From positions 1-64,000 of the forward strand of contig JAKARV010000007.1 of assembly GCA_021819205.1 (NCBI GenBank): DNA of 64,000 bases, read 5' to 3'. Position 1 is the stretch's first letter, and each line of letters begins with the position of its first letter. The position numbers and the translations under genes are program-made. The notes beneath the pieces were generated by a model that saw only the letters and a list, made by a program, of their open reading frames with translations, did no database searches and had not been told where the DNA came from. Source of the stretch: Actinomycetes bacterium. GTDB taxonomy: Bacteria; Actinomycetota; Acidimicrobiia; Acidimicrobiales; Acidimicrobiaceae. This document shows positions 1 through 64,000 of this stretch, one piece after another.

Positions 1-209
1 CTAGTCACAGGGGCATCGTAGCACACCCATGCAGAGAGCAGAAGTATTATCTTGGCTACACCTCACCGTGTCAAAACGTCCCTATGCGCTGCTCAACGGT
101 TAGATCACACGGGAAATCGGGGGTAACCTCGATAGGGATCCTGGGCTATCGGCACGGGATGATTGGCCTCCGTCACCCCGTGCCTTATAAAGGGAGCACT
201 GGCGGCTAT
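1..209. other. Left-edge noncoding stretch
   Basis: I see no gene here; the short open frames have no recognisable motif. The stretch lies downstream of the minus-strand acyl-CoA dehydrogenase. It contains an inverted repeat, GGCACGGG at 151-158 against CCCGTGCC at 177-184, which could be a terminator or processing hairpin for that gene, but there is no T-tract. Confidence 0.4.
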
Positions 210-1763
210 CTACAGGTCAAACTGGAGCGCAGGATCGAGCCTAAATGCGGAGGCCGGCTGTTCATTGTTTAGAGCGAGATTGGCGAGCGCTTCGAGTGCC
301 GGTTCGGCCTCGGCAAAGCGGTACAGCGCAGAGGCGCGGGCGAGTGTACCGATCTCGGCAACGGCTACCTTGCGTTCCCAGGGCTGTTCCACCAGCGTTG
401 CCAGGAGTAGTTGCAGCCGCTTGGAGTACCCAGGCCGCAGCTTGGCCGGAACCGGCCCGGCAAGCTCTTCCGTCACAGAATCAAAACTCTTCATCCTGGC
501 TGCGGCTTCGCTGGCGTCGAGAGCATGGACGTTTGCGGTCCCCTCCCAAATCGGTAATACCAACGCCTCCCGGTGCCAGCGCGCTATCGGGAACTCCTCA
601 ATGAAGCCGTTCCCGCCGAAGCACTCCATGGCCCGTTGCGTTATTGAGGCTGCCATTTGGGCGGTGTGGACCTTGGTGATGTGGCTCATGAAGCGGAGCA
701 GGAGGAAGTCGGGGCTGTTGGGCATCGGTGCCGTGCGCAGCTCGTGGAAGTATTTGGCCATCTGGAGGCCGAGGGCGGCGATCCCAAGGTGCTCGATGCG
801 CATCTCGATCAAGTCGCGGGCGAAAAGCGGGTGTTTCGCCAGCGGCATTCCGAAGGCGTTGCGCCGGCTCCCCCGTATGGTGCTCTCCATGGCAGCTATC
901 CGCGCGATACCTGCTGACGCCACCGAGTTGGCTACCCTTGCCAACGTGAGGCTCTCAAGAATCCGGTGGATTCCTTCTCCGGGTCCTGCGAGCAGAGTTG
1001 CCCTGGTGCCTGCCAGTTCTACCTCTCCGGTGGGGATGCCGCGGGTGCCCAGCTTGTCCTTCAGCCGGAGCACTCGGAAGTTTAAGGTGCCGTCGGGTCG
1101 ACTCTTCTCGACCAAGAAAAGCCCCAACCCCTTCACTCCTGGCCGTTCCTCTATTCTGGCTCCGGCGATGGCGAGGTCGGCAAGCCCCGCTCCAGAGGCA
1201 AAGTACTTGTCACCACCGTCGAGGAGGTACTCTCCGTTGTTTGCCGTTGCCCGAGTCAAGGTGGCTCCGAGGTCACTCCCGGCATTCGCCTCCGTAAACC
1301 AGGTCGCTCCCCAGCTGGGGCCGTGGTAAAGGCGGTCCAGGAGAGGCTTGGGCGTGTGGTGGAGCTCGCGCAGCGCGGTGGCAACCTGGGTTGACAGCGT
1401 GATCAGGCAGTAGAAGCCGGGATCGGCAAGCAGGTAACCTTCCGCAAAGTGGCCGACGAAACCCGCCGGTGTCTCCGGGGTTGCGATCATGCTCCGAAGG
1501 CGCTCGTAGAGGCGGTGGTGCTCGGTGGAGATAACCGCTTCGTCAACCAGGTTTCCGTCAATATCGTGGCTGCGAAGTTCGACCGTCCCAGCCCGGTCAA
1601 CTGCTTGCCCCACTTCGAGCACCTCGCTTCCGGCGAGGGCGCCCATCTGCCGAAGCCGGTCTTCGTAATCGACGGGGATGACAGCGCGCATCATCTTGGC
1701 TACTGCCGGATCGACCTCGTAGTGGTTGAGCCCCTGGCTGTAACCGGCGAAAATCGTTGCCAT
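210..1763 (-). CDS. Acyl-CoA dehydrogenase, AidB-like long form
   Basis: A 517-residue FAD-dependent acyl-CoA dehydrogenase. The motif WFTEANAGSDLG (about residues 155-166) matches the flavin/substrate loop of the family, and the C-terminal third carries CFGGNGFIEEFPIARWHRE, the helical-bundle signature typical of AidB/isovaleryl-type members. The length (over 500 residues against about 385 for short-chain enzymes) and the N-terminal extension favour the AidB subgroup, whose members oxidise acyl-CoAs or protect DNA from alkylation; the substrate cannot be read from sequence. The stop of the upstream YbjQ-like gene is only 2 bp before this ATG (TAG-CC-ATG), so the two are probably co-transcribed and translationally coupled. 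Confidence 0.85.
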   Translation of the reverse strand: MATIFAGYSQGLNHYEVDPAVAKMMRAVIPVDYEDRLRQMGALAGSEVLEVGQAVDRAGTVELRSHDIDGNLVDEAVISTEHHRLYERLRSMIATPETPAGFVGHFAEGYLLADPGFYCLITLSTQVATALRELHHTPKPLLDRLYHGPSWGATWFTEANAGSDLGATLTRATANNGEYLLDGGDKYFASGAGLADLAIAGARIEERPGVKGLGLFLVEKSRPDGTLNFRVLRLKDKLGTRGIPTGEVELAGTRATLLAGPGEGIHRILESLTLARVANSVASAGIARIAAMESTIRGSRRNAFGMPLAKHPLFARDLIEMRIEHLGIAALGLQMAKYFHELRTAPMPNSPDFLLLRFMSHITKVHTAQMAASITQRAMECFGGNGFIEEFPIARWHREALVLPIWEGTANVHALDASEAAARMKSFDSVTEELAGPVPAKLRPGYSKRLQLLLATLVEQPWERKVAVAEIGTLARASALYRFAEAEPALEALANLALNNEQPASAFRLDPALQFDL

Positions 1764-1765
1764 GG

Positions 1766-2569
1766 CTAGTCCAGGTTGAGCACAAAGCTGGTTTTGGGGG
1801 CCAGCGGTCCAACGGAAAGGCGCCTGATGGCGGTGCCGAGGGAGAGGAACTCGGTGGCGTGCTCTCCCCAGATGTGGTTGGAGACCGACGTCTTTACGCC
1901 GACGACCCCGTCGGCACCCGACTTCTGCGCCTCAGCCTGCATACGTGAGAGAGCTAGTTCACGTGCGGTATAGACATCTTGGGTGAAGGTGGCCATCTCC
2001 ATGTTGCGTCCCATCTGCCGCAGACTGGCAAACGCCGACTGGTGGGCGACGTGGTATACGCAGGTTCCCAGACAGAAGGCGGTTGGGGTGTACCCCTTGG
2101 CTGCCAGAATGTATAGTTCTTGCGCCGAAAGGTCGGAGGTGAAAGGCTGGCCGTCGGGCCGCCGGATTGCCGATGAGTGCTCCGAGTGGCCCACGGCGGT
2201 TCCGGTCGCCACAAACTCAAGTACCTCTTGACCCCAGGCGTACATCAGCATTTGAATCTCTACGCCGCAGATTCCGTCGGCGCCAAGCTCCTTGGCCTCG
2301 GCCACCATTCGAGTTTCGGCTAGCTCTCGGGCCGAGTACATCGCCTGGGTGAGCACGGTCAGTTCCTGGGATACGTTCCACCGCGCAATTTGGAGTCCGA
2401 CGTGGTAGATGGAAGTTCCCATCACGAAGCCCAGAGGGGCAAATCCAATCTCGTCGAGAAGGGCAAACTCCCTGACGCTCAGGTCGGAGGTGAAGGTTCC
2501 CTGGCCCCCGGCGCCCCTGGTTGCTTTTAGCCGCTGTTCGGCCGCCTCAATATCGAACTCTCCGGTCAT
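1766..2569 (-). CDS. Tandem YbjQ/UPF0145-like heavy-metal-binding-domain protein
   Basis: A 267-residue protein made of two copies of the YbjQ-like (UPF0145, putative heavy-metal-binding) fold. Each repeat begins with SDLS-x-x-E, continues with a G-x-x-P-x-x-F-x-x-GTxxYHV segment, a LTQ/FTQ-x-x-YxARELA-x-x-RM-x-AEA stretch and K/E-x-GADGxxGV, and ends in xGTAxx. YbjQ of E. coli is a single about 107-residue domain forming a pentamer, so this is an internal duplication. No signal peptide or membrane segment is visible. The gene sits 2 bp upstream of the acyl-CoA dehydrogenase and in the same direction as gamma-glutamyltransferase. Function is unknown. Confidence 0.75.
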   Translation of the reverse strand: MTGEFDIEAAEQRLKATRGAGGQGTFTSDLSVREFALLDEIGFAPLGFVMGTSIYHVGLQIARWNVSQELTVLTQAMYSARELAETRMVAEAKELGADGICGVEIQMLMYAWGQEVLEFVATGTAVGHSEHSSAIRRPDGQPFTSDLSAQELYILAAKGYTPTAFCLGTCVYHVAHQSAFASLRQMGRNMEMATFTQDVYTARELALSRMQAEAQKSGADGVVGVKTSVSNHIWGEHATEFLSLGTAIRRLSVGPLAPKTSFVLNLD

Positions 2570-2638
2570 CTCCGCTCCCTCCGGCCACGTAGCTACGAGA
2601 GCGAGGTTACTACAGTGAGGTCGACGTTGCCGGACAGG

Positions 2639-4252
2639 TCAAAAGCCGATGACCGAGCCCCCCTCCGACCGCGGGTCTACAGCGGTTGCGAGCTGGTCGT
2701 CGGTGGCGACTATCAGATGTGACACTCCGGCGGCCGGGGTGAACGGACTGACCCGACTGAGCTCACCGATCCCCGCCTCCAGCTCTACGAGTGTCTCCTT
2801 CGGAAGGTTGGATTCGATCGAAATTCCCGGTTCCCCATAGTCGAAGGTATCGAAGCCGGCCTGATCGCCCCGAGGGGGGATCGAGAAGGAGAAGCGAGCG
2901 GCAGAAAGAACGCTTGAGGGCTCCTCGCCGTCGCGAAGCACGCCGGTTACCAGCTGCGTAAGAATACTGGGCTGCTTGTCTCCTCCCATCGTCCCGGCCA
3001 CCAGCCGTAACTTGCCGGTACCGTCGGTCGCGATCAATGGGGAGAGGGTGTGGCGCGGTCTCGCACCGGGACGGAGTTCGTTGGGGTCTCCTTCCCGCAG
3101 GTTGAAGCCTACGGCTCCGCGATCGTGGAGGAAAATGTTGCTGTCCGGAGTCGCGAGCCGGGAGCCGAAGGCGTGTCCGTTCGACTGAACGATGACCGTC
3201 GTTGAGCCGAAGTGGTCGGAGACGACTATGGCGGTGGTATCTGGGGATGTTCCTCCAGGCTCGGCGGTCCGCAACTCCCCGGAGGGTGCGCGATTGGCGA
3301 GCAACTCCCCTACCAGCGAGCCGTCGTAGTGGTATTCGCGAAGCCAGCGGGTGGCTTTAAACGCCTGGATTTGCTGGGCGTACCATCCGGATGAAGCAAA
3401 TTGGGGGCACTTTCCATCGCGAGAGAGCCAGGCCAAGGCGCCAAGCGCCAGGTACCCCGCCGAAGGCGCGCCGTTGGCGTAGACGTTGTATCCGAAAGCC
3501 TCTACCGCTATTGGGTTGGAGATAGCGGCGAGCGGTTGCGCAAGGTCTTCCGCGGTGAACTGCCCCGCCCCCATCAGCATCAACTCCGCGCCGAACTCCC
3601 CGGCGTAGAAGCCATCACGTCCCAGCTTGGAGATCGCGTCGAGTACCCTGGCCGTCCCAGGCCGGTTGATAATCCGGTTGGGGCTCGCCGGATTGCCGAT
3701 CGCCGCAACCAGCGGCTGGAGCGCAGGCAGCTGGGCCGACTCAAAGACGTGCCTAATCAACCTGTCGGAGGCGACAAAGCCATCGCGGGCGTAGCGGGCG
3801 GCATCCGCCAGCAACTCGTCAAGCCGGAGGAGGCCGAAACGGCGGCTTAACAGCAGCCAGCCGTCGACACAGCCGGGCACGGTGACCCCGGCCATGCTTC
3901 CCCGGGGGATAGTGGTGTTGCCCCCCGCTCGGAGCTCCTCCGCGTTGACCTTCGATCCTGCCCTACCGACCGAGTCGATCGCGTATACCTGGGCGGGCCC
4001 CCGAGCCGACGGTGGGGCCAGCACAAGGGCGAAGAGGTCGCCTCCGAGTCCACATTGATCGGGGGCAACCACCGACAGGACGGCGTTGGCAGCGATTGCA
4101 GCATCGCTGGAGGACCCTCCGCGTTGGAGGATGCCGAGGGCTGCGGCGGATGCCAGGGGGTCGATGGTGGAGATGGCCGCTCGGGGAAAGCGGTAAGAGA
4201 CAGCGGGTACGAGCGAACTCACAATGGCTAAGGATAGCGCCAATTTCGCCAC
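2639..4252 (-). CDS. Gamma-glutamyltransferase family protein
   Basis: A 537-residue Ntn hydrolase of the gamma-glutamyltransferase/cephalosporin-acylase family, normally self-cleaving at a threonine to form large and small subunits. Visible signatures: DPLASAAALGILQRGGSSSDAAIA near the N-terminus, CGLGGDLFALV, the processing-site region SPDTTAIVVSD followed by QSNGHAFGS, and MGGDKQPSILTQ in the small subunit. The predicted nucleophile is the first Thr of DTTA. The start is a GTG; the first about 20 residues are hydrophobic and may be a weak signal sequence, so export is possible but unproven. It is divergent from alanine dehydrogenase. In a mycothiol-producing organism the substrate may be a gamma-glutamyl compound rather than glutathione. 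Confidence 0.85.
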   Translation of the reverse strand: MAKLALSLAIVSSLVPAVSYRFPRAAISTIDPLASAAALGILQRGGSSSDAAIAANAVLSVVAPDQCGLGGDLFALVLAPPSARGPAQVYAIDSVGRAGSKVNAEELRAGGNTTIPRGSMAGVTVPGCVDGWLLLSRRFGLLRLDELLADAARYARDGFVASDRLIRHVFESAQLPALQPLVAAIGNPASPNRIINRPGTARVLDAISKLGRDGFYAGEFGAELMLMGAGQFTAEDLAQPLAAISNPIAVEAFGYNVYANGAPSAGYLALGALAWLSRDGKCPQFASSGWYAQQIQAFKATRWLREYHYDGSLVGELLANRAPSGELRTAEPGGTSPDTTAIVVSDHFGSTTVIVQSNGHAFGSRLATPDSNIFLHDRGAVGFNLREGDPNELRPGARPRHTLSPLIATDGTGKLRLVAGTMGGDKQPSILTQLVTGVLRDGEEPSSVLSAARFSFSIPPRGDQAGFDTFDYGEPGISIESNLPKETLVELEAGIGELSRVSPFTPAAGVSHLIVATDDQLATAVDPRSEGGSVIGF

Positions 4253-4368
4253 CTTCTTCCCGAGATGCCGGCGCCGATATCCTGCGGTATCGCGCTTTGT
4301 ACCACTTGTTTTCTAAAGAATCGGTGTTGTACGGCAATCGGAACTGGTTTTTCACGGGCGGTCGGGGT

Positions 4369-4374
4369 TACAAT
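4369..4374 (+). promoter_or_regulatory. Candidate -10 of the ald promoter
   Basis: TACAAT preceded by GGGT in the divergent ggt-ald intergenic region, 73 bp upstream of the ald ATG. No convincing -35 hexamer lies 17 bp upstream, so this rests on the -10 alone. Confidence 0.3.
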
Positions 4375-4446
4375 GCTCTATTGTTGACAGGTATAGAGGC
4401 GGCTTGCGTTCCTAGCGGGCCGGTCGGCAAGAGTGGAGGATCACAT

Positions 4447-5502
4447 ATGGTAGCGAGCATCGGCCTGCCGAAGGAGACCAAGGATGGGGAGCGGCGGGTC
4501 GCTCTCGACCCTTCGGCGGTAAAGTCTGCAGTCAGGGCAGGTTATGACGTATTAGTCCAGGCAACTGCCGGGGTCGGGGCGGGTTTTGCGGACTCCGATT
4601 ACGAGGCGGTCGGCGCAAAGGTGGTTTCTGGCGCCGAAGAGGTCTGGGCCGCCGAACTGGTGGTGAAGGTCAAGGAGCCTCAACAGGCGGAGTGGCGGTA
4701 CTTCCGCGAGGGGCTCAAGCTCTTTGCGTACCTGCATCTTGCGGCGGAGCCGGAGCTTGCGAACGCGCTTGCTTCAAAAGGGGTGGAGGCGTACGCGTTT
4801 GAGACGCTTGAGGAGCGTGGTGGACTTCCCCTGCTGGCCCCGATGAGCGAGGTTGCCGGCAGGACTGCGGCGATCGTCGGCGCCCACTACCTGGCGATGG
4901 GATCTGGGGTCCTGCTTGGGGGCTCTGCGGGAGTCGAACCCGCGCGGGTGGTGGTGGTTGGTCTCGGCGTTGCCGGAACCATGGCGGCCCGCGGTGCCCG
5001 CGGCATGGATGCCGAGGTGACCGGGATCGACATCGATCTTCACCGGCTCTACGAGGCGCATCAGGAGGGAACGGTTACGGCAACCCTGGCGAGTTCGGAG
5101 CACGCCATCGGCGAGGCGGTAGCCGGCGCCGACCTGGTCATCGGTGCGGCGCTGGTTACCGGGGCGAGGGCTCCCAAACTGGTTCTGCGGGAGCACGTAG
5201 CCAACATGCGTCCCGGGTCGGTGATCGTTGATCTTGCTATCGATCAGGGCGGGTGCGTAGAGACTGCCCGTCCTACCAGCCACTCAAATCCGGTCTACGA
5301 GGAGCTTGGCGTCATCCACTACTGCGTAACCAACGTGCCGGGCCAATACCCGAGGACTGCTTCCAGGGCACTTTCGGCCGCTGTCGCGCCCAAGCTGATC
5401 GAGCTTGCCCGTGATCCGGAGTCACCGAAGCTCGCCGGGTCGCTAAACGTTGCCGGTGGGAAGATTGTCCACCCGGTGGTAGCCAAGGCGCTGCAGCGGT
5501 GA
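4447..5502 (+). CDS. ald: Alanine dehydrogenase
   Basis: NAD-dependent L-alanine dehydrogenase, interconverting alanine with pyruvate and ammonia. The N-terminus IGLPKETKDGERRVAL is the canonical substrate-domain start; the LAPMSEVAGR segment and the Rossmann loop VVVGLGVAGTMAARGARGMDAEVT follow, with D-I-D at the NAD-ribose site. The 351 residues are slightly shorter than the usual about 370. I chose the ATG at 4447 because GGAGG lies 7 bp upstream and the family N-terminus begins there; the open frame runs much further upstream without homology. The class III aminotransferase follows 40 bp later in the same direction, suggesting joint use in alanine and nitrogen metabolism. Confidence 0.93.
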   Translation: MVASIGLPKETKDGERRVALDPSAVKSAVRAGYDVLVQATAGVGAGFADSDYEAVGAKVVSGAEEVWAAELVVKVKEPQQAEWRYFREGLKLFAYLHLAAEPELANALASKGVEAYAFETLEERGGLPLLAPMSEVAGRTAAIVGAHYLAMGSGVLLGGSAGVEPARVVVVGLGVAGTMAARGARGMDAEVTGIDIDLHRLYEAHQEGTVTATLASSEHAIGEAVAGADLVIGAALVTGARAPKLVLREHVANMRPGSVIVDLAIDQGGCVETARPTSHSNPVYEELGVIHYCVTNVPGQYPRTASRALSAAVAPKLIELARDPESPKLAGSLNVAGGKIVHPVVAKALQR

Positions 5503-5542
5503 TCCATGCCGAGAGGCTTGTCGGCATTGGAGGTAACTTCTG

Positions 5543-6823
5543 ATGGGTAAGCTGGCACCGGTCTGGTCGAAGTTGACCCCGCTAATGGTCGTTCGGGGCC
5601 AGGGGGCGGTCGTCTACGATCAAGATGGCACGGCGTACCTCGACGCTACCTCCGGTATCGCCGTGACGTCGACGGGGCACAGCCACCCCCGGGTGGTTCG
5701 TGCGGTAGCCGAGCAGGCCTCCCGATTCATTCACGCGCAGGTCAATATCTACACTCACGACGGCCTCCAGCGGCTCGCCGACCGGCTCGACGAGATCACC
5801 CCGGAGGGGATCGACACCTTCTTCTTCGCCAACTCTGGCGCGGAGGCGGTGGAGGCGTCGGTCAAGCTTGCGAGGCAGTATACCAAACGGCCAAATATCA
5901 TCACTTTTCAAGGATCGTTTCACGGCCGGACGGCGCAGGCGATGGCGATGACCACTTCGCGGACCGGCTACCGGGCGGGATACATGCCGCTTCCCGCGGG
6001 AGTGTTCGTTTCGCTCTTCCCCGGGTTTCCTACGGCTAGCGGATCGCGCCGGGCGGGAACCGTCGAGGCGCTTGACTACCTCGACTATCTTTTGGTGGGA
6101 CAGACCGCGCCCGAGGAGACAGCGGCGATGGTGATCGAGCCGGTCCTGGGGGAGGGCGGGTATCTTCCGGCCACCGCCGAGTTTTTGGCTGGGGTGGTTG
6201 AACGGTGCCGCAAGCACGGCATACTGTTCGTTGCCGACGAGGTCCAGACCGGCTTTGGCCGGACGGGCCGGATGTTCGCGGTAGAGCACTTTGGAGTGGT
6301 TCCGGACATCTTGGTGATGGCGAAGGGCATCGCCTCTGGCTTTCCGATCTCGGCGATCGGCGCTAGCGAGAAGGTGATGGCCGCATGGCCCACTGGATCC
6401 CATGGGGGAACCTATGGGGGAAACCCCCTGGGAGTCGCGGCAGCGCTTGCCACCATCGATGTCATCCAGGAGGAGGGCCTTGTAGGCAACGCCCGGGCCC
6501 GCGGCGCCCAGCTCGAAGCTGGAATGCTCAAGTTGGCCGAGAAGTATCCTAACGTGGGTCGTGTGCAGGCGCTTGGGTTGATGGTCGGCGTCGAGATGGT
6601 CGATCCGGAGACCGGAGCGCCCGATTCAGGGCTGGTGCAGGAGCTGCTACGCGAGTTATACCAATCCCACCGGATCATCGCCATGAGCGCTGGGACCTTT
6701 GGGAACGTAATCCGCTGGATGCCTCCGTTGGTGATCAGCGAGGATCAGGTGGATGCGATCGTCAGAGGCTTTGGTGATTCTCTGTCCGCGATCCTGGGAA
6801 AGCAGGGGGCTCAAACGGTTTAA
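5543..6823 (+). CDS. gabT: Class III aminotransferase, GabT-like (4-aminobutyrate or omega-amino acid)
   Basis: A 426-residue PLP-dependent class III aminotransferase. Family landmarks include YLDATSGIAVTSTGHSHP, FFANSGAEAVEAS, the FQGSFHGRT loop, the LFVADEVQTGFGRTG motif with the PLP-contacting Asp, the lysine region LVMAKGIASGFPISA, and the C-terminal IRWMPPLVI. The best match is the GabT/acetylornithine-type branch, which transfers the amino group from GABA (or another omega-amino acid) to 2-oxoglutarate. GGAGG lies 9 bp before the ATG. The 40-bp gap after ald contains a small TGCCGA/TCGGCA inverted repeat (5507-5526). Co-orientation with ald suggests amino-group salvage. Confidence 0.85.
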   Translation: MGKLAPVWSKLTPLMVVRGQGAVVYDQDGTAYLDATSGIAVTSTGHSHPRVVRAVAEQASRFIHAQVNIYTHDGLQRLADRLDEITPEGIDTFFFANSGAEAVEASVKLARQYTKRPNIITFQGSFHGRTAQAMAMTTSRTGYRAGYMPLPAGVFVSLFPGFPTASGSRRAGTVEALDYLDYLLVGQTAPEETAAMVIEPVLGEGGYLPATAEFLAGVVERCRKHGILFVADEVQTGFGRTGRMFAVEHFGVVPDILVMAKGIASGFPISAIGASEKVMAAWPTGSHGGTYGGNPLGVAAALATIDVIQEEGLVGNARARGAQLEAGMLKLAEKYPNVGRVQALGLMVGVEMVDPETGAPDSGLVQELLRELYQSHRIIAMSAGTFGNVIRWMPPLVISEDQVDAIVRGFGDSLSAILGKQGAQTV

Positions 6824-7505
6824 GACTTCTAGGTGGCGTCCTCGGTCATTGCTTTGAGTGCCCGAACCGGGTAGAGCAAGGAGTTTTCGATGGAGCGCCA
6901 GTTGGAATGTCCCGGTTGGGTAGGCGCGAGTGGCGTGGCGATGGCTTGGCTCTGCGCTGTTGCCAACTGTGTCGTGGATGTACCGATCGGTATTGGGCAC
7001 ACTAGGCCAAGAGGCAACGAAACCCTCATGTCTGTTGGCGGAAGCCTTTTGGGAAAAGTTCCGTGCTTTGGAAAAGTTGTGTATCGAAACGCTCCAACAG
7101 CGGTGGTCGCGTGGCTCAGAGGCTTCGACCCGGACATCGCGCTTATAGGTGAGTCCGCCAAGCACGAGAGAATCATCCGCAAAGCGGCCACGGCCGCGCC
7201 TGATTTGATTGCGAGTTTTCTGCTCCATTGCGTCGGAGGGTCTTTGCCGGCGGTGCTTTGGCAACCGCAACAGAAGCGGCGCCGAGCCGCGAAGTCGGCG
7301 ATGGTTGTGCAGCTATCGAGTTCAAGAACTGGGTAGTGCATGCCGGCGAAGTTGGTTAATTCCGGCAACAAGCGCCCAAGAGCGCGATGGGATTGGAAAG
7401 CATGTACCCCTACGGGTATCCGATAGAGTGTTCTACGTGAATAACTTGAGACCTACACTCCAGACCAATAGTGGCCGACGGAGTCGTGCTGCCTGCAAGA
7501 CGACG
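6824..7505 (+). other. Intergenic tract without recognisable gene
   Basis: A 682-bp stretch with open frames on both strands (longest about 180 codons on the minus strand), none with a recognisable family, conserved motif or clear ribosome-binding site. Amino-acid composition of the frames (many Ser, Cys and Arg, no domain structure) looks like chance translation. It may be remnant DNA. The only clear signal is a CsoR/CstR-like palindrome near its right end, listed separately. Confidence 0.5.
7405..7418. promoter_or_regulatory. CsoR/CstR-type palindromic operator candidate
   Basis: TACCCCTACGGGTA, an inverted repeat (TACCC/GGGTA with a 4-bp centre) of the type bound by CsoR-family repressors, including the persulfide-sensing CstR branch that controls sulfur-trafficking genes. 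It lies about 87 bp upstream of the ATG of the DUF2892 gene. The family assignment is from motif resemblance; no CsoR-family gene is in the window. Confidence 0.5.
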
Positions 7506-7706
7506 ATGACTTGGTCCAAGCAGCGCACTCTGTTTACTCTTGCGGGCTCCTTCACCATTGTCGGTACAGCCCTCGCGGCCGTTGTAAATCCGTGGTTTGC
7601 ACTGATCCCGGCCTTGGTGGGGGCTAACCAACTTTTGCTGGCTTCTACGGGATGGTGCCCGATGTCGGTGTTGCTCGACCGGCTGCTGCCCAAACTCAGG
7701 GGCTAA
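7506..7706 (+). CDS. Small DUF2892 (YgaP transmembrane-domain-like) membrane protein
   Basis: A 66-residue protein of two membrane helices with the DUF2892 pattern: a first hydrophobic helix (LFTLAGSFTIVGTALAAVV), NPWF, then LIPALVGANQLLLAS-TGWCP, and a C-terminal LLDRLLP. In family members the second helix ends in TG-x-CP, and the domain often stands next to or is fused to a rhodanese, consistent with sulfur or persulfide handling. The ATG at 7506 matches the usual start of stand-alone members; an in-frame GTG at 7437 would add an unrelated 23-residue leader. A CsoR/CstR-like operator lies upstream. It is an isolated gene in an otherwise gene-poor tract. Confidence 0.72.
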   Translation: MTWSKQRTLFTLAGSFTIVGTALAAVVNPWFALIPALVGANQLLLASTGWCPMSVLLDRLLPKLRG

Positions 7707-8131
7707 CGGCTTGGCGGTTGCGAAGCGCAAAAGCTCAGACATCTCGTTTCGGAGCACGTCAAGCGCGGGGTAAACAAAGTCGAGCTCGTTCTGATGGCCA
7801 AGGGGATCTGCTCGGATGTCGGGTCGGTCAATCGAGTTTGTTTCGCCAGCCCACCTCCAGGCTTGGGAACTTCTGGTTGAGCATTGCAGCAACGGCGAGC
7901 GCAGTTTTGGCGTTTTTGGCCATTGGAGCGTTCGCGGAGTAGTGGCACTTTTCTTTACCGCGGCAGTGCTTTGGGCGGTCGAATCGCCGGCGCGCGTTTC
8001 GTTAGCTACCCAATTTGGGGGGCTCTCGGTGCCAGCATGATCAAGGCAAGCGCGGATAGCTCGGACTGGGAGCCACAAGTTGGTGAAGATCCTTCGCCGG
8101 CCCCATCGCCAGCGGCGATAAGGCCAGCGAG
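7707..8131 (+). other. Intergenic tract, possible decayed membrane-protein gene
   Basis: A 425-bp stretch without an intact recognisable gene. Between about 7870 and 8060 three different plus-strand frames in succession encode hydrophobic helices (LSIAATASAVLAFLAIGAF, then GVVALFFTAAVLWAV, then RFVSYPIWGALGASMIK). Together they look like a small multi-helix membrane protein broken by two frameshifts. No family is recognised. Confidence 0.35.
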
Positions 8132-9211
8132 TTAGGCGGTAGGCCGGTGCGCGGCACGGCGCAAGCGGTCGGCGACCGCAACGCCAAGGCCGTGGGCGGG
8201 TGGCACTTCTACGACCAGGATGTCGAGGGACTCTGAATCCGCCAGCCGCAGGTAGTGATAGAGTGACCGTGCGAGGATGCCAACGTCACCGCGCGCATTC
8301 CAACTCACCACCACCCCGGGAACTTCGGCGGGTGCCAACGTCAGCACCCCAACGCGCATGCCGTGCGAAGCCAGTGTTGCCGCTCGTCGGGTCGCCTCGT
8401 TTGCGCTGCATATCTCCAGCGGGGTGGTTGGAGCGTAATGGGATGCCAGTGTGCCAGGCGCCCGCACTGAAGTGTGCGTAGCGGGCAGTGGTTTACGCCC
8501 GAGCACTTGGGCAATGGCCTCGCTGCTAACGCCACCGGGTCGTAAAATGGTTGCTTCGTCGCCAACGAAGGCGACAATGGTTGACTCCACTCCCACTTCG
8601 CATTGTCCACCGTCGACGATCAAGCCGACCACTCCGGCCAACCCGTCGCAAACGTCGATGGCGCTTGTTGGACTTACCCGTCCGAAGCGGTTGGCCGACG
8701 GGGCTGCTAAACCCCCACCAAAGCCTTGAAGTATCCTCTGGATGACAGGATGGGATGGGATTCTCAGGCCCACCGTACTCAACCCACCTGTGACCACATC
8801 AAGGACCGGCGGCTGTCGCTCGAGAATCAACGTTAGCGGGCCAGGCCAGAACTCCTCTGCAAGGCGGTACGCCGCATCCGGGATGCACCGCGCCCAGTCG
8901 GCAAGGTTTGTTCCGCTCGCAAGGTGCACGATCAAAGGATGGTCGACAGGACGGCCCTTTGCGGCAAACACACGCGCCACAGCTCCGGGGTTCGAGGCAT
9001 CGGCGGCAAGGCCGTACACCGTCTCGGTGGGTACAGCGACGATGTTGCCAGCCCTTAGCGCGCTGATTGCCAGCGCGATAGAGCGGTCGCTAGAGTCGAT
9101 GACGCGCGTTCCGTCGCAATCGCCGACTCTCGGGTTGTGCTCGCTGGCGCTCTTTGCCGCCTTGCTTCGGTCGCGGTTTTCTTGGACTACGCCATGGGTT
9201 AGCCGAGGCAT
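8132..9211 (-). CDS. Threonylcarbamoyl-AMP synthase, Sua5 type
   Basis: A 359-residue Sua5/YrdC enzyme making threonylcarbamoyl-AMP from threonine, bicarbonate and ATP for tRNA t6A37 modification. The YrdC domain is clear: VAVPTETVYGLAADA, FAAKGRPVDHPLIVH, SANRFGRVSPTSA and VESTIV. A C-terminal Sua5 domain follows the linker around GTLASHYAPTTPLE, distinguishing it from single-domain YrdC. About 43 residues precede the conserved region. The ATG overlaps the end of the upstream histidine phosphatase gene by 13 bp and has GGAGAAG upstream, so the pair is an operon. Confidence 0.9.
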   Translation of the reverse strand: MPRLTHGVVQENRDRSKAAKSASEHNPRVGDCDGTRVIDSSDRSIALAISALRAGNIVAVPTETVYGLAADASNPGAVARVFAAKGRPVDHPLIVHLASGTNLADWARCIPDAAYRLAEEFWPGPLTLILERQPPVLDVVTGGLSTVGLRIPSHPVIQRILQGFGGGLAAPSANRFGRVSPTSAIDVCDGLAGVVGLIVDGGQCEVGVESTIVAFVGDEATILRPGGVSSEAIAQVLGRKPLPATHTSVRAPGTLASHYAPTTPLEICSANEATRRAATLASHGMRVGVLTLAPAEVPGVVVSWNARGDVGILARSLYHYLRLADSESLDILVVEVPPAHGLGVAVADRLRRAAHRPTA

Positions 9212-9849
9212 TCTTCTGCTTCTCCCGTTGGAGCTTGGCTCTTGCGCAGGGGAGTGTTGAACTGGAGTAGCGCCGGCGGTGCTCCAGGCGTGATTTGCAC
9301 CTGGTTGAGGTGGCAGTTGCGCACCGATTCGAAGCGGTTGCGATACTCCGTCAAGGGAAGGTTTAGGATTTGGCAGAGCGCGAGCCGAATCAGCGAATTG
9401 TGGCTTACGACCAGAATGCGCCCCCTGGGAAACTCGTGAACTATCTCACCAAGGACCGCGACAGCGCGTTGCGCCGCAGCTCGGAGATCCTCACCCCCTG
9501 GGAGGGGATGGGCCACCGGATCAGCTTGGAAGGCCGCTGCCTTCTGCGGGAACCGTTCCTCCAGCTCGTCCAGGGTGAGACCCTCTCCCACGCCGAAGCC
9601 AACCTCGTTCAGCCTCGCGTCAATTTTTAGCTCCAAGCCGGATGCTTTTGCACAGGGTGCAGCGGTGTCCAGGGAACGCCGGAGTTCCGAACACCACATC
9701 GCATCCAGGTTCGCTGAGCGGGCCCACCGTGCTAGCGCTTGGGCCTGGGTGCGGCCTTGGTGGCTGAGGTCGATGTCGGTTGAACCGGCGTAGCGATTCT
9801 CGAGGTGCCAAACCGTCTCTCCGTGGCGTACGAGGAATAGGTCAGCCAT
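9199..9849 (-). CDS. Histidine phosphatase (phosphoglycerate mutase-like)
   Basis: A 216-residue branch-1 histidine phosphatase. The catalytic LVRHGETVWHLENRYAGSTD sits at the N-terminus (His about residue 8), the second-half acid is near VGFGVGEGLTLDELEERF, and the second catalytic His is in ILVVSHNSLIRLALC. Members act on small phosphorylated metabolites (broad-specificity phosphatases, alpha-ribazole phosphatase, glucosyl-3-phosphoglycerate phosphatase) more often than as true mutases; the substrate cannot be assigned. An AAGGAG Shine-Dalgarno precedes the ATG. Overlaps the sua5 start by 13 bp. Confidence 0.85.
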   Translation of the reverse strand: MADLFLVRHGETVWHLENRYAGSTDIDLSHQGRTQAQALARWARSANLDAMWCSELRRSLDTAAPCAKASGLELKIDARLNEVGFGVGEGLTLDELEERFPQKAAAFQADPVAHPLPGGEDLRAAAQRAVAVLGEIVHEFPRGRILVVSHNSLIRLALCQILNLPLTEYRNRFESVRNCHLNQVQITPGAPPALLQFNTPLRKSQAPTGEAEECLG

Positions 9850-10381
9850 GCTTCGCTCCTTGCCTTATGACCTAGCCCGTTATTGGCCTTGTCCATACAG
9901 GATGATTTGAGATCGACGGCGCTGGTGATGCTCCGATGCCGCTTGTGACATCCTTGGGCAGCCCCCTCACTTCGTGGTGGTGGCGTCGGCCCTCCACCGT
10001 GATCCAAAGAATGCATCCCGGCTCCCGCTCAATCTTAGGCGGAACAACCAGTGGCGCTGCCCGGGATCTCGCCGCACGCCGGTCATCTCTTCCCAACGAG
10101 TACCGCCAACCCGGGCTCGGCAAGGCTCTTTCCTTTAGACACGATGTACATCTCATGAATAGTGTAGCGCAGCTCCTCCGATTGGGTAGACGCATTCTTT
10201 CGAAGCGCAAAGAGACAACCTGGCCAGACCTGCAATCGCTATCGAGCACCTTTCCAATGATTGCCGGTTTTAAAGCTGGGCACCAGTGATATCACGATGG
10301 CATCCTTGGCAAATAGTCAGCGCCTTGGCGTTTCTTCCTCTGACCCGAATAGCTACCAGCGAAACCGCCCTGCTCGGCCGG
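9850..10381. other. Intergenic tract without recognisable gene
   Basis: A 532-bp region between the start of the histidine phosphatase and the end of the aldehyde dehydrogenase. Open frames of 117-125 codons exist on both strands but match no family I know and lack clear ribosome-binding sites. I see no tRNA, terminator with T-tract or mobile-element end. Confidence 0.45.
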
Positions 10382-11815
10382 CTACTCCTTGCCGATGTAG
10401 CTCATAACGTGCTTGATCCGGGTGTAGTCTTCAAATCCGTACATGGAGAGGTCTTTTCCGTAGCCGGAGTGCTTGAAACCGCCATGAGGCATCTCGGCAA
10501 CGATGGGAATATGGGTGTTGACCCAGACCGCACCAAAGTCCAGCGCCCGGGAGACCCGCATCGCAGTTCCGTGGTCGCGGGTCCAGACGCTGGATGCAAG
10601 GCCGTACTCGACTCCGTTGGCGAGCGCAATCGCTTCCTCTTCGGTGTCGAATGGCTGGACGGTGATGATCGGGCCGAAGATCTCGTTCATGACAATCTCG
10701 TCGTTCCCTTGGAGCTGTGAGATGACTGTAGGGGCAAAGAAGTACCCCTTGGTTCCAACCCGATGGCCTCCGGTCTCCACTTTGGCGTAGGAGGGGAGCC
10801 GTTCGAGCAGGCCGCTGATCCGCTCGAATTGGCTGGCGTTGTTGAGCGGGCCGAAGAGGACGTCATCGTCGGAGGGTGAGCCAACCTTGGCGGCTGCCGC
10901 GGCCGCCGAGAGTGCGGCAACGAACTCATCGTGGGCGGAACGCTGCACCAGCACTCGGGCGGCGGCGGTGCAGTCCTGTCCGGCGTTGAAAAATCCGGCA
11001 ATCGAAATCCCCTCCGCTGCCTTGGCAAGGTCGGCGTCTGCAAAGACGATGACCGGTGCGTTCCCGCCGAGTTCAAGATGGACCCGCTTAAGATCGAGCG
11101 CTGCGGCCTGGGCGACCTCCCGGCCCGCCCGAACCGAGCCGGTGATCGCGACGAGCCGTGGCGTTGGGTCGGAGACCAGCTGCCTGCCGGTATCCCGGTC
11201 TCCGAGAACGACGTTGAGGACGCCCGGCGGGAAGAGCTCGCCGGCTAGGCGAGCGAGAATGGTGGTTGATGCCGGAGTCGTATCCGATGGCTTCACCACC
11301 AGGGTATTACCCGCCGCAAGGGCGGGAGCGATCTTCCAGACCGCCATCATCATCGGGTAGTTCCACGGCGTGACGGCAGCGCACACCCCAATTGGTTCCC
11401 GCCTGATAAAGGATGTGTGGTCAGCCATGTACTCGGCGGCGCTCTTCCCCTCCAAATTGCGGGCCGCAGCGGCGAAAAAGCGGATCTGATCGACCGTCGG
11501 AGGGATCTCTTCGCTTATCGTCAGTGCTTTGGGCTTCCCGGTGTTTCGGCACTCTGCCTCCACCAGTTCTTCGGCATTCGCCTCGATGGCGTCCGCAAGC
11601 CGAAAAAGGAGAAGGCTCCTCTCCGAAGGCGTCGACCAGCGCCAGCTCTCAAAGGCTTTCGCGGAAGAGGCAAATGCTCGTTGGATATCGTTTCCGTTGG
11701 AGGCTGGCGAAGTGCCATAGACCTCCCCGGTGGTTGGGTCGACGATCTTCAACTCCTGATCGGAGTCGGCGTCGACAAACTCTCCATCAATGAAGTTCTG
11801 GAACTTCTCGCTCAC
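10382..11815 (-). CDS. Aldehyde dehydrogenase, gamma-aminobutyraldehyde dehydrogenase-like
   Basis: A 477-residue NAD(P)-dependent aldehyde dehydrogenase. The N-terminus FIDGEFVDADSDQELKIVDPTTGEV, TPWNYPMMMAVWKIAPALAAGNT, the catalytic Glu in LELGGNAPVIVF and the catalytic Cys in FFNAGQDCTAAARV are all present. GQDCTA and the overall pattern favour the aminobutyraldehyde/betaine aldehyde group, which oxidises gamma-aminobutyraldehyde to GABA in putrescine breakdown. The GTG at 11815 has AAAGGAGG directly upstream. It is divergent from the Lrp regulator, with an AT-rich palindrome-filled region between them, and pairs with the aminotransferase downstream of lrp. Confidence 0.85.
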   Translation of the reverse strand: MSEKFQNFIDGEFVDADSDQELKIVDPTTGEVYGTSPASNGNDIQRAFASSAKAFESWRWSTPSERSLLLFRLADAIEANAEELVEAECRNTGKPKALTISEEIPPTVDQIRFFAAAARNLEGKSAAEYMADHTSFIRREPIGVCAAVTPWNYPMMMAVWKIAPALAAGNTLVVKPSDTTPASTTILARLAGELFPPGVLNVVLGDRDTGRQLVSDPTPRLVAITGSVRAGREVAQAAALDLKRVHLELGGNAPVIVFADADLAKAAEGISIAGFFNAGQDCTAAARVLVQRSAHDEFVAALSAAAAAAKVGSPSDDDVLFGPLNNASQFERISGLLERLPSYAKVETGGHRVGTKGYFFAPTVISQLQGNDEIVMNEIFGPIITVQPFDTEEEAIALANGVEYGLASSVWTRDHGTAMRVSRALDFGAVWVNTHIPIVAEMPHGGFKHSGYGKDLSMYGFEDYTRIKHVMSYIGKE

Positions 11816-12137
11816 TTGGCCTCCTTTGCGCTTTTGGACGGGTGCGCCGCGGCACCGGCACCTGGCCGACGGCAGCCCGATACCTGCTCTGTAGCATAAC
11901 TTAAACAAGTTATCAGTGTCTTTGCAAGCGATTACGCAAAAATGTTTTGCTATTGTTACGTAATCAATTGACTAGTGCAGTCAAAACGGTCAAAATAGTA
12001 ACAACACTGCCTAGCCTAGAGAAGCGGTCGGGAGGAGCAAGTTGCAGAGTAGCCGAAGAGGAAACGTTCGCGTGTTTTCTGCGGTGCGCGGCCAGGGCCC
12101 ACTTAGGACTGGCAGGGGCGCGGAGGGTGGCGGAGCC
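11816..12137. promoter_or_regulatory. Divergent control region with stacked inverted repeats
   Basis: A 322-bp region between the aldehyde dehydrogenase GTG and the Lrp-family start. Its 11890-12010 part is markedly AT-rich against the GC-rich surroundings. It holds three inverted repeats: TAACTT/AAGTTA (11897-11912), GCAAAA/TTTTGC (11936-11950) and GATTACG/CGTAATC (11930-11936 with 11959-11965), the second nested inside the third. This fits an operator cluster for the adjacent Lrp/AsnC regulator; binding is inferred. Confidence 0.55.
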
Positions 12138-12587
12138 TTGGTCACTCTTGACGAGACGTCGAAGCAGATTATTGAGCTGCTGCAACAGGATGGCAGGGCT
12201 TCCTACGCGGCGCTGGCAAAGGAGGTCGGACTCTCCGAGGCAGCAGTCCGGCAGCGGGTACAGCGGCTCATCGACTCAGGCGTGATGCAGATCGTGGCCG
12301 TGACCGATCCGACCATGGTTGGCTTCAACCGCCAGGCCATGATCGGCATCAAGGCGAAGGGAGATCTTCGCGCGGTCGCGAGACGTTGCGCCGAGGTTCC
12401 GGAGGTCGACTACGTCGTGATCTGCGCAGGCACTTACGACCTGCTCGTGGAAGTGGTGTGTGAGGACGATGATCACCTGCTTGCGTTGCTCAGCGAGCAT
12501 ATCCGGCAACTTGAGGACGTTGAAGAAGCCGAGGTATTTGTTTACCTGCGTTTGGAGAAGCAGACTTATAGCTGGGGCACGCGGTAG
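12138..12587 (+). CDS. Lrp/AsnC family transcriptional regulator
   Basis: A 149-residue feast/famine regulator: N-terminal winged helix (LDETSKQIIELLQQDGRAS, then LAKEVGLSEAAVRQRVQRLIDSGVM) and a C-terminal RAM effector domain with MIGIKAKGD, VICAGTYDLLVEVVCED and EAEVFVYLRL. The TTG at 12138 gives the normal family length; GGAG lies 2-5 bp and GGAGG about 11 bp upstream, so the start is not certain, and an in-frame ATG at 12042 would add 32 unrelated residues. It probably controls itself, the divergent aldehyde dehydrogenase and the downstream aminotransferase in response to an amino acid or amine. Confidence 0.88.
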   Translation: MVTLDETSKQIIELLQQDGRASYAALAKEVGLSEAAVRQRVQRLIDSGVMQIVAVTDPTMVGFNRQAMIGIKAKGDLRAVARRCAEVPEVDYVVICAGTYDLLVEVVCEDDDHLLALLSEHIRQLEDVEEAEVFVYLRLEKQTYSWGTR

Positions 12588-12685
12588 CCGCCTCGCCGTG
12601 AAGCGATTGGGCCCATGGCGAAATGCGATCGAACGGGACGCTGCGCCGGGGACATAAATCCGAGGGTCTTGAGATTAAGGAAGGA

Positions 12686-14050
12686 ATGATGGAGAACACC
12701 GATCTGTCTGAAGTGGCAAAGCGCCACCTGTGGATGCACTTTACCCGCATGGGTTCGTACCGGGAACACGAGGTCCCGGTGATGGTTCGGGGCGAAGGCG
12801 CCTACGTCTGGGACTCCAAGGGCAAGCGGTATCTGGATGGGCTTGCCGGCCTTTTCGTGGTTCAGGTGGGCCATGGCCGTACCGAGCTGGCACAGGCGGC
12901 AGCGAAGCAGGCCTCCGAACTTGCCTACTTCCCGCTTTGGAGCTACGCTCACCAGCCTGCGGTAGAGCTGGCGGAGCGCCTGGCGGCGATGGCGCCTGGT
13001 GACATAAATCGGGTCTTTTTCACAACCGGCGGCTCCGAGGCAGTTGAGTCCGCCTGGAAGCTGGCCCGACAGTACTTCAAGCTGATCGGACGTCCGGAGA
13101 AGACCAAGGTGATCTCGCGCAACCTGGCTTACCACGGGACCACCTTCGGGGCGCTATCCCTGACCGGTCTACCCGGGATCAAAGCTCCCTTTGAACCGCT
13201 GGTTCCTGGGGCGATCAAAGTCCAAAATACCGATCGCTATCGCTGCTTGGATTGCGCCGGTGAGAGCGCTTGCACCCTTGCGTGTGCGCGGGATATTCGC
13301 GAGCGCGTCGAGTACGAGGGGCCTGAGACGGTGGCGGCAATATACCTCGAGCCGGTCCAGAACGCCGGTGGTTGCTTCACCCCATCTCCAGGCTACTTCG
13401 AAGAGGTGCGGCGGATCTGCGATGAGTATGACATCCTGTTGGTCTCGGATGAGGTCATCACTGCTTTTGGCCGGCTTGGCCACTGGTTCGGAGCCGAACG
13501 CTACAACTACCAGCCGGATATCATCACCTGCGCCAAGGGGATGACCTCTGGATACTCTCCGATCGGGGCGATGCTCGCCTCCGACCGCCTGATGGAGCCG
13601 TTCCTGAAGGAGTCTAATACCTTCCTCCATGGGATTACTTTTGCCGGACACCCGGTTTCGGCCGCGGTTGCCCTGGCAAACCTGGATATCTTCGAACGCG
13701 ATGGGCTTCTCGACCACGTCAGGGAGAAAGAGCCGGAATTCCGGTCCAAGCTCGAGACGCTGCTGGATCTCCCGATTGTCGGCGAGATCAGGGGAGCCGG
13801 TTTCTTCTACGGTATCGAGCTGGTCAAGGACAAAGCGACGCGTGAGACATTTTCGAACGAGGAGTCGGAGCGGCTGCTTCGTGGTATCCTTACTCCGAAG
13901 TTGTTCGATCTCGGACTGATATGCCGGGCTGACGACCGCGGGGATCCGGTGGTCCAGCTGTCACCTCCGTTGATCATCGACACGCCGCAGTTCGACGAGA
14001 TCGTCGCGATTCTCCGTGACGCCTTTGAAACCGCTTGGAGTGCTCTGTAG
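12686..14050 (+). CDS. Class III aminotransferase (putrescine/omega-amino acid type)
   Basis: A 454-residue PLP-dependent aminotransferase of the putrescine/beta-alanine/GABA-pyruvate group. Landmarks: AYVWDSKGKRYLDGLAGLF, VFFTTGGSEAVESAWKLARQY, NLAYHGTTFGALSLTG, LLVSDEVITAFGRLG (PLP Asp) and ITCAKGMTSGYSPIGA (PLP Lys). A four-cysteine patch, CLDCAGESACTLAC, lies in the middle; similar Cys-containing loops occur in some omega-aminotransferases. AAGGAAGGA directly precedes two ATGs at 12686 and 12689; either could start the protein. With the divergent aldehyde dehydrogenase it would convert putrescine or another diamine to an aldehyde and then an omega-amino acid. Confidence 0.87.
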   Translation: MMENTDLSEVAKRHLWMHFTRMGSYREHEVPVMVRGEGAYVWDSKGKRYLDGLAGLFVVQVGHGRTELAQAAAKQASELAYFPLWSYAHQPAVELAERLAAMAPGDINRVFFTTGGSEAVESAWKLARQYFKLIGRPEKTKVISRNLAYHGTTFGALSLTGLPGIKAPFEPLVPGAIKVQNTDRYRCLDCAGESACTLACARDIRERVEYEGPETVAAIYLEPVQNAGGCFTPSPGYFEEVRRICDEYDILLVSDEVITAFGRLGHWFGAERYNYQPDIITCAKGMTSGYSPIGAMLASDRLMEPFLKESNTFLHGITFAGHPVSAAVALANLDIFERDGLLDHVREKEPEFRSKLETLLDLPIVGEIRGAGFFYGIELVKDKATRETFSNEESERLLRGILTPKLFDLGLICRADDRGDPVVQLSPPLIIDTPQFDEIVAILRDAFETAWSAL

Positions 14051-14099
14051 CAGCTGGATCGGCCGCCACGTGGCCCTCGGGTTGTAGAGGGGAGTGCAA

Positions 14100-16244
14100 G
14101 TGCGGCTGTTTCGAATCCGTGGAGGGCTGGAATACTACCGGCGTTCCGAGTTGGGCGACGAATCTGCGCTGGCTGAAAGGCTAATTGGAGGTGGATGGGG
14201 ACTCCATCCACCTCCGGCCGCCGATCTTGTCGGTGCTCTTGCCGGAGCCGCCACCGGCGGTTCGCGGGTCAAGTTTATCGATCTCGTGGTGGCCGCTCCC
14301 AAGTCGGTCTCGATCGCGTACGCTCTCGGTACCCCAGCGGTGCGGGAGCAGGTAGTAGGGGCGCATTTGGGGGCGGTCGAGGCCGCCATCTCGCTGATCG
14401 AGCGGATCGACTTAGCCGCGGAGGGGCGGGACGGTCGGCTGGAGGGAGGAGGGCTTCGAGGAGTCCAGTTTCTGCACCAGCTATCGAGGGAACTTGACCC
14501 TCATCTCCACTCCCACGTGGTTGTGGCTAACCGGATCTCCGCCTTCGGAGGCGAGCGTGCGATAGATCACTGGCGGATGTCGCGCACCCTACCCGCGTAC
14601 GAGCTTGCCTATCGGAGCGAACTCAAGCAGCGTCTCCTCCCCGCCGGAATTGCCCTGCAAGGTGAGGGGCTCGGCCGTCTCGAAGTTGAGGGTCAAGATT
14701 CGGAGCTGGTGCGGACCTTCTCCTCGCGCAGGTTGCAGGTTCTTTCCAGCGCACGCTCGGCTTCTCCGCGATCACGGCAGTTGGCAGCGCTAGAGACCCG
14801 GAGGGAGCGGGTATCGATCTCCCAGCCTGAGTTGGATCGGCTATGGCGAGCGAAGGCCCGCACGGCTCCGCCGGGGTGGCCTCGCGACGAGCCGCCGGTG
14901 CAACTTCGGATCCCAGACCCTTTTCTTGCGGAGCTGGCCAAACAGCTTTCAAGGTTTGAAACCGGGGTGGAAGGTGCTTTGTCGAAGACTCTGGCAGCGC
15001 TATTCCCCCCGGAAGTGGCTGCGGCCGTAGAGCGGGGCCTGCCAACTCGAATAGGCGATGAGCGGCTCAAACTGGACGGCTCTTTAGCCCGCGCCTACCG
15101 CAGGATTCCGTTGGAACGCCGCCTGGCAATGGCCGGTGCCGACCTTGATCGCGTTCACCTCCTTCCCGCTCGCTCGACTTCGGCGGCTGCAGTGCTCGAT
15201 GCCATCGCTGCCGCTGGGCATGGACGCCCGCTGAAGCTGATCGGGCGATCGCAACGGGAAGAGGAGTACCTGCGCTCCTTGGGACAGATTCCCGCCTTTG
15301 GGCGCGGCCTTGATGTCTTGGTGGACGCCGGGTCGATGCCGGCTAGCGATATCGCCGCGGTCTCAAGGAGCACGAAGATGGCGGTGATCGCTCCCGGCCA
15401 CGGCTCGTGCCGCCAGCCCTCGCCGGTCGTCGAGGTGACCGCTGCTCGCGGAAGCCTGTTTGTGAGCGAGCGTCCCGTCGATGTTTGGGGCGCATTCGTC
15501 AAAGAGGCCACCGCTTCGCTCCAAAGCGGCTCCGACCGCCAGTTTGTTGTTGACTCCGTGGGGTTAGTGAACCGGTTGCGTGGCGAGATCGCCGCCTCCC
15601 ATCCAGAGTTGGTCGTTGGAAGCGTCGGAAGCCGCCCTTTTTTCCGGGGAGAGCGCGTTGCTGGGCCGGGCGGCCGTCTCGGAAGGGTGATCTCGATCAC
15701 AAACGCCGTGGTCGAGATCGAAGACTCGTCGGGAGCGTGGAGCGTTCCGGCGTCTCGGCTCGAGTTTGCGTCGATTGGCGCGCGAAGCGCAACAACTCCT
15801 GCGCCTGCGGTCTCTTACTACGGGTCGAGGCGGCCCCCATTGGCAGGCAGCCTGTCCGTATACCTGTCCGCTCCGAGGAGCGGGGCCCTGGACCTCCTTG
15901 CTGGTGGGAGTTCCCGGGTGATAGTCGACGATGCCGCCGTCCAAAAGATCTCTGGCTACCGCCTCAGGGCTCTCGCGCTGGGCGGCGGAAGGGTTACCGG
16001 ACCGGCGGCTTTGCCGTTCTACCGGGCAAGAACTGCAGAGCAGGAGGTGATCCGGCTTTTCCAGCGGGTACACCAGCTGGGCATGGACGACCGCTCCGGG
16101 CACGACCGGGTGCTTGACGCTTATCTCGGCCGGGAGCGAAAGACGGGAGGCGGCGAGGGCAGGACCAGAGAGCTTCCCGGATTGGCGCTTGCTACAGCGG
16201 TGAGTTGGCATGCTTGGCTGGACGCAGACGCTCTTTCTTGGTGA
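14100..16244 (+). CDS. MobF/TrwC-family relaxase-like protein with degenerate helicase region
   Basis: A 714-residue protein with a TrwC-type relaxase domain in its first about 270 residues. The tyrosine pair is at Y12-Y13 (LEYYRRS), the family segment FIDLVVAAPKSVSIAYALG at about 59-77, and the HUH triad at H135, H137, H139 (DPHLHSH) followed by VVVANR. These are the residues that nick and covalently bind oriT in conjugation. The C-terminal half follows the TraI/TrwC helicase layout, but I find no Walker A P-loop, and the expected Asp-Glu of Walker B reads VLVDAGSM (about residue 400). A GERVAG..GRLGRVISI segment resembles the SH3-like part of RecD-type helicases. GTG 14100 is 6 bp from GAGGGGAG. 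It overlaps the convergent carboxyltransferase gene by 53 bp; no other conjugation gene is nearby. Confidence 0.75.
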   Translation: MRLFRIRGGLEYYRRSELGDESALAERLIGGGWGLHPPPAADLVGALAGAATGGSRVKFIDLVVAAPKSVSIAYALGTPAVREQVVGAHLGAVEAAISLIERIDLAAEGRDGRLEGGGLRGVQFLHQLSRELDPHLHSHVVVANRISAFGGERAIDHWRMSRTLPAYELAYRSELKQRLLPAGIALQGEGLGRLEVEGQDSELVRTFSSRRLQVLSSARSASPRSRQLAALETRRERVSISQPELDRLWRAKARTAPPGWPRDEPPVQLRIPDPFLAELAKQLSRFETGVEGALSKTLAALFPPEVAAAVERGLPTRIGDERLKLDGSLARAYRRIPLERRLAMAGADLDRVHLLPARSTSAAAVLDAIAAAGHGRPLKLIGRSQREEEYLRSLGQIPAFGRGLDVLVDAGSMPASDIAAVSRSTKMAVIAPGHGSCRQPSPVVEVTAARGSLFVSERPVDVWGAFVKEATASLQSGSDRQFVVDSVGLVNRLRGEIAASHPELVVGSVGSRPFFRGERVAGPGGRLGRVISITNAVVEIEDSSGAWSVPASRLEFASIGARSATTPAPAVSYYGSRRPPLAGSLSVYLSAPRSGALDLLAGGSSRVIVDDAAVQKISGYRLRALALGGGRVTGPAALPFYRARTAEQEVIRLFQRVHQLGMDDRSGHDRVLDAYLGRERKTGGGEGRTRELPGLALATAVSWHAWLDADALSW

Positions 16245-17535
16245 TCAGCATCTCCAGAGTGGCTGCGATCCGGGATCGCGATTCGTGGGGTTCTATGACC
16301 ATGTCGACGTAACCGCGCTCTGCGGCGATCCAGGGACTGAGGTAGGTGTGCTCGTACTGTTGCTGGCGCTGCGCCCTCTCCTCCTCGCCTTTCCTGCGGT
16401 AAAGGATCTCGACCGCCCCCTGGGCACCCATCACGGCGATCTCGGCTGATGGCCAGGCGAAGGTGAGATCGTTCCCCATCCCTTTGGAGTCCATTACGAT
16501 ATAGGCTCCCCCGTAGGCCTTGCGGGTGATCAGGCAAATTCTTGGAATCGAACAGGCGGCGTAGGAGAAGGCCAGCTCGGCCCCGTGACGGATCATCCCC
16601 CGCCACTCGACGTCTTTGCCGGGGAGAAAGCCCGGAGTGTCAACGATGGTGATCAAGGGGATGTTGAAGGAGTCGCAGAAGCGGACGAAGCGCGCCCCCT
16701 TCTGGGCGGCGGCGATGTCGAGAGTGCCCGCCATGATCATCGGCTGGTTTGCAACCACCCCGACGGTGCGCCCTTCGACGCGGCCTAGACCAACAACCAG
16801 TTGGTTTGCCCATCTCGCACGGAGTTCAAGGAAGCTTCCGGCGTCGATGACACCGGAGATCACGTCGCGGACGTCGTAGGCGGCGGTAGGCGAGGCGGGG
16901 ACGACGGTGTCGAGGTCGATTCCTTCGGGATCGCTGGAAGCGATCCGGGACGGCAGAGCGTCGGTCGAGTCGGGCAGGTAGCCGAGGAATCGAAGCAGCG
17001 CCTCTTCGACCCCACGGCGGTCCGGCGCGCGCTCGAAAGCCACTCCTGACTTGGATAGAAGGACGTCCGCTCCGCCAAGCTCCTGATTCCCGAGGGTCAT
17101 TCCGGTGAACTCGGCTACCGCCTGCGCTCCACTCAGGAATGCGAATGCGTCAGGGGCGATGACTACGTAGTCGGCGATTCCGAGGAGCAACGCGGGGCCG
17201 GAGACCGCCGGCCCGGTCAGCCCGATCAGGATCGGCACTCGGCCCGAGCACGCGGTGAGGGCGTGGGCCGCGGCCCCCCAACCTGCCAGCGCTGGAACGC
17301 CATCGGTTATCTTCGCGCCGGACGTCGAGAGCTCCAGAACCAGCGGAAGGCCGTTCCGGTTTGCCAGCTGTGCGGCCTGGGCAATTCGCAGGCCATCCCG
17401 CTCGCTTAGCGCTCCACGCCGTGTGGTGGGCCGGGAAGAGATCCACATCACTCGCCGTCCCGAAAGCTCCCGGAGCTCCGCCTTGGTTGACCCGGTCGAG
17501 GCTGCCTGCACGGGGATAAGCGTCGGCTCGATCAC
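16192..17535 (-). CDS. Acyl-CoA carboxylase carboxyltransferase (beta) subunit, N-terminally short
   Basis: A 447-residue carboxyltransferase of the AccD/PccB family, which moves CO2 from biotin to acyl-CoA. The C-terminal half is typical: ITIVDTPGFLPGKDVEWRGMIRHGAELAFSYA, RICLITRKAYGGAYIVMDSKGMGNDLTFAWPSAEIAVMGAQGAVEILYR. The N-terminal half is weaker but keeps the crotonase-like layout (LVLELSTSGAKI, ELGGADVLLSKSGVA). Usual members are about 510-540 residues, so some 60-90 N-terminal residues are missing. The GTG at 17535 overlaps the upstream TGA (GTGA), which supports this start over the longer open frame. No biotin carboxylase gene is nearby. Confidence 0.82.
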   Translation of the reverse strand: MIEPTLIPVQAASTGSTKAELRELSGRRVMWISSRPTTRRGALSERDGLRIAQAAQLANRNGLPLVLELSTSGAKITDGVPALAGWGAAAHALTACSGRVPILIGLTGPAVSGPALLLGIADYVVIAPDAFAFLSGAQAVAEFTGMTLGNQELGGADVLLSKSGVAFERAPDRRGVEEALLRFLGYLPDSTDALPSRIASSDPEGIDLDTVVPASPTAAYDVRDVISGVIDAGSFLELRARWANQLVVGLGRVEGRTVGVVANQPMIMAGTLDIAAAQKGARFVRFCDSFNIPLITIVDTPGFLPGKDVEWRGMIRHGAELAFSYAACSIPRICLITRKAYGGAYIVMDSKGMGNDLTFAWPSAEIAVMGAQGAVEILYRRKGEEERAQRQQQYEHTYLSPWIAAERGYVDMVIEPHESRSRIAATLEMLITKKERLRPAKHANSPL

Positions 17536-18761
17536 GATTGTTCCCTCGCTTTGTTCTTCGCGTAGACCGCCGCCATAACCAGCTCCGCAGCGCGTCTTCC
17601 CGATTCGATGGCGCCGTTGAGAGTGGGCGAAGCGAGGTAGTCTCCAGCAAGCACCACTCCCTTGGCGTATACGAGCGGAAGCCGTGTGGACGATCGCGGG
17701 AGCGCTGCCTTGATCACCGCGCTTTCGATCTCCTCCCAGCTGGAAAAGGACGGGAAAAGGTCCCCAAGCTCTCGGCGCATCTCGGTGGCGGAGATCTCGG
17801 GCGAGAAAGAAATTGACACCAGGTGCCGTGGGTCGTCTCCCAAGCGGTAGCTCGGGGCTGCGTCGGTGATCACCGCCACGGTGTAGATCGGCCGCCCGCG
17901 ATGGGGCACGTAGACCGCGGGAAGGTCGAGCGGCCGTTCGGGGGCCAGGAAGTAGGCGTACCCCTGGTCGGCCATCGGCGGCTGGGAAAATCCGAGCAGG
18001 GAGGCGGCGCCAGCCGGATCCGCGGCTACCACTATCCACTCTGTCTCGATCACCTCGCCGCCCTCGAGCCGCACCGACCCCGATGCTATCGACTCAACCC
18101 GGGTTCCGAGCTGTACCTTCAACTTCGCGGCCAGGATCTCCGGGAGCTCCTTAACGCCGCTGACCGGAAGCGAGGCTGGGCCGCCGAGGAACCGTCTTGC
18201 GAGAAACGAACCCAGCTTGACCGGGGCCGCTAGCGTCTCGTCGAGGGTGACCGCGCGGGCAAACGGTGCGAGGAGGTACGTTTCAAGCGGCTCCGGAGCC
18301 ATTGAGAAGAGGCGGGCCAAATCGAGCGGGTGCGAGGTTGCTCGATTTGGTATGCGCGGAGACGCCACCAGCTTGCGCAACACTTTCACAGTTTCTGCAA
18401 AGGTTCCCGGGATCCTTCGCGGGTCGGAGAGGAGCGCCCGGGAGCCATCGGGCATGTCCAAATACAGGCCGGGATAGAAGCGGGAGAGGTTGAGCTCCGA
18501 CGGCTTGAAAAGCCGCCTCAGCTCCGGGTAGTCCTCAAGAATTACCGCGAACCCCCGGTCGGCGAGGAAGCCGGAGATCTCCCTGGTTTCAAGCCTGCCG
18601 CCGATCCGGTTTGAGGCTTCAAGCACTAGGGCGGAGACCCCATTCCTCTCGAGGTAGGTAGCCGCGGCCAGACCGGCCATTCCCGCGCCAATAACTAGGA
18701 CCTGCTGCGTACTGGCCTCCCCACCTCTAGAGCGTGCAACTGCCGCTACCCTGGCAAGCAT
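17532..18761 (-). CDS. FAD-dependent oxidoreductase (amine oxidase / protoporphyrinogen-oxidase-like)
   Basis: A 409-residue flavoprotein of the NAD(P)/FAD amine-oxidase superfamily. The N-terminal Rossmann motif VLVIGAGMAGLAAATYLERNGVSALVLEA is followed by the second FAD-binding segment NRIGGRLETREISGFLADRGFAV. Near the C-terminus, LVYAKGVVLAGDYLASPTLNGAIESGRRAA is the FAD-pyrophosphate-closing motif. This pattern is shared by monoamine oxidases, phytoene desaturases and HemG/HemY-like enzymes; the substrate is not determined. The ATG at 18761 fits the domain start; the open frame reaches further upstream into the bipA 3' region without homology. It shares a 4-bp GTGA overlap with the carboxyltransferase. 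Confidence 0.8.
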   Translation of the reverse strand: MLARVAAVARSRGGEASTQQVLVIGAGMAGLAAATYLERNGVSALVLEASNRIGGRLETREISGFLADRGFAVILEDYPELRRLFKPSELNLSRFYPGLYLDMPDGSRALLSDPRRIPGTFAETVKVLRKLVASPRIPNRATSHPLDLARLFSMAPEPLETYLLAPFARAVTLDETLAAPVKLGSFLARRFLGGPASLPVSGVKELPEILAAKLKVQLGTRVESIASGSVRLEGGEVIETEWIVVAADPAGAASLLGFSQPPMADQGYAYFLAPERPLDLPAVYVPHRGRPIYTVAVITDAAPSYRLGDDPRHLVSISFSPEISATEMRRELGDLFPSFSSWEEIESAVIKAALPRSSTRLPLVYAKGVVLAGDYLASPTLNGAIESGRRAAELVMAAVYAKNKAREQS

Positions 18762-18808
18762 ACCGGCACCGCGCTCCGGAAAGCTGGGTGTCCGGTTTTG
18801 CAGTTTCG

Positions 18809-20623
18809 CTAATCGGCCACCCGTCTCTGCTTGGATCTGGCAGACGACGCGAGTACCACCTTGCGCACCCGGACGCTCGTGGGGGTCACCTCCACGCACT
18901 CATCGTCGGAGATGAACTCGAGCGCTGATTCGAGCGTCAGCGGGATCGGCGGGGTTAGGCGAACCAGCTCCTCAGCCGTCGATGACCGCATGTTGGTAAG
19001 CTTTTTCTCCTTGGTGGGGTTCACATCCATGTCCTGGGGTCGGGAGTTGATTCCAATCACCATGCCCTCGTACACCTCGTCTTGAGGGACGCTGAAAAGC
19101 GAGGCGCGTTCCTGGAGGTTCAGCAGTGCGTAGGTGGTGGCTACGCCGGTGCGGTCTGCCACCAGGGATCCTTGCGACCTTGGCTTGATCTCCCCTTCTA
19201 GCGGCGCCCACTTTTCAAAGGTGTGGTGGATGATGGCGGTTCCTCGGGTTGCCGATAGCAGATCACCGCGGATTCCCAGCAGGCCCCGCGAAGGGATCAG
19301 GTAAGTTGCCCTCATCCACCCCGACGGCATCTGAATCATGTTGCTTAGGGTTGCCCGTCTGACCGAAATGATCTGGGTAAGCGAGCCGAAGTACTCCTCG
19401 GGAACGTCGATCTCGAGGAGTTCGTATGGCTCCAATTGTTGTCCATCAACGGTTCTTATCAGTGCTTTTGGCTTGGAGATCGTCAATTCGAAGCCTTCAC
19501 GCCGCATCGTCTCGATCAGGACGGCAAGGGCCAGTTCTCCACGCCCCTGAACTTCGAAGGTATCGGTCCGATCGGTGGGAAGCACCCGGATGGCCACGTT
19601 TCCGATGATCTCTTGGGCAAGTCGCTGGGATATCAGCCGCGCGGTGAGCTTCTTCCCGTCTCGCCCGGCGAGCGGAGAGGTGTTAACCCCCAGCGTCATC
19701 GAGATCGCCGGCTCCTCTACCGTGAGTGGCGGTAGTGCGGTGGGGTCGGCCGGGTCCGAGAGGGTCTCGCCGATGTTGATGTCCTCGAAGCCGGCGACGA
19801 TCGCTATCTCCCCGGCATCGACCGCATCGACCGCCTCCCGATCGAGGTAATGGGTCACGAAGAGCTCTCCGAGCTTGCTCCGGGTCACGGTGCCGTCGTT
19901 CGCGATCCGCGATACCGGCTGACCGCGGAGGAGGCGGCCCGATAGGACCCGGCAGATGGCGAGCCTCCCAAGGTATGGAGATGCATCGAGGTTGGTAACC
20001 TGTGCCTTAAGCATCGATTCCGAGTTGGCGTCCGGCGGTGGGATGTGCTTGAGGATGGCCTCGAAGAGCGGATGGAGATCGGTGGAGCCGATCGGGAGTT
20101 CGTTGTCTGCGATACCGGCCTTTGCGGAGGCGTAGATGATCGGGAAGTCGATCTGGCTTTCAGTCGCTCCTAGCTCGATAAAGAGGTCGAGAACTTCGTC
20201 GATCACCTCGCTTGGCCGGGCATCCGACCGATCCACCTTGTTGATGACCACGATTATCGGGAGCTTGCGCTCCAGCGCCTTGCGGAGAACGAACCGCGTT
20301 TGGGGTAGGGGGCCCTCGGCGGCGTCAACCAAGAGAAGGATCCCGTCGACCATGAAGAGCGCCCGCTCTACCTCTCCACCGAAGTCGGCGTGGCCCGGCG
20401 TATCGACCAGGTTTATCTTGACGCCTTCGTAGAATACCGAGGTGTTCTTCGCGAGGATGGTGATCCCTTTTTCGCGTTCGAGGTCGAGGGAGTCCATCAC
20501 CCGGTCGGCGACCTCCTGGTTGTCCCGGAAGGCTCCCGACTGGCGGAGCAGCTTGTCCACCAGGGTCGTTTTCCCATGGTCGACGTGGGCCACGATGGCA
20601 ACGTTTCGAATTTGGCTGGTCAG
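18809..20623 (-). CDS. typA: Ribosome-associated GTPase BipA/TypA, probable CTG start
   Basis: A 604-residue translational GTPase. G1 is AHVDHGKTT close to the N-terminus, the switch region is EREKGITI, G3 is DTPGHADFGGEVER and G4 is VINKVDR; the EF-G-like domains and BipA C-terminal domain follow (GRGELALAVLIETMRREGFELTISKP; MNMRSSTAEELVRLTPP-like end). BipA assists 50S assembly and stress or cold adaptation. The conserved protein begins TSQIRNVAIVAHVDHGKTT, and the codon before it is CTG at 20623, with GAGGAG (20629-20634) 5 bp upstream. The only ATG, at 20719, would add 32 low-complexity residues and has no good ribosome-binding site. I infer initiation at CTG. Confidence 0.85.
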   Translation of the reverse strand: MTSQIRNVAIVAHVDHGKTTLVDKLLRQSGAFRDNQEVADRVMDSLDLEREKGITILAKNTSVFYEGVKINLVDTPGHADFGGEVERALFMVDGILLLVDAAEGPLPQTRFVLRKALERKLPIIVVINKVDRSDARPSEVIDEVLDLFIELGATESQIDFPIIYASAKAGIADNELPIGSTDLHPLFEAILKHIPPPDANSESMLKAQVTNLDASPYLGRLAICRVLSGRLLRGQPVSRIANDGTVTRSKLGELFVTHYLDREAVDAVDAGEIAIVAGFEDINIGETLSDPADPTALPPLTVEEPAISMTLGVNTSPLAGRDGKKLTARLISQRLAQEIIGNVAIRVLPTDRTDTFEVQGRGELALAVLIETMRREGFELTISKPKALIRTVDGQQLEPYELLEIDVPEEYFGSLTQIISVRRATLSNMIQMPSGWMRATYLIPSRGLLGIRGDLLSATRGTAIIHHTFEKWAPLEGEIKPRSQGSLVADRTGVATTYALLNLQERASLFSVPQDEVYEGMVIGINSRPQDMDVNPTKEKKLTNMRSSTAEELVRLTPPIPLTLESALEFISDDECVEVTPTSVRVRKVVLASSARSKQRRVAD

Positions 20624-20736
20624 GGGTACTCCTCGGGAATCTAGGGGCGGGCCGCACTTGCAACCATGGCTGCCGCCGCTGGCGGCCACGCCGACGGCAG
20701 CCGCTGCTTGCCGCTCCATCGAATTGACTATGCAGT
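20624..20736 (-). other. bipA leader region
   Basis: Untranslated if bipA starts at CTG 20623; otherwise it would encode a 32-residue extension rich in Ala, Gly and Cys from the ATG at 20719. No -10/-35 pair is obvious. Confidence 0.35.
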
Positions 20737-21372
20737 CTAGCCGGGAGGCTCGGGGTTCTGTCCGGGCTGATCGCCACCGGTATGCCGATGCTCGTCGAGT
20801 TCGCGCTGCACTTCAGCCCAGGTCATCGGCTCCGGATCTTCGCCAGCGGCCTCGCGGTTGCTCGCCTTCACCAAGATCCGCACCGCAGCCGTCCAGGGGA
20901 CCCCCAGGCTGAGCAGCTTGGAGACAACACCGGCAACTTGCTGGTCGGCGATGGCGGAGACCCCGAAAAGCAGGTGTACGTTTTGGGCAAAGCCCGGATA
21001 GAAGGCGTGGTGAGCGAAGATGAGCACGATTGCAGGGACCGATGGCACGAGGCTTTGTGCTATCAGGTAACCGACCCTTCCCCCAGTCGAGAGCCTCCGT
21101 GTACCCGGGAGCAGGTGCAGGGCCGGAAGCCAAAAGGATTATTCCCGCGACCACAAGGAGGAGTTGCAGATCGAGGAGGGCGATGGTCGAGTGTGCTTGA
21201 GCGGCAACGATGGGCGGGAGCATCGCTCCGATCATCAGGGTTGCGTATGCAACGATGGCCAAGAGAGGCCGGGCAGCCAAGCCGGAAATGGCGTCGATTG
21301 CCCGGAGGCGAAGCAGGCGCTCGTATCGTTCGGGAGAAAAGCTCGCGAGGAGGAGCGGAACCGCTCCCAATA
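20737..21372 (-). pseudogene. Truncated, frameshifted CtaG-like cytochrome oxidase assembly factor
   Basis: Two overlapping minus-strand frames together encode the C-terminal about two thirds of a caa3-type CtaG membrane protein. One frame (upstream) gives LLASFSPERYERLLRLR, LLAIVAYATLMIGAMLPP and LQLLLVVAGIILLASGPAPAPG; the other continues with LSTGGRVGYLIAQSLVPSVPAIVLIF, FYPGF and the typical SAIADQQVAGVVS, ending at 20737. The switch is near 21090-21103, consistent with a single-base frameshift. The N-terminal helices are missing: homology stops exactly at a large palindrome at 21373-21416. CtaG helps copper insertion into oxidase; this copy is unlikely to be functional unless the frameshift is a sequencing error. 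Confidence 0.6.
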
Positions 21373-21416
21373 CGTTGACATCCTCCCCGCCCGCAAGGGC
21401 GGGGAGGATGTCAACG
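21373..21416. repeat. Perfect 20-bp inverted repeat with GCAA loop
   Basis: The left arm is CGTTGACATCCTCCCCGCCC (21373-21392), the loop GCAA (21393-21396) and the right arm its exact reverse complement (21397-21416). The TTGACATCCTCCCCGCC sequence resembles subterminal palindromes of IS200/IS605-family elements, so it may be an orphan element end or palindrome-type MITE. It sits at the broken 5' edge of the ctaG-like remnant. There is no T-tract, which argues against a simple terminator. Confidence 0.75.
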
Positions 21417-21600
21417 CTCCCGCTACCGGAGAAGGCTGGATCCAACTGCTGAGCCGGCGATAAGGGCGATCATTTACCTTTGCCAGCTTACCGAGGAGTG
21501 GAGCGCTAGTTGGTGCTTGGCACCGGCTGGCGGCCGCGGTATGGTGATGGTCAAAGGTCCTTGGTGATCCTGGCTGCCGAAATGGTCTAGGGGGAGGGCG

Positions 21601-23529
21601 ATGGCCGCTGACGAGAGCCTGGAGAGGCTGATAAACGTCTTCGAGATCCTGGTCAACACTGACCACCCCCTTACCCATGATGAGATTCTCGACAGCGTGC
21701 CGGGTTTTCCCCAGGGGCGCGATGCCAGGCTGCGGGCGTTTGAGCGGGTCAAATTTTCACTTCGCGATTTGGGTATTCCGGTGGAAGTGGTTACTCTTCC
21801 CGGCCGATCGGTGGTCGGTTACCGGATCCGGAAGGAGGAGGTCGAGCTCGAGTTCGACCTGACCGTGGAGGAGGCGGCCGCGCTTGAAAGCGCGCTCGGG
21901 TGTGCCAGCTTTGCCGATGGATCGGGTACGGTTTTGAACAGCCGCTTTGGCATTCTTTACCGGCATGCAGCCCCAATAATCTGGCAGGTTTCCGACCTTT
22001 CTCGCGTTCCTGACGCCGTTACCGATTGCCTCAGGCGTTCGCAGGAGATATCTTTCGTCTACCGGGGCACACCGCGAAAGGCGCGCCCTCTGGGTCTTCT
22101 CTCTCGGTGGGGGCGGGTGTACCTCGTTGCCGAGACCCCGTCGGGCGACCTTCGAAGCTATCGTGCCGACCGGCTGTCGGAGCCGATTACAGCCGGCCCG
22201 GTTTTCGAGCGCCCCAGCGGGCGCGATTTGGAGTCGGCGCTCCCTCCTCACCCGTGGCTCCTGGAGGTGGACGATCGGATTGAGATCGAACTCGCCGGTC
22301 CCAAGGCGGCACTCGCCGCCTTGGGAGCTCGAGATCTCACGACGCTTGGGGACCGCACAACCGGGACGATAGTTACCACCAATGTCGATCTGGTAATTGC
22401 CGATCTGATTAGCTACGGAGGCGAGGTTATTCCAATCGCGCCGCCCGAAATCAGGGCGAGGATGCGATCTGCGGTAGAGAGCGCCCTTTCCGATCTCGAT
22501 GCCCGCTGGTCGGTGGGCGGCGAGAGGCGGGCCTTTTTGAAGCCGAAACGGAGGCAGCAGAGCATCCAGGAGCGGTTTGCGACCGTCTCTAACCTGCTGG
22601 CCTTCCTTAGGAGCCGGGGGAACAGCGCCCGGCTAACGGAGGTCGCCGGTGCGCTCGGTGTCCCGGTGGAGAGTGTCGCCAGCCTGCTGGAGACGGTGTC
22701 GCTCTGCGGTGTCCCTCCGTACAGTCCGGACGTTCTGCTTGAAGTCGTCGTCGATCGGGAGGAGGACTACGTCGAGGTAAGTTTGGAGACCCCGCTTGCC
22801 AAGCCGAAAATGGTCGGCCCCATCGAGGCGATGATAACGCTTGCTACTCTCGAGGCGGTGGTGGCCGCGGCCGGCGAAGACCTGTTGCCCGAGGACCTCG
22901 ACCGCCTCCGCTCGGCTAGGGAGAAGATCGCAACAGCGCTCTCCAGGCGGATTCTTGATTCACTGGTGTACTTGGACGATCTCGACCTCCCCCCGGAGGT
23001 CGGAGCCTTGCGCAGCGCGATCGAAACCGGAGGGTGCGTGGAGTTCCAGTACGCATCTCCCTACTCCGCGATCGGTCCGCGTCACGTGGTACCGCTGCAG
23101 ATCTTCTTTCTTTCCGGCTTGTGGTACCTCTATGCCGCGGGTGACGGCGGACCCAGGAGATATCGGCTCGACCGGATCTCGCAGATCTGCTCCGTTCCGT
23201 TTGATGGCTGCATTGCGGAGCGGGAGCGCCGCTTGGCCCTTTCCGAGCTCCACCGGGAGGATTTGCTCGCGCTCGAGGACGGGATCTGGATGGAGGTGCG
23301 GGCGGAGCCCGCTGCCGAAGTGGTTCTCGACTACCTGGCGCGAGGTAACTTGGAGGTGATCTCCGATGGCCGGTTCAACGTGGTCGCCCACTCCGACGCT
23401 TGGGCCGCAAGCCTTGTCCTCGCCCTCGGGAGGCTTGCATCGGGTGAAGTGAGCGCAGCCGCCTTGGAGATAGCCCGGGCTATGGGCACGGCCATCGCCG
23501 GCGCGCTGTCGGATCAGGGCCGGGCATAG
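21601..23529 (+). CDS. pafBC: Fused PafB-PafC WYL-domain DNA-damage regulator
   Basis: A 642-residue protein made of two PafB/PafC-type units. The first starts ERLINVFEILVNTDHPLTHDEIL with the ERVKFSLRDLGIPVE segment of PafB, then a WYL domain (VYRGTPRKARPLGLLSRWGRVYLVAE..RSYRADRL). The second has its helix-turn-helix around AFLRSRGNSARLTEVAGALGVPVESVASLLE and another WYL domain (VEFQYAS..RHVVPLQIFFLSGLWYLYA..RRYRLDRI). PafBC is the LexA-independent activator of DNA-damage genes in actinobacteria; separate genes in mycobacteria, one fused chain in some lineages. GGGGGAGGG precedes the ATG. The mutasome cassette it might control lies about 14 kb away. Confidence 0.85.
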   Translation: MAADESLERLINVFEILVNTDHPLTHDEILDSVPGFPQGRDARLRAFERVKFSLRDLGIPVEVVTLPGRSVVGYRIRKEEVELEFDLTVEEAAALESALGCASFADGSGTVLNSRFGILYRHAAPIIWQVSDLSRVPDAVTDCLRRSQEISFVYRGTPRKARPLGLLSRWGRVYLVAETPSGDLRSYRADRLSEPITAGPVFERPSGRDLESALPPHPWLLEVDDRIEIELAGPKAALAALGARDLTTLGDRTTGTIVTTNVDLVIADLISYGGEVIPIAPPEIRARMRSAVESALSDLDARWSVGGERRAFLKPKRRQQSIQERFATVSNLLAFLRSRGNSARLTEVAGALGVPVESVASLLETVSLCGVPPYSPDVLLEVVVDREEDYVEVSLETPLAKPKMVGPIEAMITLATLEAVVAAAGEDLLPEDLDRLRSAREKIATALSRRILDSLVYLDDLDLPPEVGALRSAIETGGCVEFQYASPYSAIGPRHVVPLQIFFLSGLWYLYAAGDGGPRRYRLDRISQICSVPFDGCIAERERRLALSELHREDLLALEDGIWMEVRAEPAAEVVLDYLARGNLEVISDGRFNVVAHSDAWAASLVLALGRLASGEVSAAALEIARAMGTAIAGALSDQGRA

Positions 23530-23910
23530 TTGGTGGATTCGCGGTTGGAGCGGGCGCTCGCCGCCTCTAGGCATGGGGTGTTGAGCACGATACGGGTCGA
23601 AGGGTCTGTCCATTCGGTGCTGATCAACCCCTATCTTTTCCGTTCGTCCGTGGGGATATTCAGCCAGGCGGCGTCGGTCAAAGTGGGGAATCTCTCTTGG
23701 ACTCCGCTCGCCACCCTGTGCCTCTTCTCGGAGTCGAGCTACCTGACCGTCGAGGGGGAGGTGGAGCTGTCTCGGGAGCCCGCTCTGATTGACGAGGCTG
23801 CCCTCGCGTTCGAGCTGAAGTATGGCCGGCCGCCGAGGCCAACGCTCGGTGCTCGGCTTCTGATCTTGCTCCACCCGATCCGTGTCTACGGAGCCTTGGG
23901 CGGGACTTAA
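23530..23910 (+). CDS. PPOX-class flavin/F420-binding split-barrel protein
   Basis: A 126-residue protein resembling the pyridoxamine-5-phosphate-oxidase-like split barrel: RLERALAASRHGVLSTIRVEGSVHSVLINPYLF, then KVGNLSWTPLATLCLFSESSYLTVEGEVEL. Small members bind FMN, F420 or haem; the ligand cannot be named here. The TTG at 23530 abuts the pafBC stop codon and a GTG at 23533 is an alternative, so it is probably translated in the same operon. Confidence 0.6.
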   Translation: MVDSRLERALAASRHGVLSTIRVEGSVHSVLINPYLFRSSVGIFSQAASVKVGNLSWTPLATLCLFSESSYLTVEGEVELSREPALIDEAALAFELKYGRPPRPTLGARLLILLHPIRVYGALGGT

Positions 23911-23934
23911 GCGGCGGATGGACGTCGGCTGCCA

Positions 23935-24552
23935 GTGCCCAGCTCATTTGCGCGGAAGTTTCAAGCTAGAATGGCGTTGCAAACCACCTGGAGTCTTTTG
24001 CAGGCGTTGCCGGAGCAGGTAGCGGAGGAGCGGTTGACCGGAATTAGCGATGAGGGTCCGATACTGAGCGGACTTGGCGGTGCCAGTGAGGACGTTCGCC
24101 AGGCGGTAGGGCTCTTGGTGAGGCTGCTTCCCATCGTAGGCCTGCTCAAGTCCAGCCAGGCGCCGGTCTACTGCGATGGCCGGTCGATCACCCCTCGCCA
24201 TCTTCACGTCCTCATCGAGGTTGCCGCGCTCGGGAAGATGAGCGTCTCCGAGCTGGCGGACCGGATGCGCGTCAACTTGGCCAGCGCTTCGGTGCTTACA
24301 TCTCAGTTGGATGCGCTCGGACTGGTTGAGCGGCAAGAGGATCCGATCGATCACCGGCGCACGATCGTTGTGCCCGGGGAGCGCTTGGACGGCTTTTTCG
24401 ACGAAGTGCTCGGCACGCGGCTGGCGCCCCTGGGCGAGGCGCTGTTGAGGATGGTGCCGGCCGACCGGAGCGAACTCTTCCGACTGACCAACAACCTTGG
24501 AACGCTGATCTGGGAGGGCGGGGTGCCGGCAAAACCTGAGAAGCTTGCCTAG
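23935..24552 (+). CDS. MarR-family transcriptional regulator
   Basis: Up to 205 residues with a MarR winged helix in the C-terminal two thirds: ITPRHLHVLIEVAALGKMSVSELADRMRVNLASASVLTSQLDALGLVERQEDPIDHRRTIVVPG, including the D-x-R-R wing motif. The N-terminal about 90 residues are longer than usual. Starts at GTG 23935 or ATG 23971 are both possible and neither has a strong ribosome-binding site. It is 120 bp upstream of an MMPL transporter in the same direction, the usual position of a MarR repressor of an efflux or lipid-export pump. Confidence 0.82.
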   Translation: MPSSFARKFQARMALQTTWSLLQALPEQVAEERLTGISDEGPILSGLGGASEDVRQAVGLLVRLLPIVGLLKSSQAPVYCDGRSITPRHLHVLIEVAALGKMSVSELADRMRVNLASASVLTSQLDALGLVERQEDPIDHRRTIVVPGERLDGFFDEVLGTRLAPLGEALLRMVPADRSELFRLTNNLGTLIWEGGVPAKPEKLA

Positions 24553-24672
24553 TTGGCGTAAGTTTCGTTGTGGCTTTCCCAATCAGCGTTGATAACATGG
24601 AACCGATAAAAAGTTCACAAGTATTAACCGATAGCCAAGCTAGCTGGTAGAACAGTGGAGAATTTCGGGTAG

Positions 24673-27039
24673 ATGAGTAAAATTTTTGAGCGACTCGGCG
24701 CTTGGAGCGTTCGCTTCCGGTACTTCGTGGTGGTTGCTTGGATCGGCGCCCTGATCGCTGCCCTCGCCTTCCTTCCTTCATTGGGGTCGGTGGTCCAGAA
24801 CAACTTTGCAAACTTTTTGCCGCAGAACTCGCCATCGATCAAAGCGGCTAACCTCGCCGCCACTTTGCAGAAGACCAATGCATCAATCGTCATCGTCGTC
24901 GCCGACTCGCCAAACGCCCCGATTACCGCTTCCGAAAGCGCTTATCTCAATGGCCTTGCCGGAAGGCTTCAAAAAGTTTCCGGAGTCATCAAGGCTGAAG
25001 TGAGCGCGGTTGCGCCTTCGGGGCGAGCCGAGCAGATCGAGGTACTGTCGCAAAAGTCGCAGTTTAACGCGACCTCCAACCAGCGCTTGGTCGACGCCGT
25101 CCAGGGCCAAATCGGCTCCCCTCCGCCGCCTTCCGGATTGCAGATACACCTCGCTGGGACCGTGGCCACGGCGGTCGCCCAGGCCAGCCAGAACGGTACT
25201 AGCGCAAACTCGACCCAGCTCTACTCGGTGCTCTTCATCCTTCTTCTGCTGCTTTCGGTCTTCCGGTCGCTGCTGGCCCCTTTCCTTACGCTGATACCAG
25301 CTTTTTTGGTCTCGGTGCTAGCGGGACCGATCGTAGCCAGACTGACCAGCGTGTTGAACTTCCAGGTCTCCAACGTGACCCAGTTGCTCATGATCGTGCT
25401 GGTGCTGGGGGCTGGAACGGACTATGGCCTCTTCCTGGTGTTTAGAACTCGAGAGGAGATGCGCCGCGGCAAGAGTGCGAAGGAGGCGGTTCGCTTTGCG
25501 GTCTCCAAGGTTGGAGAGTCGATAACCTTTTCAGCGCTTACCGTGATCGCCGCCGTGCTCTCGCTCGCCGGTGCAACCTTTGGCCTCTACCGGGGACTCG
25601 GATATCCGCTCGGCATCGCGGTCTTCCTGATGTTGCTCGCCGGCGTGACCCTGCAGCCGGCGCTGCTGGCCATCTTTGGCCGGGCCGCATTCTGGCCTTC
25701 CAAGGTTGGCAAGACCGAGGCTCCGAGCCATGGATGGTGGGGGAGGGTCGCCGGACGGCTGGTGGCGAAGCCGCGGCTGACGCTAACCGTTGGGGTGCTT
25801 TTCTTTGCTGGGCTGGCGGTCCTCGCCCCGCTGAACCGTCCATCTGGTTTTGCCAGCAACACCTCCGCTCCGTCAAACTCGAGCGCCGCGGCTGGGAATC
25901 AGGCGCTTTCGAAGTACTTTCCCCACGCCGCCTATAACCCCACCGAACTGATTTTCAAGTTCGACACGCCGATCTGGCAACACCTCCAGACTTTGAGCTT
26001 TTTGCAGGCAAAGATCTCGGGTTCTCGGTTGTTTCAGCAGGTCAACAGCGGTCTTGAACCCGCTGGCATCACTCTCACCACGAGCCAGCTGGCGCGGCTG
26101 CATGCAAAGTTCGGTTCCGCCTCTTCGGCAAGCGCCGGACCTGGGACGTTGGCAAAGGCCGGCTCTTTCTCTTCCGCGAAGCTCGGCTATGCCGCCTCCG
26201 CCAACGCCGCCCGGGCATTTGAGCTCTACCATGCGACCGCGAACTACATCAGTCCGGATGGGAAAACGGTTCTTTTTGCGGTCACTCTTACCGCCGGCGA
26301 CCCCGGCCTCAACCCGGCGATCAACTCGGTTCCCACGTTGCGCACCTTCACCGCCAGCCTCGGCCGTCAGGCTGGCGCCAGTGCAACCGGAGTAGCCGGA
26401 GAGGCCCCGGCCGCCTATGACGTCTCCTCCGCTTCTAACAGCGACTTGATCCACATTGTGCCGTTGGTGATCGTGATCATTGCGCTACTTCTGGCTCTCG
26501 TCCTCAGGTCCGCGGTGGCTCCGCTCTTTTTGGTGGTGAGCGTGGCGCTCTCTTACTTTGCCGCGCTGGGCCTGTCGGTTTTGATCTTTATGCTGATCGG
26601 CGGGAACTCCGGGTTGATCTTTATCCTCCCCTTCATGCTCTTCCTTTTCCTGCTCGCCTTGGGCGAGGATTACAACATTTTGGTGATGACCCGGATCAGG
26701 GAGGAGTCGTACCGCAAGCCGATTCGTGAAGCCGTGATCGATGCGGTTGGAGCCACCGGCTCGACGATCACCTCTGCAGGGATGGTTCTTGCCGGAACTT
26801 TTCTAGTTCTTGGGCTAGCTTCGGCCGGCCAATCGGAGGTGGAGCAGATCGGTGTCGGGCTCGCGCTTGGAGTGCTCATGGATACGTTCCTAGTCCGCAC
26901 GCTCCTGGTCCCCTCCCTAGTCGTCCTGCTAGGCCGGGTTACCTGGTGGCCATCTTCGCTCTCTCACTTTGGTCACGAGCAGGCGAATGCGCGCGCCACG
27001 GGGGGCGCCGCTATCGTGGCCGGGGAGGTAGTCGGCTAG
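24673..27039 (+). CDS. MMPL/RND-family membrane transporter
   Basis: A 788-residue MMPL protein with the two-half RND layout: an N-terminal helix (FRYFVVVAWIGALIAALAF), a large external loop, five helices, and the same repeated in the second half. The diagnostic segments are VLVLGAGTDYGLFLVFRTREEMRRG in the first half and LALGEDYNILVMTRIREE in the second, carrying the paired Asp-Tyr proton-relay residues. MMPL proteins export lipids, siderophores or drugs by proton motive force. The preceding MarR gene may regulate it. The 120-bp gap upstream is AT-rich and presumably holds the promoter. Confidence 0.88.
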   Translation: MSKIFERLGAWSVRFRYFVVVAWIGALIAALAFLPSLGSVVQNNFANFLPQNSPSIKAANLAATLQKTNASIVIVVADSPNAPITASESAYLNGLAGRLQKVSGVIKAEVSAVAPSGRAEQIEVLSQKSQFNATSNQRLVDAVQGQIGSPPPPSGLQIHLAGTVATAVAQASQNGTSANSTQLYSVLFILLLLLSVFRSLLAPFLTLIPAFLVSVLAGPIVARLTSVLNFQVSNVTQLLMIVLVLGAGTDYGLFLVFRTREEMRRGKSAKEAVRFAVSKVGESITFSALTVIAAVLSLAGATFGLYRGLGYPLGIAVFLMLLAGVTLQPALLAIFGRAAFWPSKVGKTEAPSHGWWGRVAGRLVAKPRLTLTVGVLFFAGLAVLAPLNRPSGFASNTSAPSNSSAAAGNQALSKYFPHAAYNPTELIFKFDTPIWQHLQTLSFLQAKISGSRLFQQVNSGLEPAGITLTTSQLARLHAKFGSASSASAGPGTLAKAGSFSSAKLGYAASANAARAFELYHATANYISPDGKTVLFAVTLTAGDPGLNPAINSVPTLRTFTASLGRQAGASATGVAGEAPAAYDVSSASNSDLIHIVPLVIVIIALLLALVLRSAVAPLFLVVSVALSYFAALGLSVLIFMLIGGNSGLIFILPFMLFLFLLALGEDYNILVMTRIREESYRKPIREAVIDAVGATGSTITSAGMVLAGTFLVLGLASAGQSEVEQIGVGLALGVLMDTFLVRTLLVPSLVVLLGRVTWWPSSLSHFGHEQANARATGGAAIVAGEVVG

Positions 27040-27041
27040 CC

Positions 27042-27800
27042 GTGGCCGGTTCGGTCTACGCCGAGGTTGACGCCGCTAGCAGAGTGGCGACCCTTTGGAT
27101 CGACAATCCGGAGCGGCGGAATGCCCTTTCGGTGGAGATGTGGCGATCGATACCGGAGGTGGTGGCCCAGATAGAACTCGATCCTGCTGTTCAGGTCGTC
27201 TGCGTCAGAGGGTCGGCGGGATTATTTTCCGCCGGTGCCGACATCTCCGAGTTCGGCACCGAGCGGAGCGGAGCGGCGAGCGCGGCCTACGACCGGCTGA
27301 CCGAAGCTGCAGCGCTGGCGATCGCACAGTGCCGGCTGCCGGTGGTTGCCCTGGTCGAAGGGTACTGCTTTGGTGGCGGGGTGACGCTGGCGGTTGCTTG
27401 TGATCTCCGCTTCGGCGTTGAAGGCTGCTCGATGTCGATCCCGGCGGCGCGCCTTGGAACTCTCTATCCCCACGCGGCTCTTGAGCGCCTCCGCGGCCTG
27501 GTTGGAGCTGGTGTTGCCAGGTACATGCTCTTTGCTGCCCCGCGCTTCGATGCCGGTGCCATGCTCCAAGCCGGCCTGGCCGAGCGGGTGTTTTCTTCTG
27601 GAGCGGTTGCAGCCAAAGCCATTGCCGATATGGCACGGCTCGCTCCGCTTACCCAGCAGGGCGCCAAGCTTCAGCTCGGGGGTACCCTCGACGGAAGTGA
27701 GCTCGAGGAGCTTTCGGCGCGGATATTTGCATCTGCCGACTACGCCGAGGGCGTGGCGGCGTTCGGCGAGGGCCGCAAACCTGGCTTCAAGGGCAGATAG
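27042..27800 (+). CDS. Enoyl-CoA hydratase/isomerase family protein
   Basis: A 252-residue crotonase-fold protein: TLWIDNPERRNALSVEMW, the oxyanion-hole segments SAGLFSAGADISEFG and GYCFGGGVTLAVACDLRFG, and AARLGTLYPHAALERLRGLVG. The catalytic Glu pair of classical hydratases is not conserved at the second site (region LGTLYP), so an isomerase or other crotonase reaction is possible. GTG 27042 follows the MMPL stop by 2 bp with GGGGAGG about 13 bp upstream. Forms a plus-strand run with the acyl-CoA synthetase. Confidence 0.82.
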   Translation: MAGSVYAEVDAASRVATLWIDNPERRNALSVEMWRSIPEVVAQIELDPAVQVVCVRGSAGLFSAGADISEFGTERSGAASAAYDRLTEAAALAIAQCRLPVVALVEGYCFGGGVTLAVACDLRFGVEGCSMSIPAARLGTLYPHAALERLRGLVGAGVARYMLFAAPRFDAGAMLQAGLAERVFSSGAVAAKAIADMARLAPLTQQGAKLQLGGTLDGSELEELSARIFASADYAEGVAAFGEGRKPGFKGR

Positions 27801-27863
27801 CTGCTATCATTCGCTTGGAGGCACCTATAAGGGCTGTTCGGAGTGGGGCAAAGGGGGGTTTCG

Positions 27864-29411
27864 GTGAGGGTTCCGTTAACGGTTAACGACTTTCTATCTC
27901 GGGCTTTGACGGTGTTTCCCGATCGGACGGCATTGGTGGATGAACCAGATTTTCCGGGGGCTCTCGGCCGGATCAGTTACGCCGAACTCGGGCAGAGGGT
28001 TGCCGGGATGGCCTCACGACTGGATGCGATGGGCTACGGTGTTGGCGATCGGATTGGCATTGTGTCGCCGAATGCCGGCAAGTTTCTCATCTCCTACTTC
28101 GGAGTCTCCGGGTACGGCCGGATCCTGGTTCCGATCAACTATCGGTTGAACACCGATGAGGTCCAGTACATCGTCGACCACTCCGGCACCAAGCTTCTTT
28201 TGGTGGATCCCGAGTATGCGGAAGCATTCTCTGCGGTTAAGGTTGCCAAGAAAATCATCCTCGATGGCGTCGAGGATGCGGAACTGTTCGCTCCAGCTGG
28301 TGCCCACGACGAGGTGCCGCATTGGGAGGCCGACGAGGACTTTACCTGCTCGATCAACTATACCTCGGGGACGACTTCGAGGCCCAAGGGAGTCCAGATC
28401 ACCCACCGGAACTTCTGGACCAACTCGGTCACCTTTGGTTGGCACGCGACGGTGAGCGATCGTGACGTGTTATTGCATACCCTTCCAATGTTCCACGCCA
28501 ACGGCTGGGGGATGCCTTACGCCGTTACCGGCATGGGGGTGCCGCACATCATCCAGCGAAAGATCGATGGGGAGAGCATTCTCCAGCGGGTTGCGGCCGA
28601 AGGGATCACGCTCGCCTGCGGCGCTCCGGCGGTATGGGCGGCAGTGCTCGACGCCGCGGAGAAACGGCGATCCGGAGGATCTCCTGTCCCGGGACGGGAT
28701 CAAGTTCGGATCGTGGTGGCGGGAGCGCCGCCACCGTCCCGGACCATCGAGAGGATTCAGCACGAGCTTGGCTGGGAGTTCATCCAAATTTACGGCCTCA
28801 CCGAGACGGCGCCGCTGCTCACCATCAACCGCAAGCCAAAGGAGTGGGACGCTCTGGACCCGGCCGAGGTTGCTCGCCGGCTCTCCAGGGCCGGCACCCC
28901 GGGGCTGGGGGTAACGCTTGCCGTCGATGGCGATGGCGAGGTGCTCGCGCGGGCAAACCAGGTCTTCGAGAGCTACTGGAACCAGCCGGAAGAGACTGGA
29001 AAGGCGCTTTCCGACGGGTGGTTCCACACCGGTGATGGAGGAAGTTACGACTCGGGGTACCTGACGATACTCGACCGGAAGAAGGACGTAATCATCACTG
29101 GAGGGGAGAACGTCTCTTCGATCGAGGTCGAGGACGCTATCTTTCAGCACCCGGCGGTGGCAGAGGTCGCGGTGATTGGCGTCCCAGACCCGAAGTGGGG
29201 GGAGACGGTGAAGGCGCTCGTGGTGGCCAAGGCCGGTGCTTCGGTGACCGAAGATGAGCTGCGAGAGTTCTGCCGCGAGCGGCTGGCCCATTACAAGTGC
29301 CCGACCAGCTTCGAGTTTCGTGAGGAGCTGGCTCGCACCGCGACCGGCAAGCTGCAGAAGTTCAAGCTGCGCGAGCCGTACTGGCAGGGGATGGAGAAGC
29401 GGATCAACTAA
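27864..29411 (+). CDS. Acyl-CoA synthetase (AMP-forming, long/medium-chain type)
   Basis: A 515-residue ANL-superfamily ligase activating a carboxylic acid as acyl-AMP and then acyl-CoA. The P-loop is YTSGTTSRPKGV; MFHANGWGMPY, IYGLTETAPL, GWFHTGDGG, DRKKDVIITGGENVSS and the C-terminal catalytic lysine region RTATGKLQKFKLRE are all present. The GENVSSIE segment is typical of fatty-acyl-CoA synthases. I prefer GTG 27864, with GGGGGG 6 bp upstream, over GTG 27843. The TAA overlaps the TAG of the convergent deacetylase gene. Confidence 0.9.
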   Translation: MRVPLTVNDFLSRALTVFPDRTALVDEPDFPGALGRISYAELGQRVAGMASRLDAMGYGVGDRIGIVSPNAGKFLISYFGVSGYGRILVPINYRLNTDEVQYIVDHSGTKLLLVDPEYAEAFSAVKVAKKIILDGVEDAELFAPAGAHDEVPHWEADEDFTCSINYTSGTTSRPKGVQITHRNFWTNSVTFGWHATVSDRDVLLHTLPMFHANGWGMPYAVTGMGVPHIIQRKIDGESILQRVAAEGITLACGAPAVWAAVLDAAEKRRSGGSPVPGRDQVRIVVAGAPPPSRTIERIQHELGWEFIQIYGLTETAPLLTINRKPKEWDALDPAEVARRLSRAGTPGLGVTLAVDGDGEVLARANQVFESYWNQPEETGKALSDGWFHTGDGGSYDSGYLTILDRKKDVIITGGENVSSIEVEDAIFQHPAVAEVAVIGVPDPKWGETVKALVVAKAGASVTEDELREFCRERLAHYKCPTSFEFREELARTATGKLQKFKLREPYWQGMEKRIN

Positions 29412-30169
29412 AGGTCGGTCACCAGCTTGAACTCCTCCGCCGGGATCCCGGTATCTGGGACCCCGGCGGCAGCCCGTATGCGCTCCTCCAGGTGGGCGAC
29501 TGGGTCGACATCGGCAGCTATGCCATAGCTCGAGCGATACTGGCTCCGGTGCTCGGCAAGCGCCATCGCCTTGGTGGAGATGAAGCCGTCCATCGGCTGG
29601 CGGAAGTCCACCACTTCGGCCTCGAAAAGAACTAGCGCCGTTGGCCGCCACGCCGGCCCCAACTCCGGCCAGAAGGTGGCGTCACGCGCCTTTGAGATTG
29701 CGTCGACCACTACCTCTCCGGCGACTCGGTGGTCTGGGTGGATTCGATAGCGCTTCCAGGGGTCGTGAGTGAGGACGATTTCCGGTCTCGACCTGCGGAT
29801 CAGGGCCACCACCCTCATGACCAGGCCGAGCGAGAAGGCGAGCTCGCCGTCGATCTCTCCGAGGAGCGTGGGGGGCGATGTCGCGCCGAGAACTTTGGCC
29901 GCCGCCACGGCCTCACGGGAGCGTGTGAGGGCGAGTTCCAGCGGATCGGCCTGCGGATCCCAGGTTCCCCTCCGGCCGTCGGTGAAGATTGCAAGGCTTG
30001 TAGCGCAGCCGGATGCGGACCACCGCGCGAGGGTTGCACCGGCACCGAACTCGACGTCGTCTGGATGGGCTCCAAAGGCCAGGACGGCCGTCGGCGTGTC
30101 GAGCGTGAATGGTTCAGGGGTTGCCAGGTAGGTCGCGAACCCCTCCCGTTGCCCTTTTGCGGCGCTCAG
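29408..30169 (-). CDS. PIG-L (LmbE) family deacetylase, probable CTG start
   Basis: A 253-residue zinc-dependent PIG-L deacetylase. Translating upstream of the first GTG restores the family N-terminus: TPTAVLAFGAHPDDVEFGAGATLARW with AHPDD at about 34-38, then TDGRRGTWDP; the later His is in HDPWKRYRIHPDHR. No ATG, GTG or TTG exists in frame between the HPDD motif and the upstream gene. The only candidate is CTG at 30169, forming a CTGA overlap with the cofC stop and preceded by GGAG (30176-30179) at 6-bp spacing. The family deacetylates N-acetyl sugars such as the mycothiol precursor; the substrate is not known here. Confidence 0.8.
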   Translation of the reverse strand: MSAAKGQREGFATYLATPEPFTLDTPTAVLAFGAHPDDVEFGAGATLARWSASGCATSLAIFTDGRRGTWDPQADPLELALTRSREAVAAAKVLGATSPPTLLGEIDGELAFSLGLVMRVVALIRRSRPEIVLTHDPWKRYRIHPDHRVAGEVVVDAISKARDATFWPELGPAWRPTALVLFEAEVVDFRQPMDGFISTKAMALAEHRSQYRSSYGIAADVDPVAHLEERIRAAAGVPDTGIPAEEFKLVTDL

Positions 30170-30771
30170 AGCTGGCTCCAGAGCGGCGAGGACGGGAACA
30201 GCTGCCGGGCGAGGTCTAAGTCGCCCGCGGTGTCGATGTCGAAAGCGGTTCGATTGGAGAGGATGCGCACCCTGCCGAATCTAGCGCGCAGGGACTGGAG
30301 GTGAAGCTGGAAGGAGCTGGTGCCGAAGTAAGTTTTGAAGCCCGGTGCCGTGGGGGCGAGAAGCAGGTTGGTGCCCGCAACTCGCTGGTCGGGAGCGAGC
30401 GCCGGGATCGGCTCTTCTCCTCCGGCCTCGAGAAGGCCACCGAGGCCTTCGATAAAGGGGAGATCGCCGGGCACCACCAATACCGCGGATACTCCCCGCG
30501 CCACCAAGAGCTGGACAAGCGATGACAGCGCCTGGTTCAGGTCCTCGCCCTTCTGTTGCACAAGGTCCACCCTGGAGCCGAAGTGGAGATCCAGCGGGCC
30601 CCGGGCGAGCAGGATCGGCCGATAGGGGGCGAGCGATTGCAGCGTCCTCTCCAGGCAGTAGGTGACGAGCGACCGGCGGCCGGCCTCGTCCAGGTGACCG
30701 CGGAGGCGAGACTTCGACTCTCCAAGGGCCTTTTGGATCACGACCGGCTGGATCACCACTTCATCCAGCAT
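30166..30771 (-). CDS. cofC: 2-phospho-L-lactate guanylyltransferase-like (CofC), F420 biosynthesis
   Basis: A 201-residue MobA-like nucleotidyltransferase: VVIQKALGESKSRL for nucleotide binding, QQKGEDLNQALSS, VVPGDLPFIEG with the metal-binding Asp, TNLLLAPTAPGFKTYFGTSSFQLHL and a C-terminal FDIDTAGDLDLA. This is the CofC/FbiD pattern, which activates phospholactate or phosphoenolpyruvate with GTP for coenzyme F420. AGGA lies upstream of the ATG. The stop overlaps the presumed CTG of the PIG-L gene. It is divergent from rnhB with only 23 bp between starts, so promoters must overlap. Confidence 0.82.
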   Translation of the reverse strand: MLDEVVIQPVVIQKALGESKSRLRGHLDEAGRRSLVTYCLERTLQSLAPYRPILLARGPLDLHFGSRVDLVQQKGEDLNQALSSLVQLLVARGVSAVLVVPGDLPFIEGLGGLLEAGGEEPIPALAPDQRVAGTNLLLAPTAPGFKTYFGTSSFQLHLQSLRARFGRVRILSNRTAFDIDTAGDLDLARQLFPSSPLWSQL

Positions 30772-30794
30772 AGGGAGAGTTCCTGGCTAGCCTG

Positions 30795-31406
30795 TTGGCG
30801 GTGGACGTTGGAATCGACGAGGTGGGCAGGGGATCCTGGGCCGGCCCGGTGGTGGTTGCGGCCGCCTATGGAGATGTGGAGGGCGCGAGCGCAATTCTTG
30901 GTAGCGGTGGCGGCTTTCAAGACTCCAAGGCCTTGTCGCCCAAGAAAAGGGCGAGCGTTCTTGTCCAGCTTGGAGGCGCCGGAGTTGCTTTTGCTATCGG
31001 AGAGGCAAGCTCTGTTCAGATCGACCGGGAGGGCCTTACCAACTCCCTCCGGACGGCGGCGCTGACCGCGCTGGCGGAATTGGCGGCGACCCGGATACTC
31101 CTCGACGGCAAGCACAACTACATCGGGGATAGCCGAGTCGTTACAGTTGTTGGCGGCGATCGTCTCCACCCGCTGATCGCTGCGGCTTCCATTGCCGCGA
31201 AGGTCTATCGCGACGCTCTGATGGTGCAGATCGACGAGGAGCTCCCGTGGTGGGACCTATCGGCAAACAAGGGCTACGGATCGCGCCGCCATTTCGCCGC
31301 GCTGATGGCGTGGGGAGTTTCGACCGAACATCGGCTTTCGTTCGCCCCCATGCGGCACTTGCCAGGATCTTTAGGCGCAAGCCTTTATGATGGAGGTCGA
31401 GCGTAG
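30795..31406 (+). CDS. rnhB: Ribonuclease HII
   Basis: A 203-residue RNase HII that removes ribonucleotides and RNA primers from DNA. The active-site motif GIDEVGRGSWAGPVV is at the N-terminus (Asp8, Glu9), with the later Asp in ILLDGKHNY, and SIAAKVYRD and NKGYGSRRHFAAL are typical. The TTG at 30795 is plausible; an in-frame CTG immediately before it is also possible and the ribosome-binding site is modest (GGGAGAG). Its 3' end runs close to the GntR-family gene. Confidence 0.9.
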   Translation: MAVDVGIDEVGRGSWAGPVVVAAAYGDVEGASAILGSGGGFQDSKALSPKKRASVLVQLGGAGVAFAIGEASSVQIDREGLTNSLRTAALTALAELAATRILLDGKHNYIGDSRVVTVVGGDRLHPLIAAASIAAKVYRDALMVQIDEELPWWDLSANKGYGSRRHFAALMAWGVSTEHRLSFAPMRHLPGSLGASLYDGGRA

Positions 31407-31425
31407 CAAGGCAAGGAGAGGGCGG

Positions 31426-32160
31426 GTGGCGCAGATGAATGTGTCTGACCTCGATCCCACGTCGCCGATTCCGTTGTGGGTGCAGCTGGTAGAGCACCTT
31501 CGCCATCTCATCGAGACCAACCAGTTTGGGGAGAAGTTCCCCTCGGAGTTGGAGCTGCAGGTGCGATTCGGCGTCTCCAGGTCTACGGTTCGTCAGGCGA
31601 TTCGCCATCTCCGGGCGGAGGGATACCTCGACCCGCAGCAGGGCAGGGGAACCTTCATAGTCGCTCGGGAGCGTTTCGATTCACTAAACAACCAGCGCTT
31701 TTCGCTGGCAGCTCGGATGGCAGACACCGGTCTTGAAGAGGTGTGCCGCGTCCTCCGGGTTGAAGAGGTTCGCTCCGAGGAGGTCGCTAGCCGCTTGCGG
31801 CTGTACGATGATCGCTTTCTGCTGGTTGAGCGGCTTCGTGGGAGCGATCGGCTTCCGGTGGCGCTCGAGCGAGCCTGGATAGTCTTCGAGTACGGCTCAG
31901 TTCTGGCGGGGGTCGATCTAAGCCAGGGGACTCTGTACGAGCTACTCGAGAGCGAAGCCAGCATGACCATCACTTCGGGCTCCGACGAGGTTCTTGCCGA
32001 ACTCCCGTCTAGGGAGGACGCCAAGCTTTTGAAGGTGCGCAGAACCCATCCGGTGCTAGCCATCGAGAGGGAGGCATCGTCCTGGGCGCAACCGATCGAG
32101 TTTCGGAGGACGGTTTTGGTCCCGGAGCGGGTGAGCTTCGTCGCCCGTTGGGGAAGGTAG
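31426..32160 (+). CDS. GntR/HutC-family regulator with UTRA domain
   Basis: A 244-residue repressor-type protein. The N-terminal winged helix reads FGEKFPSELELQVRFGVSRSTVRQAIRHLRAEGYLDPQQGRGTFI, the classic GntR signature, followed by a UTRA ligand-binding domain (RFLLVERLRGSDRLPVALERAWIVFEY, LYELLES, IEFRRTVLVPERVSFVARW). GTG 31426 has AAGGAGAG about 5 bp upstream; an ATG at 31387 would overlap rnhB. It is 77 bp upstream of the pirin gene, in front of which lies a palindrome that may be its operator. Confidence 0.87.
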   Translation: MAQMNVSDLDPTSPIPLWVQLVEHLRHLIETNQFGEKFPSELELQVRFGVSRSTVRQAIRHLRAEGYLDPQQGRGTFIVARERFDSLNNQRFSLAARMADTGLEEVCRVLRVEEVRSEEVASRLRLYDDRFLLVERLRGSDRLPVALERAWIVFEYGSVLAGVDLSQGTLYELLESEASMTITSGSDEVLAELPSREDAKLLKVRRTHPVLAIEREASSWAQPIEFRRTVLVPERVSFVARWGR

Positions 32161-32184
32161 GCGTCGGAGATCCTTTGGATTTGG

Positions 32185-32204
32185 TATAATAGTTGCAGGT
32201 GCAA
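32185..32204 (+). promoter_or_regulatory. Pirin-gene promoter with overlapping palindrome
   Basis: TATAAT at 32185-32190 preceded by TGG (extended -10, TGnTATAAT). Directly downstream, covering the expected transcription start, is the palindrome TTGCA-GG-TGCAA (32193-32204) with partly symmetrical AT flanks. The layout fits a repressor-controlled promoter. Confidence 0.6.
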
Positions 32205-32237
32205 TTATATGCTTCATTGCCGGAGGAGAGGGATGCC

Positions 32238-33179
32238 ATGGGAGCCAAAGCCGTAGATCTGGGATCGGCGCAGCTGGTGGCGGCGCCAAGCGAGTGCCCG
32301 GAGCGGATGCCGGTGAAGATCACTTCTGCTCCCGGAGGCTACGAGGGCGAAGGGTTTCCGGTCAAGCGGGCCTTCGCCGGGGTTCCGCAGGAGTTGCTCG
32401 ATCCCTTTGTCCACCTTGACGAGATGGGGGAGGTCGAGTACGGTCCCGGCGAGCCCAAGGGGACGCCTTGGCACCCACACCGGGGTTTTGAGACCGTGAC
32501 CTACATGCTCGAAGGGGCCTTTGTCCACCAGGACTCCATTGGCGGAGGAGGCGACCTCGGCCCCGGGGATACCCAGTGGATGACCGCCGGCTCAGGCATA
32601 CTCCACATCGAACGCCCGCCTGAAGGGTTGGTAGTTGCCGGCGGCTTATTCCACGGCCTCCAGCTTTGGGTGAACCTTCCCAAGGCAAAGAAGTGGGCTG
32701 ATCCTAGGTATCAGGACATCGATGGCTCCCGCGTTGGGCTTGGAGCCAATTCGGAGCGTGACGCAGTGGTCCGGGTCATCGCCGGGTCCGTCGGGGAGGT
32801 GGCGGGGCCGGGGGTCACCCACACCCCGATAAACATGCTCCACGTGACCTTGATGCCGGGATCGCGGCTGCGCCTTCCTTGGCCGGAGCGGTTCAACGCC
32901 TTGGTATATACCATGCAGGGAACTGCCCAGGTGTCGAGCAAGCGGGTTCCGCTCGGGGCGAGCCATCTGGCGGTATTGGGCACCGGAGGGGTTATCGAGC
33001 TTGCCAACGCGGGGCAAACGTTTGCCGAGGTGATTCTTCTTGGCGGCGAGCCAATTCGCGAGGCCGTAGCCCGATACGGGCCCTTTGTGATGAACACCCG
33101 CGAGGAGCTGGTCCAAGCGTTCGAGGACTACGAGGCGGGAAGGATGGGGCAGATTCCCCCAGGACGGCTCGGGAGCTGA
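32238..33179 (+). CDS. Pirin family bicupin protein
   Basis: A 313-residue pirin. The N-terminal cupin holds the metal ligands in TPWHPHRGFETVTYMLEG and GDTQWMTAGSGILHIE; LWVNLPKAKKWADPRYQDI follows, and the C-terminal cupin region includes HVTLMPGSRLRLPWPERFNALVY and LGGEPIREAVARYGPFVMN. Bacterial pirins act as quercetin dioxygenases or in stress and metabolic control; the role here is unknown. ATG 32238 has GGAGGAGAGGG at good spacing; the longer frame from 32193 lies inside the promoter palindrome. Confidence 0.9.
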   Translation: MGAKAVDLGSAQLVAAPSECPERMPVKITSAPGGYEGEGFPVKRAFAGVPQELLDPFVHLDEMGEVEYGPGEPKGTPWHPHRGFETVTYMLEGAFVHQDSIGGGGDLGPGDTQWMTAGSGILHIERPPEGLVVAGGLFHGLQLWVNLPKAKKWADPRYQDIDGSRVGLGANSERDAVVRVIAGSVGEVAGPGVTHTPINMLHVTLMPGSRLRLPWPERFNALVYTMQGTAQVSSKRVPLGASHLAVLGTGGVIELANAGQTFAEVILLGGEPIREAVARYGPFVMNTREELVQAFEDYEAGRMGQIPPGRLGS

Positions 33180-33192
33180 CCGAAGTTGCCGA

Positions 33193-33972
33193 TCAGCTGG
33201 CAGCTATGGCTCTTGCCCGCGCCCCTAGCAGGTTTTGTGCTACGGAAAGATTGAAAGAGACGGCCAGCCCTGGCCTCGCCTCCGGTATCCAAGCGGTTCC
33301 GTCCCCGAAGAGAGCGAATCCTCCGAGGGACTTCACCATCGCTACCCCGGGAGCGTGGTCCCAGGGGAGAGTCCGCTCATAGAGGAGGAAGTCGACCTCG
33401 CCGATGAGTAGCGAACGGTAGTCGGTGGCCGCGCATCCGGCGTTGCGAGCAACCTGAAAGTTCTTGGCAATCTCGCGATCCAAGCGGTCGCCTGTGGCTT
33501 GTGGGAGGTACCTTTTGGAGAGCACGCCCCGGCCGGCGCGCGCAACCGCCGGTCGCTCGATTGCGGTCCCGTTCAAGCTCACGCCCAATCCGGCCCAGTA
33601 CCCCAGGCGATCGCCGGTCCTCCACTCGATGGTCCAGGCGCCCGCCACTCCACCATTGGCGAACAGGGCAACCATAGTTGCGTACGCACCGTTTTGGGAG
33701 ACGAAGTTGGCGGTGCCGTCGATTGGGTCGACAAACCAGATCGGTCCAGCGCCGTCGGTTGGAAGCGGCGGACCCGTTGCAGACGACTCTTCGGCAACGA
33801 CCCTGGAGCCGGGGAGGATCGCCTCCAGCTCGGGAGAGAGCGTGGCTTCGATGGCGACATCGACTTCGGTTACCCACTCGGAAGGCGCCTTCTCCCAGGA
33901 CGCGAGGGGAGCTTTCGGCGGATGGAGCTGGTCCAGGAGTGCCCACACCTCCCGGTAGATGCGATCATCCAA
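33193..33972 (-). CDS. Inositol monophosphatase family protein
   Basis: A 259-residue metal-dependent phosphatase of the inositol monophosphatase/histidinol-phosphatase/CysQ superfamily. Motif A is IWFVDPIDGTANFVSQNG; the N-terminal SEWVTEVDVAIEATL supplies metal ligands with the Glu pair VVAEESSA; motif B is ERTLPWDHAPGVAMVKSLGG. The TTG at 33972 overlaps the end of the SCP2 gene (TTGGATGA), which supports translational coupling; the longer frame upstream has no homology. Substrate not determined. Confidence 0.85.
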   Translation of the reverse strand: MDDRIYREVWALLDQLHPPKAPLASWEKAPSEWVTEVDVAIEATLSPELEAILPGSRVVAEESSATGPPLPTDGAGPIWFVDPIDGTANFVSQNGAYATMVALFANGGVAGAWTIEWRTGDRLGYWAGLGVSLNGTAIERPAVARAGRGVLSKRYLPQATGDRLDREIAKNFQVARNAGCAATDYRSLLIGEVDFLLYERTLPWDHAPGVAMVKSLGGFALFGDGTAWIPEARPGLAVSFNLSVAQNLLGARARAIAAS

Positions 33973-34360
33973 TCGCGTGGAAGTCGGTCCTGCTGGCCAG
34001 GGTGCGCTCGAGCGCGACGTACTCGTCGGAGCTGGTGATCGGCAACAGCTGCAGCAGGAGCTCCAGATCTCCGGTGACCGATATCCTTCCATCCATGAAT
34101 GCGGCGGTGGCGTCGAGGCTTCCCTGCTGCATCGCCCGTGCATCCTCGAGGCTGATCGTCAGCTCGACATCCGGTTCTTCGGCTTCGCCAATTCCGGCGC
34201 CGGTCAGCTGGCCGTCAGTGATGCTCCAATAGTAGGCGTACTCCGTATCCTCGTGGGTAAGGTAATACTGGAGCAGCGCGGTGGCTCCCTCGCGCCTCGG
34301 CATGGCCGCACCAAGCTCCAATGTGTCTGCTACCCATCCCGATGAAAGCCAGTTTGCCAT
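33965..34360 (-). CDS. SCP2 sterol-binding-like domain protein
   Basis: A 131-residue protein with an SCP2-like pattern: EYAYYWSITDGQLTGAGIGEAEEPDVELTISLEDARAMQQGSLDATAAFMDGRISVTGDLELLLQLLPI. Members bind hydrophobic ligands such as fatty acyl or sterol-like lipids. ATG 34360 has AAGGAG 6 bp upstream; the open frame starts 27 codons earlier without support. Overlaps the inositol monophosphatase start by 8 bp. Confidence 0.75.
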   Translation of the reverse strand: MANWLSSGWVADTLELGAAMPRREGATALLQYYLTHEDTEYAYYWSITDGQLTGAGIGEAEEPDVELTISLEDARAMQQGSLDATAAFMDGRISVTGDLELLLQLLPITSSDEYVALERTLASRTDFHAIG

Positions 34361-34500
34361 CTTCCGCTCCTTGCACGCGATTTGCTTGGATGGCTTGCGC
34401 ACCCAATCGTCAACAGCAGATCCTAACGCCAGGGTGGCCATCTCTGCAGCCTGAATAGCGGACCGGAACTGGCCACATGGATCCGGTTCCTCGCCTTGGG

Positions 34501-35340
34501 CTAGGCCCCTTGCAGCCCCGAAAAGAGGTCGTCCTCGATCTCTGCACCCTGCGAGCCAACCAGGTGATACTCCTCGTACGGATAGATCGCCGCCATCTCT
34601 TCCGGCGAGATTGCGAACCAGAATGGGGCAGTGGGGTCGATCTGGCTCTCATGGGCGAGGAGCGCGTCCCGTGCAACCGCCAGCGTCGTGCTAACGTCGA
34701 TCTTGGTCGTCACCAGGTGATCGTCCCCGTCGCGCTCCTGCATCCGGAACGGAGCATCGACGCCGCGGCTTGCAAGCTCCTTGGCGACGGTTTCAAAGCG
34801 CTCCCTGGTCCACAGGGACCAGTACCACTTTGGAACCTCCCACGGATCCCCAAGTTCCGGCCATGCCAGTCGATCGCTGGCAAGCTTTAGTGCCTCCCTG
34901 GTGGCTTCGTATACCCTGATGTGGTCGGGATGCGGGTAAAAGAGCTGGCTCTCGGCGTAGCTGATCACGACTTGTGGCCTCTCCTGCCGGAAAAGTTCCA
35001 CCAGCGGTCTCGCGGCGGAGGCCAGTGGCGCCGCCGCAAATGAACTCGGCGCGGTGTTGGCGGCGGTGCCGGCCATCCCCGAGTCGCGAAAGCCGAGGGA
35101 GATGGCGTTCTGGTAGCCGATGATCTCGGCTGAGCGGGCAAGCTCCTTTGCACGGAGTTCGGGAAGGTCGGCAGGGTCGCGCCCGGCGTAGTTGGGGTTC
35201 AGGTACTCGCCCTCCTCACCTCCGGTCGCCGTGACCAGGATGCAGCGCACTCCTTCGCGAGCGTAGCGGGCGACGGTTGCGGCGGTCTTGGAGGCTTCGT
35301 CATCCGGATGGGCGTGGATGGCTATCAGAGTCCTAGGCAT
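34501..35340 (-). CDS. mca: Mycothiol S-conjugate amidase
   Basis: A 279-residue PIG-L-fold zinc amidase. AHPDDEASKTAATVARYAREGVRCILVTATGGEEGEYLNP at the N-terminus and the QLFYPHPDHIRVYEA segment with the zinc His match Mca more closely than MshB; the length fits. Mca cleaves mycothiol conjugates of toxins into a mercapturic acid for export and GlcN-Ins for recycling. It indicates a mycothiol-producing actinobacterium. The gene is about 140 bp upstream of the SCP2 gene on the same strand. Confidence 0.88.
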   Translation of the reverse strand: MPRTLIAIHAHPDDEASKTAATVARYAREGVRCILVTATGGEEGEYLNPNYAGRDPADLPELRAKELARSAEIIGYQNAISLGFRDSGMAGTAANTAPSSFAAAPLASAARPLVELFRQERPQVVISYAESQLFYPHPDHIRVYEATREALKLASDRLAWPELGDPWEVPKWYWSLWTRERFETVAKELASRGVDAPFRMQERDGDDHLVTTKIDVSTTLAVARDALLAHESQIDPTAPFWFAISPEEMAAIYPYEEYHLVGSQGAEIEDDLFSGLQGA

Positions 35341-35390
35341 CGATTACAGGCTAACGGGCACCCGGCTTGCAAGCGGCAAAAATCCCGTTC

Positions 35391-36620
35391 TCAAAGGCGC
35401 GGCGGAGCCTTGAAACCCGGAGGGGAAGTGGTGGCTTTACCGGCGGTAACGTATACCGGTGTCCCGTTTCCGTAAAGGACCCCGCCTTGCAAGCCGCCCA
35501 AACGGGAGTAGCCGCCGGTCGAGGGCAGGTCGACTTTGGCGTTGTCGGCCGTTGTGAGGACGACTCGACGGTCGGGGTTGACCCCTGCGGCCTCGATCTC
35601 CTCCACCGCGGCCATTCCGATGACAATTCCGGTGGTGGTGGCGTAGTCGAGGCTTTCGTCCGCAGGGAGATGCTTGGCGATCTTGGCCACTACCGCTGCC
35701 CACGGCTTGGGTAGCAGGGTCGCGGGAAGGTATGGAGAGAAGCGAAGGATTGTGGATGGGTAGCTGGCCTTGAGGGTGAGGTTGGAGTAGAGCTCGCGGA
35801 GTTTTTCGACTGCGAGGGTTGCCTGGGTGACCACGACCGCAGGATGGGCGTTGGAGGCATCGAGGGAGGCGAGGAGCGAAGCGGTCGAGAAGATTCCGGC
35901 AAACGAGACCAGTATGGTGGTCTTGCTTGCAGCTATTGTTAGCGCTTGGGGGCCGAAGCCGTCGCTGGCCGCGGCCGGCGAGAAGGAGACCAGATTCACC
36001 CTCCACCGGCTGGGGAGCTTGGAGCTGACCGCCGCTGCGGTAGCTGTTGGCGTGCCTGGGGGTACGAACAGGGATACTCGCTGGGGGCTACGATATCGCT
36101 TGGCAAGAGCGGTGGCGATCTCCGCCGCCTCGACTTCGACCGTCGGGTTGAGAAAGATGCTGCTGCTTGGGCCGGGCCAGGCGTAGGTGGTGGGGAAGAG
36201 CTGGATGGTGTTGGCGCTGCTTGCAGCTGAGGCAAGGTAGCTTGCGGCAGAGGTGGGACCGTCTCCGATGAGTCCGAAGGCCCCGATTGTGCTGGTGAGT
36301 GATGCTGCCGCTGCAGCAGCCACGGGCTGCTGCGACTGGTTGTCGATGGTTGTAACCGAGATCTGGCGCCCGTAGGCGCCGCCGGTGGCGTTGACGTAGG
36401 CGAGTGCAGCCTTGATCCCGCCGAGGACGGATCCGTTGCCGAGAGAGGACGGTCCGCTTAGTGCGGTGTCGGAGCCGAGCAGGATGCTGGTCGAGGTGAT
36501 TCCCGGGGCCGAGGCGGTCCTTGCGGTAGTGGTGGCACTCTTCGCAGTGCCACACGAGGCAAGCGCAAGGGTTGCTGCTCCAACGAGCAAGGCAGTGGTT
36601 TTCGGTGCTCTCCAGGCCAT
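35391..36620 (-). CDS. Branched-chain amino acid-type ABC substrate-binding lipoprotein
   Basis: A 409-residue periplasmic-binding protein of the LivJ-like type I fold. It starts MAWRAPKTTALLVGAATLALASCG, a lipoprotein signal with lipobox LASC-G, then a Thr/Ala linker and TSTSILLGSDTALSGPSSLGNGSVLGGIKAALAYVNATGGAYGR, the usual N-lobe. The open frame extends about 80 codons upstream over the dnaE2 3' end, but only ATG 36620 gives a signal peptide. No permease or ATPase genes are adjacent, so it is an orphan receptor or works with transporters elsewhere. Confidence 0.82.
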   Translation of the reverse strand: MAWRAPKTTALLVGAATLALASCGTAKSATTTARTASAPGITSTSILLGSDTALSGPSSLGNGSVLGGIKAALAYVNATGGAYGRQISVTTIDNQSQQPVAAAAAASLTSTIGAFGLIGDGPTSAASYLASAASSANTIQLFPTTYAWPGPSSSIFLNPTVEVEAAEIATALAKRYRSPQRVSLFVPPGTPTATAAAVSSKLPSRWRVNLVSFSPAAASDGFGPQALTIAASKTTILVSFAGIFSTASLLASLDASNAHPAVVVTQATLAVEKLRELYSNLTLKASYPSTILRFSPYLPATLLPKPWAAVVAKIAKHLPADESLDYATTTGIVIGMAAVEEIEAAGVNPDRRVVLTTADNAKVDLPSTGGYSRLGGLQGGVLYGNGTPVYVTAGKATTSPPGFKAPPRL

Positions 36621-36721
36621 CGCGGACAACCTAGCATCGAATTCTTTGATCTCTTTACGGTGAGGACCTTGGCGGCTATCATCTCGGCCAGGATGCGGTC
36701 GCCGGCAACCTCGAGGGTCGG

Positions 36722-39700
36722 TCAGTGAAAGTCTCGCGATCGCAGGGGAACGGCCTCGAGGAGCGGCTTGATACTGCCGGCGACGACGGTTGCGACCCCC
36801 TCCTGGTACTGGAGGATTCCCGAGACGACTACCGCCGGAGCCAGTGCTTCGCTGCGATAGCGGATCCATACCCCGGGTTTGACGAGAACGTTGGCCAGCC
36901 CAGTCTCGTCCTCCAGATTCAGGAAAACCACCCCTTTGGCGGTCCCCGGCCGCTGCCGGTGGGTTACCGCTCCGGCGACCCGCACCCGCCGGCCGTCCCC
37001 CGCCGACGGCAGCGAGGAGGATGGCAGGACCCCGAGCTGTTCCAGCTCGGGTCGGAAGAGCTGCATGGGGTGCCCCTCCACCGACAGCCCGAGCGACGCT
37101 ATCTCCATGGCGAGCTGTTCGTAGGGGCTGAGCTCGCCCAGGTCGGGCAAGTCCTCCGGTAGGAGGAGCTCGGGAATGGCGTTCCGGGTTGCCGTAGCCA
37201 ACCCGGCAAGCCAGAGGAGGTCTCGCCGGCCGTGGCCAAAATCGTCGATCGCCCCGGAGCGAGCAAGCCCCTCAAGCTGGACTTCGCTCAGTCCTGTCCT
37301 GCGAGCCAGCTCCTCCAGCGAAGGGTACGGCCGGTGTTCGAGGATTTTTGCGGCGCCCTTCTCTCCGAGACCCTTTATGTTTAGGAGCCCAAGCCTGATC
37401 CAGGAGGAGCCGCCGTCCACCTCAACCGATGCCTTGGCCTCCGAGAGGTTGACATCCGGACCCCGAATCCCGACGCCGTGGCGGACCGCGTCCCGGGTGA
37501 GCGTCTGCGGCGACCAGAATCCCATGGGTTGGGACCTGAGTATGCCGGCGTAGAAGGCGGCCGGGTAGTGGAGCTTGAGCCAGGCGCTGACGTAGACGAT
37601 GTAGGCGAACGAGGCGGAGTGGCTCTCCGGAAAGCCGAAGTTGGCGAAGGCGGCGAGCTGCTCGTAGATCCGCTCCTTGACCCCGTCCGGGATGCCCTTC
37701 TCCTCCATCCCGGCGAACAGCCGCTGTTTGAGGCGGAGCATCCTGTCCGCCGAGCGCTTTGAACTCATGGCCTGGCGCAGGCTGTCGGCTTCGGAGGGGC
37801 TGAACCCGGCTACGTCCATGGCCATCTGCATGAGCTGCTCCTGGAAGAGCGGTACCCCTAGGGTCTTGGCCAGTGACCGCTCAAGCAGAGGATGGAGGTA
37901 GGACACCTCCTCTTTCCCGGATCTCCTCTTCAGGTATGGGTGGACCGATCCACCCTGGATCGGTCCCGGCCGTATCAAAGCCACCTCTACTACAAGGTCA
38001 TAGAAATGCCTGGGCTTGAGTCTCGGCAAGGTGGCCATCTGCGCCCGGCTCTCCACTTGGAAGAGCCCGACGGTGTCAGCCCGGGAGAGCATCTCGTATA
38101 CCTCATCCTCTTGAGGGAGGAGCGCTATATCGACCGTTGTGCCGTAGACGTTGCGGACTATGTCTACCATCTCGTGGATGGCCTCGAGCATGCCGAGCCC
38201 CAGGAGGTCGAACTTCACCAGGCCCATGGCGGCGCAGTCGTCCTTGTCCCACTGGATCGCGCTCCTCCCGGCTTTTCGCGCCCACTCGATGGGACAGACC
38301 TCGACGATCGGCCGGTCGCAGATCACCATCCCCCCTACATGGAGGCCGAGGTGGCGGGGGGAGCCCTCGATGGCCATCGCGGCCTCCGCCAGCGGCTTGG
38401 GGAGTTCCAGGAGCGGCGCCCCCCGGTGATCCCGGGCGGCGAGGGAGGCGGAGAGCGACCCGGATCGCTCGATCTGCCTCGACCACAGGTCGATCTGCGC
38501 GCTGGGAACGCCGTACACCCTGGCGGCGTCCCGCAGCGCAGAGCGGGCGCGGTAGGTGATCACGCTCGCGACCTGGGCGGCATACTCCCTGCCGTAGCGG
38601 TCATACACGTACTGGATCACCTGGTCTCGCCGTCCGCTCTCGATGTCAACGTCGATGTCGGGGGGGCCGTCGCGCTCCGGGGAGAGGAAGCGCTCGAAGA
38701 GGAGCTTCAGGTCGACCGGGTCGGCGTTGGTGATCCCGAGAGCGTAGCAGACGGCGGAGTTTGCCGCTGATCCCCTTCCCTGGCAGTAGATGCCCTCCCG
38801 CTTGCAGAAGTCGACGATATCGGCTACCACCAGGAAGTAGCCGGCGAAACCCAGCCTGTCGATGATCTCCAGTTCGTAACGGATCTGCCGGTAGGCTCCC
38901 GGGACCCGTTCGTTCCCTTCGGTGCCGTAGCGCTCTGGGGCCCGCTCGAAGGTGAGCTTGGCGAGCCACTTTGAGTCGGAGAAGCCGGGCGGGGCGAGAT
39001 TGCGGGGAAGTTCCGGCGTCACCAGCTCTACCGGAAAGGCGCACCGGGAGGCGATCTCCAGGGTCGCCTCCACCAGTCCGGGGTAGCGCTTGAAGAGAAG
39101 GCGCTGCTGCCGTGGATGCCTGATCCTCGGGATCCCTCCCGCCGGGAGGTGGCCATCGAGGTCAAAGAGGCTACGGTTGGATCTGATCGCGGCGGTTACC
39201 GTGCCGGCAGCCTGCCCTCGGGCGTCTACCGCGTGGACGTTCTGAGTGGCAGCGGCGAGCAGGCCATAGCTGGCGGCGGTTTCGGATAGCAGCTCCATGC
39301 GCACCGTGTCCAGGGGGTCGAAGTGGTAGCTCACCTCGACCACGAGATCGTTGGGGCCAAAAAGTTCGATCAGCTCTCGCGTGCGCGCCTCGAGAGCGCG
39401 TCTGCCACCGCGGAGGATCGCCTGGTTTAACGGTCCCTTGCGGCAGCCGGTTAGGATTACCCACCCTCGCTCTGGCTTTGCGCGGGCGAGATCGGCTAGG
39501 GTAGCGGCAAACCCCCCCTTTGCCTGGGCATCCATGAGCCCCTTGGAGATGAACTTGGAGAGCGCGCGGTAACCCTCCGGGGAGGCGGCGAGGACTACTA
39601 GGTGTTCACCCACCGGATCGACAACCCCGGCCCTGGTGCCGCTGGAGCCGACGGTGAGCTCGGCGCCCACGATGGGGGTGACTCCTAGCCCCCTTGCCGC

Positions 39701-39874
39701 CTGCAGAAATCTGGGAACGCCGTAGAGCCCGTTGTGATCGGTGAGGGCGATGGTGCCGATGTCGAGGCTAGCCGCGGCCTGTACGAGCTCTTCCGGCGAG
39801 GCTACCGAGTCGAGAAAGCTGAAGTAGGAGTGCGCGTGGAGTTCGGCGTAGATGGGGGGGCCGTTCGATCCCAT
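36722..39874 (-). CDS. dnaE2: Error-prone DNA polymerase DnaE2 (ImuC)
   Basis: A 1050-residue C-family polymerase alpha of the error-prone DnaE2 class, which performs translesion synthesis with ImuA' and ImuB. PHP domain at the N-terminus (YAELHAHSYFSFLDSVASPEEL, ALTDHNGLYG), palm motifs GRGSAANSAVCYALGIT (about 366) and PDIDVDIESGRRDQV (about 405), ALIRPGPIQGG, then helix-hairpin-helix and OB-fold regions near the C-terminus. ATG 39874 is the family start; the upstream frame has no homology and no Shine-Dalgarno. It follows imuB by 29 bp but has a LexA-like box directly before a -10-like sequence, suggesting its own leaderless SOS promoter. Confidence 0.95.
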   Translation of the reverse strand: MGSNGPPIYAELHAHSYFSFLDSVASPEELVQAAASLDIGTIALTDHNGLYGVPRFLQAARGLGVTPIVGAELTVGSSGTRAGVVDPVGEHLVVLAASPEGYRALSKFISKGLMDAQAKGGFAATLADLARAKPERGWVILTGCRKGPLNQAILRGGRRALEARTRELIELFGPNDLVVEVSYHFDPLDTVRMELLSETAASYGLLAAATQNVHAVDARGQAAGTVTAAIRSNRSLFDLDGHLPAGGIPRIRHPRQQRLLFKRYPGLVEATLEIASRCAFPVELVTPELPRNLAPPGFSDSKWLAKLTFERAPERYGTEGNERVPGAYRQIRYELEIIDRLGFAGYFLVVADIVDFCKREGIYCQGRGSAANSAVCYALGITNADPVDLKLLFERFLSPERDGPPDIDVDIESGRRDQVIQYVYDRYGREYAAQVASVITYRARSALRDAARVYGVPSAQIDLWSRQIERSGSLSASLAARDHRGAPLLELPKPLAEAAMAIEGSPRHLGLHVGGMVICDRPIVEVCPIEWARKAGRSAIQWDKDDCAAMGLVKFDLLGLGMLEAIHEMVDIVRNVYGTTVDIALLPQEDEVYEMLSRADTVGLFQVESRAQMATLPRLKPRHFYDLVVEVALIRPGPIQGGSVHPYLKRRSGKEEVSYLHPLLERSLAKTLGVPLFQEQLMQMAMDVAGFSPSEADSLRQAMSSKRSADRMLRLKQRLFAGMEEKGIPDGVKERIYEQLAAFANFGFPESHSASFAYIVYVSAWLKLHYPAAFYAGILRSQPMGFWSPQTLTRDAVRHGVGIRGPDVNLSEAKASVEVDGGSSWIRLGLLNIKGLGEKGAAKILEHRPYPSLEELARRTGLSEVQLEGLARSGAIDDFGHGRRDLLWLAGLATATRNAIPELLLPEDLPDLGELSPYEQLAMEIASLGLSVEGHPMQLFRPELEQLGVLPSSSLPSAGDGRRVRVAGAVTHRQRPGTAKGVVFLNLEDETGLANVLVKPGVWIRYRSEALAPAVVVSGILQYQEGVATVVAGSIKPLLEAVPLRSRDFH

Positions 39875-39880
39875 GATTAC

Positions 39881-39903
39881 AGCATATTCGGACGGATGTT
39901 CGA
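39881..39903 (-). promoter_or_regulatory. LexA-like SOS box and -10 upstream of dnaE2
   Basis: Minus-strand TCGAACATCCGTCCGA (39903 down to 39888) differs from the actinobacterial SOS consensus TCGAAC-N4-GTTCGA at one position. It is followed by TATGCT (39886-39881), a possible -10 whose expected start point is at or next to the dnaE2 ATG 6 bp downstream. The box lies between the imuB stop and dnaE2. Confidence 0.65.
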
Positions 39904-41421
39904 TTAGTCGAAGGCGGCCTCCAGCCACCATCGGCCTGCCTCTCTGATTACAACGTAGGCTCCACGTCCAGTGAGCAACGCCATTCGCCCGTATCGCCGC
40001 CGTCTCGGCTCCCACCATCGCTCGACGACAAGCCATGGGCCGCGGCTGGATAGCACTTCGATACGTTCCCCCCGGATCACCATCACTTCGGCATCCCCCG
40101 AGAGAAGTCCCGAGGCATCGATCTTCACCTCCTGGCCTCCGCCATCGATCACCTCCACGCCGAGTGCATCCCTGGCCACGACGCTTGGGCGGCTGCCAAA
40201 CATCGACCCCGGCCAGGGAAGTTGGGGCTTCGACGCCGCCTGCGGCTGGGGCCAGAGGCCATCCCACGGCCTCCAGCTCGCCTGCTCGCGCGGGGACCTC
40301 CCCCCTACGATCACCGGCACCGCCACCCTGGCGTCGCCGTACGTAGCCGCCAGCCGGGACAGCACCTCTGTTACCTCGCCGTCCTTCACCTCCTGTCCGG
40401 CCAGGGTGAGTTGGCGTGCCTTAGCCGGCACCCACCGCTTTGCCTCTACCCCGATGGCGAGCAGCCTCCCGCGCCCCTCCCGCGTTCCCTGCTCGAACCA
40501 CCTCAACCTGGCGATGATCTCGCTCGGGGACCCTCCGTCGGGTATCTCCGCCACCCTGGAGAGCACCCCGTTCGCGGTCTCCAGCCTCATGGTGAAGCTG
40601 GCGAGCACCATGCCTTGCTCTTCACCGGCGCTTATGGCCCTTCGCAGCTCGGGCATCAGCGAGAAGAGCGCCCGTTCCAGGGTCTGGGCCTCCTCGATCT
40701 CCACGGCTACCGAGAATCCCTGGTCGATCGGGTCGCCGAGACAGGTGCTGTCGATCTCTATGCGGCAGAGGGCATGCCATCGCAGCCCCGGGGCACCGAA
40801 GCGCGAAGCCACCGAGGAGCCGGGCAGTTGCTGAAACCCCGAGATGGTTGCCAATCCCGCCTGCTCGCATACCCGGGCGATCGAGGGTGGGAGGATACTT
40901 CTCACCGGGTAGGAACCTAGGAGGCTTGCGGACATGCCCTCTGGGAAGAAGCGACCGTTCCGGGCTGCGATCCTTGCGGAGAAGACGGAGTCCCCGGTTC
41001 CGGCGAGCGCTCGAAACCCCGGGGTGTCCGCGGCGATCTCCGCGATGAGCTTCTCGGTACGGGCGACGACTGCGGCCTCCGAGCCGTAGTAGCGAAGGCA
41101 GGAGCGGATGGGGGCGGATAGGAAGCCGTTGCAAGCCCGGAAGGCCGGCGTCACCTCCTCTAGCCTTCGTTCCAGGGACGCCATCCACCTCTCCTCGGCA
41201 AACCTGTCCCTCGTGGCTATCCGGGTGGCTGGGTCGCGGGCAACCACCTGGGCGCGCGTCATGGCGAGCCTGACGCCGGCGTTGCGAGCGGCCGCGGTCA
41301 GGGCAGCGACCGCCCCGCGTTCGAGGATGGCGACCGGTTCGCCGGGAGTGGCTCCGATCGCCATGGCCGCCAAACCTTGAGGGAGTACGACCAGGCTTCG
41401 CCGTGGCTTGGCGGCGAGCAT
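39904..41421 (-). CDS. imuB: Y-family polymerase-like accessory protein ImuB
   Basis: A 505-residue Y-family fold protein lacking the catalytic acidic residues, as expected for ImuB: the N-terminal strand usually carrying D-x-D reads SLVVLPQGLAAMAIG. Little-finger and long C-terminal regions follow (LERALFSLMPELRRAI, a proline-rich segment, then RGERIEVLSSRGPWLVVERWWEPRRRRYGRMALLTGRGAYVV). ImuB bridges the beta clamp, ImuA' and DnaE2. The ATG is separated from the imuA' TAA by one base (TAA-T-ATG), so translation is coupled. Confidence 0.9.
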   Translation of the reverse strand: MLAAKPRRSLVVLPQGLAAMAIGATPGEPVAILERGAVAALTAAARNAGVRLAMTRAQVVARDPATRIATRDRFAEERWMASLERRLEEVTPAFRACNGFLSAPIRSCLRYYGSEAAVVARTEKLIAEIAADTPGFRALAGTGDSVFSARIAARNGRFFPEGMSASLLGSYPVRSILPPSIARVCEQAGLATISGFQQLPGSSVASRFGAPGLRWHALCRIEIDSTCLGDPIDQGFSVAVEIEEAQTLERALFSLMPELRRAISAGEEQGMVLASFTMRLETANGVLSRVAEIPDGGSPSEIIARLRWFEQGTREGRGRLLAIGVEAKRWVPAKARQLTLAGQEVKDGEVTEVLSRLAATYGDARVAVPVIVGGRSPREQASWRPWDGLWPQPQAASKPQLPWPGSMFGSRPSVVARDALGVEVIDGGGQEVKIDASGLLSGDAEVMVIRGERIEVLSSRGPWLVVERWWEPRRRRYGRMALLTGRGAYVVIREAGRWWLEAAFD

Positions 41422-41422
41422 A

Positions 41423-42010
41423 TTATCCCGCGCTTGACGATCTCAAGATCCGTCCGCGATGCTCGATGGAGATCTCGAGGACCGGCCTGCCAAAGACGGT
41501 TCCCTCCAGGGATCCGTCCCACGTTATGCCGGTAGGCGAGACGATGGCGTCGATGCCTCCGGCGTAAAGGATGCTCCTCCGGCGGGTGTCTCCACCCCGG
41601 TCTACCACCACCAACGCGGTCTTGCGCTCACGAGCCTTGGCGGCGACGCGCCGCCAAGGCTGGCCGATCGCCTGCATGGGCAGGAGGATGACATCGAAGC
41701 CGTCCATGGCGATCATGGCTGCCCGCGCGGTTTCGGAGATGGGTACGTCGATACTGGCGAGATGCCCGAGATCCCAGCCGGCGTCTGCCAGCGCGCCGAC
41801 CCCGAGGTCAGGCATGGAGAGGACGGCTATGTTGAGTCCGGATTTGGAGGCCTCGGCGAGCAACTCGACGGTTGCCATGTAGACGCCACTCCCGATTGGC
41901 CCGCTCACCAGCGTTGTCGTTCCAATCGCTATCCCTCCTCTGGGAAGGAGGGATAGGAACGGATCTCGCGTTGGGAGGGTCGGTGGTTCCAGGGGAGAGA
42001 TAGCGAACAT
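41423..42010 (-). CDS. imuA': ImuA-prime, RecA-like mutasome subunit
   Basis: A 195-residue reduced RecA-fold protein, as in mycobacterial ImuA'. The former P-loop region reads GGIAIGTTTLVSGPIGSGVYMATVELLAEA, so the GK(S/T) is absent and ATP hydrolysis is unlikely. The hydrophobic strands NIAVLSMPDL and FDVILLPM follow. It is the first gene of imuA'-imuB-dnaE2. The ATG at 42010 lies inside a LexA-like palindrome, and a TATTAT -10 is 7 bp upstream, so the mRNA is probably leaderless. Confidence 0.8.
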   Translation of the reverse strand: MFAISPLEPPTLPTRDPFLSLLPRGGIAIGTTTLVSGPIGSGVYMATVELLAEASKSGLNIAVLSMPDLGVGALADAGWDLGHLASIDVPISETARAAMIAMDGFDVILLPMQAIGQPWRRVAAKARERKTALVVVDRGGDTRRRSILYAGGIDAIVSPTGITWDGSLEGTVFGRPVLEISIEHRGRILRSSSAG

Positions 42011-42039
42011 ATGTTCTATAATACCGCAGGCGGCGACAA
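42003..42039 (-). promoter_or_regulatory. imuA' promoter: LexA-like box, -10 and RecA-NDp-like -35
   Basis: On the minus strand: TTGTCG (42039-42034), then CCG, seven bases, TATTAT (42023-42018), seven bases, and the ATG at 42010. The palindrome GAACATATGTTC (42005-42016), within TAGAACATATGTTCGC, fits the actinobacterial LexA consensus and covers the start codon. TTGTCGCCG-N7-TATTAT is close to the PafBC-dependent RecA-NDp motif (TTGTCRGTG-N8-TAnnnT). Confidence 0.7.
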
Positions 42040-42054
42040 CGTTGACGCCCGGTT

Positions 42055-42873
42055 TTACCGGGCCGGTAGGTTGATCTCCGGGCTTGTGGATGCGCGGTAG
42101 GAGGAGAGCCTGATGCCGTGGGTTCCCAGGAGGCGGCGCACCTCCGCGATGTCAAGATCGAGCGGAGCTGCGTATACCTCTGGACGCTCGGAGTAGGCGC
42201 GGAGTTCGGGGGTGTCCTCGGAGAAGGCGACGGGAAGCTCGGTGATCCCCTCGGGTGCACCCGGTGCCCACTCCTCGAGGAAGGCGATCAGGGCGGAAGG
42301 GGTGGCAAGTAGATCTTCTTCCGCCGCAATCACCTGCGCGATGGTGGCGACCCCTCGTGCGGTCGCGAGGCCGTAGGCGTCGTAGCCGAGCCGGGACTCA
42401 CTGGCCGCGGGAGTGATGGCGAGCGCCAGCCGGAACTCCTCGGCAAGGTCGGCAACCGCGTCGAAGAGATCGGGCCGGTACCAGGCGGAGCCGTCGCGGA
42501 CGGAGACGTTGGAGGCGGATATTCCCCAGAGGATGATCCGCTCGATCTGGGCTCGGCACTCGGCGTAGACCTCTTCGGCATCGGCATGGGCTACCAGGTC
42601 GTCGATGCTCGAAGGGAAGCAACCCTCCCCGCCGTTCAGCGTTGGAGCCTGGGTTAGCGGCCTTAGCTTGAAGGTGGGGTGGCTGGAGGTGAGCGTCAGC
42701 TCGATGCCCATGTCCTCCCCCCGATATCGTTTCGCCACCTCCCGCGCCCACGGGCCGGTAGCCGAGATTCTCCCCGTCCCGGCCAGTCCTTGATGGATGG
42801 CTCGGAAGCCTCCAGAGGTCGTCGCCTCGAGAACTCCAAGATCCGTGGCGACCAGGATCAGGGACTTAGGCAC
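42055..42873 (-). CDS. ChbG/YdjC (HpnK)-like protein lacking catalytic residues
   Basis: A 272-residue protein with the YdjC/ChbG carbohydrate-deacetylase layout: LILVATDLGVLEATTSGGFRAIHQ, GIELTLTSSHPTFKLRPLT, the insertion GGEGCFPSSIDDL, AECRAQIERIILWGISASNVSVRDG, and LLGTHGIRLSSYRA at the end. The usual metal-binding pair DD reads TD, the His of G-x-HLTLT is Glu, and the His-containing H-x-DSH motif reads NVSVRDG. Catalysis of the family type is therefore unlikely. GTG 42873 is 4 bp after the ftsH stop, so it is probably read through from ftsH. It precedes imuA' by 44 bp, but imuA' has its own promoter. Confidence 0.7.
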   Translation of the reverse strand: MPKSLILVATDLGVLEATTSGGFRAIHQGLAGTGRISATGPWAREVAKRYRGEDMGIELTLTSSHPTFKLRPLTQAPTLNGGEGCFPSSIDDLVAHADAEEVYAECRAQIERIILWGISASNVSVRDGSAWYRPDLFDAVADLAEEFRLALAITPAASESRLGYDAYGLATARGVATIAQVIAAEEDLLATPSALIAFLEEWAPGAPEGITELPVAFSEDTPELRAYSERPEVYAAPLDLDIAEVRRLLGTHGIRLSSYRASTSPEINLPAR

Positions 42874-42877
42874 GGCC

Positions 42878-44851
42878 CTACTCGGTGCTCGACGCCGGGT
42901 CCGGTAGCGACAGCCTGCCATTGGAGATCTCCTTCGACGGCCGGAAGTCGGAGAGTTTGGTGACGCTGGCGGGCTTTTTGCCGTCAGGGTGGACCGGCTC
43001 GCCGTAGGCCTCGTCCACCAGGCGGGAGACGTCTTCGCCGGAGATCGTCTCATTCTCAAGCAGGGAGTTCGCTACCGCAGTCAAGCCGGGAAGGTGGCGC
43101 TCGAGGATCTTTGTGGCTCGGGCTTCCTGCTCGCGGAGGATCCGCTCGACCTCCTCGTCCACCAGGCGTGCGGTGCGGTCGGAGTACTCGGCGGAGTGGA
43201 GGAGGTCCTCTCCGAGGAAGACAACGTTCTGGGAACCCCAGGCCATTGGGCCAAGCCGATCGCTCATGCCCCACTCCCGCACCATCCGCTTGGCGAGGTC
43301 CGTGTTTCCAACCAGGTCATTGCTGGCGCCGGTAGAGAGGTCACCGTAGACGAGCAGCTCGGCAACGCGTCCGCCCATCCTTACCACCAAGGAGTCTTCG
43401 ATGTACTCCTTGGGGTAGAGGTGGCGCTCCTCCATCGGGAGCTGCTGGGTCACGCCGAGCGCCATGCCGGTGGGAAGGATGCTCACCTTGTGCACCGGAT
43501 CCGAGTACTTTAGAACGTAGGCCAGTACCGCGTGGCCTCCCTCGTGGTAGGCGACCCGCTCCTTCTCCTCCGCGGAGAGGATGGTGGACTCCCGGCGCTG
43601 TCCCATGATCACGCGGTCGCGGGCGTACTCGAAGTCCTCCATCTCGATGAGCGAGGAGCTCCGCCTCACTGCGTTGAGCGCGGCCTCGTTAACCAAGTTT
43701 GCGAGGTCAGCTCCACTCATGCCTGGAGTGCCGCGCGAGAGGACTCCAAGATCGACGTCGTCGGCCATCTTCTTCGCCTGGGTATGGACCTTGAGGATCG
43801 CTAGCCTCTCGTCTAGGTCGGGCAGCGGGACGACGATCTGGCGGTCGAATCTTCCCGGCCTGAGCAGGGCCGGATCAAGGATGTCCGGGCGGTTTGTCGC
43901 CGCCATGACCACGATCCCCTCCGCCGGATCGAAGCCGTCCATCTCCGAAAGCATCTGGTTGAGGGTCTGTTCGCGCTCATCGTGGCCGCCCCCAAGTCCG
44001 GTCCCGCGCTTCCTCCCGATCGAGTCGATCTCGTCGATGAAGATGATCGACGGAGATTGCTTGCGGGCGTTCTGGAAGAGGTCTCGTACTCGGCTCGCAC
44101 CGACGCCGACGAACATCTCCATGAAATCCGAGCCGCTCACCGACATGAACGGGACGCCGGCCTCGCCGGCAACAGCCCTGGCGATCAGGGTTTTTCCGGT
44201 GCCTGGTGGACCCACAAGGAGGATGCCCTTGGGAATGCGCGCCCCCAGCTCGGCAAACCGGCTCGGGTCCTTTAGAAAGTCCACGACCTCCCGAACCTCG
44301 CCTTTTACGCCCTGGTATCCCGCTACGTCTTCAAAGGTGGTTTGGGGCCGTTCGGCCGTGTAGACCCGCGCTCGCGAGCGCCCTATCGACATGATCCCGG
44401 TCATCGACCCTTGGGCTCTCCGGTTGATGAACACCCAGACCAGCGCCAGCCCTCCGATGAAGATGGCGTACTCGATGATGGTGCCAATGAGGCTCGGCCC
44501 GGTGGTCTCGAAGTTGTAGGAGACGTGGGCGCTCTTCATTGCGCTTACTTCGCTCTGGAAAGCGGGGACCGGACCGTTGACGGTGTAGCTGGTGCCGTTG
44601 GCGAGTTTGCCGGTGATCTGCCCGGTGGTGTTGTCGATCAGGGCCGACTTGACCTGCTTTCCGGCCACCTGCTGCATGAAGTTGGAGTAGGTCAGCTGGG
44701 TTCCGGTCGGCGTCTTGTTGATGAACGAGACCATGAGAACCATGGCGATCAGCCCGACAAGCAGGCCGAAGGCCATCCGCCCGCGGCTCTCCCTGAGGTT
44801 CGGCGAGTTGCTGCCGTTTCCTTGTCGCATATTCTGTGGCGTGCGGCTCAT
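42878..44851 (-). CDS. ftsH: ATP-dependent zinc metalloprotease FtsH
   Basis: A 657-residue membrane AAA protease that degrades misfolded membrane and regulatory proteins. N-terminal helix FGLLVGLIAMVLMVSFI, periplasmic domain, second helix IIEYAIFIGGLALVWVFIN, AAA module with GPPGTGKT (about 213-220), FIDEIDSIGRKRG and the SRH NRPDILDPALLRPGRFDRQI, then the zinc site HEGGH (about 437) and the downstream Asp ligand in the NDLVGNTDLAKRM region. ATG 44851 has AAGGA close upstream. A C-terminal tail of about 50 residues is less conserved. Confidence 0.96.
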   Translation of the reverse strand: MSRTPQNMRQGNGSNSPNLRESRGRMAFGLLVGLIAMVLMVSFINKTPTGTQLTYSNFMQQVAGKQVKSALIDNTTGQITGKLANGTSYTVNGPVPAFQSEVSAMKSAHVSYNFETTGPSLIGTIIEYAIFIGGLALVWVFINRRAQGSMTGIMSIGRSRARVYTAERPQTTFEDVAGYQGVKGEVREVVDFLKDPSRFAELGARIPKGILLVGPPGTGKTLIARAVAGEAGVPFMSVSGSDFMEMFVGVGASRVRDLFQNARKQSPSIIFIDEIDSIGRKRGTGLGGGHDEREQTLNQMLSEMDGFDPAEGIVVMAATNRPDILDPALLRPGRFDRQIVVPLPDLDERLAILKVHTQAKKMADDVDLGVLSRGTPGMSGADLANLVNEAALNAVRRSSSLIEMEDFEYARDRVIMGQRRESTILSAEEKERVAYHEGGHAVLAYVLKYSDPVHKVSILPTGMALGVTQQLPMEERHLYPKEYIEDSLVVRMGGRVAELLVYGDLSTGASNDLVGNTDLAKRMVREWGMSDRLGPMAWGSQNVVFLGEDLLHSAEYSDRTARLVDEEVERILREQEARATKILERHLPGLTAVANSLLENETISGEDVSRLVDEAYGEPVHPDGKKPASVTKLSDFRPSKEISNGRLSLPDPASSTE

Positions 44852-44972
44852 ATCCTTAATGCTAGGCGCTATTTGTAACAATGCCTTGAGCACGGGGGTT
44901 TAGCGCCCAAATGAATGGGCGTACCGGTGCTCAAGAAGGCGTGCGAATTCGTTTGCGTGCCGGTCGAGTCGG

Positions 44973-45722
44973 ATGGAGGCGGGATTGGAAGCAGGGAAAA
45001 GGGCGGTTCCGCCGCTCTGGTATCCGGTCGCCGCCCTTGCTCTCAGTTTTGTGCTCAGCATCGTATTTCTTGACATCTCCATCGCCATGGTTCACGGAGG
45101 ATCGGGGTCGGTCATCGCCAATCTCACTCCATTTGAACTCGGGATGAATGAGGTCGGATTGTGGGTCGTCTTCGTTGGTTCCGCCTTCCTTGCCGCCAAG
45201 ATGTACTTTGGAGAGCGGTTCTTCGAGATGGTCAGGTGGCACCTGAAGCCTGCGGTCGATCTTCCCGTTGGCGTGGCTGTTGGCGTGCTGGCGCAGCTGG
45301 TAGTGATCCCGCTGCTGTACTTGCCGGTGACCCTTCAGGATCCGGCAGTTGCCCGACAGCTCTCGGCGCCGGCGCAGACCATCGTCGGCATTGGGAGCGG
45401 AAGTGGCATCTACGTGGTCTTCGTGATCTTGGTGATCGGCGCTCCGGTTGCCGAGGAGATCTTTTTCCGGGGTCTTACCTACAGGACGATTATCGGGCGC
45501 TTCGCGGAGGCAACGCCGTGGCTGCGAAGCGCTCTCGCGATTGGCGGGAGCTCGTTTCTGTTTGCGCTGGCGCACTTCGAGCCGCTGCAGTTTGCCGGCC
45601 TTTTCGTGGTCGGATGCATCCTCGCACTGCTGGTAAAGGCGACCGGGAGGCTCGGTACTTCGATTACCGCCCACGCCTCTTTCAACTTGGTGGCGGTGGT
45701 TGCGCTGGCGCATCTCCACTGA
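44973..45722 (+). CDS. CPBP-family intramembrane metalloprotease
   Basis: A 249-residue polytopic protein with the CAAX-protease/bacteriocin-processing (Abi, CPBP) motifs: EEIFFRG with Glu161-Glu162 and Arg166, FALAHF (His201), and HASFN near the C-terminus. Six or so hydrophobic helices are visible. Members cleave or modify membrane-embedded peptides; the substrate is not known. Divergent from ftsH with about 120 bp between starts. The ATG at 44973 is plausible, though a start slightly upstream cannot be excluded. Confidence 0.85.
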   Translation: MEAGLEAGKRAVPPLWYPVAALALSFVLSIVFLDISIAMVHGGSGSVIANLTPFELGMNEVGLWVVFVGSAFLAAKMYFGERFFEMVRWHLKPAVDLPVGVAVGVLAQLVVIPLLYLPVTLQDPAVARQLSAPAQTIVGIGSGSGIYVVFVILVIGAPVAEEIFFRGLTYRTIIGRFAEATPWLRSALAIGGSSFLFALAHFEPLQFAGLFVVGCILALLVKATGRLGTSITAHASFNLVAVVALAHLH

Positions 45723-45820
45723 ACGGGGTAGATAGGTCCGCCGGGCAACTTGCGCCTCGTCTTGCCCCGCTTCCCGGTTTTAACGGCAAGGTGCCCTTCT
45801 ACCAGCTAACGTAGAGCGTC

Positions 45821-46267
45821 GTGGATGCAACATTGATTCTCTGTGACGCTGCTCAGGTATCTGAAGGCAAGCTTTTTATTTTGGGTGGTGGTTGGTCGGT
45901 TACCGGCCCTGGACTCTCTCCGATGGCGATCGCGCTCAAGGTCAACGTGGCATGGGCGGAGGCTGCTGACAGCCATCATTGGGAGCTCTACCTGCAGGAC
46001 CAGGATGGAACTCCGGTGCTGCTCGATACGCCCGAGGGGCCGCAGCCGATCGAGATCCGCGGTGATTTCCAGATCGGGACGCCGCAGGGGGTTCCTCTGG
46101 GGAGCGACATACCGATCAACCTGGCGATCAACTTGGGACCGCTTCCGCTCCAGCCGGGGGGCCGGTTCCGTTGGGTGCTTTCGATCGATGGCCAGAGCGA
46201 GGATGGATGGACCGCTTCCTTCTCGACCATGGTTATGCCCCAGGGGACGCCGGACGCGGAGGGCTAG
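45821..46267 (+). CDS. DUF6941-family protein
   Basis: A 148-residue protein of the actinobacterial DUF6941 type: DATLILCDAAQVSEGKLFILGGGWSVTGPG at the N-terminus, IEIRGDFQIGTPQGVPLGSDIPINLAINLGPLPLQPGGRFRWVLSIDG in the middle. It looks like an all-beta domain, with no signal peptide or membrane segment. The GTG at 45821 lacks a Shine-Dalgarno; the upstream TAACGT would place transcription close to the start codon. The stop is 1 bp before the MaoC gene. Function unknown. Confidence 0.7.
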   Translation: MDATLILCDAAQVSEGKLFILGGGWSVTGPGLSPMAIALKVNVAWAEAADSHHWELYLQDQDGTPVLLDTPEGPQPIEIRGDFQIGTPQGVPLGSDIPINLAINLGPLPLQPGGRFRWVLSIDGQSEDGWTASFSTMVMPQGTPDAEG

Positions 46268-46268
46268 G

Positions 46269-46766
46269 TTGACGGTATTCGAAAGGCCCTTTGGCCGTGC
46301 CCTTGAAGAGTTCCAAGTGGGGGATGTCTACCGGCACTGGCCGGGGAAGACGATCACCGAAGCCGACGACCACCTGTTCTGCATGATCACCGAGAACCAT
46401 CATCCGCTCCACACCGACGCCTTCTTCGCGCAAAGATCGGCTCCTCACGGGCGCAACGTTGTGGTTGGCAACCTCGTCTATTCACTGGTTCTTGGCATGA
46501 GCGTCGCTGACATCTCCGGGTCCGCGATCGCCAACCTCGAAGTCGAGTCGCTTATCCACCGCAACCCAACCTTTCACGGGGATACCATCTACGCCGAGTC
46601 GGTTGTCGCCGAGGTCAAACCCTCCTCCACAAAGCCCGATCGGGGAGTAGTTACCGTTGAGACTCGAGGATACAACCAGGACGGAGTCGAGGTAGTCTTC
46701 TTCCGCCGCAAGGTCTTGGTGTGGAAGAAGGAGTTTTTGCCGCCGAGGGTACGGCCCTACAGCTAG
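46269..46766 (+). CDS. MaoC-family dehydratase (mesaconyl/itaconyl-CoA hydratase-like)
   Basis: A 165-residue hot-dog protein. The hydratase motif is ADDHLFCMITENHHPLHTDAFFA (Asp and His), and NLEVESLIHRNPTFHGDTIYAESVVAEVKPSSTKPDRGVVTVETRGYNQDGVEVVFFRRKVLV matches the subgroup of mesaconyl-C4-CoA or itaconyl-CoA hydratases. It hydrates or dehydrates a CoA thioester. The TTG at 46269 has GGAGGG (46258-46263) at 5-bp spacing and lies 1 bp after the DUF6941 stop, so the two form an operon. Confidence 0.82.
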   Translation: MTVFERPFGRALEEFQVGDVYRHWPGKTITEADDHLFCMITENHHPLHTDAFFAQRSAPHGRNVVVGNLVYSLVLGMSVADISGSAIANLEVESLIHRNPTFHGDTIYAESVVAEVKPSSTKPDRGVVTVETRGYNQDGVEVVFFRRKVLVWKKEFLPPRVRPYS

Positions 46767-46909
46767 GCGATTCCGCGCTTTCCAATTAAAGGGGTTGAAA
46801 ACCCGGTCGATGAAGTTAGGGAACCGGAGAACGTGCCGAGCGTGACCGACCTCCCCCTCAACCAGCGTTCGGCCGCTCCGGTTCAACGCCGTCTGAGCCA
46901 TGAAACCGG

Positions 46910-47467
46910 CTATCCGGCTGAGCGGAGGACTCCGTTGGGCAAGTTCTGGCTCTCGATCTCCGCAAGCATCGGGTTGCTGCCGTCTCGAGCCGATACCACC
47001 GGGTTGGAGAGCGGCCATACCCCGGAGAACCGGGGGTCGTTCCAGGCGATTCCGAGTTCGTCAGAGGGGTTGTAGTAGGAGTCCACCAGGTATGTAAGGG
47101 TGATGTCGGTGAGCGTTGCAAACCCGTGGGCGACCCCCGGCGGGATGAACACCCCTACCGGGTTGGTCTCGCCCATCTCAAGGGTGAGGATGGTGTCGTA
47201 GGTAGCCGATGACCTGCGCAGGTCATAGAGGAGGACGAAGGCGATACCGTTCACTACGTACCAGTAGTCCGCTTGGTGAAGGTGGTAGTGCAGGCCGACC
47301 AGGCTCCCGGCCACCTTCTCAGAACGCGATCCCTGGACCATCTCGCGGCCGAGCGGAAACCATGACCGCCGGTAGGTCTCCTGGAAGCTGCCCCGCTCAT
47401 CCCCGTGAACCACCGGTGTGATGATCTCAACGCCCGCAATCGCCGACTCGATGGACTTCGTCCCCAT
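46910..47467 (-). CDS. dTDP-4-dehydrorhamnose 3,5-epimerase family protein (RfbC/RmlC-like)
   Basis: A 185-residue cupin epimerase. RGSFQETYRRSWFP, the catalytic-His region SLVGLHYHLHQADYWYVVNGIAFVLLYDLRR, IPPGVAHGFATLTDITLTYLVDSYYNPSDELGIAWNDP and the Tyr-containing stretch all fit RmlC. RmlC proteins epimerise dTDP-4-keto-6-deoxy sugars for cell-surface glycans. ATG 47467 has GGGGAGG upstream. No other rml genes are in the window. It is downstream of pilT on the same strand. Confidence 0.87.
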   Translation of the reverse strand: MGTKSIESAIAGVEIITPVVHGDERGSFQETYRRSWFPLGREMVQGSRSEKVAGSLVGLHYHLHQADYWYVVNGIAFVLLYDLRRSSATYDTILTLEMGETNPVGVFIPPGVAHGFATLTDITLTYLVDSYYNPSDELGIAWNDPRFSGVWPLSNPVVSARDGSNPMLAEIESQNLPNGVLRSAG

Positions 47468-47501
47468 CTGGCCTCCCCGCTCCACTGTCAGAAGGGGTAG
47501 C

Positions 47502-48599
47502 TTAGGTCGCGCTGCTCGCGATCACCCCCAAATCTTTCAGCCGGATTGCGAGGTCGTGGCTGTTGGAGGCGGAGGCTATCGCGTCGTCAGGCGTGACCAG
47601 TCCGCTCTTTACCAGATCCGCGAGGGATTGGTCAAATGTGGTCATCCCGTAAAATGCGCCCTCGCTCACCACGGTCTGGATGTCTGTGGAGTGCGCCGGA
47701 TCCAGGATCGCCTGCCTTATCCGGCCGTTGGCGATCAGGATCTCGCAAGCCGGCAGAAGGCCGGTTCCGTCGGCCTTTGGCACGAGCCTTTGGGAGACGA
47801 TGCCACTCAGGACGTCGGCCAGGGATATCCGTGCTTGATGGTGCTGGTGCGGAGGGTAGAAGTCGAGGATACGGCTGACGGTCTCCGCCGCTCCCAGGGT
47901 GTGGAGGGTACTGAGCACGAGATGCCCGGTCTCCGCTGCCTTTATGGCCGCTTCGACCGTCTCCAAATCGCGCATCTCGCCCACCAGGATCACGTCCGGA
48001 TCTTGCCGCAGGGAGGCACGGAGGGCGGAGGCGAAAGAACGGGTGTCGAAGCCGATCTCGCGCTGGTTGATCAGGCTTTTGATATCCCGATGCTGGAACT
48101 CGATCGGGTCTTCGAGGGTGATGATATGGGTTGCGCGACTCCGATTGATTGCGTCAACCATGGCGGCAAGCGTCGACGACTTTCCCGACCCGGTGGGCCC
48201 GGTGACCAGGATCAAGCCGCGCTGCGTCTCGGCAAGCCGCTCTACCGCCGGCGGAAGGTCGAGCTGGGAGGCGGTGGGAGGGGTTGCCCGGATCCGGCGG
48301 AATGCCAAACCGATCTCGTGTTGGGCCAGGAAGGCGTTGACCCGGAAGCGGGTGCCATCGGAGAGCGAGTAGGCAAAGTCGATCTCGCCAAGCTTTTTGA
48401 ATGCTTCGTAGCTCGCGGCTGGCATCAGTTCGCCCATCGCCGCGGAGAGCTCATCAGCGCCTGGCGTCTCACTGTCAAGGGTGAAGAGTTTTCCCTTTAC
48501 CCGGGCCCTGGCCAGCTGGCCGGCTTTGAGGTGGAGATCGGATCCATCGAGCTCGCCAAGTTGTTCGAGCAGATGGTCCAGGATCTTCTTCGCGTTCAC
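47502..48599 (-). CDS. pilT: Type IV pilus twitching ATPase PilT-like
   Basis: A 365-residue secretion-ATPase-family protein closest to PilT, the pilus retraction motor. Walker A GPTGSGKSS (134-142), Asp box ITLEDPIEFQH, Walker B DPDVILVGEMRDLETVEAAI, His box TGHLVLSTLHTLGAAETVSRILDFYPP and the C-terminal region SNSHDLAIRLKDLGV. No other pilus genes lie nearby; assembly genes must be elsewhere, or the protein has been adopted by another system. The 510 bp upstream hold no recognisable gene. Confidence 0.9.
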   Translation of the reverse strand: MNAKKILDHLLEQLGELDGSDLHLKAGQLARARVKGKLFTLDSETPGADELSAAMGELMPAASYEAFKKLGEIDFAYSLSDGTRFRVNAFLAQHEIGLAFRRIRATPPTASQLDLPPAVERLAETQRGLILVTGPTGSGKSSTLAAMVDAINRSRATHIITLEDPIEFQHRDIKSLINQREIGFDTRSFASALRASLRQDPDVILVGEMRDLETVEAAIKAAETGHLVLSTLHTLGAAETVSRILDFYPPHQHHQARISLADVLSGIVSQRLVPKADGTGLLPACEILIANGRIRQAILDPAHSTDIQTVVSEGAFYGMTTFDQSLADLVKSGLVTPDDAIASASNSHDLAIRLKDLGVIASSAT

Positions 48600-49111
48600 G
48601 GTCTAAGTTTCGGCACCACCGCGCTGCTACTTGAAGCCGCCTCCTCGGCAAAGCGCAACCGGCCATGTGTTTCGTAGCCGCGCAGAGAAGAGTCGATTCC
48701 CCTGCTTCTGCATGGAGCTGGTCGGCAAGGGGTTTTGACCCCAATGCCGCCGCAAGGGGTGGAAGGGCGGCACCGGCGCGCCGGGGCGAAGGGTTCGCTG
48801 GTTTTGCCGGGATGCCGATTGGCAACGAAGCCGTTGCCGGTGGCGCGTCTTGGTGCACTGCAAAGCGGGTGATCACACTGGAAATAGTTAGATTCCGTTG
48901 CTGCAAAACTGGGCGCGAGATGGGGTTATTCCGCTTTTACCCGCTCCGCCTGACTCCGCGTGTCCTCTTCGCCCTGGGGTTCGGCTGGCAGAAAATCCTC
49001 TAGGCTGTGCGACGGCGCAAACGGCTTGAGTAGCACGGACCGCGCAAATTGGTAGACTTCGAACCGAGCAACACATCAAAGCGGTATACGCAAGGAATTG
49101 TGGGGTGTGTC
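48600..49111. other. Intergenic tract between divergent pilT and the RodZ-like gene
   Basis: A 512-bp region without a recognisable gene; short frames on both strands are low-complexity (Ala, Pro, Arg rich). It contains a clean hairpin, GGCAACG-AAGC-CGTTGCC (48821-48838), among other GC-rich repeats, so a structured leader is possible. I could not fit it to a known riboswitch class. Confidence 0.4.
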
Positions 49112-50086
49112 ATGCCCGAAGTAGTCGTGATCATAATTGCTTTTTTAGGCCTGGCGGTGGCGGCGCGCCTGGCTGTGGCGCGGGCGGCAAGCGAGAAGAA
49201 GTCGGTAGAGCTGCACAAGCGCACCCTTGAGGTGATTTCAAAGGTCTCCGAACACGGAGAGCGTACTTCCGGGCACGTGAAGATCACCGGCAACCCGGTT
49301 CGGCTCGATCTCAGCCGGCTTAGCGATCTTACCGATCCGGACATGATTCGGATTCAAGGCAACGAGCCTCCGAAGGGGACTATACCGAAGGAAAAGGCTT
49401 CGGCGGCCGAGAGCACGGCCCCTGACGCTCCGGCGGCTTCGACCGCCGCATGGCACCGGTTGGAGGCTGGCGGTCATGCCGACGGTAGCCGCGAGGAGTT
49501 GGCTGGTGCCACAGCGGCACTCCCCACGGTCGGACAGCCTGAATCTCAGCAGAACCATCGGATCTACTCGGTTCGCTCGCGCAAAGCCGGACAACTTCCG
49601 TTGCTCGTCGCCGGTACCGGTGCGGCGGCGGTAGTGCTGGGCGGGGTCTTCTTTCTGCTCTCGGGTTCTAAGACCGCAACGCCGCAAACTCCATCGGCTC
49701 CGGTGCGAACCCGGCAGGCTGCGAAGAAAAAGAGTGCAAAACAACCGAGCGCCTCAGTTCGGCCGGTCTCGCTGAGTCCACAGTCGACGACTGCCAACGG
49801 AGCTACCTATATGGTTCCGGGGGGAGTCAACAGCGTGGTAATGAAGACCTCGGCACCTTGCTGGATGGAGGATTCCGCCGCACCCGGATCGACCATCTTG
49901 TGGGACTCGACGCTTCCCGCCGGCGGCAGCTATACCTTGAACGGGAATGGATCGTCACTCTGGTTGAGAACGGGGAATTCTGGCGTATTGAGCCTCACGG
50001 TCAACGGGTTGCCCGTGGTTTTTCACGCCCCTCCAGGTCCGTACGACTTCTACTTTGAGAGCGCCCCTGCCACTTCAGCAACCTGA
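49112..50086 (+). CDS. Two-helix membrane protein with RodZ-like C-terminal (DUF4115) domain
   Basis: A 324-residue protein. A short N-terminal helix (VVVIIIAFLGLAVAARLAV) precedes a charged region and an Ala/Pro/Glu-rich linker. A second helix (LPLLVAGTGAAAVVLGGVFFLLSG) follows at about 180, then a Lys/Ser/Pro linker and a C-terminal beta domain, MKTSAPCWMEDSAAPGSTILWDSTLPAGGSYTLNGNGSSLWLRTGNSGVLSLTVNGLPV, which resembles the periplasmic DUF4115 domain of RodZ. The usual RodZ N-terminal helix-turn-helix is absent. ATG 49112 is chosen because the hydrophobic segment starts there. A cell-shape or envelope role is inferred. Confidence 0.55.
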   Translation: MPEVVVIIIAFLGLAVAARLAVARAASEKKSVELHKRTLEVISKVSEHGERTSGHVKITGNPVRLDLSRLSDLTDPDMIRIQGNEPPKGTIPKEKASAAESTAPDAPAASTAAWHRLEAGGHADGSREELAGATAALPTVGQPESQQNHRIYSVRSRKAGQLPLLVAGTGAAAVVLGGVFFLLSGSKTATPQTPSAPVRTRQAAKKKSAKQPSASVRPVSLSPQSTTANGATYMVPGGVNSVVMKTSAPCWMEDSAAPGSTILWDSTLPAGGSYTLNGNGSSLWLRTGNSGVLSLTVNGLPVVFHAPPGPYDFYFESAPATSAT

Positions 50087-50087
50087 C

Positions 50088-52142
50088 TCACCGAGCAGCG
50101 GTCGAAACGAGGAAGGCAATGAGCTGCGCCTCTTCCTCCCATTCCTCAACTCGCTTGGTCGGCCCGAGGTGGCCCCCCTCGTCCTGGACCTTCAGCAGCG
50201 CACGCGCTCGCGGTTCGATCGAGCGGAGCTTGGCCAGCAGTTTGAGCGGTTCCCAGAAGCCGACGCGAGAGTCATTTAGCCCGGTAGTGAGGAACAGATC
50301 CGGATAGGCCACCCCCCGCTTGAGGTTATTGTACGGGGCATAGGAGGCGATCAACTTGGCGACCTCTTCCGACTCTGCCGGGTTCCCCCACTCCTCCCAT
50401 TCGGTGATCGTAAGCGGCAGCGAGGGGTCAAGCATGGTGGTAAGGCAGTCGACGAAGGGAACTTCGAGCACTGCGGCAGAGAAGCGCGTTGGTGACGCGT
50501 TCATCGCCGCGCCCACGGTGAGGCCGCCGGCACTTGCTCCGCGAAGGGCGATCTTCCCGGGGGCGGCCAATCGCATCTCCTCCAGCCGGTCGACACAGGC
50601 GAGCAGATCGGTGATCGAGTTGAGCTTTGACAGCTGCCGGCCCTGGTCGTACCAGCGGCGTCCGAACTCTCCTCCGCCGCGAACATGCGCAACAGCAAAG
50701 GCGAAGCCCCTGTCGAGCAGGGAGAGCCGGCTGATCGAGAAGGCGGGATCGACGGGCTCTTCGTAAGCTCCGTAGGCGTAGACCAGGGTCGGGGCGGGAA
50801 GGGGAAGATCCTTCCGCTTGACGATGCTTATCGGGATCGCGGTTCCGTCGGCCGCGGTTCCGAAGGTCCGCTGGGACTCGTAGTCATCGCTGTCGAAGGG
50901 TTCTCCAACCCGCTGCTGCCAGAGCAGAGTACGCGATCCGGAGGGTATCGAGTACCCATAGACCCTCGCCGGCACGGAGAGCGAGGTCACCTCGTATGTG
51001 ATTTCGGCGGACGCGTACTCCAGGTTCCCGGCGAGGTACTCGCCTTCGGCGGAGTCCGGGTTGCCGAGGGCGATTCTCTCTTCGCCCCGCCGCATCCAAG
51101 AGACCTTGGGGACTCCGGAGATCCGGGTCTGGAGCGCCATTCCGGCGCCGAACAGCTCGAAGGCTTCCAGAATCTCCGCCTCGGAAAGGATCGGAAGGGG
51201 TTTCCAACTCGCTCCGGCGTCAGCCGCGGTAAAAAGCGAGAAGTCGCCTCCACCTGGGTTGGCCATGATCACAAATCCGTCGTCTCCGTGGTCGAGCTGG
51301 TACTGGAGCCCCTCAATCCTTCGGGCGAAGCACCAGGGATCGCCCTCGGGGGCCTCCCCATCGATCAGCCAGCATTCGCTGGTCCGCTTGCTCTCCGCTG
51401 TGAGGGTCAGAAAACGGCGATCCTTGGTCCGGCCGACATCTAGAAAGTAACGCGCGTCGGCTTCGGCAAAGATGCACACGTCCGTCGCCGGATCGGTTCC
51501 GACCCGGTGGCGCATGACCGATGCCGGGCGCATGGTCTCGTCTGGAACCGTGTAAAAAAGGTGCTGCGAGTCGTTGGAGAAGACGAATCCGTAGGTCGTG
51601 GGGAAGATCCGCTCGTGCTCGATGGGACCGCTCGTCCCGATCTCCGCCACCGTAAGGGTGTAGCGCTCGGAGCCATCGCGGTCGATGCCAAAGGCGATGG
51701 TTGTCTCGTTGTCGGCGACCGCCACACCGCTCATGGCGAAGTAGCGAGAGTTGCCTGCCAGCCGGTTCTCGTCGACCACGAGCTGTTCCGGTACGCCGGG
51801 CTGGCGCCGCACCATTACCGGGTAGTCGAGGTGGGGCTCGATACGGGTGACGTAAGAGTAAGAGCCCCGCTTCAAGGGAAAGCTCTCGTCGGGCTCGGGC
51901 ACTCGCCTGCGGATTTCGGCTGCGATCTGGTTCGCCGGCTGCCGGAGGTTTTCGAGCACGATGTTCGAGTACTGGATCTCGTCATCAAGGTACTTCCGAG
52001 TCCGGGGATCCTCCAGATCGCGCAGTTGGTAGAAAGGATCTTCCTGCCTGCCGGCGAGGGTTGTCGTAATGACTGCTTCGAGCTCTGGTGGTTCCGGCGG
52101 CTTGCCGGCGGCGCTGAAAGGATCCTGCGGTATGTTGCTCAC
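50088..52142 (-). CDS. ptrB: Oligopeptidase B (S9A prolyl oligopeptidase family)
   Basis: A 684-residue serine peptidase with an N-terminal beta-propeller and C-terminal alpha/beta hydrolase. Catalytic triad: Ser in ALRGASAGGLTVGAAMN (about 536), Asp in TTGLNDSRVGFWEP (about 626), His in DEGGHLGP (about 656); AHVRGGGEFGRRWYDQGR is the family signature. It cleaves small peptides after basic residues. GTG 52142 gives the normal length; the frame continues upstream across the sufB start without homology. No Shine-Dalgarno is seen, but TACACT lies 8 bp before GTG, so the mRNA may be leaderless. Divergent from sufB. Confidence 0.88.
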   Translation of the reverse strand: MSNIPQDPFSAAGKPPEPPELEAVITTTLAGRQEDPFYQLRDLEDPRTRKYLDDEIQYSNIVLENLRQPANQIAAEIRRRVPEPDESFPLKRGSYSYVTRIEPHLDYPVMVRRQPGVPEQLVVDENRLAGNSRYFAMSGVAVADNETTIAFGIDRDGSERYTLTVAEIGTSGPIEHERIFPTTYGFVFSNDSQHLFYTVPDETMRPASVMRHRVGTDPATDVCIFAEADARYFLDVGRTKDRRFLTLTAESKRTSECWLIDGEAPEGDPWCFARRIEGLQYQLDHGDDGFVIMANPGGGDFSLFTAADAGASWKPLPILSEAEILEAFELFGAGMALQTRISGVPKVSWMRRGEERIALGNPDSAEGEYLAGNLEYASAEITYEVTSLSVPARVYGYSIPSGSRTLLWQQRVGEPFDSDDYESQRTFGTAADGTAIPISIVKRKDLPLPAPTLVYAYGAYEEPVDPAFSISRLSLLDRGFAFAVAHVRGGGEFGRRWYDQGRQLSKLNSITDLLACVDRLEEMRLAAPGKIALRGASAGGLTVGAAMNASPTRFSAAVLEVPFVDCLTTMLDPSLPLTITEWEEWGNPAESEEVAKLIASYAPYNNLKRGVAYPDLFLTTGLNDSRVGFWEPLKLLAKLRSIEPRARALLKVQDEGGHLGPTKRVEEWEEEAQLIAFLVSTAAR

Positions 52143-52185
52143 GAGTTCAGAGTGTATGGTGTCCGGACTTTTTGTCGAGTAGTTA

Positions 52186-52197
52186 CTATGGATGTAG
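52186..52197. promoter_or_regulatory. Suf-type inverted repeat upstream of sufB (weak copy)
   Basis: CTATGGATGTAG, one mismatch from the CTAT-N4-ATAG repeat found upstream of sufD and the second sufC, followed by TGGAAATT where the others have GGYAAAAT. It lies 51 bp before the sufB ATG, in the divergent ptrB-sufB region. Confidence 0.45.
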
Positions 52198-52248
52198 TGG
52201 AAATTGTCCGGGCACGGGGCAGCAAGGCAAGTTAGGTGGGATTTCGGC

Positions 52249-53649
52249 ATGGCTTCTGTTGAACTCGATCTTGGCAAGTACAAGCTTGGCTGGGCGGATG
52301 CCCAAGAGTATGTATTCAAGCCCAAGAAGGGGCTCTCGCGCGAGATTGTCGAAGAGATGTCGGCGATCAAGGGAGAGCCGGAGTGGATGCGGGCGTTCAG
52401 GCTCAAGTCCTTGGATTTATTCTGGAAGAAGCCCATGGCGCCGTGGTTTGCGGTGAACATGCCGCAGCTCAACTTTGACGATATCTACTACTACATCAAG
52501 CCAACCGACCGTCAGGTGGACTCTTGGGAGGATCTCCCAGAGCAGATGAAGAAGACCTGGGACAAGTTGGGGATTCCCGAGGCGGAGCGCAAGTACCTTG
52601 CCGGCGTCACCGCCCAGTACGAGTCGGAGGTTGTCTACCACCGCAACCGCGAAGAGCTTTCGAAGCTTGGAGTGCTTTTTACCGACATGGACTCAGCCCT
52701 CCGGGAGTATCCGGATCTGGTTCGCAAGTACTTCGGCAGCGTTATTCCCCCGAACGACAACAAGTTTTCCGCGCTCAACTCGGCAGTCTGGTCGGGAGGA
52801 TCCTTCATTTACGTTCCCCCAGGGGTGAAGCTGGACATGCCTCTTCAGGCGTACTTCAGGATCAACGCGGAGAACATGGGCCAGTTTGAACGGACGTTGA
52901 TCATCGCCGACGAGGGCTCTCAGGTCCACTACATCGAGGGGTGCTCGGCCCCGGTCTACTCGACCGACTCGCTTCACTCCGCGGTGGTGGAGCTGATCGC
53001 CAAGCCGGGAGCCCGGATCACCTACACCACTATTCAGAACTGGTCTTCGAACGTCTATAACCTGGTGACCAAGCGAGCCCGGGCAGAGGCCGAGGCTAGG
53101 GTCGAGTGGATCGACGGCAATATCGGATCGCAGCTGACCATGAAGTACCCGTCGGTCTACCTCATGGGCCCGAAGGCTTCGGGTGAGGTGCTTTCGGTTG
53201 CTTACGCCGGCGCCGGCCAACACCAGGATGCCGGTGCGAAGATGATTCACGCCGCTCCGGAGACCTCATCGACCATCGTATCGAAGTCGATCTCCAAAGA
53301 CGGCGGAATCTCAACCTACCGCGGCTTGGTCCGCATCGATGAGGGCGCCAAGAACTCCAAGAGCTTTGTTCGTTGCGACGCGCTGCTCCTCGACGACCGA
53401 TCGATTTCGGAGACCAAGCCCTACATGGAGGTATCCGAGCGCAACTCATGGGTTGGCCATGAGGCAACGGTCTCAAAAGTCGGTGACGACCAGCTATTTT
53501 ACCTGATGAGCCGGGGGCTGTCGGAGGCCCAGGCAATGAGCCTGATCGTCAACGGATTCATTGAACCGGTTACCCGGACGTTGCCGATGGAGTACGCGGT
53601 CGAGTGGTCTCGGTTGATCGAGCTGCAGATGGACGGCTCGGTCGGCTAG
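52249..53649 (+). CDS. sufB: Fe-S cluster assembly scaffold SufB
   Basis: A 466-residue SufB, the scaffold that builds clusters with SufC and SufD. Typical segments: [106 protein letters not shown], and [27 protein letters not shown] with the conserved Cys. ATG 52249 has AGGTGGG upstream. It is separated from sufD and the rest of the suf genes by 5.6 kb of minus-strand genes, so it needs its own promoter. Confidence 0.95.
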
Positions 53650-53659
53650 CGGTGCCAGG

Positions 53660-54394
53660 CTACCTGGGTAGCGCCCTGAACGCCTCGACGGCCTCTTCGC
53701 TGCCGGTGGCGTCGATTTTACCGGCCGGCCGGTTCCAGCACATCAAGTAGAGGTCTACCACGGAGCCGGCGATCTCCGCGTCTGCTCCTTCGCCTCCTTT
53801 TACGGCGCTAAATGTCGTTGCGGAGAAGGCGAGTGTCCACTCCACGGGACGGTCGGTGGCACGAAGGTGGATGGTTTGGGCTTTCCCGTCGCCTTGGCTC
53901 GAGGTCCGGCTCGGGAGAAAGCTGGTAAAGAGTTCGTCCAGGCCATCTTCGGCCAGCTGTGGCGTGATTCCAAGCTCGCTCGGAGCGGGGTGGCCAGGGA
54001 CGGCGAGCGAGTAGTCGATCAGGTGGATGGCGACCTCGTGGGTAAGCCGGCGGATGATCCACTCTACCGTTTGGTTTTTTCCGGTCCAGTTCCACGCCGG
54101 ATCGCTTGGCTGCCTGGAAGCAAGCAGGTCGTAGACCTTCTCAAAGTTGAGCTGGAGCCAGCTGGACGGCAAGGTTCCGTTTGGCGCGGCGGCGACAAGA
54201 TCGCCTCGGTGGGGATTGGCGTTCTCGCGTACCCGGTACGCCATCAGCTGATACACCATCGCGAGGTGGTTGGATAGATCGGACGCGTGCCATCCGGGGC
54301 ACGTTGGGATCGCCGCCGAGGGATCCGAGATCGAAGCCATTTTGATCGCGGTTCGGGCAAGGTCCCGAAGTTGTGTTAACGGCCCGCTCGCCAT
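53660..54394 (-). CDS. DinB-like maleylpyruvate isomerase-family protein (TIGR03083 type)
   Basis: A 244-residue protein with the mycothiol-dependent maleylpyruvate isomerase N-terminal fold: IPTCPGWHASDLSNHLAMVYQ with a metal-ligand His, and IIRRLTHEVAIHLIDYSLA with further His ligands; the C-terminal part (SCP2-like) ends with a typical VVDLYLMCWNRP. Such proteins are mycothiol-linked transferases or isomerases of unknown substrate. Its start overlaps the sensor-kinase stop by 19 bp, so it is the last gene of that operon. Confidence 0.75.
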   Translation of the reverse strand: MASGPLTQLRDLARTAIKMASISDPSAAIPTCPGWHASDLSNHLAMVYQLMAYRVRENANPHRGDLVAAAPNGTLPSSWLQLNFEKVYDLLASRQPSDPAWNWTGKNQTVEWIIRRLTHEVAIHLIDYSLAVPGHPAPSELGITPQLAEDGLDELFTSFLPSRTSSQGDGKAQTIHLRATDRPVEWTLAFSATTFSAVKGGEGADAEIAGSVVDLYLMCWNRPAGKIDATGSEEAVEAFRALPR

Positions 54395-56007
54395 CTGGAT
54401 CCTCCTTGTGATCGCTTTGCGGGGAGTTTAGACGGCGTCTCCTCGTCCGGTGCGGCTTGTGATGGATCCTCTTCTTCGAGGACGAGGCGGGGGAGATCGA
54501 TTCCGAATGTCGCGCCTTGGTTCTCGCCCGGGGAGAAGGCCCAGGCAACGCCGCCGTGGGATCTGGCGATCGCGGCCACCAGCGCGAGGCCCAGCCCCGC
54601 GCCTCCTTTGGCTCGCGAGCGCGACTCATCAGACCGGTAGAAGCGCTCAAAAACCCGATCTAGCTGGTTCTGGTTCAAGCCTGGTCCGGAGTCGGTGACC
54701 ATGAGCCGGGTAATCTCGGAGTAATCGAGCATGCCTATCGTCTCGTCAACCCCTCCGAAGGCGTCTCCTGAGCCACCCCTGGCGTTGCGTGACCCCACCG
54801 GGGGCGGGGTTCCTTTGGGAAGGCACTCCAGCGTGATCCCTACCTTCGAGCCCGCCGGAGTGTGGGTTCTCACATTCGCCAACAGGTTGGCGAGAACCTG
54901 GGTTAGGCGGTGCTGGTCCCCGAGAACGAGCACCCCATCGGCGATCGAAGCCTCGAAGCGCCGCTCCGGCTCGACCGCTTGGGCATCCATGATCCCCTGG
55001 GAGACGAGGCCGGAGAGGTCGACCGGCGACAGGGTGAGCGGGCGATTCTGATCCATGCGCGCGAGAAGAAGAAGATCCTCGATCAGAGCGGCCATCCGGG
55101 TCGATTCTGATGAGATCCTCCCCATGGCCACCGAGACGCCGTCCTCGTCCGTGAGGGCACCTCGCAGATAGAGGTCGGCGTATCCTTTGATGCTGGTAAG
55201 CGGGGTGCGAAGCTCGTGGCTGACGTCGGCTATGAACTGCCGTAGCCGTTCTTGCGAAGTCTGCGAGTCGAGCAGGGCCAGCTGGAGCCGTTCCAACATA
55301 GTGTTCAACGACTCTGCCAGCGTCCTCACCTCTGCGGGGCCGTACGAGTCCACCTTGGCCTTGGCGTCGCCTACCGTCACCTCTTTGGCTTGAGTGCGCA
55401 TGCGTTCGAGCGGGGAGAGGCCGAGCCGGATCGAGGCAGTGGCGAGGACGCCTAGGCCGAGAATGACCCCGGCAGATACCAGGAGCTCGGCAAGTTCCAG
55501 CCGTCCGATGGTGTCGGAGACCGAGATCAGCGGGATTGCAAGCACCATAGTTCCGCCGTAGGCGGAGTAGGGCTCGGCGATGACCCGGTATGCGATGTCG
55601 CCTTGGCGGAGCGTCATCGCGCGGTTGATAGGTATCGACACTTTTTGCTGCCCGATCGGTCCGGAGGTCACGTTTGGCGGGAGGAGGGCGGGAGTCTGTG
55701 CACTGGAGAACTCCCCGGTAATCGAGGAGCCGTTGGCAAAGACGAACTCCCCGAAAGTTCCCGAAGGGAGAGCGAGAAGAGGCGCAGAGCCGAAATTGCC
55801 GACGTCGCCACCGCGGAGGATGACTAGCCGGGCCGCTGGTGCCACGTTGGACTCCAGCTGGGTGTCGATCCGGGAGATGAGGAAGGAGCGGAGCGCGGTT
55901 ACCGTGGCTACGTCGATCGCCGCGATGCCGACGAACAGGGATGCTAGCGTGATCAGCAGCAAGCGGTATCTAAGGGAGAGGCCGCTTAACCGCTGCGGCT
56001 TTCTCAT
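54376..56007 (-). CDS. Two-component sensor histidine kinase
   Basis: A 543-residue membrane kinase. TM1 YRLLLITLASLFVGIAAIDVATV, an about 140-residue extracytoplasmic sensor, TM2 AELLVSAGVILGLGVLATASI, HAMP, the H-box DVSHELRTPLTSIKGYADLYLRG, N-box VLANLLANVRTHTP, G-boxes VTDSGPGLNQNQ and GAGLGLALVAAIARSHGG. A Gly/Ser-rich insertion (around VGSRNARGGSGDAFGGVDET) separates the N- and G-boxes, and an acidic tail follows. ATG overlaps the response-regulator stop by 4 bp. With HtrA next door the set resembles mycobacterial MprAB-PepD. Confidence 0.9.
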   Translation of the reverse strand: MRKPQRLSGLSLRYRLLLITLASLFVGIAAIDVATVTALRSFLISRIDTQLESNVAPAARLVILRGGDVGNFGSAPLLALPSGTFGEFVFANGSSITGEFSSAQTPALLPPNVTSGPIGQQKVSIPINRAMTLRQGDIAYRVIAEPYSAYGGTMVLAIPLISVSDTIGRLELAELLVSAGVILGLGVLATASIRLGLSPLERMRTQAKEVTVGDAKAKVDSYGPAEVRTLAESLNTMLERLQLALLDSQTSQERLRQFIADVSHELRTPLTSIKGYADLYLRGALTDEDGVSVAMGRISSESTRMAALIEDLLLLARMDQNRPLTLSPVDLSGLVSQGIMDAQAVEPERRFEASIADGVLVLGDQHRLTQVLANLLANVRTHTPAGSKVGITLECLPKGTPPPVGSRNARGGSGDAFGGVDETIGMLDYSEITRLMVTDSGPGLNQNQLDRVFERFYRSDESRSRAKGGAGLGLALVAAIARSHGGVAWAFSPGENQGATFGIDLPRLVLEEEDPSQAAPDEETPSKLPAKRSQGGSRWRAGR

Positions 56008-56729
56008 CTGGAGCCAGTTTCCGCCGGTCTTAAGCTATAGCCGACGCCCCGAATCGTCCTAATCAAAGAGGCGCCGTGGGCATCGAGCTTCTTGCGCAGA
56101 TAGGAGATGTACGTCTCGACTATGTTGGCGTCGCCGTCAAAGTTGTAGTCCCAGACGTGCTCGAGGATCTGGGACTTGGAGACAACCTTGCCGGCGTTGA
56201 GCATTAGGAAGCGGAGCAGCTTGAATTCGGTCGCGGTGAGGTCTATCTGGTTGCCCGCACGGATCACCTCGTGGGTCTCGTCGTCGAGAATCAGATCGGC
56301 AAAGGTTAACCGGGTGGGAGCGTCAGAGGAGCCGTGCGAGCGCCGGAGGACCGCTTCGATCCGGGCGGTCAGCTCGGCAAGGGAGAACGGCTTGGTCAGG
56401 TAGTCGTCCGATCCCAGTCGCAGTCCTGCCACTCGGTCCTCAAGGGCATCCTTGGCCGTGAGGAAGAGGATGGGGGTGTCGTTCCGCTCCTCCCGCAGCC
56501 GCTTCAGAACTTGGAAGCCGTCAAGATCGGGCATCATAACGTCGAGCACGATCAAATCGGGCCGGAACGATTTGGCGCTCTCCAAGGCCTCTCGTCCGGA
56601 TGAGGCGATCGAGACTTGGTAGCCCTCGAAGCTCAAAGCCATCGAGAGGAGCTCGGTTATCGGGAGTTCGTCGTCGACGACCAGGACCCGCTCGTTCCGA
56701 GTTCGCTTTTGGGAGGAGGAAATGGGCAT
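56004..56729 (-). CDS. OmpR/PhoB-family response regulator
   Basis: A 241-residue regulator. Receiver domain with Asp19-Asp20, phospho-acceptor Asp63 (LIVLDVMMPDLDG) and Lys in LTKPFS; winged-helix effector with DLTATEFKLLRFLMLNAGKVVSKSQILEHVWDYNFDGDANIVETYISYLRKKL and RTIRGVGYSLR. It is co-transcribed with the sensor kinase (ATGA overlap) and lies 103 bp downstream of htrA on the same strand. Confidence 0.93.
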   Translation of the reverse strand: MPISSSQKRTRNERVLVVDDELPITELLSMALSFEGYQVSIASSGREALESAKSFRPDLIVLDVMMPDLDGFQVLKRLREERNDTPILFLTAKDALEDRVAGLRLGSDDYLTKPFSLAELTARIEAVLRRSHGSSDAPTRLTFADLILDDETHEVIRAGNQIDLTATEFKLLRFLMLNAGKVVSKSQILEHVWDYNFDGDANIVETYISYLRKKLDAHGASLIRTIRGVGYSLRPAETGSR

Positions 56730-56832
56730 CTATTGATCCAGTCCGTACTTGGTGGCCAGGGTATAGTCCTTTTGCCAGCTTACCGCTATCAGAGTGGCGC
56801 GTTGGCAAGTTAGGCCTTTTGCTCAGATCTCT

Positions 56833-58224
56833 TTAAGTGGCTGGCGCTGTCCCCAGCGTGACCGTGATCGTCGAAGTTCCGTTGGAGCTTTGGACCCCAA
56901 GCGTTACCGAGGTGCCCGGGGAGGAACTTTTGACGTCCTTTACGAGCGCGCTGGCGTCGGCAACTGCGGAGTTGTTGAACCTGTAGATTACATCTCCCGG
57001 ATTCAAGCCGGCCTGCGAAGCCGGCGATCCCGGATAGACGTAGTCGATGAGCGCGCCAGTCTCCGAAGACGGGTATCCGAGCTGACTGGCGGTCTGGGCG
57101 TTCAGCGTCTGGATGCCGACGCCGAGGAAAGCGCCGCTAGAGGCGGAGGTACCCGTGGAGCCGGGGCTGGTGTAAAAGTTCGGGTTCTTCTCAAGGTTCT
57201 TGATCACCGGCAGCACCGAGTCGATGGCCTCGGCAAATCCCAGACCCTGGGTACTTTCGCTTCCGGTCGAGGCGATTATCGCGGTATTCATTCCCACCAC
57301 CTGACCTGCGGCGTCGACCAGGGGCCCGCCGGAGTTTCCCGGATTGATCGGGGCATCCGTCTGAATCATGTCGGAGAGGTTCTCGGTCGATGTCGAAATG
57401 CCTCGATGGAGGGCGGAGACGATTCCGTCGGTCACCGTTGGCTGTCCCTGCAGGGCAAGGGCGTTCCCGATCGCTACCACTGGGTCACCCACCTGTAGCT
57501 GCTTGGACGAGCCGAAGGAGACCGTTGGGAGGTTGGACAGCCCTTCAATCTGGAGCAATGCGACATCGTGCGCCGGGTCGGTACCGATGACCTTGACGGG
57601 GTGCGGGTTTGACTGGTTGTAGAGCGTTGCCTGGATCGAAGTGGCGTTGGCGATTACATGGTTGTTGGTCAGGACGAGTCCGTTGGAGGAGATGATCATC
57701 CCGGTGCCCGCCGACTGGAACTGCGACTGCCCGAAGAACCCATTGGAGGTGGTACCTTGAGCGGTGATGTCCACCACCGCTGGCTCCACTTTCGCCAGGA
57801 TGGACGGGGTGTCGAGGCCGCCGCTCAGGGTTCCTCCTTGGAGCGTCGTGGGCGACGCTTTGACCTGCTTGATGACTACGGGAGTGGTGTTTGATCCGGC
57901 CACCTTCATTACCCCGAAGCTGGTTGCGAGGGCGACTACTGCCGAGACCGCGGCGGCGACGACTACGGTCGTCGGGGAGAAGCGGGAACTCTTCTTCCTC
58001 CCCTCGCCACCGGCGGTCGCCGTTGCCGGCTCCGAGACTGGGCGAACCCAGGTGATCTCCTCCTCGCCAACGGGACCAAAGCCGCCTCCCGCCGACCCCC
58101 CTCCGCCGTTATCGCTTCCGTAAGGTTCGCTTGCAGCTTCACCACTTGCTGGCCCGCCAGGAAGTGTCGGCTCATCAGCGGGGATCTGGCCGCTCTCATC
58201 GTTGACGTTTGCGTCATCGGTCAC
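56833..58224 (-). CDS. HtrA/DegP-type membrane serine protease with PDZ domain
   Basis: A 463-residue protease. The cytoplasmic N-terminus is acidic and Gly/Pro rich, one helix (TTVVVAAAVSAVVALATSFGVMKVA) anchors it, and the trypsin-like domain follows with catalytic His (LTNNHVIA, about 189), Asp (HDVALLQIEG, about 219) and Ser (PGNSGGPLVD, about 297). One PDZ domain ends the protein (GALIDYVYPGSPASQAGLNPGDVIYRFNN). This is the PepD/DegQ-like topology for extracytoplasmic quality control. GTG start with GAGAGGTG upstream. The neighbouring two-component system is the likely regulator. Confidence 0.92.
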   Translation of the reverse strand: MTDDANVNDESGQIPADEPTLPGGPASGEAASEPYGSDNGGGGSAGGGFGPVGEEEITWVRPVSEPATATAGGEGRKKSSRFSPTTVVVAAAVSAVVALATSFGVMKVAGSNTTPVVIKQVKASPTTLQGGTLSGGLDTPSILAKVEPAVVDITAQGTTSNGFFGQSQFQSAGTGMIISSNGLVLTNNHVIANATSIQATLYNQSNPHPVKVIGTDPAHDVALLQIEGLSNLPTVSFGSSKQLQVGDPVVAIGNALALQGQPTVTDGIVSALHRGISTSTENLSDMIQTDAPINPGNSGGPLVDAAGQVVGMNTAIIASTGSESTQGLGFAEAIDSVLPVIKNLEKNPNFYTSPGSTGTSASSGAFLGVGIQTLNAQTASQLGYPSSETGALIDYVYPGSPASQAGLNPGDVIYRFNNSAVADASALVKDVKSSSPGTSVTLGVQSSNGTSTITVTLGTAPAT

Positions 58225-58290
58225 TTGGCACCTCTCTTTGACTGGTTCTGCAAGTATTTTTCACCCCGAGGCTTTGAGCAACCTTAGGGG

Positions 58291-59067
58291 TTATATGGAA
58301 GTTTCGTGGAGGTGAACCCGGGCTTTCAGAAAGGTTGGGAGGGAGTTTTGGAAGCTCTCGGAGCCGATGAGGGCGGCGTTGATTTCGGCAACTTTTGCCA
58401 TCTTTGCCGGCAGAAGTTCCTTTCGCGAGGCTAGCAGGTGCTCCTTGAGCGCGAGCACCGCCGGCCGGGGGTTCGAAGCGATCTGTGCCGCCAAAGCGAA
58501 AGTGCCTTCTCGCAGGTCTTCGACGGTGTCGAAGACCTGGGTTACCAGGTTGAACGCGTTGGCTTCGCTTGCAGAGAAGGTCGTCCCGGCGAGGGCGATA
58601 TGAGCCAGCGCGGCCCGAGGCAGCACCTCTCCAAGCAGTTCCAAAGCTCCCAGGTCGGCCACCATCCCCAGTTTCACCTCTGGGAGGGAGAAGACCGCGT
58701 CACTGCTGCAGATCCGTATGTCACAGGCGGCAGCGAGGTTGAGCCCTCCGCCGATGCAGTGTCCATGGATCGCGGCGATGGTCGGCTTTTTGCAGAGGGC
58801 GAGCTTGATGAAACCGCTCTGCAGCCTGGTGATGGTTTCGACGGTGGCGCTGCTGGCGAGGTTCGGAGCCATGGATACTAGGTCGAGGCCGGACGAAAAG
58901 CTTCTTCCCGCCGCGTCAAGCACGATAACCCGGACGTGGTCATCGATTTCGAGACGCTCTACTGCTTTGGGGAGTTCGGCAAAGAACTCGGCGTCCATCG
59001 CGTTTAACTTCTCCGGCCTGGCAAGCTGTAGCCGCCCCACGCCCCCTTCGGCACTTGTCTTGATCAT
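58291..59067 (-). CDS. Enoyl-CoA hydratase/isomerase family protein
   Basis: A 258-residue crotonase. [26 protein letters not shown], the oxyanion segments [16 protein letters not shown] and [22 protein letters not shown], and [22 protein letters not shown]. The Glu of the P-x-x-KLG-x region and the Asp of VADLGAL suggest a delta3,delta2 or dienoyl-CoA isomerase-like arrangement. AAGGAG lies just before the ATG. It is 66 bp upstream of htrA on the same strand; whether they are co-transcribed is unclear. Divergent from sufD. Confidence 0.85.
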
Positions 59068-59158
59068 TGCGGTCTCCTTGCTCGGTGGTCAACAGCAATT
59101 ATTCTGTCTCGTGCGAGACCGAAATGCTAGGTAGCGAGTTAAGCAGCCGCTATTACTA

Positions 59159-59178
59159 CTATCGTGATAGGGTAAAAT
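59159..59178 (+). promoter_or_regulatory. Suf-type inverted repeat with -10 upstream of sufD
   Basis: CTATCGTGATAG (59159-59170), an inverted repeat CTAT-N4-ATAG, followed by GG-TAAAAT (59173-59178), a good -10. It lies 51 bp upstream of the presumed sufD GTG. The same arrangement recurs upstream of the second sufC. Confidence 0.65.
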
Positions 59179-59228
59179 GTAGATTTGCGCCCAGACAAGG
59201 CGCAGTGGTGGGCGATTAGGAGTTGTGG

Positions 59229-60419
59229 GTGAAGGTTTTGGGTGGAGAGGTAGCCTGGCAGCTTCCCGGTCGTAGCTCCGCTCGCGAGCTTGAGCTGGAA
59301 CGCCTCGAGGCGGCCAAGGAGTCCATGGAGGCGTGGCGCTACAGTCCCATCGAGGATCTGGACCTTGCGGCGTTTGGAGGCGTGGCAAAGGTTCCGGATG
59401 ACGAGGCGGTAGCCGCCGCTTTGGCGCGGCTTTCGAGTCTTGGTGGGGCGGACGCCGTCGTCGTCATCGGGGCCGGGAGGTTGGTCAAGGCGGAACCGGC
59501 CAGCTGGCTGGCGGTTGAGGAGGTTGGCGCTGCCGGCGAGTTGCTCAGGCAGGAGGAGGAGCCCTTCCTGTCGCTGGCGACCGTGCTCGCACCCGCGAGG
59601 GTCGAGATCAAGGTGGCCGGCAGCGAGACTGGGCGGCGTGTCGCAATAGTGATGGTGGATGACGGAGACGGCGATGCAAGCCACGGATGGCTGCGGGTGT
59701 CCTGCGAGGGCGATGTTACGGTGATGCTGCTCGCGGAGAGGCGTGGCACCTCACTAGGGATCGACGCCATCGAGTTTGAGGTGGGAAAGGGGAGCCGGAC
59801 GCAGTTTCGGTACTACGTCAACTCCTCGCCGCAATCGGTAGGCTTCGGACACCTCCGTTACCGCGTCCATCAGGACGCGGCTTTCGACGTCGTTGAGGTT
59901 GCATCGGGTACCGGCTATAGCCGACTCCGGACGGATGGGTTCCTCGTAGGTGCGGGCGCTAGCACTACGATCCGCAGCGCCTACGTGGCCGGAGCCAGAG
60001 AGACCGCCGAGTTTCGGACCTTTATCTGGCACGATGCCCCCAGGACCACCAGCGATCTCCTTTACAAGGGCGCAGCCTGCTCGAACGGTGTTTCGATCTA
60101 CTCCGGTCTCATTACCATCTCATCTGACGGATCTGGGTCAAAAGCCTTCCAGACCAACCGCAACCTTATCCTTTCTCCTGAGGCGCGTGCAGAGTCGGTG
60201 CCCAACTTGGAGATCAAGACCAGCGATGTCAGGTGTTCGCACGCCTCGACCGTGGGACCGATCGAGGAGGAGTTGCTGTTCTATCTCCAGTCCAAAGGAA
60301 TTGGCCGCGAAGAGGCCACTCGCGCGCTTGCCCGTGCTTTCTTTGCCGGAATGCAAGAGCTATCGGAGACGGAGTATGGCGAGATCGCTTCGGCTCTAGA
60401 CGCGAAGTGGGATCGGTGA
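59229..60419 (+). CDS. sufD: Fe-S cluster assembly protein SufD
   Basis: A 396-residue SufD, beta-helix partner of SufB. The N-terminal part (YSPIEDLDLAAF) is diverged, but the C-terminal core is clear: DAPRTTSDLLYKGAACSNGVSIYSGLITISSDGSGSKAFQTNRNLILSPEARAESVPNLEIKTSDVRCSHASTVGPIEEELLFYLQSKGIGREEATRALARAFF, with the H and D/E residues at the SufB interface. GTG 59229 is preferred because AGGAG lies 6 bp upstream; a TTG at 59223 is too close. First gene of the main suf cluster. Confidence 0.9.
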   Translation: MKVLGGEVAWQLPGRSSARELELERLEAAKESMEAWRYSPIEDLDLAAFGGVAKVPDDEAVAAALARLSSLGGADAVVVIGAGRLVKAEPASWLAVEEVGAAGELLRQEEEPFLSLATVLAPARVEIKVAGSETGRRVAIVMVDDGDGDASHGWLRVSCEGDVTVMLLAERRGTSLGIDAIEFEVGKGSRTQFRYYVNSSPQSVGFGHLRYRVHQDAAFDVVEVASGTGYSRLRTDGFLVGAGASTTIRSAYVAGARETAEFRTFIWHDAPRTTSDLLYKGAACSNGVSIYSGLITISSDGSGSKAFQTNRNLILSPEARAESVPNLEIKTSDVRCSHASTVGPIEEELLFYLQSKGIGREEATRALARAFFAGMQELSETEYGEIASALDAKWDR

Positions 60420-60730
60420 AGGTCTTCGTCGGCGTGTCCGCCGACTTTCCCGAGGGGGCCGCAGCCAAGGTCGAGGCGCTTGGGCGCTTGGTGGCGGTGG
60501 TGAGGATCGGTGGCGAGCTTTTCGCCATCGGGGACACCTGCAGCCATGCAAAATGTTCGCTTTCCGAGGGCGATATCCTGCTAGAGGAGCGCGAGATCGA
60601 GTGTTGGAAGCACGGCAGCACCTTCTCGCTGGTTGACGGAAAGCCGCAGTGTCTGCCGGCAACCGCGCCGGTTCCGGTCTACGTCATCCTCGAAGACGAC
60701 GGGAAGGTTTACGTGGAGGTAGAGGGTTGA
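60416..60730 (+). CDS. Rieske-type [2Fe-2S] ferredoxin
   Basis: A 104-residue Rieske domain. Cluster ligands Cys42 and His44 (DTCSHAKCSLSEGD) and Cys63 and His66 (IECWKHGSTFSL) follow the CxH-CxxH pattern, with the usual GEL-x-AIGD strand before them. Such small ferredoxins within actinobacterial suf operons are thought to supply electrons or serve as an acceptor for clusters; the exact role is unproven. GTG overlaps the sufD TGA by 4 bp. Confidence 0.92.
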   Translation: MKVFVGVSADFPEGAAAKVEALGRLVAVVRIGGELFAIGDTCSHAKCSLSEGDILLEEREIECWKHGSTFSLVDGKPQCLPATAPVPVYVILEDDGKVYVEVEG

Positions 60731-61455
60731 GCGCATTTCTCGAGGTCGACGGGCTTGCAGTCGAGATCGACTCCAAAGAGGTGTTGAAGGGGGTCTCGCT
60801 TGAGGTCGCGCCTGGAGAGACGGTAGCGATCATGGGGCCGAACGGTTCGGGCAAGTCGACACTGGTCTCCACCATCATGGGCAAGCCGGGATACCAGGTA
60901 ACCAGGGGAGATATCAGGGTAGAGGGCAAGTCGGTCTTGGGCGTGTCTACAGACGAGAGGAGCCGGATGGGCCTTGCGCTCATCTCCCAGTACCAGCCGG
61001 AGCTTCCCGGCCTTTCGCTTGAAGAGCTGATCGAGCTGGCCTTCGAGTCGCGGGGGATGGAGATAGGCGCGGTGAGAGAGCTGGTGTCTCAGGAGGCCAG
61101 CGCAATCGGATTCGACAGCAGGCTGCTCACCCGCTGGGTCAACGTCGATCTCTCCGGAGGCGAGCGGAAGAAGCTCGAAACGGTGTTGGCGGCGGCCATA
61201 CCCGGCCAGTTGGTGATTGGGGACGAGATCGACTCCGGTCTGGACGTCGATGCGCTCAAGCAGGTTGCTGCGCGGCTTCGCCGCCTCCGAGACGAGGTGG
61301 GCATGGCGTTGCTCTTGATAACCCACTATCCTCGGCTTCTTGCCGAGATCGCACCCGATCGGGTGGTGGTGCTCGCCGGCGGCGAGGTGGTTGCCCAAGG
61401 CGGCCGGGAGCTGGCAGTAGAGCTGGAACGTACCGGGTACGGGGCGTTGGAGTAG
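60727..61455 (+). CDS. sufC: SufC-like ABC ATPase, first (divergent) copy
   Basis: A 242-residue ABC ATPase of the SufC group. Walker A GPNGSGKST (37-45), Q-loop SQYQPELPGLSLEE, signature LSGGERKKLE, Walker B with DEIDSGLDVDALK and the switch His in LITHYPRLL. It ends with the SufC-like GRELAVELERTGYGALE. The signature (GERKK for GEKKR) and Walker B (LVIGDE) differ from canonical SufC, whereas the second copy 200 bp later is canonical. The TTG at 60727 overlaps the Rieske stop (TTGA). Confidence 0.85.
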   Translation: MSAFLEVDGLAVEIDSKEVLKGVSLEVAPGETVAIMGPNGSGKSTLVSTIMGKPGYQVTRGDIRVEGKSVLGVSTDERSRMGLALISQYQPELPGLSLEELIELAFESRGMEIGAVRELVSQEASAIGFDSRLLTRWVNVDLSGGERKKLETVLAAAIPGQLVIGDEIDSGLDVDALKQVAARLRRLRDEVGMALLLITHYPRLLAEIAPDRVVVLAGGEVVAQGGRELAVELERTGYGALE

Positions 61456-61615
61456 GCTTGCCGGATGCGGCATCTGTCGCCTTCCATTCCGGGGTGCTGC
61501 GCGGTGCACCCTTGTGGAGCGGGATCGTATCGGGAGCTCTGCCGGTGGAGCAGCACTAGAGTCGTGACAATGCGTTGCGCACTTTCCAGAGGCTGTAAAA
61601 CTGTGGCAATTTCAC

Positions 61616-61636
61616 CTATATTGATAGGGCAAAATC
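61616..61636 (+). promoter_or_regulatory. Suf-type inverted repeat with -10 upstream of second sufC
   Basis: CTATATTGATAG (61616-61627), CTAT-N4-ATAG, followed by GGCAAAAT (61628-61635) at the same spacing as upstream of sufD. It lies 30 bp before the GTG of the second sufC in the 202-bp gap after the first sufC. Confidence 0.65.
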
Positions 61637-61657
61637 TGTGCCCACTAGACTGGCCTG

Positions 61658-62425
61658 GTGAGCAATACGCAACCTCTTTTCGAAGCCGACGACCTCTGGG
61701 TTAGCGCGGGGGGATCGGAGATTCTCAAAGGGTTTTCGCTGACAGTTTTCCCCGGCGAACTCCACGTCATCATGGGGCCGAACGGTTCGGGCAAGTCGAG
61801 CTTTGCAAACGCCATCATGGGCAATACGGACTACCAGGTCGATAGGGGCGCCATCCGCTTCAAAGGAGCCGACATCGGCGAGCTTCCGGTTGACGAGCGA
61901 GCCAAGGAGGGTATTTTTCTTGCTTTCCAGTACCCCGAGGAGATCTCCGGCGTCTCGGTAATCCAGTTCCTTCGGCAGGCGCTCCAGGCCCGTCGCGGTG
62001 GGGATGTTTCGGTGCTGGAAGTAAGGTTTTCGCTGATCGAATGGCTCGAGAAGTTGGGTCTTGACCCGTCTTTTGCCAGCCGCCACCTCAACGAGGGCTT
62101 CTCGGGCGGCGAAAAAAAGCGAAACGAGATGATCCAGATGGCTTTGATGGAGCCAGAGTTTGCGATTCTCGACGAGACCGACTCGGGCCTTGACATCGAC
62201 TCGCTAAAGACCGTGGCCCGTAGCCTGGAGACTATCCGCGGTTCCCGGCCGGAGATGGGAACCGTCCTCATAACCCACTACCAGAGGATCCTTGACTTGC
62301 TGACGCCGACGGCGGTTCACATCGCCCTCGATGGCCGCATAGTCGAGTCCGGGGGGATGGAGTTGGCTGAGGAACTCGATCAGGAGGGGTACGGAAGATG
62401 GCGTCAACCATCAGGAGTGCGATGA
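61658..62425 (+). CDS. sufC: SufC ABC ATPase, second (canonical) copy
   Basis: A 255-residue SufC. Walker A GPNGSGKSS (40-48), Q-loop FQYPEEISGVSVIQFLR, signature GFSGGEKKRNEMIQMALMEPE, Walker B LDETDSGLDIDSLK, switch His in LITHYQRILD and the end GGMELAEELDQEGYGRW. This is the canonical SufC sequence pattern, the ATPase of the SufBC2D complex. Its own suf-type element lies upstream. The sufS ATG overlaps its stop (ATGA). Confidence 0.95.
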   Translation: MSNTQPLFEADDLWVSAGGSEILKGFSLTVFPGELHVIMGPNGSGKSSFANAIMGNTDYQVDRGAIRFKGADIGELPVDERAKEGIFLAFQYPEEISGVSVIQFLRQALQARRGGDVSVLEVRFSLIEWLEKLGLDPSFASRHLNEGFSGGEKKRNEMIQMALMEPEFAILDETDSGLDIDSLKTVARSLETIRGSRPEMGTVLITHYQRILDLLTPTAVHIALDGRIVESGGMELAEELDQEGYGRWRQPSGVR

Positions 62426-63663
62426 CCGCGGACACTTTGGATGTGCGGGTGATCCGGAAGGATTTCCCAATTTACCAGCAACCCTATGAAGACAAGCCCT
62501 TCATCTACCTGGACTCGGCGGCATCGTCTCAACGCCCGGAGCAGGTGATGCAGGCGATGGACGAGTACTATCGCCGTTTCCACTCCAACGTGCACCGTGG
62601 CGTGTACACGCTTGCCGAGGAGGCGACGGCAAGGTACGAGGCGGCGCGGGTGAAGGTGGGAAGGTTCTTAGGGGCCAAAGACCCATCTCGCGAAGTGGTC
62701 TTCACCAAGAACGCCACCGAGGCGTTCAACTTGGTGGCGCAGGGGTTGGGCAGGGTGCTACTCAACCAGGACTCGGTCATCGTGCTGACCGAGATGGAGC
62801 ATCACGCCAATTTGGTTCCCTGGCTAATTCTTCAGGAACAGATCGGCTTTACTATCCGGTACATCACCTTTGATTCGGACGGGTATCTTGTCCTTGACGA
62901 GCTGGATAGCATCCTTGATGGTGCAAGCCTTCTCGGCGTGACCATGATGTCCAATGTGTTGGGAACCGTGAATCCGATCGCTGAGCTAGCTGCAGCGGCC
63001 CACAGGCACGGCGCTCTTTTTCTCGCTGATGCCGCCCAGTTCGCTCCGCACTTCGAAGTGGACGTCAGTGGGCTCGATATCGATCTGCTCTGCCTGACTG
63101 GGCACAAGATGCTGGGTCCAACCGGGATTGGAGCGCTGTGGGCGCGTTCGGAGATCCTTGACCGAATGACGCCGTTCCTCGGTGGTGGCGATATGATCGC
63201 CGATGTCCGGCTCGACGGCTTTGTCGCGAGCGAGATACCCTACAAGTTCGAGGCCGGCACGCCGCCGATCGCCGAAGCGGTCGGCTGGGCCTCTGCCATC
63301 GACTATCTGGAGTCGGTGGGCATGGGCAGCCTCCGGGCACACGATCTGAAGCTGACCGAGTATGCGATTGCGAACCTAACCGGCTCTCTGGGCTCGGCTT
63401 TTAAGTTGTACGGGCCGAAGGTTGCCGCCGATCGCGGAGGTGTGGTCTCTTTCGACCTTGCCGGCGTCCATCCTCATGACGTGGCGCAGGTCCTCGATCA
63501 GCACGGCGTTTGCGTAAGGGCCGGGCACCACTGTGCAAAGCCGCTTATGCGCCAGATCGGCACCGCTGCGACTGCGAGAGCCTCTTTCTACCTCTACAAC
63601 GATGAGGCAGATATCGATGCTCTGGTCGCCGCGCTCGAAGATGCGTACGCGCTGTTCAACTAG
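62422..63663 (+). CDS. sufS: Cysteine desulfurase SufS
   Basis: A 413-residue group II cysteine desulfurase supplying sulfur as enzyme persulfide. YLDSAASSQRPEQVMQAMDEYYRRFHSNVHRGVYTLAEEAT, EMEHHANLVPW, ADAAQFAPHFEVDV, PLP-binding Lys in LCLTGHKMLGPTGIGALWA (about 229) and catalytic Cys in VRAGHHCAKPLM (about 370). I chose the ATG at 62422 (ATGA overlap with the preceding sufC stop, AGGAG upstream) over the ATG at 62398. Confidence 0.95.
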   Translation: MTADTLDVRVIRKDFPIYQQPYEDKPFIYLDSAASSQRPEQVMQAMDEYYRRFHSNVHRGVYTLAEEATARYEAARVKVGRFLGAKDPSREVVFTKNATEAFNLVAQGLGRVLLNQDSVIVLTEMEHHANLVPWLILQEQIGFTIRYITFDSDGYLVLDELDSILDGASLLGVTMMSNVLGTVNPIAELAAAAHRHGALFLADAAQFAPHFEVDVSGLDIDLLCLTGHKMLGPTGIGALWARSEILDRMTPFLGGGDMIADVRLDGFVASEIPYKFEAGTPPIAEAVGWASAIDYLESVGMGSLRAHDLKLTEYAIANLTGSLGSAFKLYGPKVAADRGGVVSFDLAGVHPHDVAQVLDQHGVCVRAGHHCAKPLMRQIGTAATARASFYLYNDEADIDALVAALEDAYALFN

Positions 63664-63673
63664 GGAGCGATAG

Positions 63674-64000
63674 ATGGCAGACTTGGACGATCTCTACCGG
63701 GAGATTATTCTCGACCACTACAAAAATCCGCGCAACTCGGGGTCGATCGAGTCGCCACCCGCGCTGGTCGAAGAGGGTTTCAACCCGCTCTGCGGAGACG
63801 AGGTGAAGCTATATTTGGTTATCGAGGATGACCGGATCGCCGATATTCGCATCTCCGGGCAGGGATGCTCGATCTCGCGTTCCTCGGCTTCGCTGATGTC
63901 GCAGGCGGTCAAGGGCAAGCCGATCTCCGAGGCATTCGACGTGCTTGCGCGCTTCCGCCGGATGATGGGGATTGATGGCGAGGAGTCGGGTGAGCCCGAG
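63674..64000 (+). CDS. sufU: SufU-type sulfurtransferase/scaffold (partial, runs off the end)
   Basis: The first 109 residues of a SufU/NifU-N-like zinc protein: LYREIILDHYKNPRNSGSIE, the ligand motif with Cys40 and Asp42 (FNPLCGDEV) and Cys65 (GQGCSISRSSASLMSQAVKGK). SufU accepts persulfide sulfur from SufS for transfer to SufBCD. It starts 10 bp after sufS; the third conserved Cys lies beyond the window edge. Confidence 0.93.
   Translation, partial: MADLDDLYREIILDHYKNPRNSGSIESPPALVEEGFNPLCGDEVKLYLVIEDDRIADIRISGQGCSISRSSASLMSQAVKGKPISEAFDVLARFRRMMGIDGEESGEPE

Follow-up and report, generated by a model that had tools for sequence, protein, structure and literature searches.

A perfect palindrome in a broken ctaG gene as a possible deletion scar of two mirrored TnpB-element right ends

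A perfect palindrome with a 20-bp stem and a 4-nt loop lies between the two remnants of a broken ctaG gene in a 64,000-nucleotide stretch of DNA from an Actinomycetes bacterium, the whole of which is called here the window. Sequence comparison identifies its arm, TTGACATCCTCCCCGCCC on one side and GGGCGGGGAGGATGTCAA on the other, as the right end (RE) of IS200/IS605-type TnpB elements. In our judgement there is about an even chance that the palindrome is a deletion scar of two such right ends, placed as mirror images of each other and sharing one hairpin, and a scar of this kind is probably without function now.

Structure of the palindrome

The palindrome occupies positions 21373 to 21416 of the window, without an assigned strand, and was characterised by pairing, folding and stem count. 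Its sequence is CGTTGACATCCTCCCCGCCC GCAA GGGCGGGGAGGATGTCAACG, where the arms (21373-21392 and 21397-21416) are complementary at 20 of 20 positions and the loop reads GCAA on the plus strand and TTGC on the minus strand, which confirms the 44-bp perfect palindrome that had been described originally. Its folding energy is -28.9 kcal/mol as DNA (z -9.4) and -45.7 kcal/mol as RNA (z -9.5), and none of 200 shuffles equalled either value. About 2e-6 such stems would be expected in the window from base composition, and this one is by far the longest perfect stem there; the second-longest, at 41633-41661, has 13 bp and a 3-nt loop. The core of the structure is a 40-bp unit of the form TTGAC...GTCAA at 21375-21414, the outermost CG/CG pair of the stem being an extension that is absent from other copies. 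In a scan of all 64 contigs of its own genome (2.13 Mb), the full palindrome appeared a single time, and the other matches to its arm are TnpB right ends, which argues against the REP-like repeat that the original prediction had entertained.

The arms are right ends of TnpB elements

Elsewhere in the genome, the 18-base arm has one exact match, on contig C61, and two matches with one mismatch, on C22 and C55, all three of them downstream of a match to the C-terminal part of TnpB and with the orientation and spacing that a right end should have. Four places in the genome match TnpB, three of them over the Pfam cut-off, and a right end stopping at TCAA is found downstream of three of the four; the TnpB gene on C61 is intact (407 aa), and those on C22 and C55 are fragments. 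The terminus of the element was set at GATGTCAA because two E. coli copies of TnpB that sit in different contexts are similar exactly up to that base. At 21375-21392 of the window, the minus strand reads GGGCGGGGAGGATGTCAA, ending in TCAA and matching the C61 right end exactly in its 3′ arm and terminus, and the same 18 bases, again ending in TCAA, are read on the plus strand at 21397-21414. Element termini thus fall at 21375 and 21414, within two bases of the palindrome edges on both sides. On C61 the right end has the sequence GGGATTCCCCGTCC GTGA GGGCGGGGAGGATGTCAA. In the window, TTGACATCCTCCCCGCCC, the mirror copy of the 3′ side, stands in place of the 5′ side of this end (GGGATT plus CCCCGTCC); the unit is therefore composed of a right end, a shared hairpin and a right end. 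Both the resemblance of the arm to IS200/IS605 ends and the orphan palindromic element derived from IS605 that had been proposed are borne out by these right ends in the same genome.

The window unit shares with the other copies the hairpin followed by the terminus TCAA, which in those copies stands downstream of TnpB. A GGAAT-type foot before the hairpin is missing from it, and the mirrored ATCCT is found there instead. No TnpB match lies within 3 kb of the palindrome and no remnant of a TnpB body at its site, nor is there any TnpB or TnpA beside it. A PF01797 search of the assembly, which is 92.6% complete, did not recover the IS200/IS605 Y1 TnpA for which a search had been suggested at the outset. 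Matches to TnpA are present in 22 of the 42 genomes of the family, the sister species included.

The broken ctaG gene

In the sister genome (G001), ctaG is an open frame with a Pfam Caa3_CtaG match of 2.1e-24, and this genome has no palindrome at ctaG and none with these ends anywhere. In the window, the gene is represented on the minus strand by a C-terminal remnant with a broken frame (20737-21372), which aligns with the sister gene with indels, and by an N-terminal remnant (21417-21473, start codon read at 21473), which aligns with the start of that gene. The CtaG-like reading shifts between the open reading frames 20813-21445 and 20737-21048, and the longest one at the locus has no Pfam match. 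CtaG homology had been said to stop exactly at the palindrome, and this is true of the left edge; past the right edge it resumes after a missing stretch. Between about 130 and 195 bp of ctaG are missing exactly at the palindrome in a comparison with this one relative, which is about 77% identical, and the size of the gap varies with the alignment: around 170 bp between the two blast blocks, up to around 195 bp with a separate alignment of each flank, and around 130 bp if one pairs the final bases ahead of the palindrome by eye with a later stretch of the sister sequence. With the intact gene of the relative free of the palindrome, the idea of a palindrome shared with an intact ctaG, which was to speak against a mobile-element origin, finds no support in this comparison.

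Recurrence of the 40-bp unit in unrelated DNA

The palindrome with exact ends was found in four stretches of the genome collection, from Xenorhabdus, Klebsiella, Corynebacterium and Enterobacter, and in two viral contigs, and a looser pattern matched 25 viral stretches against none for the reversed control pattern. The genome studied here and those four genomes carry a single copy each (5 of 5). With at least 80% of the palindrome covered, blastn found a place in 56 of the 5426 E. coli genomes and in 1079 of the 72,556 plasmid records, and the exact copies on the enterobacterial plasmids examined represent one locus, upstream of fecI. Within the order of the organism, the exact unit is present in one of 397 genomes, its own; the looser pattern occurs in 2 of the 60 relatives (G027 is the second), and another (G017) has a variant palindrome with a shorter terminus. 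The flanks of the copies show no common target, and related TnpB was seen at only two loci in viral contigs.

A clean empty site was found neither at the window nor at the Xenorhabdus or fec loci, and 151 Corynebacterium genomes offered nothing usable as one. Compared with a Xenorhabdus relative that lacks the palindrome, homology ends 113 bases before it and starts again 2 bases after it, which places this copy at a homology break. One plasmid (L196) that looked like an unoccupied counterpart of the fec copy in Klebsiella was rejected as such, since its 46-bp deletion also removes flank. The empty-site comparison for prophages of E. coli and for P1-like plasmids found the sequence past the palindrome to be variable. 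The palindrome of four of these prophages (L062, L069, L071 and L072, at about 2501 or 3301) follows a LexA-like repressor gene and is the point after which the cargo genes vary, one example of such cargo being an Eco57I-type methylase with a BsuBI/PstI-type nuclease. In the Klebsiella phage KpLi5 (L066, 1501-1534), a right-end-type motif lies on the opposite strand, 2 bases from the 3′ end of an annotated repressor that adjoins a RelE/ParE-like toxin gene; this motif may be the edge of a gene cassette.

A discrete class of mirror palindromes

A pattern for the right-end hairpin that leaves the left arm free gave 109 matches in 95 viral stretches. The ten bases before the hairpin were then compared with the mirror image of the terminus: 12 of these matches, at 7 places, scored 8-10 of 10 (most places being counted twice, because they are palindromic), and the remaining 97 scored 4 or less. 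Since scores are either 8-10 or at most 4, mirror palindromes form a discrete class. The GGAAT foot is present in 66 of the 109 matches, and TnpB lies directly upstream in 51. Of the 109, 17 (L111, L115, L117, L134, L141, L143, L145, L147, L156, L166, L167, L169, L173, L174, L177, L186 and L079) look like 'terminal-only' elements without TnpB, made of a left end and a right end: the tetramer T(T/G)A(C/T), then a short spacer, a foot of AAAR or CAAG, the hairpin and the terminus AGGATGTCAA. By their layout they look like the terminal-only PATEs, that is, PATE-like remnants in phage DNA, and constitute a class separate from the mirror palindromes. Gifsy-1 (L068, about 250-300) has another long palindrome, GCCTCCTTTCCTCCCCGGCC TGAA and its mirror, just upstream of its TnpB gene, and its outer arms are unlike those of the TTGACATCCT class.

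An alignment of 18 distinct solo palindromes was used to look at stem pairing, leaving out duplicates, L085 (which is a single base away from L076), L102 and L187 for their different left arm, L082 and L094 for their AT-richness, and L088, L091 and L092 for their shortness. Standard pairs fill 95.7% of the pair cells, the outer ten bases being fixed partly by the search pattern. Fourteen cells are changed on both sides, a number reached by none of 500 shuffles and compared with 1-8 in slid controls. Pairs with a double change number 3, which is not above shuffles (353 of 500 reach 3), and the compensatory signal is therefore confined to few positions. These changes may equally reflect different parent elements. 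Six of the 18 copies keep the T-G mismatch that is typical of the hairpin of the element itself.

Origin of the palindrome

A deletion between two right ends, the reading to which we give roughly even weight, would start with two TnpB elements or remnants that had entered ctaG in opposite orientations, their right ends pointing outward. The hairpin of the right end, being itself palindromic, would amount to a direct repeat shared by the two inverted ends, and a deletion between the hairpins, by slippage or recombination, would have removed both element bodies together with the 130-195 bp of ctaG between them, leaving a right end, a single hairpin and a right end. From such an arrangement it follows that host DNA between the insertion points would be lost, as in ctaG. 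A joint near the foot of the hairpin also predicts the T-G mismatch kept in six of the 18 copies. A plausible intermediate is a 698-bp unit in another locus (L172, 1407-2104), whose two right ends face outward and which also contains two divergent, truncated remnants of the TnpB C-terminus. At the left junction of the fec locus, Klebsiella plasmids have a solo palindrome, and the E. coli plasmid pRHB22-C09_2 a right end with a TnpB-like remnant, the decayed TnpB tail having been read by eye. The missing piece of ctaG and the 698-bp unit both agree with the deletion, and no before-and-after pair was found. Among the fetched loci, that unit is the only one in which element sequence still separates two outward-facing right ends, and the proposed precursor therefore looks rarer than the product. 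A fusion of a left end with a right end was also considered for the window unit and rejected: in related elements, the hairpin of the left end is of a similar kind but is preceded by a four-base target and roughly 12-16 nt, and these left ends start with other bases than ATCCT.

The scarcity of precursors with two right ends would fit a course in which a single right end, exposed at its terminus, folded on its hairpin, lost its unpaired foot by trimming and had its TTGACATCCT overhang copied by a polymerase, before joining to other DNA left the scar. Such fold-back copying would account with one element for the perfect symmetry and for a precise terminus on either side, and it fits the complete pairing of the window copy as well as joins to other DNA, seen as homology breaks at ctaG and in Xenorhabdus. 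However, copying would have erased both the G-T pair, kept at the element's own position in 6 of 18 copies, and the element's own 5′ arm CCCCGTCC, which is kept in L079, and we regard this origin as unlikely. Unlikely, too, is a minimal non-autonomous element, a PATE or REPIN cut down to one hairpin, for which a Y1 transposase of the IS200/IS605 type would act in trans. The same 40-bp unit in distant hosts, phages and plasmids, with compensatory stem changes, and the TnpA matches in about half of the family genomes (22 of 42) would suit such mobility, as would the 52-bp terminal-only elements, perhaps mobilised, reported in PMC3119063. Nevertheless, there is only one copy in each of five genomes, no TnpA in the assembly itself, no common target in the flanks and, in the window unit, no GGAAT foot of the kind seen in 66 of 109 right-end matches, and the surroundings at ctaG and in Xenorhabdus resemble deletion joints and not clean insertions.

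The very high stability of the hairpin, the conserved stem pairing across copies and the E. coli prophage copy just past a LexA-like gene could also be taken for a bidirectional terminator or regulatory hairpin under selection. This we hold to be very improbable, given the exact transposon termini in unrelated contexts, the lack of the palindrome in the sister species, the lack of any Rfam match in the window and, as regards the conserved terminator that had been raised as an objection, the lack of a T-run after the stem and of any terminator-like match in 20600-21700.

Relation to known remnants

The terminal-only PATEs of Haloquadratum walsbyi are described in PMC3119063 as 52-bp products of a repeat-mediated deletion of the core of IS605-type elements, alongside divergent remnants of transposase genes with only C-terminal parts left. 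Like the window unit, they are IS605-type remnants reduced to fused termini with one near-terminal palindrome; unlike it, they join a left end and a right end around that palindrome in an asymmetric 52 bp, whereas both termini of the symmetric 40-bp window unit are right ends. Compared with an IS200/IS605 right end with TnpB, the window unit has the identical 18-base 3′ arm and TCAA terminus, but a mirrored 5′ arm, no GGAAT/GGATT foot and no TnpB, and with neither tnpA nor tnpB of its own it is not an insertion sequence of this family. REP and REPIN sequences (PMC3116915) are likewise short hairpins in inverted arrangement related to Y1-type transposases, but the window unit is single-copy and carries TnpB-element termini, the search for a RAYT partner having covered PF01797. 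The PATE-like sequence of Halanaerobium hydrogeniformans (PMC7290912) is also an ends-only IS605 sequence in a bacterium, but has 271 nt with a left end, a tnpB tail and a right end, unlike the window unit. No description of a symmetric unit of two right ends was found in a search of open-licence papers. Its parts, the IS200/IS605 right end and PATE-type remnants, were already known.

Implications

More speculatively, the symmetric palindrome could be a recurrent product of TnpB elements in actinobacterial, enterobacterial and phage DNA, in which termini become perfectly mirrored hairpins linked to distant DNA; each 40-mer would then mark a past rearrangement provoked by TnpA or TnpB, or might even be a one-hairpin element mobile in trans; we consider this broad view rather improbable. 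If the deletion reading is right, it would raise the question of whether cutting by TnpA or TnpB-guided cutting helps to make these palindromes, and would add a symmetric type with two right ends to the terminal-only PATEs made of a left end and a right end. The 40-bp palindromes would then be recognisable fossils of TnpB elements at deletion joints and could help to reconstruct the past of plasmids, prophages and small genomes.

Follow-up and report, generated by a model that had tools for sequence, protein, structure and literature searches.

An imperfect palindrome of 28 bp that precedes the suf genes of this acidimicrobial genome is very likely the operator of a regulon for iron-sulfur (Fe-S) cluster homeostasis, bound by a dimer of a SufR-like protein. 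The element is a real, class-wide Fe-S operator, and good though indirect evidence, from comparison of proteins and sites, makes a diverged SufR homologue of the ArsR/HTH_20 type, with three invariant cysteines, the most likely regulator. The window, that is, the whole stretch of DNA analysed (64,000 nucleotides), carries three of these operators, and their positions are given in Table 1 together with those of the neighbouring genes.

A shared element before sufD and the second sufC gene had been proposed in a sequence-only reading of the window, and both strings have been found at the positions given there, exact to the letter. In the window, CTATNNNNATAGGGYAAAAT has two exact matches (chance expectation, 0.12 at three mismatches or fewer) and one additional reverse match with three mismatches, which is the opposite strand of the second site itself. 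Comparison with other genera of the same family, where the same element lies upstream of sufC2, sufB, and nfu, has shown that both elements are the cores of 28-bp palindromes of the form AWTT-N3-MCTAY-N4-RTAGK-N3-AAWT; a near-perfect palindrome is possible in G+C-rich relatives, for example GATTACCACTACGGCCGTAGTGGTAATC upstream of sufC2. The shared repeat therefore holds, but its description as CTAT-N4-ATAG plus a separate -10 box does not, because the 'AAAAT' (or 'TAAAAT') box is the right outer arm of the palindrome; likewise, the surroundings described as otherwise unrelated are in fact similar for about 8 bp to the left and right of the core, where the arms lie. The count of two was also incomplete, as a third operator is located before sufB, at the equivalent position in relatives and with 43 bp between its end and the sufB start. 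One operator precedes every suf transcription unit of the window (sufB; sufD–Rieske–sufC1; and sufC2–sufS–sufU). The sufD operator is kept in the same-genus genome G001 and is also found upstream of sufD in other genera, and the sufC2 operator has its counterpart upstream of sufC2 in seven sister-genus genomes and in most other Acidimicrobiia examined.

Table 1. Operators, putative promoter boxes and genes of the suf region, with positions in the window.
Feature	Positions	Strand	Remarks
Operator upstream of sufB	52178-52205	none	AGTAGTTACTATGGATGTAGTGGAAATT; weight-matrix score 23.7
sufB	52249-53649	+	Open reading frame; 85% identical over 466 aa to sister-genus SufB
Enoyl-CoA hydratase/isomerase family gene (ech)	58291-59067	-	Divergent from sufD, common operator region
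Operator between ech and sufD	59151-59178 (core 59159-59170)	none	TATTACTACTATCGTGATAGGGTAAAAT; weight-matrix score 29.7
Possible -10 box of sufD (TAGATT)	59180-59185	+	By inspection only; weak
sufD	59229-60419	+	GTG start, AGGAG upstream; best NCBIfam match TIGR01981
Rieske-type ferredoxin gene, sufD operon	60416-60730	+	Gene order same in relatives
sufC1, first SufC ATPase	60727-61455	+	TIGR01978, 237.9 bits, above cutoff
Operator upstream of sufC2	61608-61635 (core 61616-61627)	none	AATTTCACCTATATTGATAGGGCAAAAT; weight-matrix score 27.3
Probable -10 box of sufC2 (TAGACT)	61646-61651	+	6 nt upstream of the probably leaderless GTG (61658)
sufC2, second SufC ATPase	61658-62425	+	Heads sufC2–sufS–sufU; TIGR01978, 299 bits, above cutoff
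sufS, cysteine desulfurase	62398-63663	+	TIGR01979, above cutoff
sufU	63674-64000	+	Open reading frame, runs past window end; orthologues downstream of sufS in relatives

The genes served by these operators have been assigned from protein comparisons and from gene order in relatives; the match of SufD to TIGR01981 (180 bits, E 5.7e-53) is under the cutoff of that model (222). The paralogues sufC1 and sufC2, about 41% identical, belong to separate operons, one with sufD and the Rieske ferredoxin gene and the other with sufS and sufU, and the pair is present in most Acidimicrobiia examined. Two of the operators face divergent genes. In the case of sufD, the divergent order with ech is kept in G001, G004, G007, G016, and G025; in the case of sufB, the neighbour is a prolyl-oligopeptidase-like gene (50088-52472). 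Both arrangements recur in several genera, and the divergent genes may therefore be under the control of these operators as well.

A weight matrix built from 61 sites of other genomes, this genome excluded, separates the three sites (scores in Table 1) from the next best place of the window, which reaches 0.1, and from the best of 20 shuffled windows, which reaches 6.5. The genome-wide scan suggested in the sequence-only reading, carried out as pattern searches of the 2.13-Mb genome, has found CTATNNNNATAGG three times and no more, at the two suf sites and within the coding sequence of a transporter (C20:43499); the last of these has been taken as a chance match, and so has a 28-mer with one mismatch at C27:125957. 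An RNA element was also considered and was dropped, with no Rfam match in 51500-64000.

Enrichment of the palindrome is confined to the class. Across 198 genomes of the order, the 28-bp pattern has been located 267 times with one mismatch at most, and its reversed form 18 times. For 246 genomes sampled from the phylum, counts from the tabulated matches gave about 43 places versus 2 reversed inside the class, in 25 genomes, and about 73 versus 145 reversed outside it, that is, no enrichment outside Acidimicrobiia in this sample. The sites are also specific in their targets, as 29 of 30 loci picked by the pattern alone are directly upstream of sufR/mrp, sufB, sufC2, or sufD, and the odd one, at the edge of a contig, had been read with an incorrect offset. 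In a larger set of 135 distinct sites, which includes loci chosen for their suf genes, 130 lie directly before sufB (35), sufC2 (34), sufR/mrp (33), sufD (15), nfu (9), or an A-type carrier/mrp pair (4). Of the other five, three tell us something: the first, close to the end of a contig, is the sufD site of the same-genus genome, and the other two belong to a single genome, G391, where an operator is found upstream of an imelysin/di-haem oxidoreductase gene pair (L351:2607) and another between a ferritin gene and a solute-binding-protein transport operon (L353:2885). The gene content at these two sites suggests that in the G391 lineage the regulon has come to include iron homeostasis. In several genomes (loci L126, L189, L354, and L358) the operator occupies the spacer that mrp shares with a divergent gene for an A-type carrier of the ErpA/IscA family, instead of the sufR–mrp spacer. 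A site scoring 21.9 about 80 bp upstream of disA (c-di-AMP synthase) in G130 (L287:7183), a genome without Rrf2, may be due to chance.

That the likeness of the sites is a matter of chance, a reading favoured only by the few copies in this genome, can be given practically no weight: it is refuted by conservation, and also by the mismatch expectation, the pattern counts, the matrix scores, and the target list. A core-promoter or sigma-factor motif, instead of an operator, would explain why the element is near the promoter and why 'TAAAAT' resembles a -10 box. Against this, the element is palindromic, is used both ways between divergent genes, and is nearly absent from other genes of the genome; moreover, its distance to the start codon varies, from 36 to 64 bp in the window and 31 bp in the sister genus. 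This varying distance and the service to divergent genes point to a protein-binding site rather than to a promoter motif. At sufC2, CTAGACT-N6-GTG is kept in seven sister-genus genomes as in the window, although the gap between the element and TAGACT differs, so that TAGACT holds a fixed place before the GTG while the element shifts. Because of this conservation, TAGACT is likely to be the -10 box of sufC2 and its mRNA is probably leaderless. The overlap of the element with the -10 that had been proposed is thus not sustained, the conserved sufC2 box lying 10 bp further on, and a core-promoter motif is extremely improbable. Relative to the inferred start, the palindrome is centred at about -36 in the window and -31 in the sister genus, over the -35 and spacer, a position that would fit a repressor. 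The earlier suggestion of an operator common to suf transcription units is supported, and it is very probably one for an Fe-S-sensing repressor.

The candidate regulator comes from sites in the spacer that mrp, which encodes an Fe-S carrier ATPase, shares with a divergent gene for a regulator of the ArsR type, here called sufR-like. In this genome the gene is located on a contig other than that of the window (C27:64964-65608, minus strand), divergent from mrp. Sites are present in the sufR–mrp spacer of many genomes, and none has been found in that of this genome, so autoregulation is unsupported here. The N-terminal winged helix-turn-helix of the protein, of the ArsR/DeoR type, is matched by PF12840 (HTH_20) with 41 bits, above cutoff, and three C-terminal cysteines, aligned with those of Streptomyces SufR, are present in 46 of 46 SufR-like sequences. 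Profiles of the SufR-like proteins and Streptomyces SufR match with an hhalign probability of 96% (E 1.2e-9), and no solved structure matching the SufR-like profile has been found. On the other hand, TIGR02702, the curated SufR model, gives 26.8–36.7 bits for these proteins, under its cutoff of 178.8. Streptomyces SufR also falls below that cutoff, with 84.9 bits, which identifies TIGR02702 as a cyanobacterial model. The name SufR-like is used, and the proteins are not filed under TIGR02702, because neither the curated model nor the known operator is matched; the protein probably works like SufR.

The distribution of the gene follows that of the site. Among 198 genomes, a site is present in 115 of 142 with a strong SufR hit and in 15 of 56 without one (Fisher p 1.5e-12, a value that overstates the evidence, the genomes being related); permutation within families that show both states gives p 0.003, which is the fair value. 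In family f27, for example, both a strong SufR hit and sites are restricted to G144, and in family f57 G225 alone has both. In genus g33, G066 has both, whereas in G110, G143, and G170 SufR is absent and the number of matches does not exceed that of the reversed-pattern control. Exceptions occur in both directions. Some of the 27 genomes with a strong SufR hit and no strict site carry slightly different sites (G007 and the sister-genus G005), and some of the 15 with the opposite pattern are at chance level or are incomplete assemblies; in G194, whose suf sites are clear, SufR has not been detected in an assembly that is 85% complete.

An Rrf2- or ArsR-type regulator had been anticipated, and of the two only the ArsR type has stood up. 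An IscR-like Rrf2 protein, RrfA (G000:C50:41177-41644), was the first candidate, being near-universal and highly conserved in the order, with a match in 184 of 198 genomes, mostly 63–80% identical. It is apparently leaderless and has a YLEQ-type recognition helix and, in the sensor loop, two cysteines plus a conserved histidine; Rrf2 regulators that control Fe-S genes through long palindromes are well known. This candidate fell on genomes that carry sites in the absence of Rrf2 and on the lack of a site at its own gene: Rrf2 has not been detected in G225, G066, G194, and probably G130, so that three to four genomes have clear sites linked to suf and no Rrf2 (the canonical site of G130 is at its sufB, and those of the others are at their suf genes), and no site has been found upstream of rrfA in 30 genomes. 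Rrf2/IscR proteins are therefore not present wherever the operator is, whereas G225, G130, and G066 all have SufR. Co-occurrence of RrfA with the site is weak (Fisher p 0.067; 0.19 within families), and the site is missing from 34 of the 45 genomes that have RrfA and lack SufR. Binding of the palindrome by RrfA is thus quite improbable. A second Rrf2 protein, RrfB, was rejected too. In one genus its gene is followed by ppa and then by nfu with an operator, two genes away; its neighbour is a divergent gene for a NapH/NosR-like membrane ferredoxin (L006; L175–L179), and the motif belongs to nfu. Two further loci (L044:4962-5348 and L048:4855-5241) encode an RrfA-like Rrf2 without cysteines in the sensor loop, about 3 kb from sufC. 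The operators of Rrf2–suf operons in other phyla have shown no resemblance to the element. It might still be that some other protein binds the palindrome and that sufR is merely one of its targets, which would agree with the 15 genomes that have a site without a strong SufR hit and with the lack of a site at the sufR of this genome. This is unlikely, as the linkage to SufR, the co-occurrence, the contrasts within families, and the known role of SufR in suf control (PMC8593673) all agree with one another.

In the mechanism proposed for the SufR-like protein, a dimer with a winged helix and a C-terminal domain bearing the three invariant cysteines would sit on the 28-bp palindrome and, in this organism, would control sufB, sufD–Rieske–sufC1, and sufC2–sufS–sufU. 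At sufC2 the palindrome would span about -50 to -23 from the leaderless start, so that RNA polymerase would be blocked by the bound protein at the -35/spacer region. If it behaves as known SufR proteins do, the cluster-loaded form would repress and the cluster-free form would release the DNA, and a short supply of clusters would then switch on the assembly genes; DNA binding, cluster loading, and the direction of control are what we infer. A wider proposal can be made only tentatively, namely that a deeply diverged cluster-sensing SufR clade is the class-wide Fe-S master regulator of Acidimicrobiia, with a new 28-bp operator, a changed recognition helix, and a dispersed suf/nfu/mrp/A-type carrier regulon, extended in some lineages (G391) to iron uptake and ferritin storage, a role played elsewhere by IscR plus RirA/IdeR.

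No earlier description of this operator or regulon has been found in the literature searched. If a SufR relative binds it, as is most likely, both the type of operator and the set of genes would be new for SufR. Acidimicrobiia include acidophilic iron oxidisers as well as lineages that are abundant in the sea and in soil, and for the whole class a testable answer is offered, which names a regulator, an operator, and the target genes. The system is also a natural example of joint change in a regulator and its operator, and it offers an easy way to find more Fe-S or iron genes in uncultured relatives.

According to a review, two actinobacteria are the only ones with a described SufR, and for most Gram-positive bacteria it is unknown how suf is regulated (PMC8593673). 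In cyanobacteria and Streptomyces avermitilis, CAAC-N6-GTTG is the site bound by SufR, and suf is repressed by the holo form (PMC8593673, PMC11995493); in Mycobacterium tuberculosis SufR, C203, C216, and C244 are essential (PMC6034842) and correspond to the three cysteines found here. With the known proteins from these bacteria and Corynebacterium (PMC8593673, PMC11995493, PMC6034842), the acidimicrobial one shares the N-terminal winged helix, the three conserved C-terminal cysteines, and, as predicted from the sites, suf genes as targets and a site at sufR itself (here in many genomes). The operator cores are alike in width, 14 bp in CAAC-N6-GTTG and in MCTAY-N4-RTAGK, but not in sequence, the latter being flanked by AATT outer arms to a total of 28 bp, and the recognition helix differs accordingly (HPNVARHHLDKL here versus THAAVRRHLDAL in Streptomyces SufR). 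In fact, CAAC-N6-GTTG is absent from four promoter regions at one mismatch or fewer and from all 135 sites. The ACACT-N5-TGTGA site named in the sequence-only reading for actinobacterial SufR is likewise absent from these promoters, as had been observed; this mismatch had been taken as evidence against SufR, and yet the best candidate is a SufR homologue with a different site. Gene place and targets differ as well, since sufR adjoins mrp here, away from suf, and the targets are several dispersed units, among them nfu, mrp, an A-type carrier gene and also, in a single genome, genes for ferritin and transport. The system is like that of IscR and other Rrf2 regulators in the long palindromic operator at Fe-S assembly genes and in the dispersed regulon, but their protein family is unrelated, and sites occur here in genomes without detectable Rrf2. 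Finally, RirA and IdeR are iron regulators, and the likeness to them lies in G391, where genes for ferritin, imelysin, and binding-protein transport have sites upstream as well; their operator is different, and the main targets of the acidimicrobial system are the Fe-S assembly genes.
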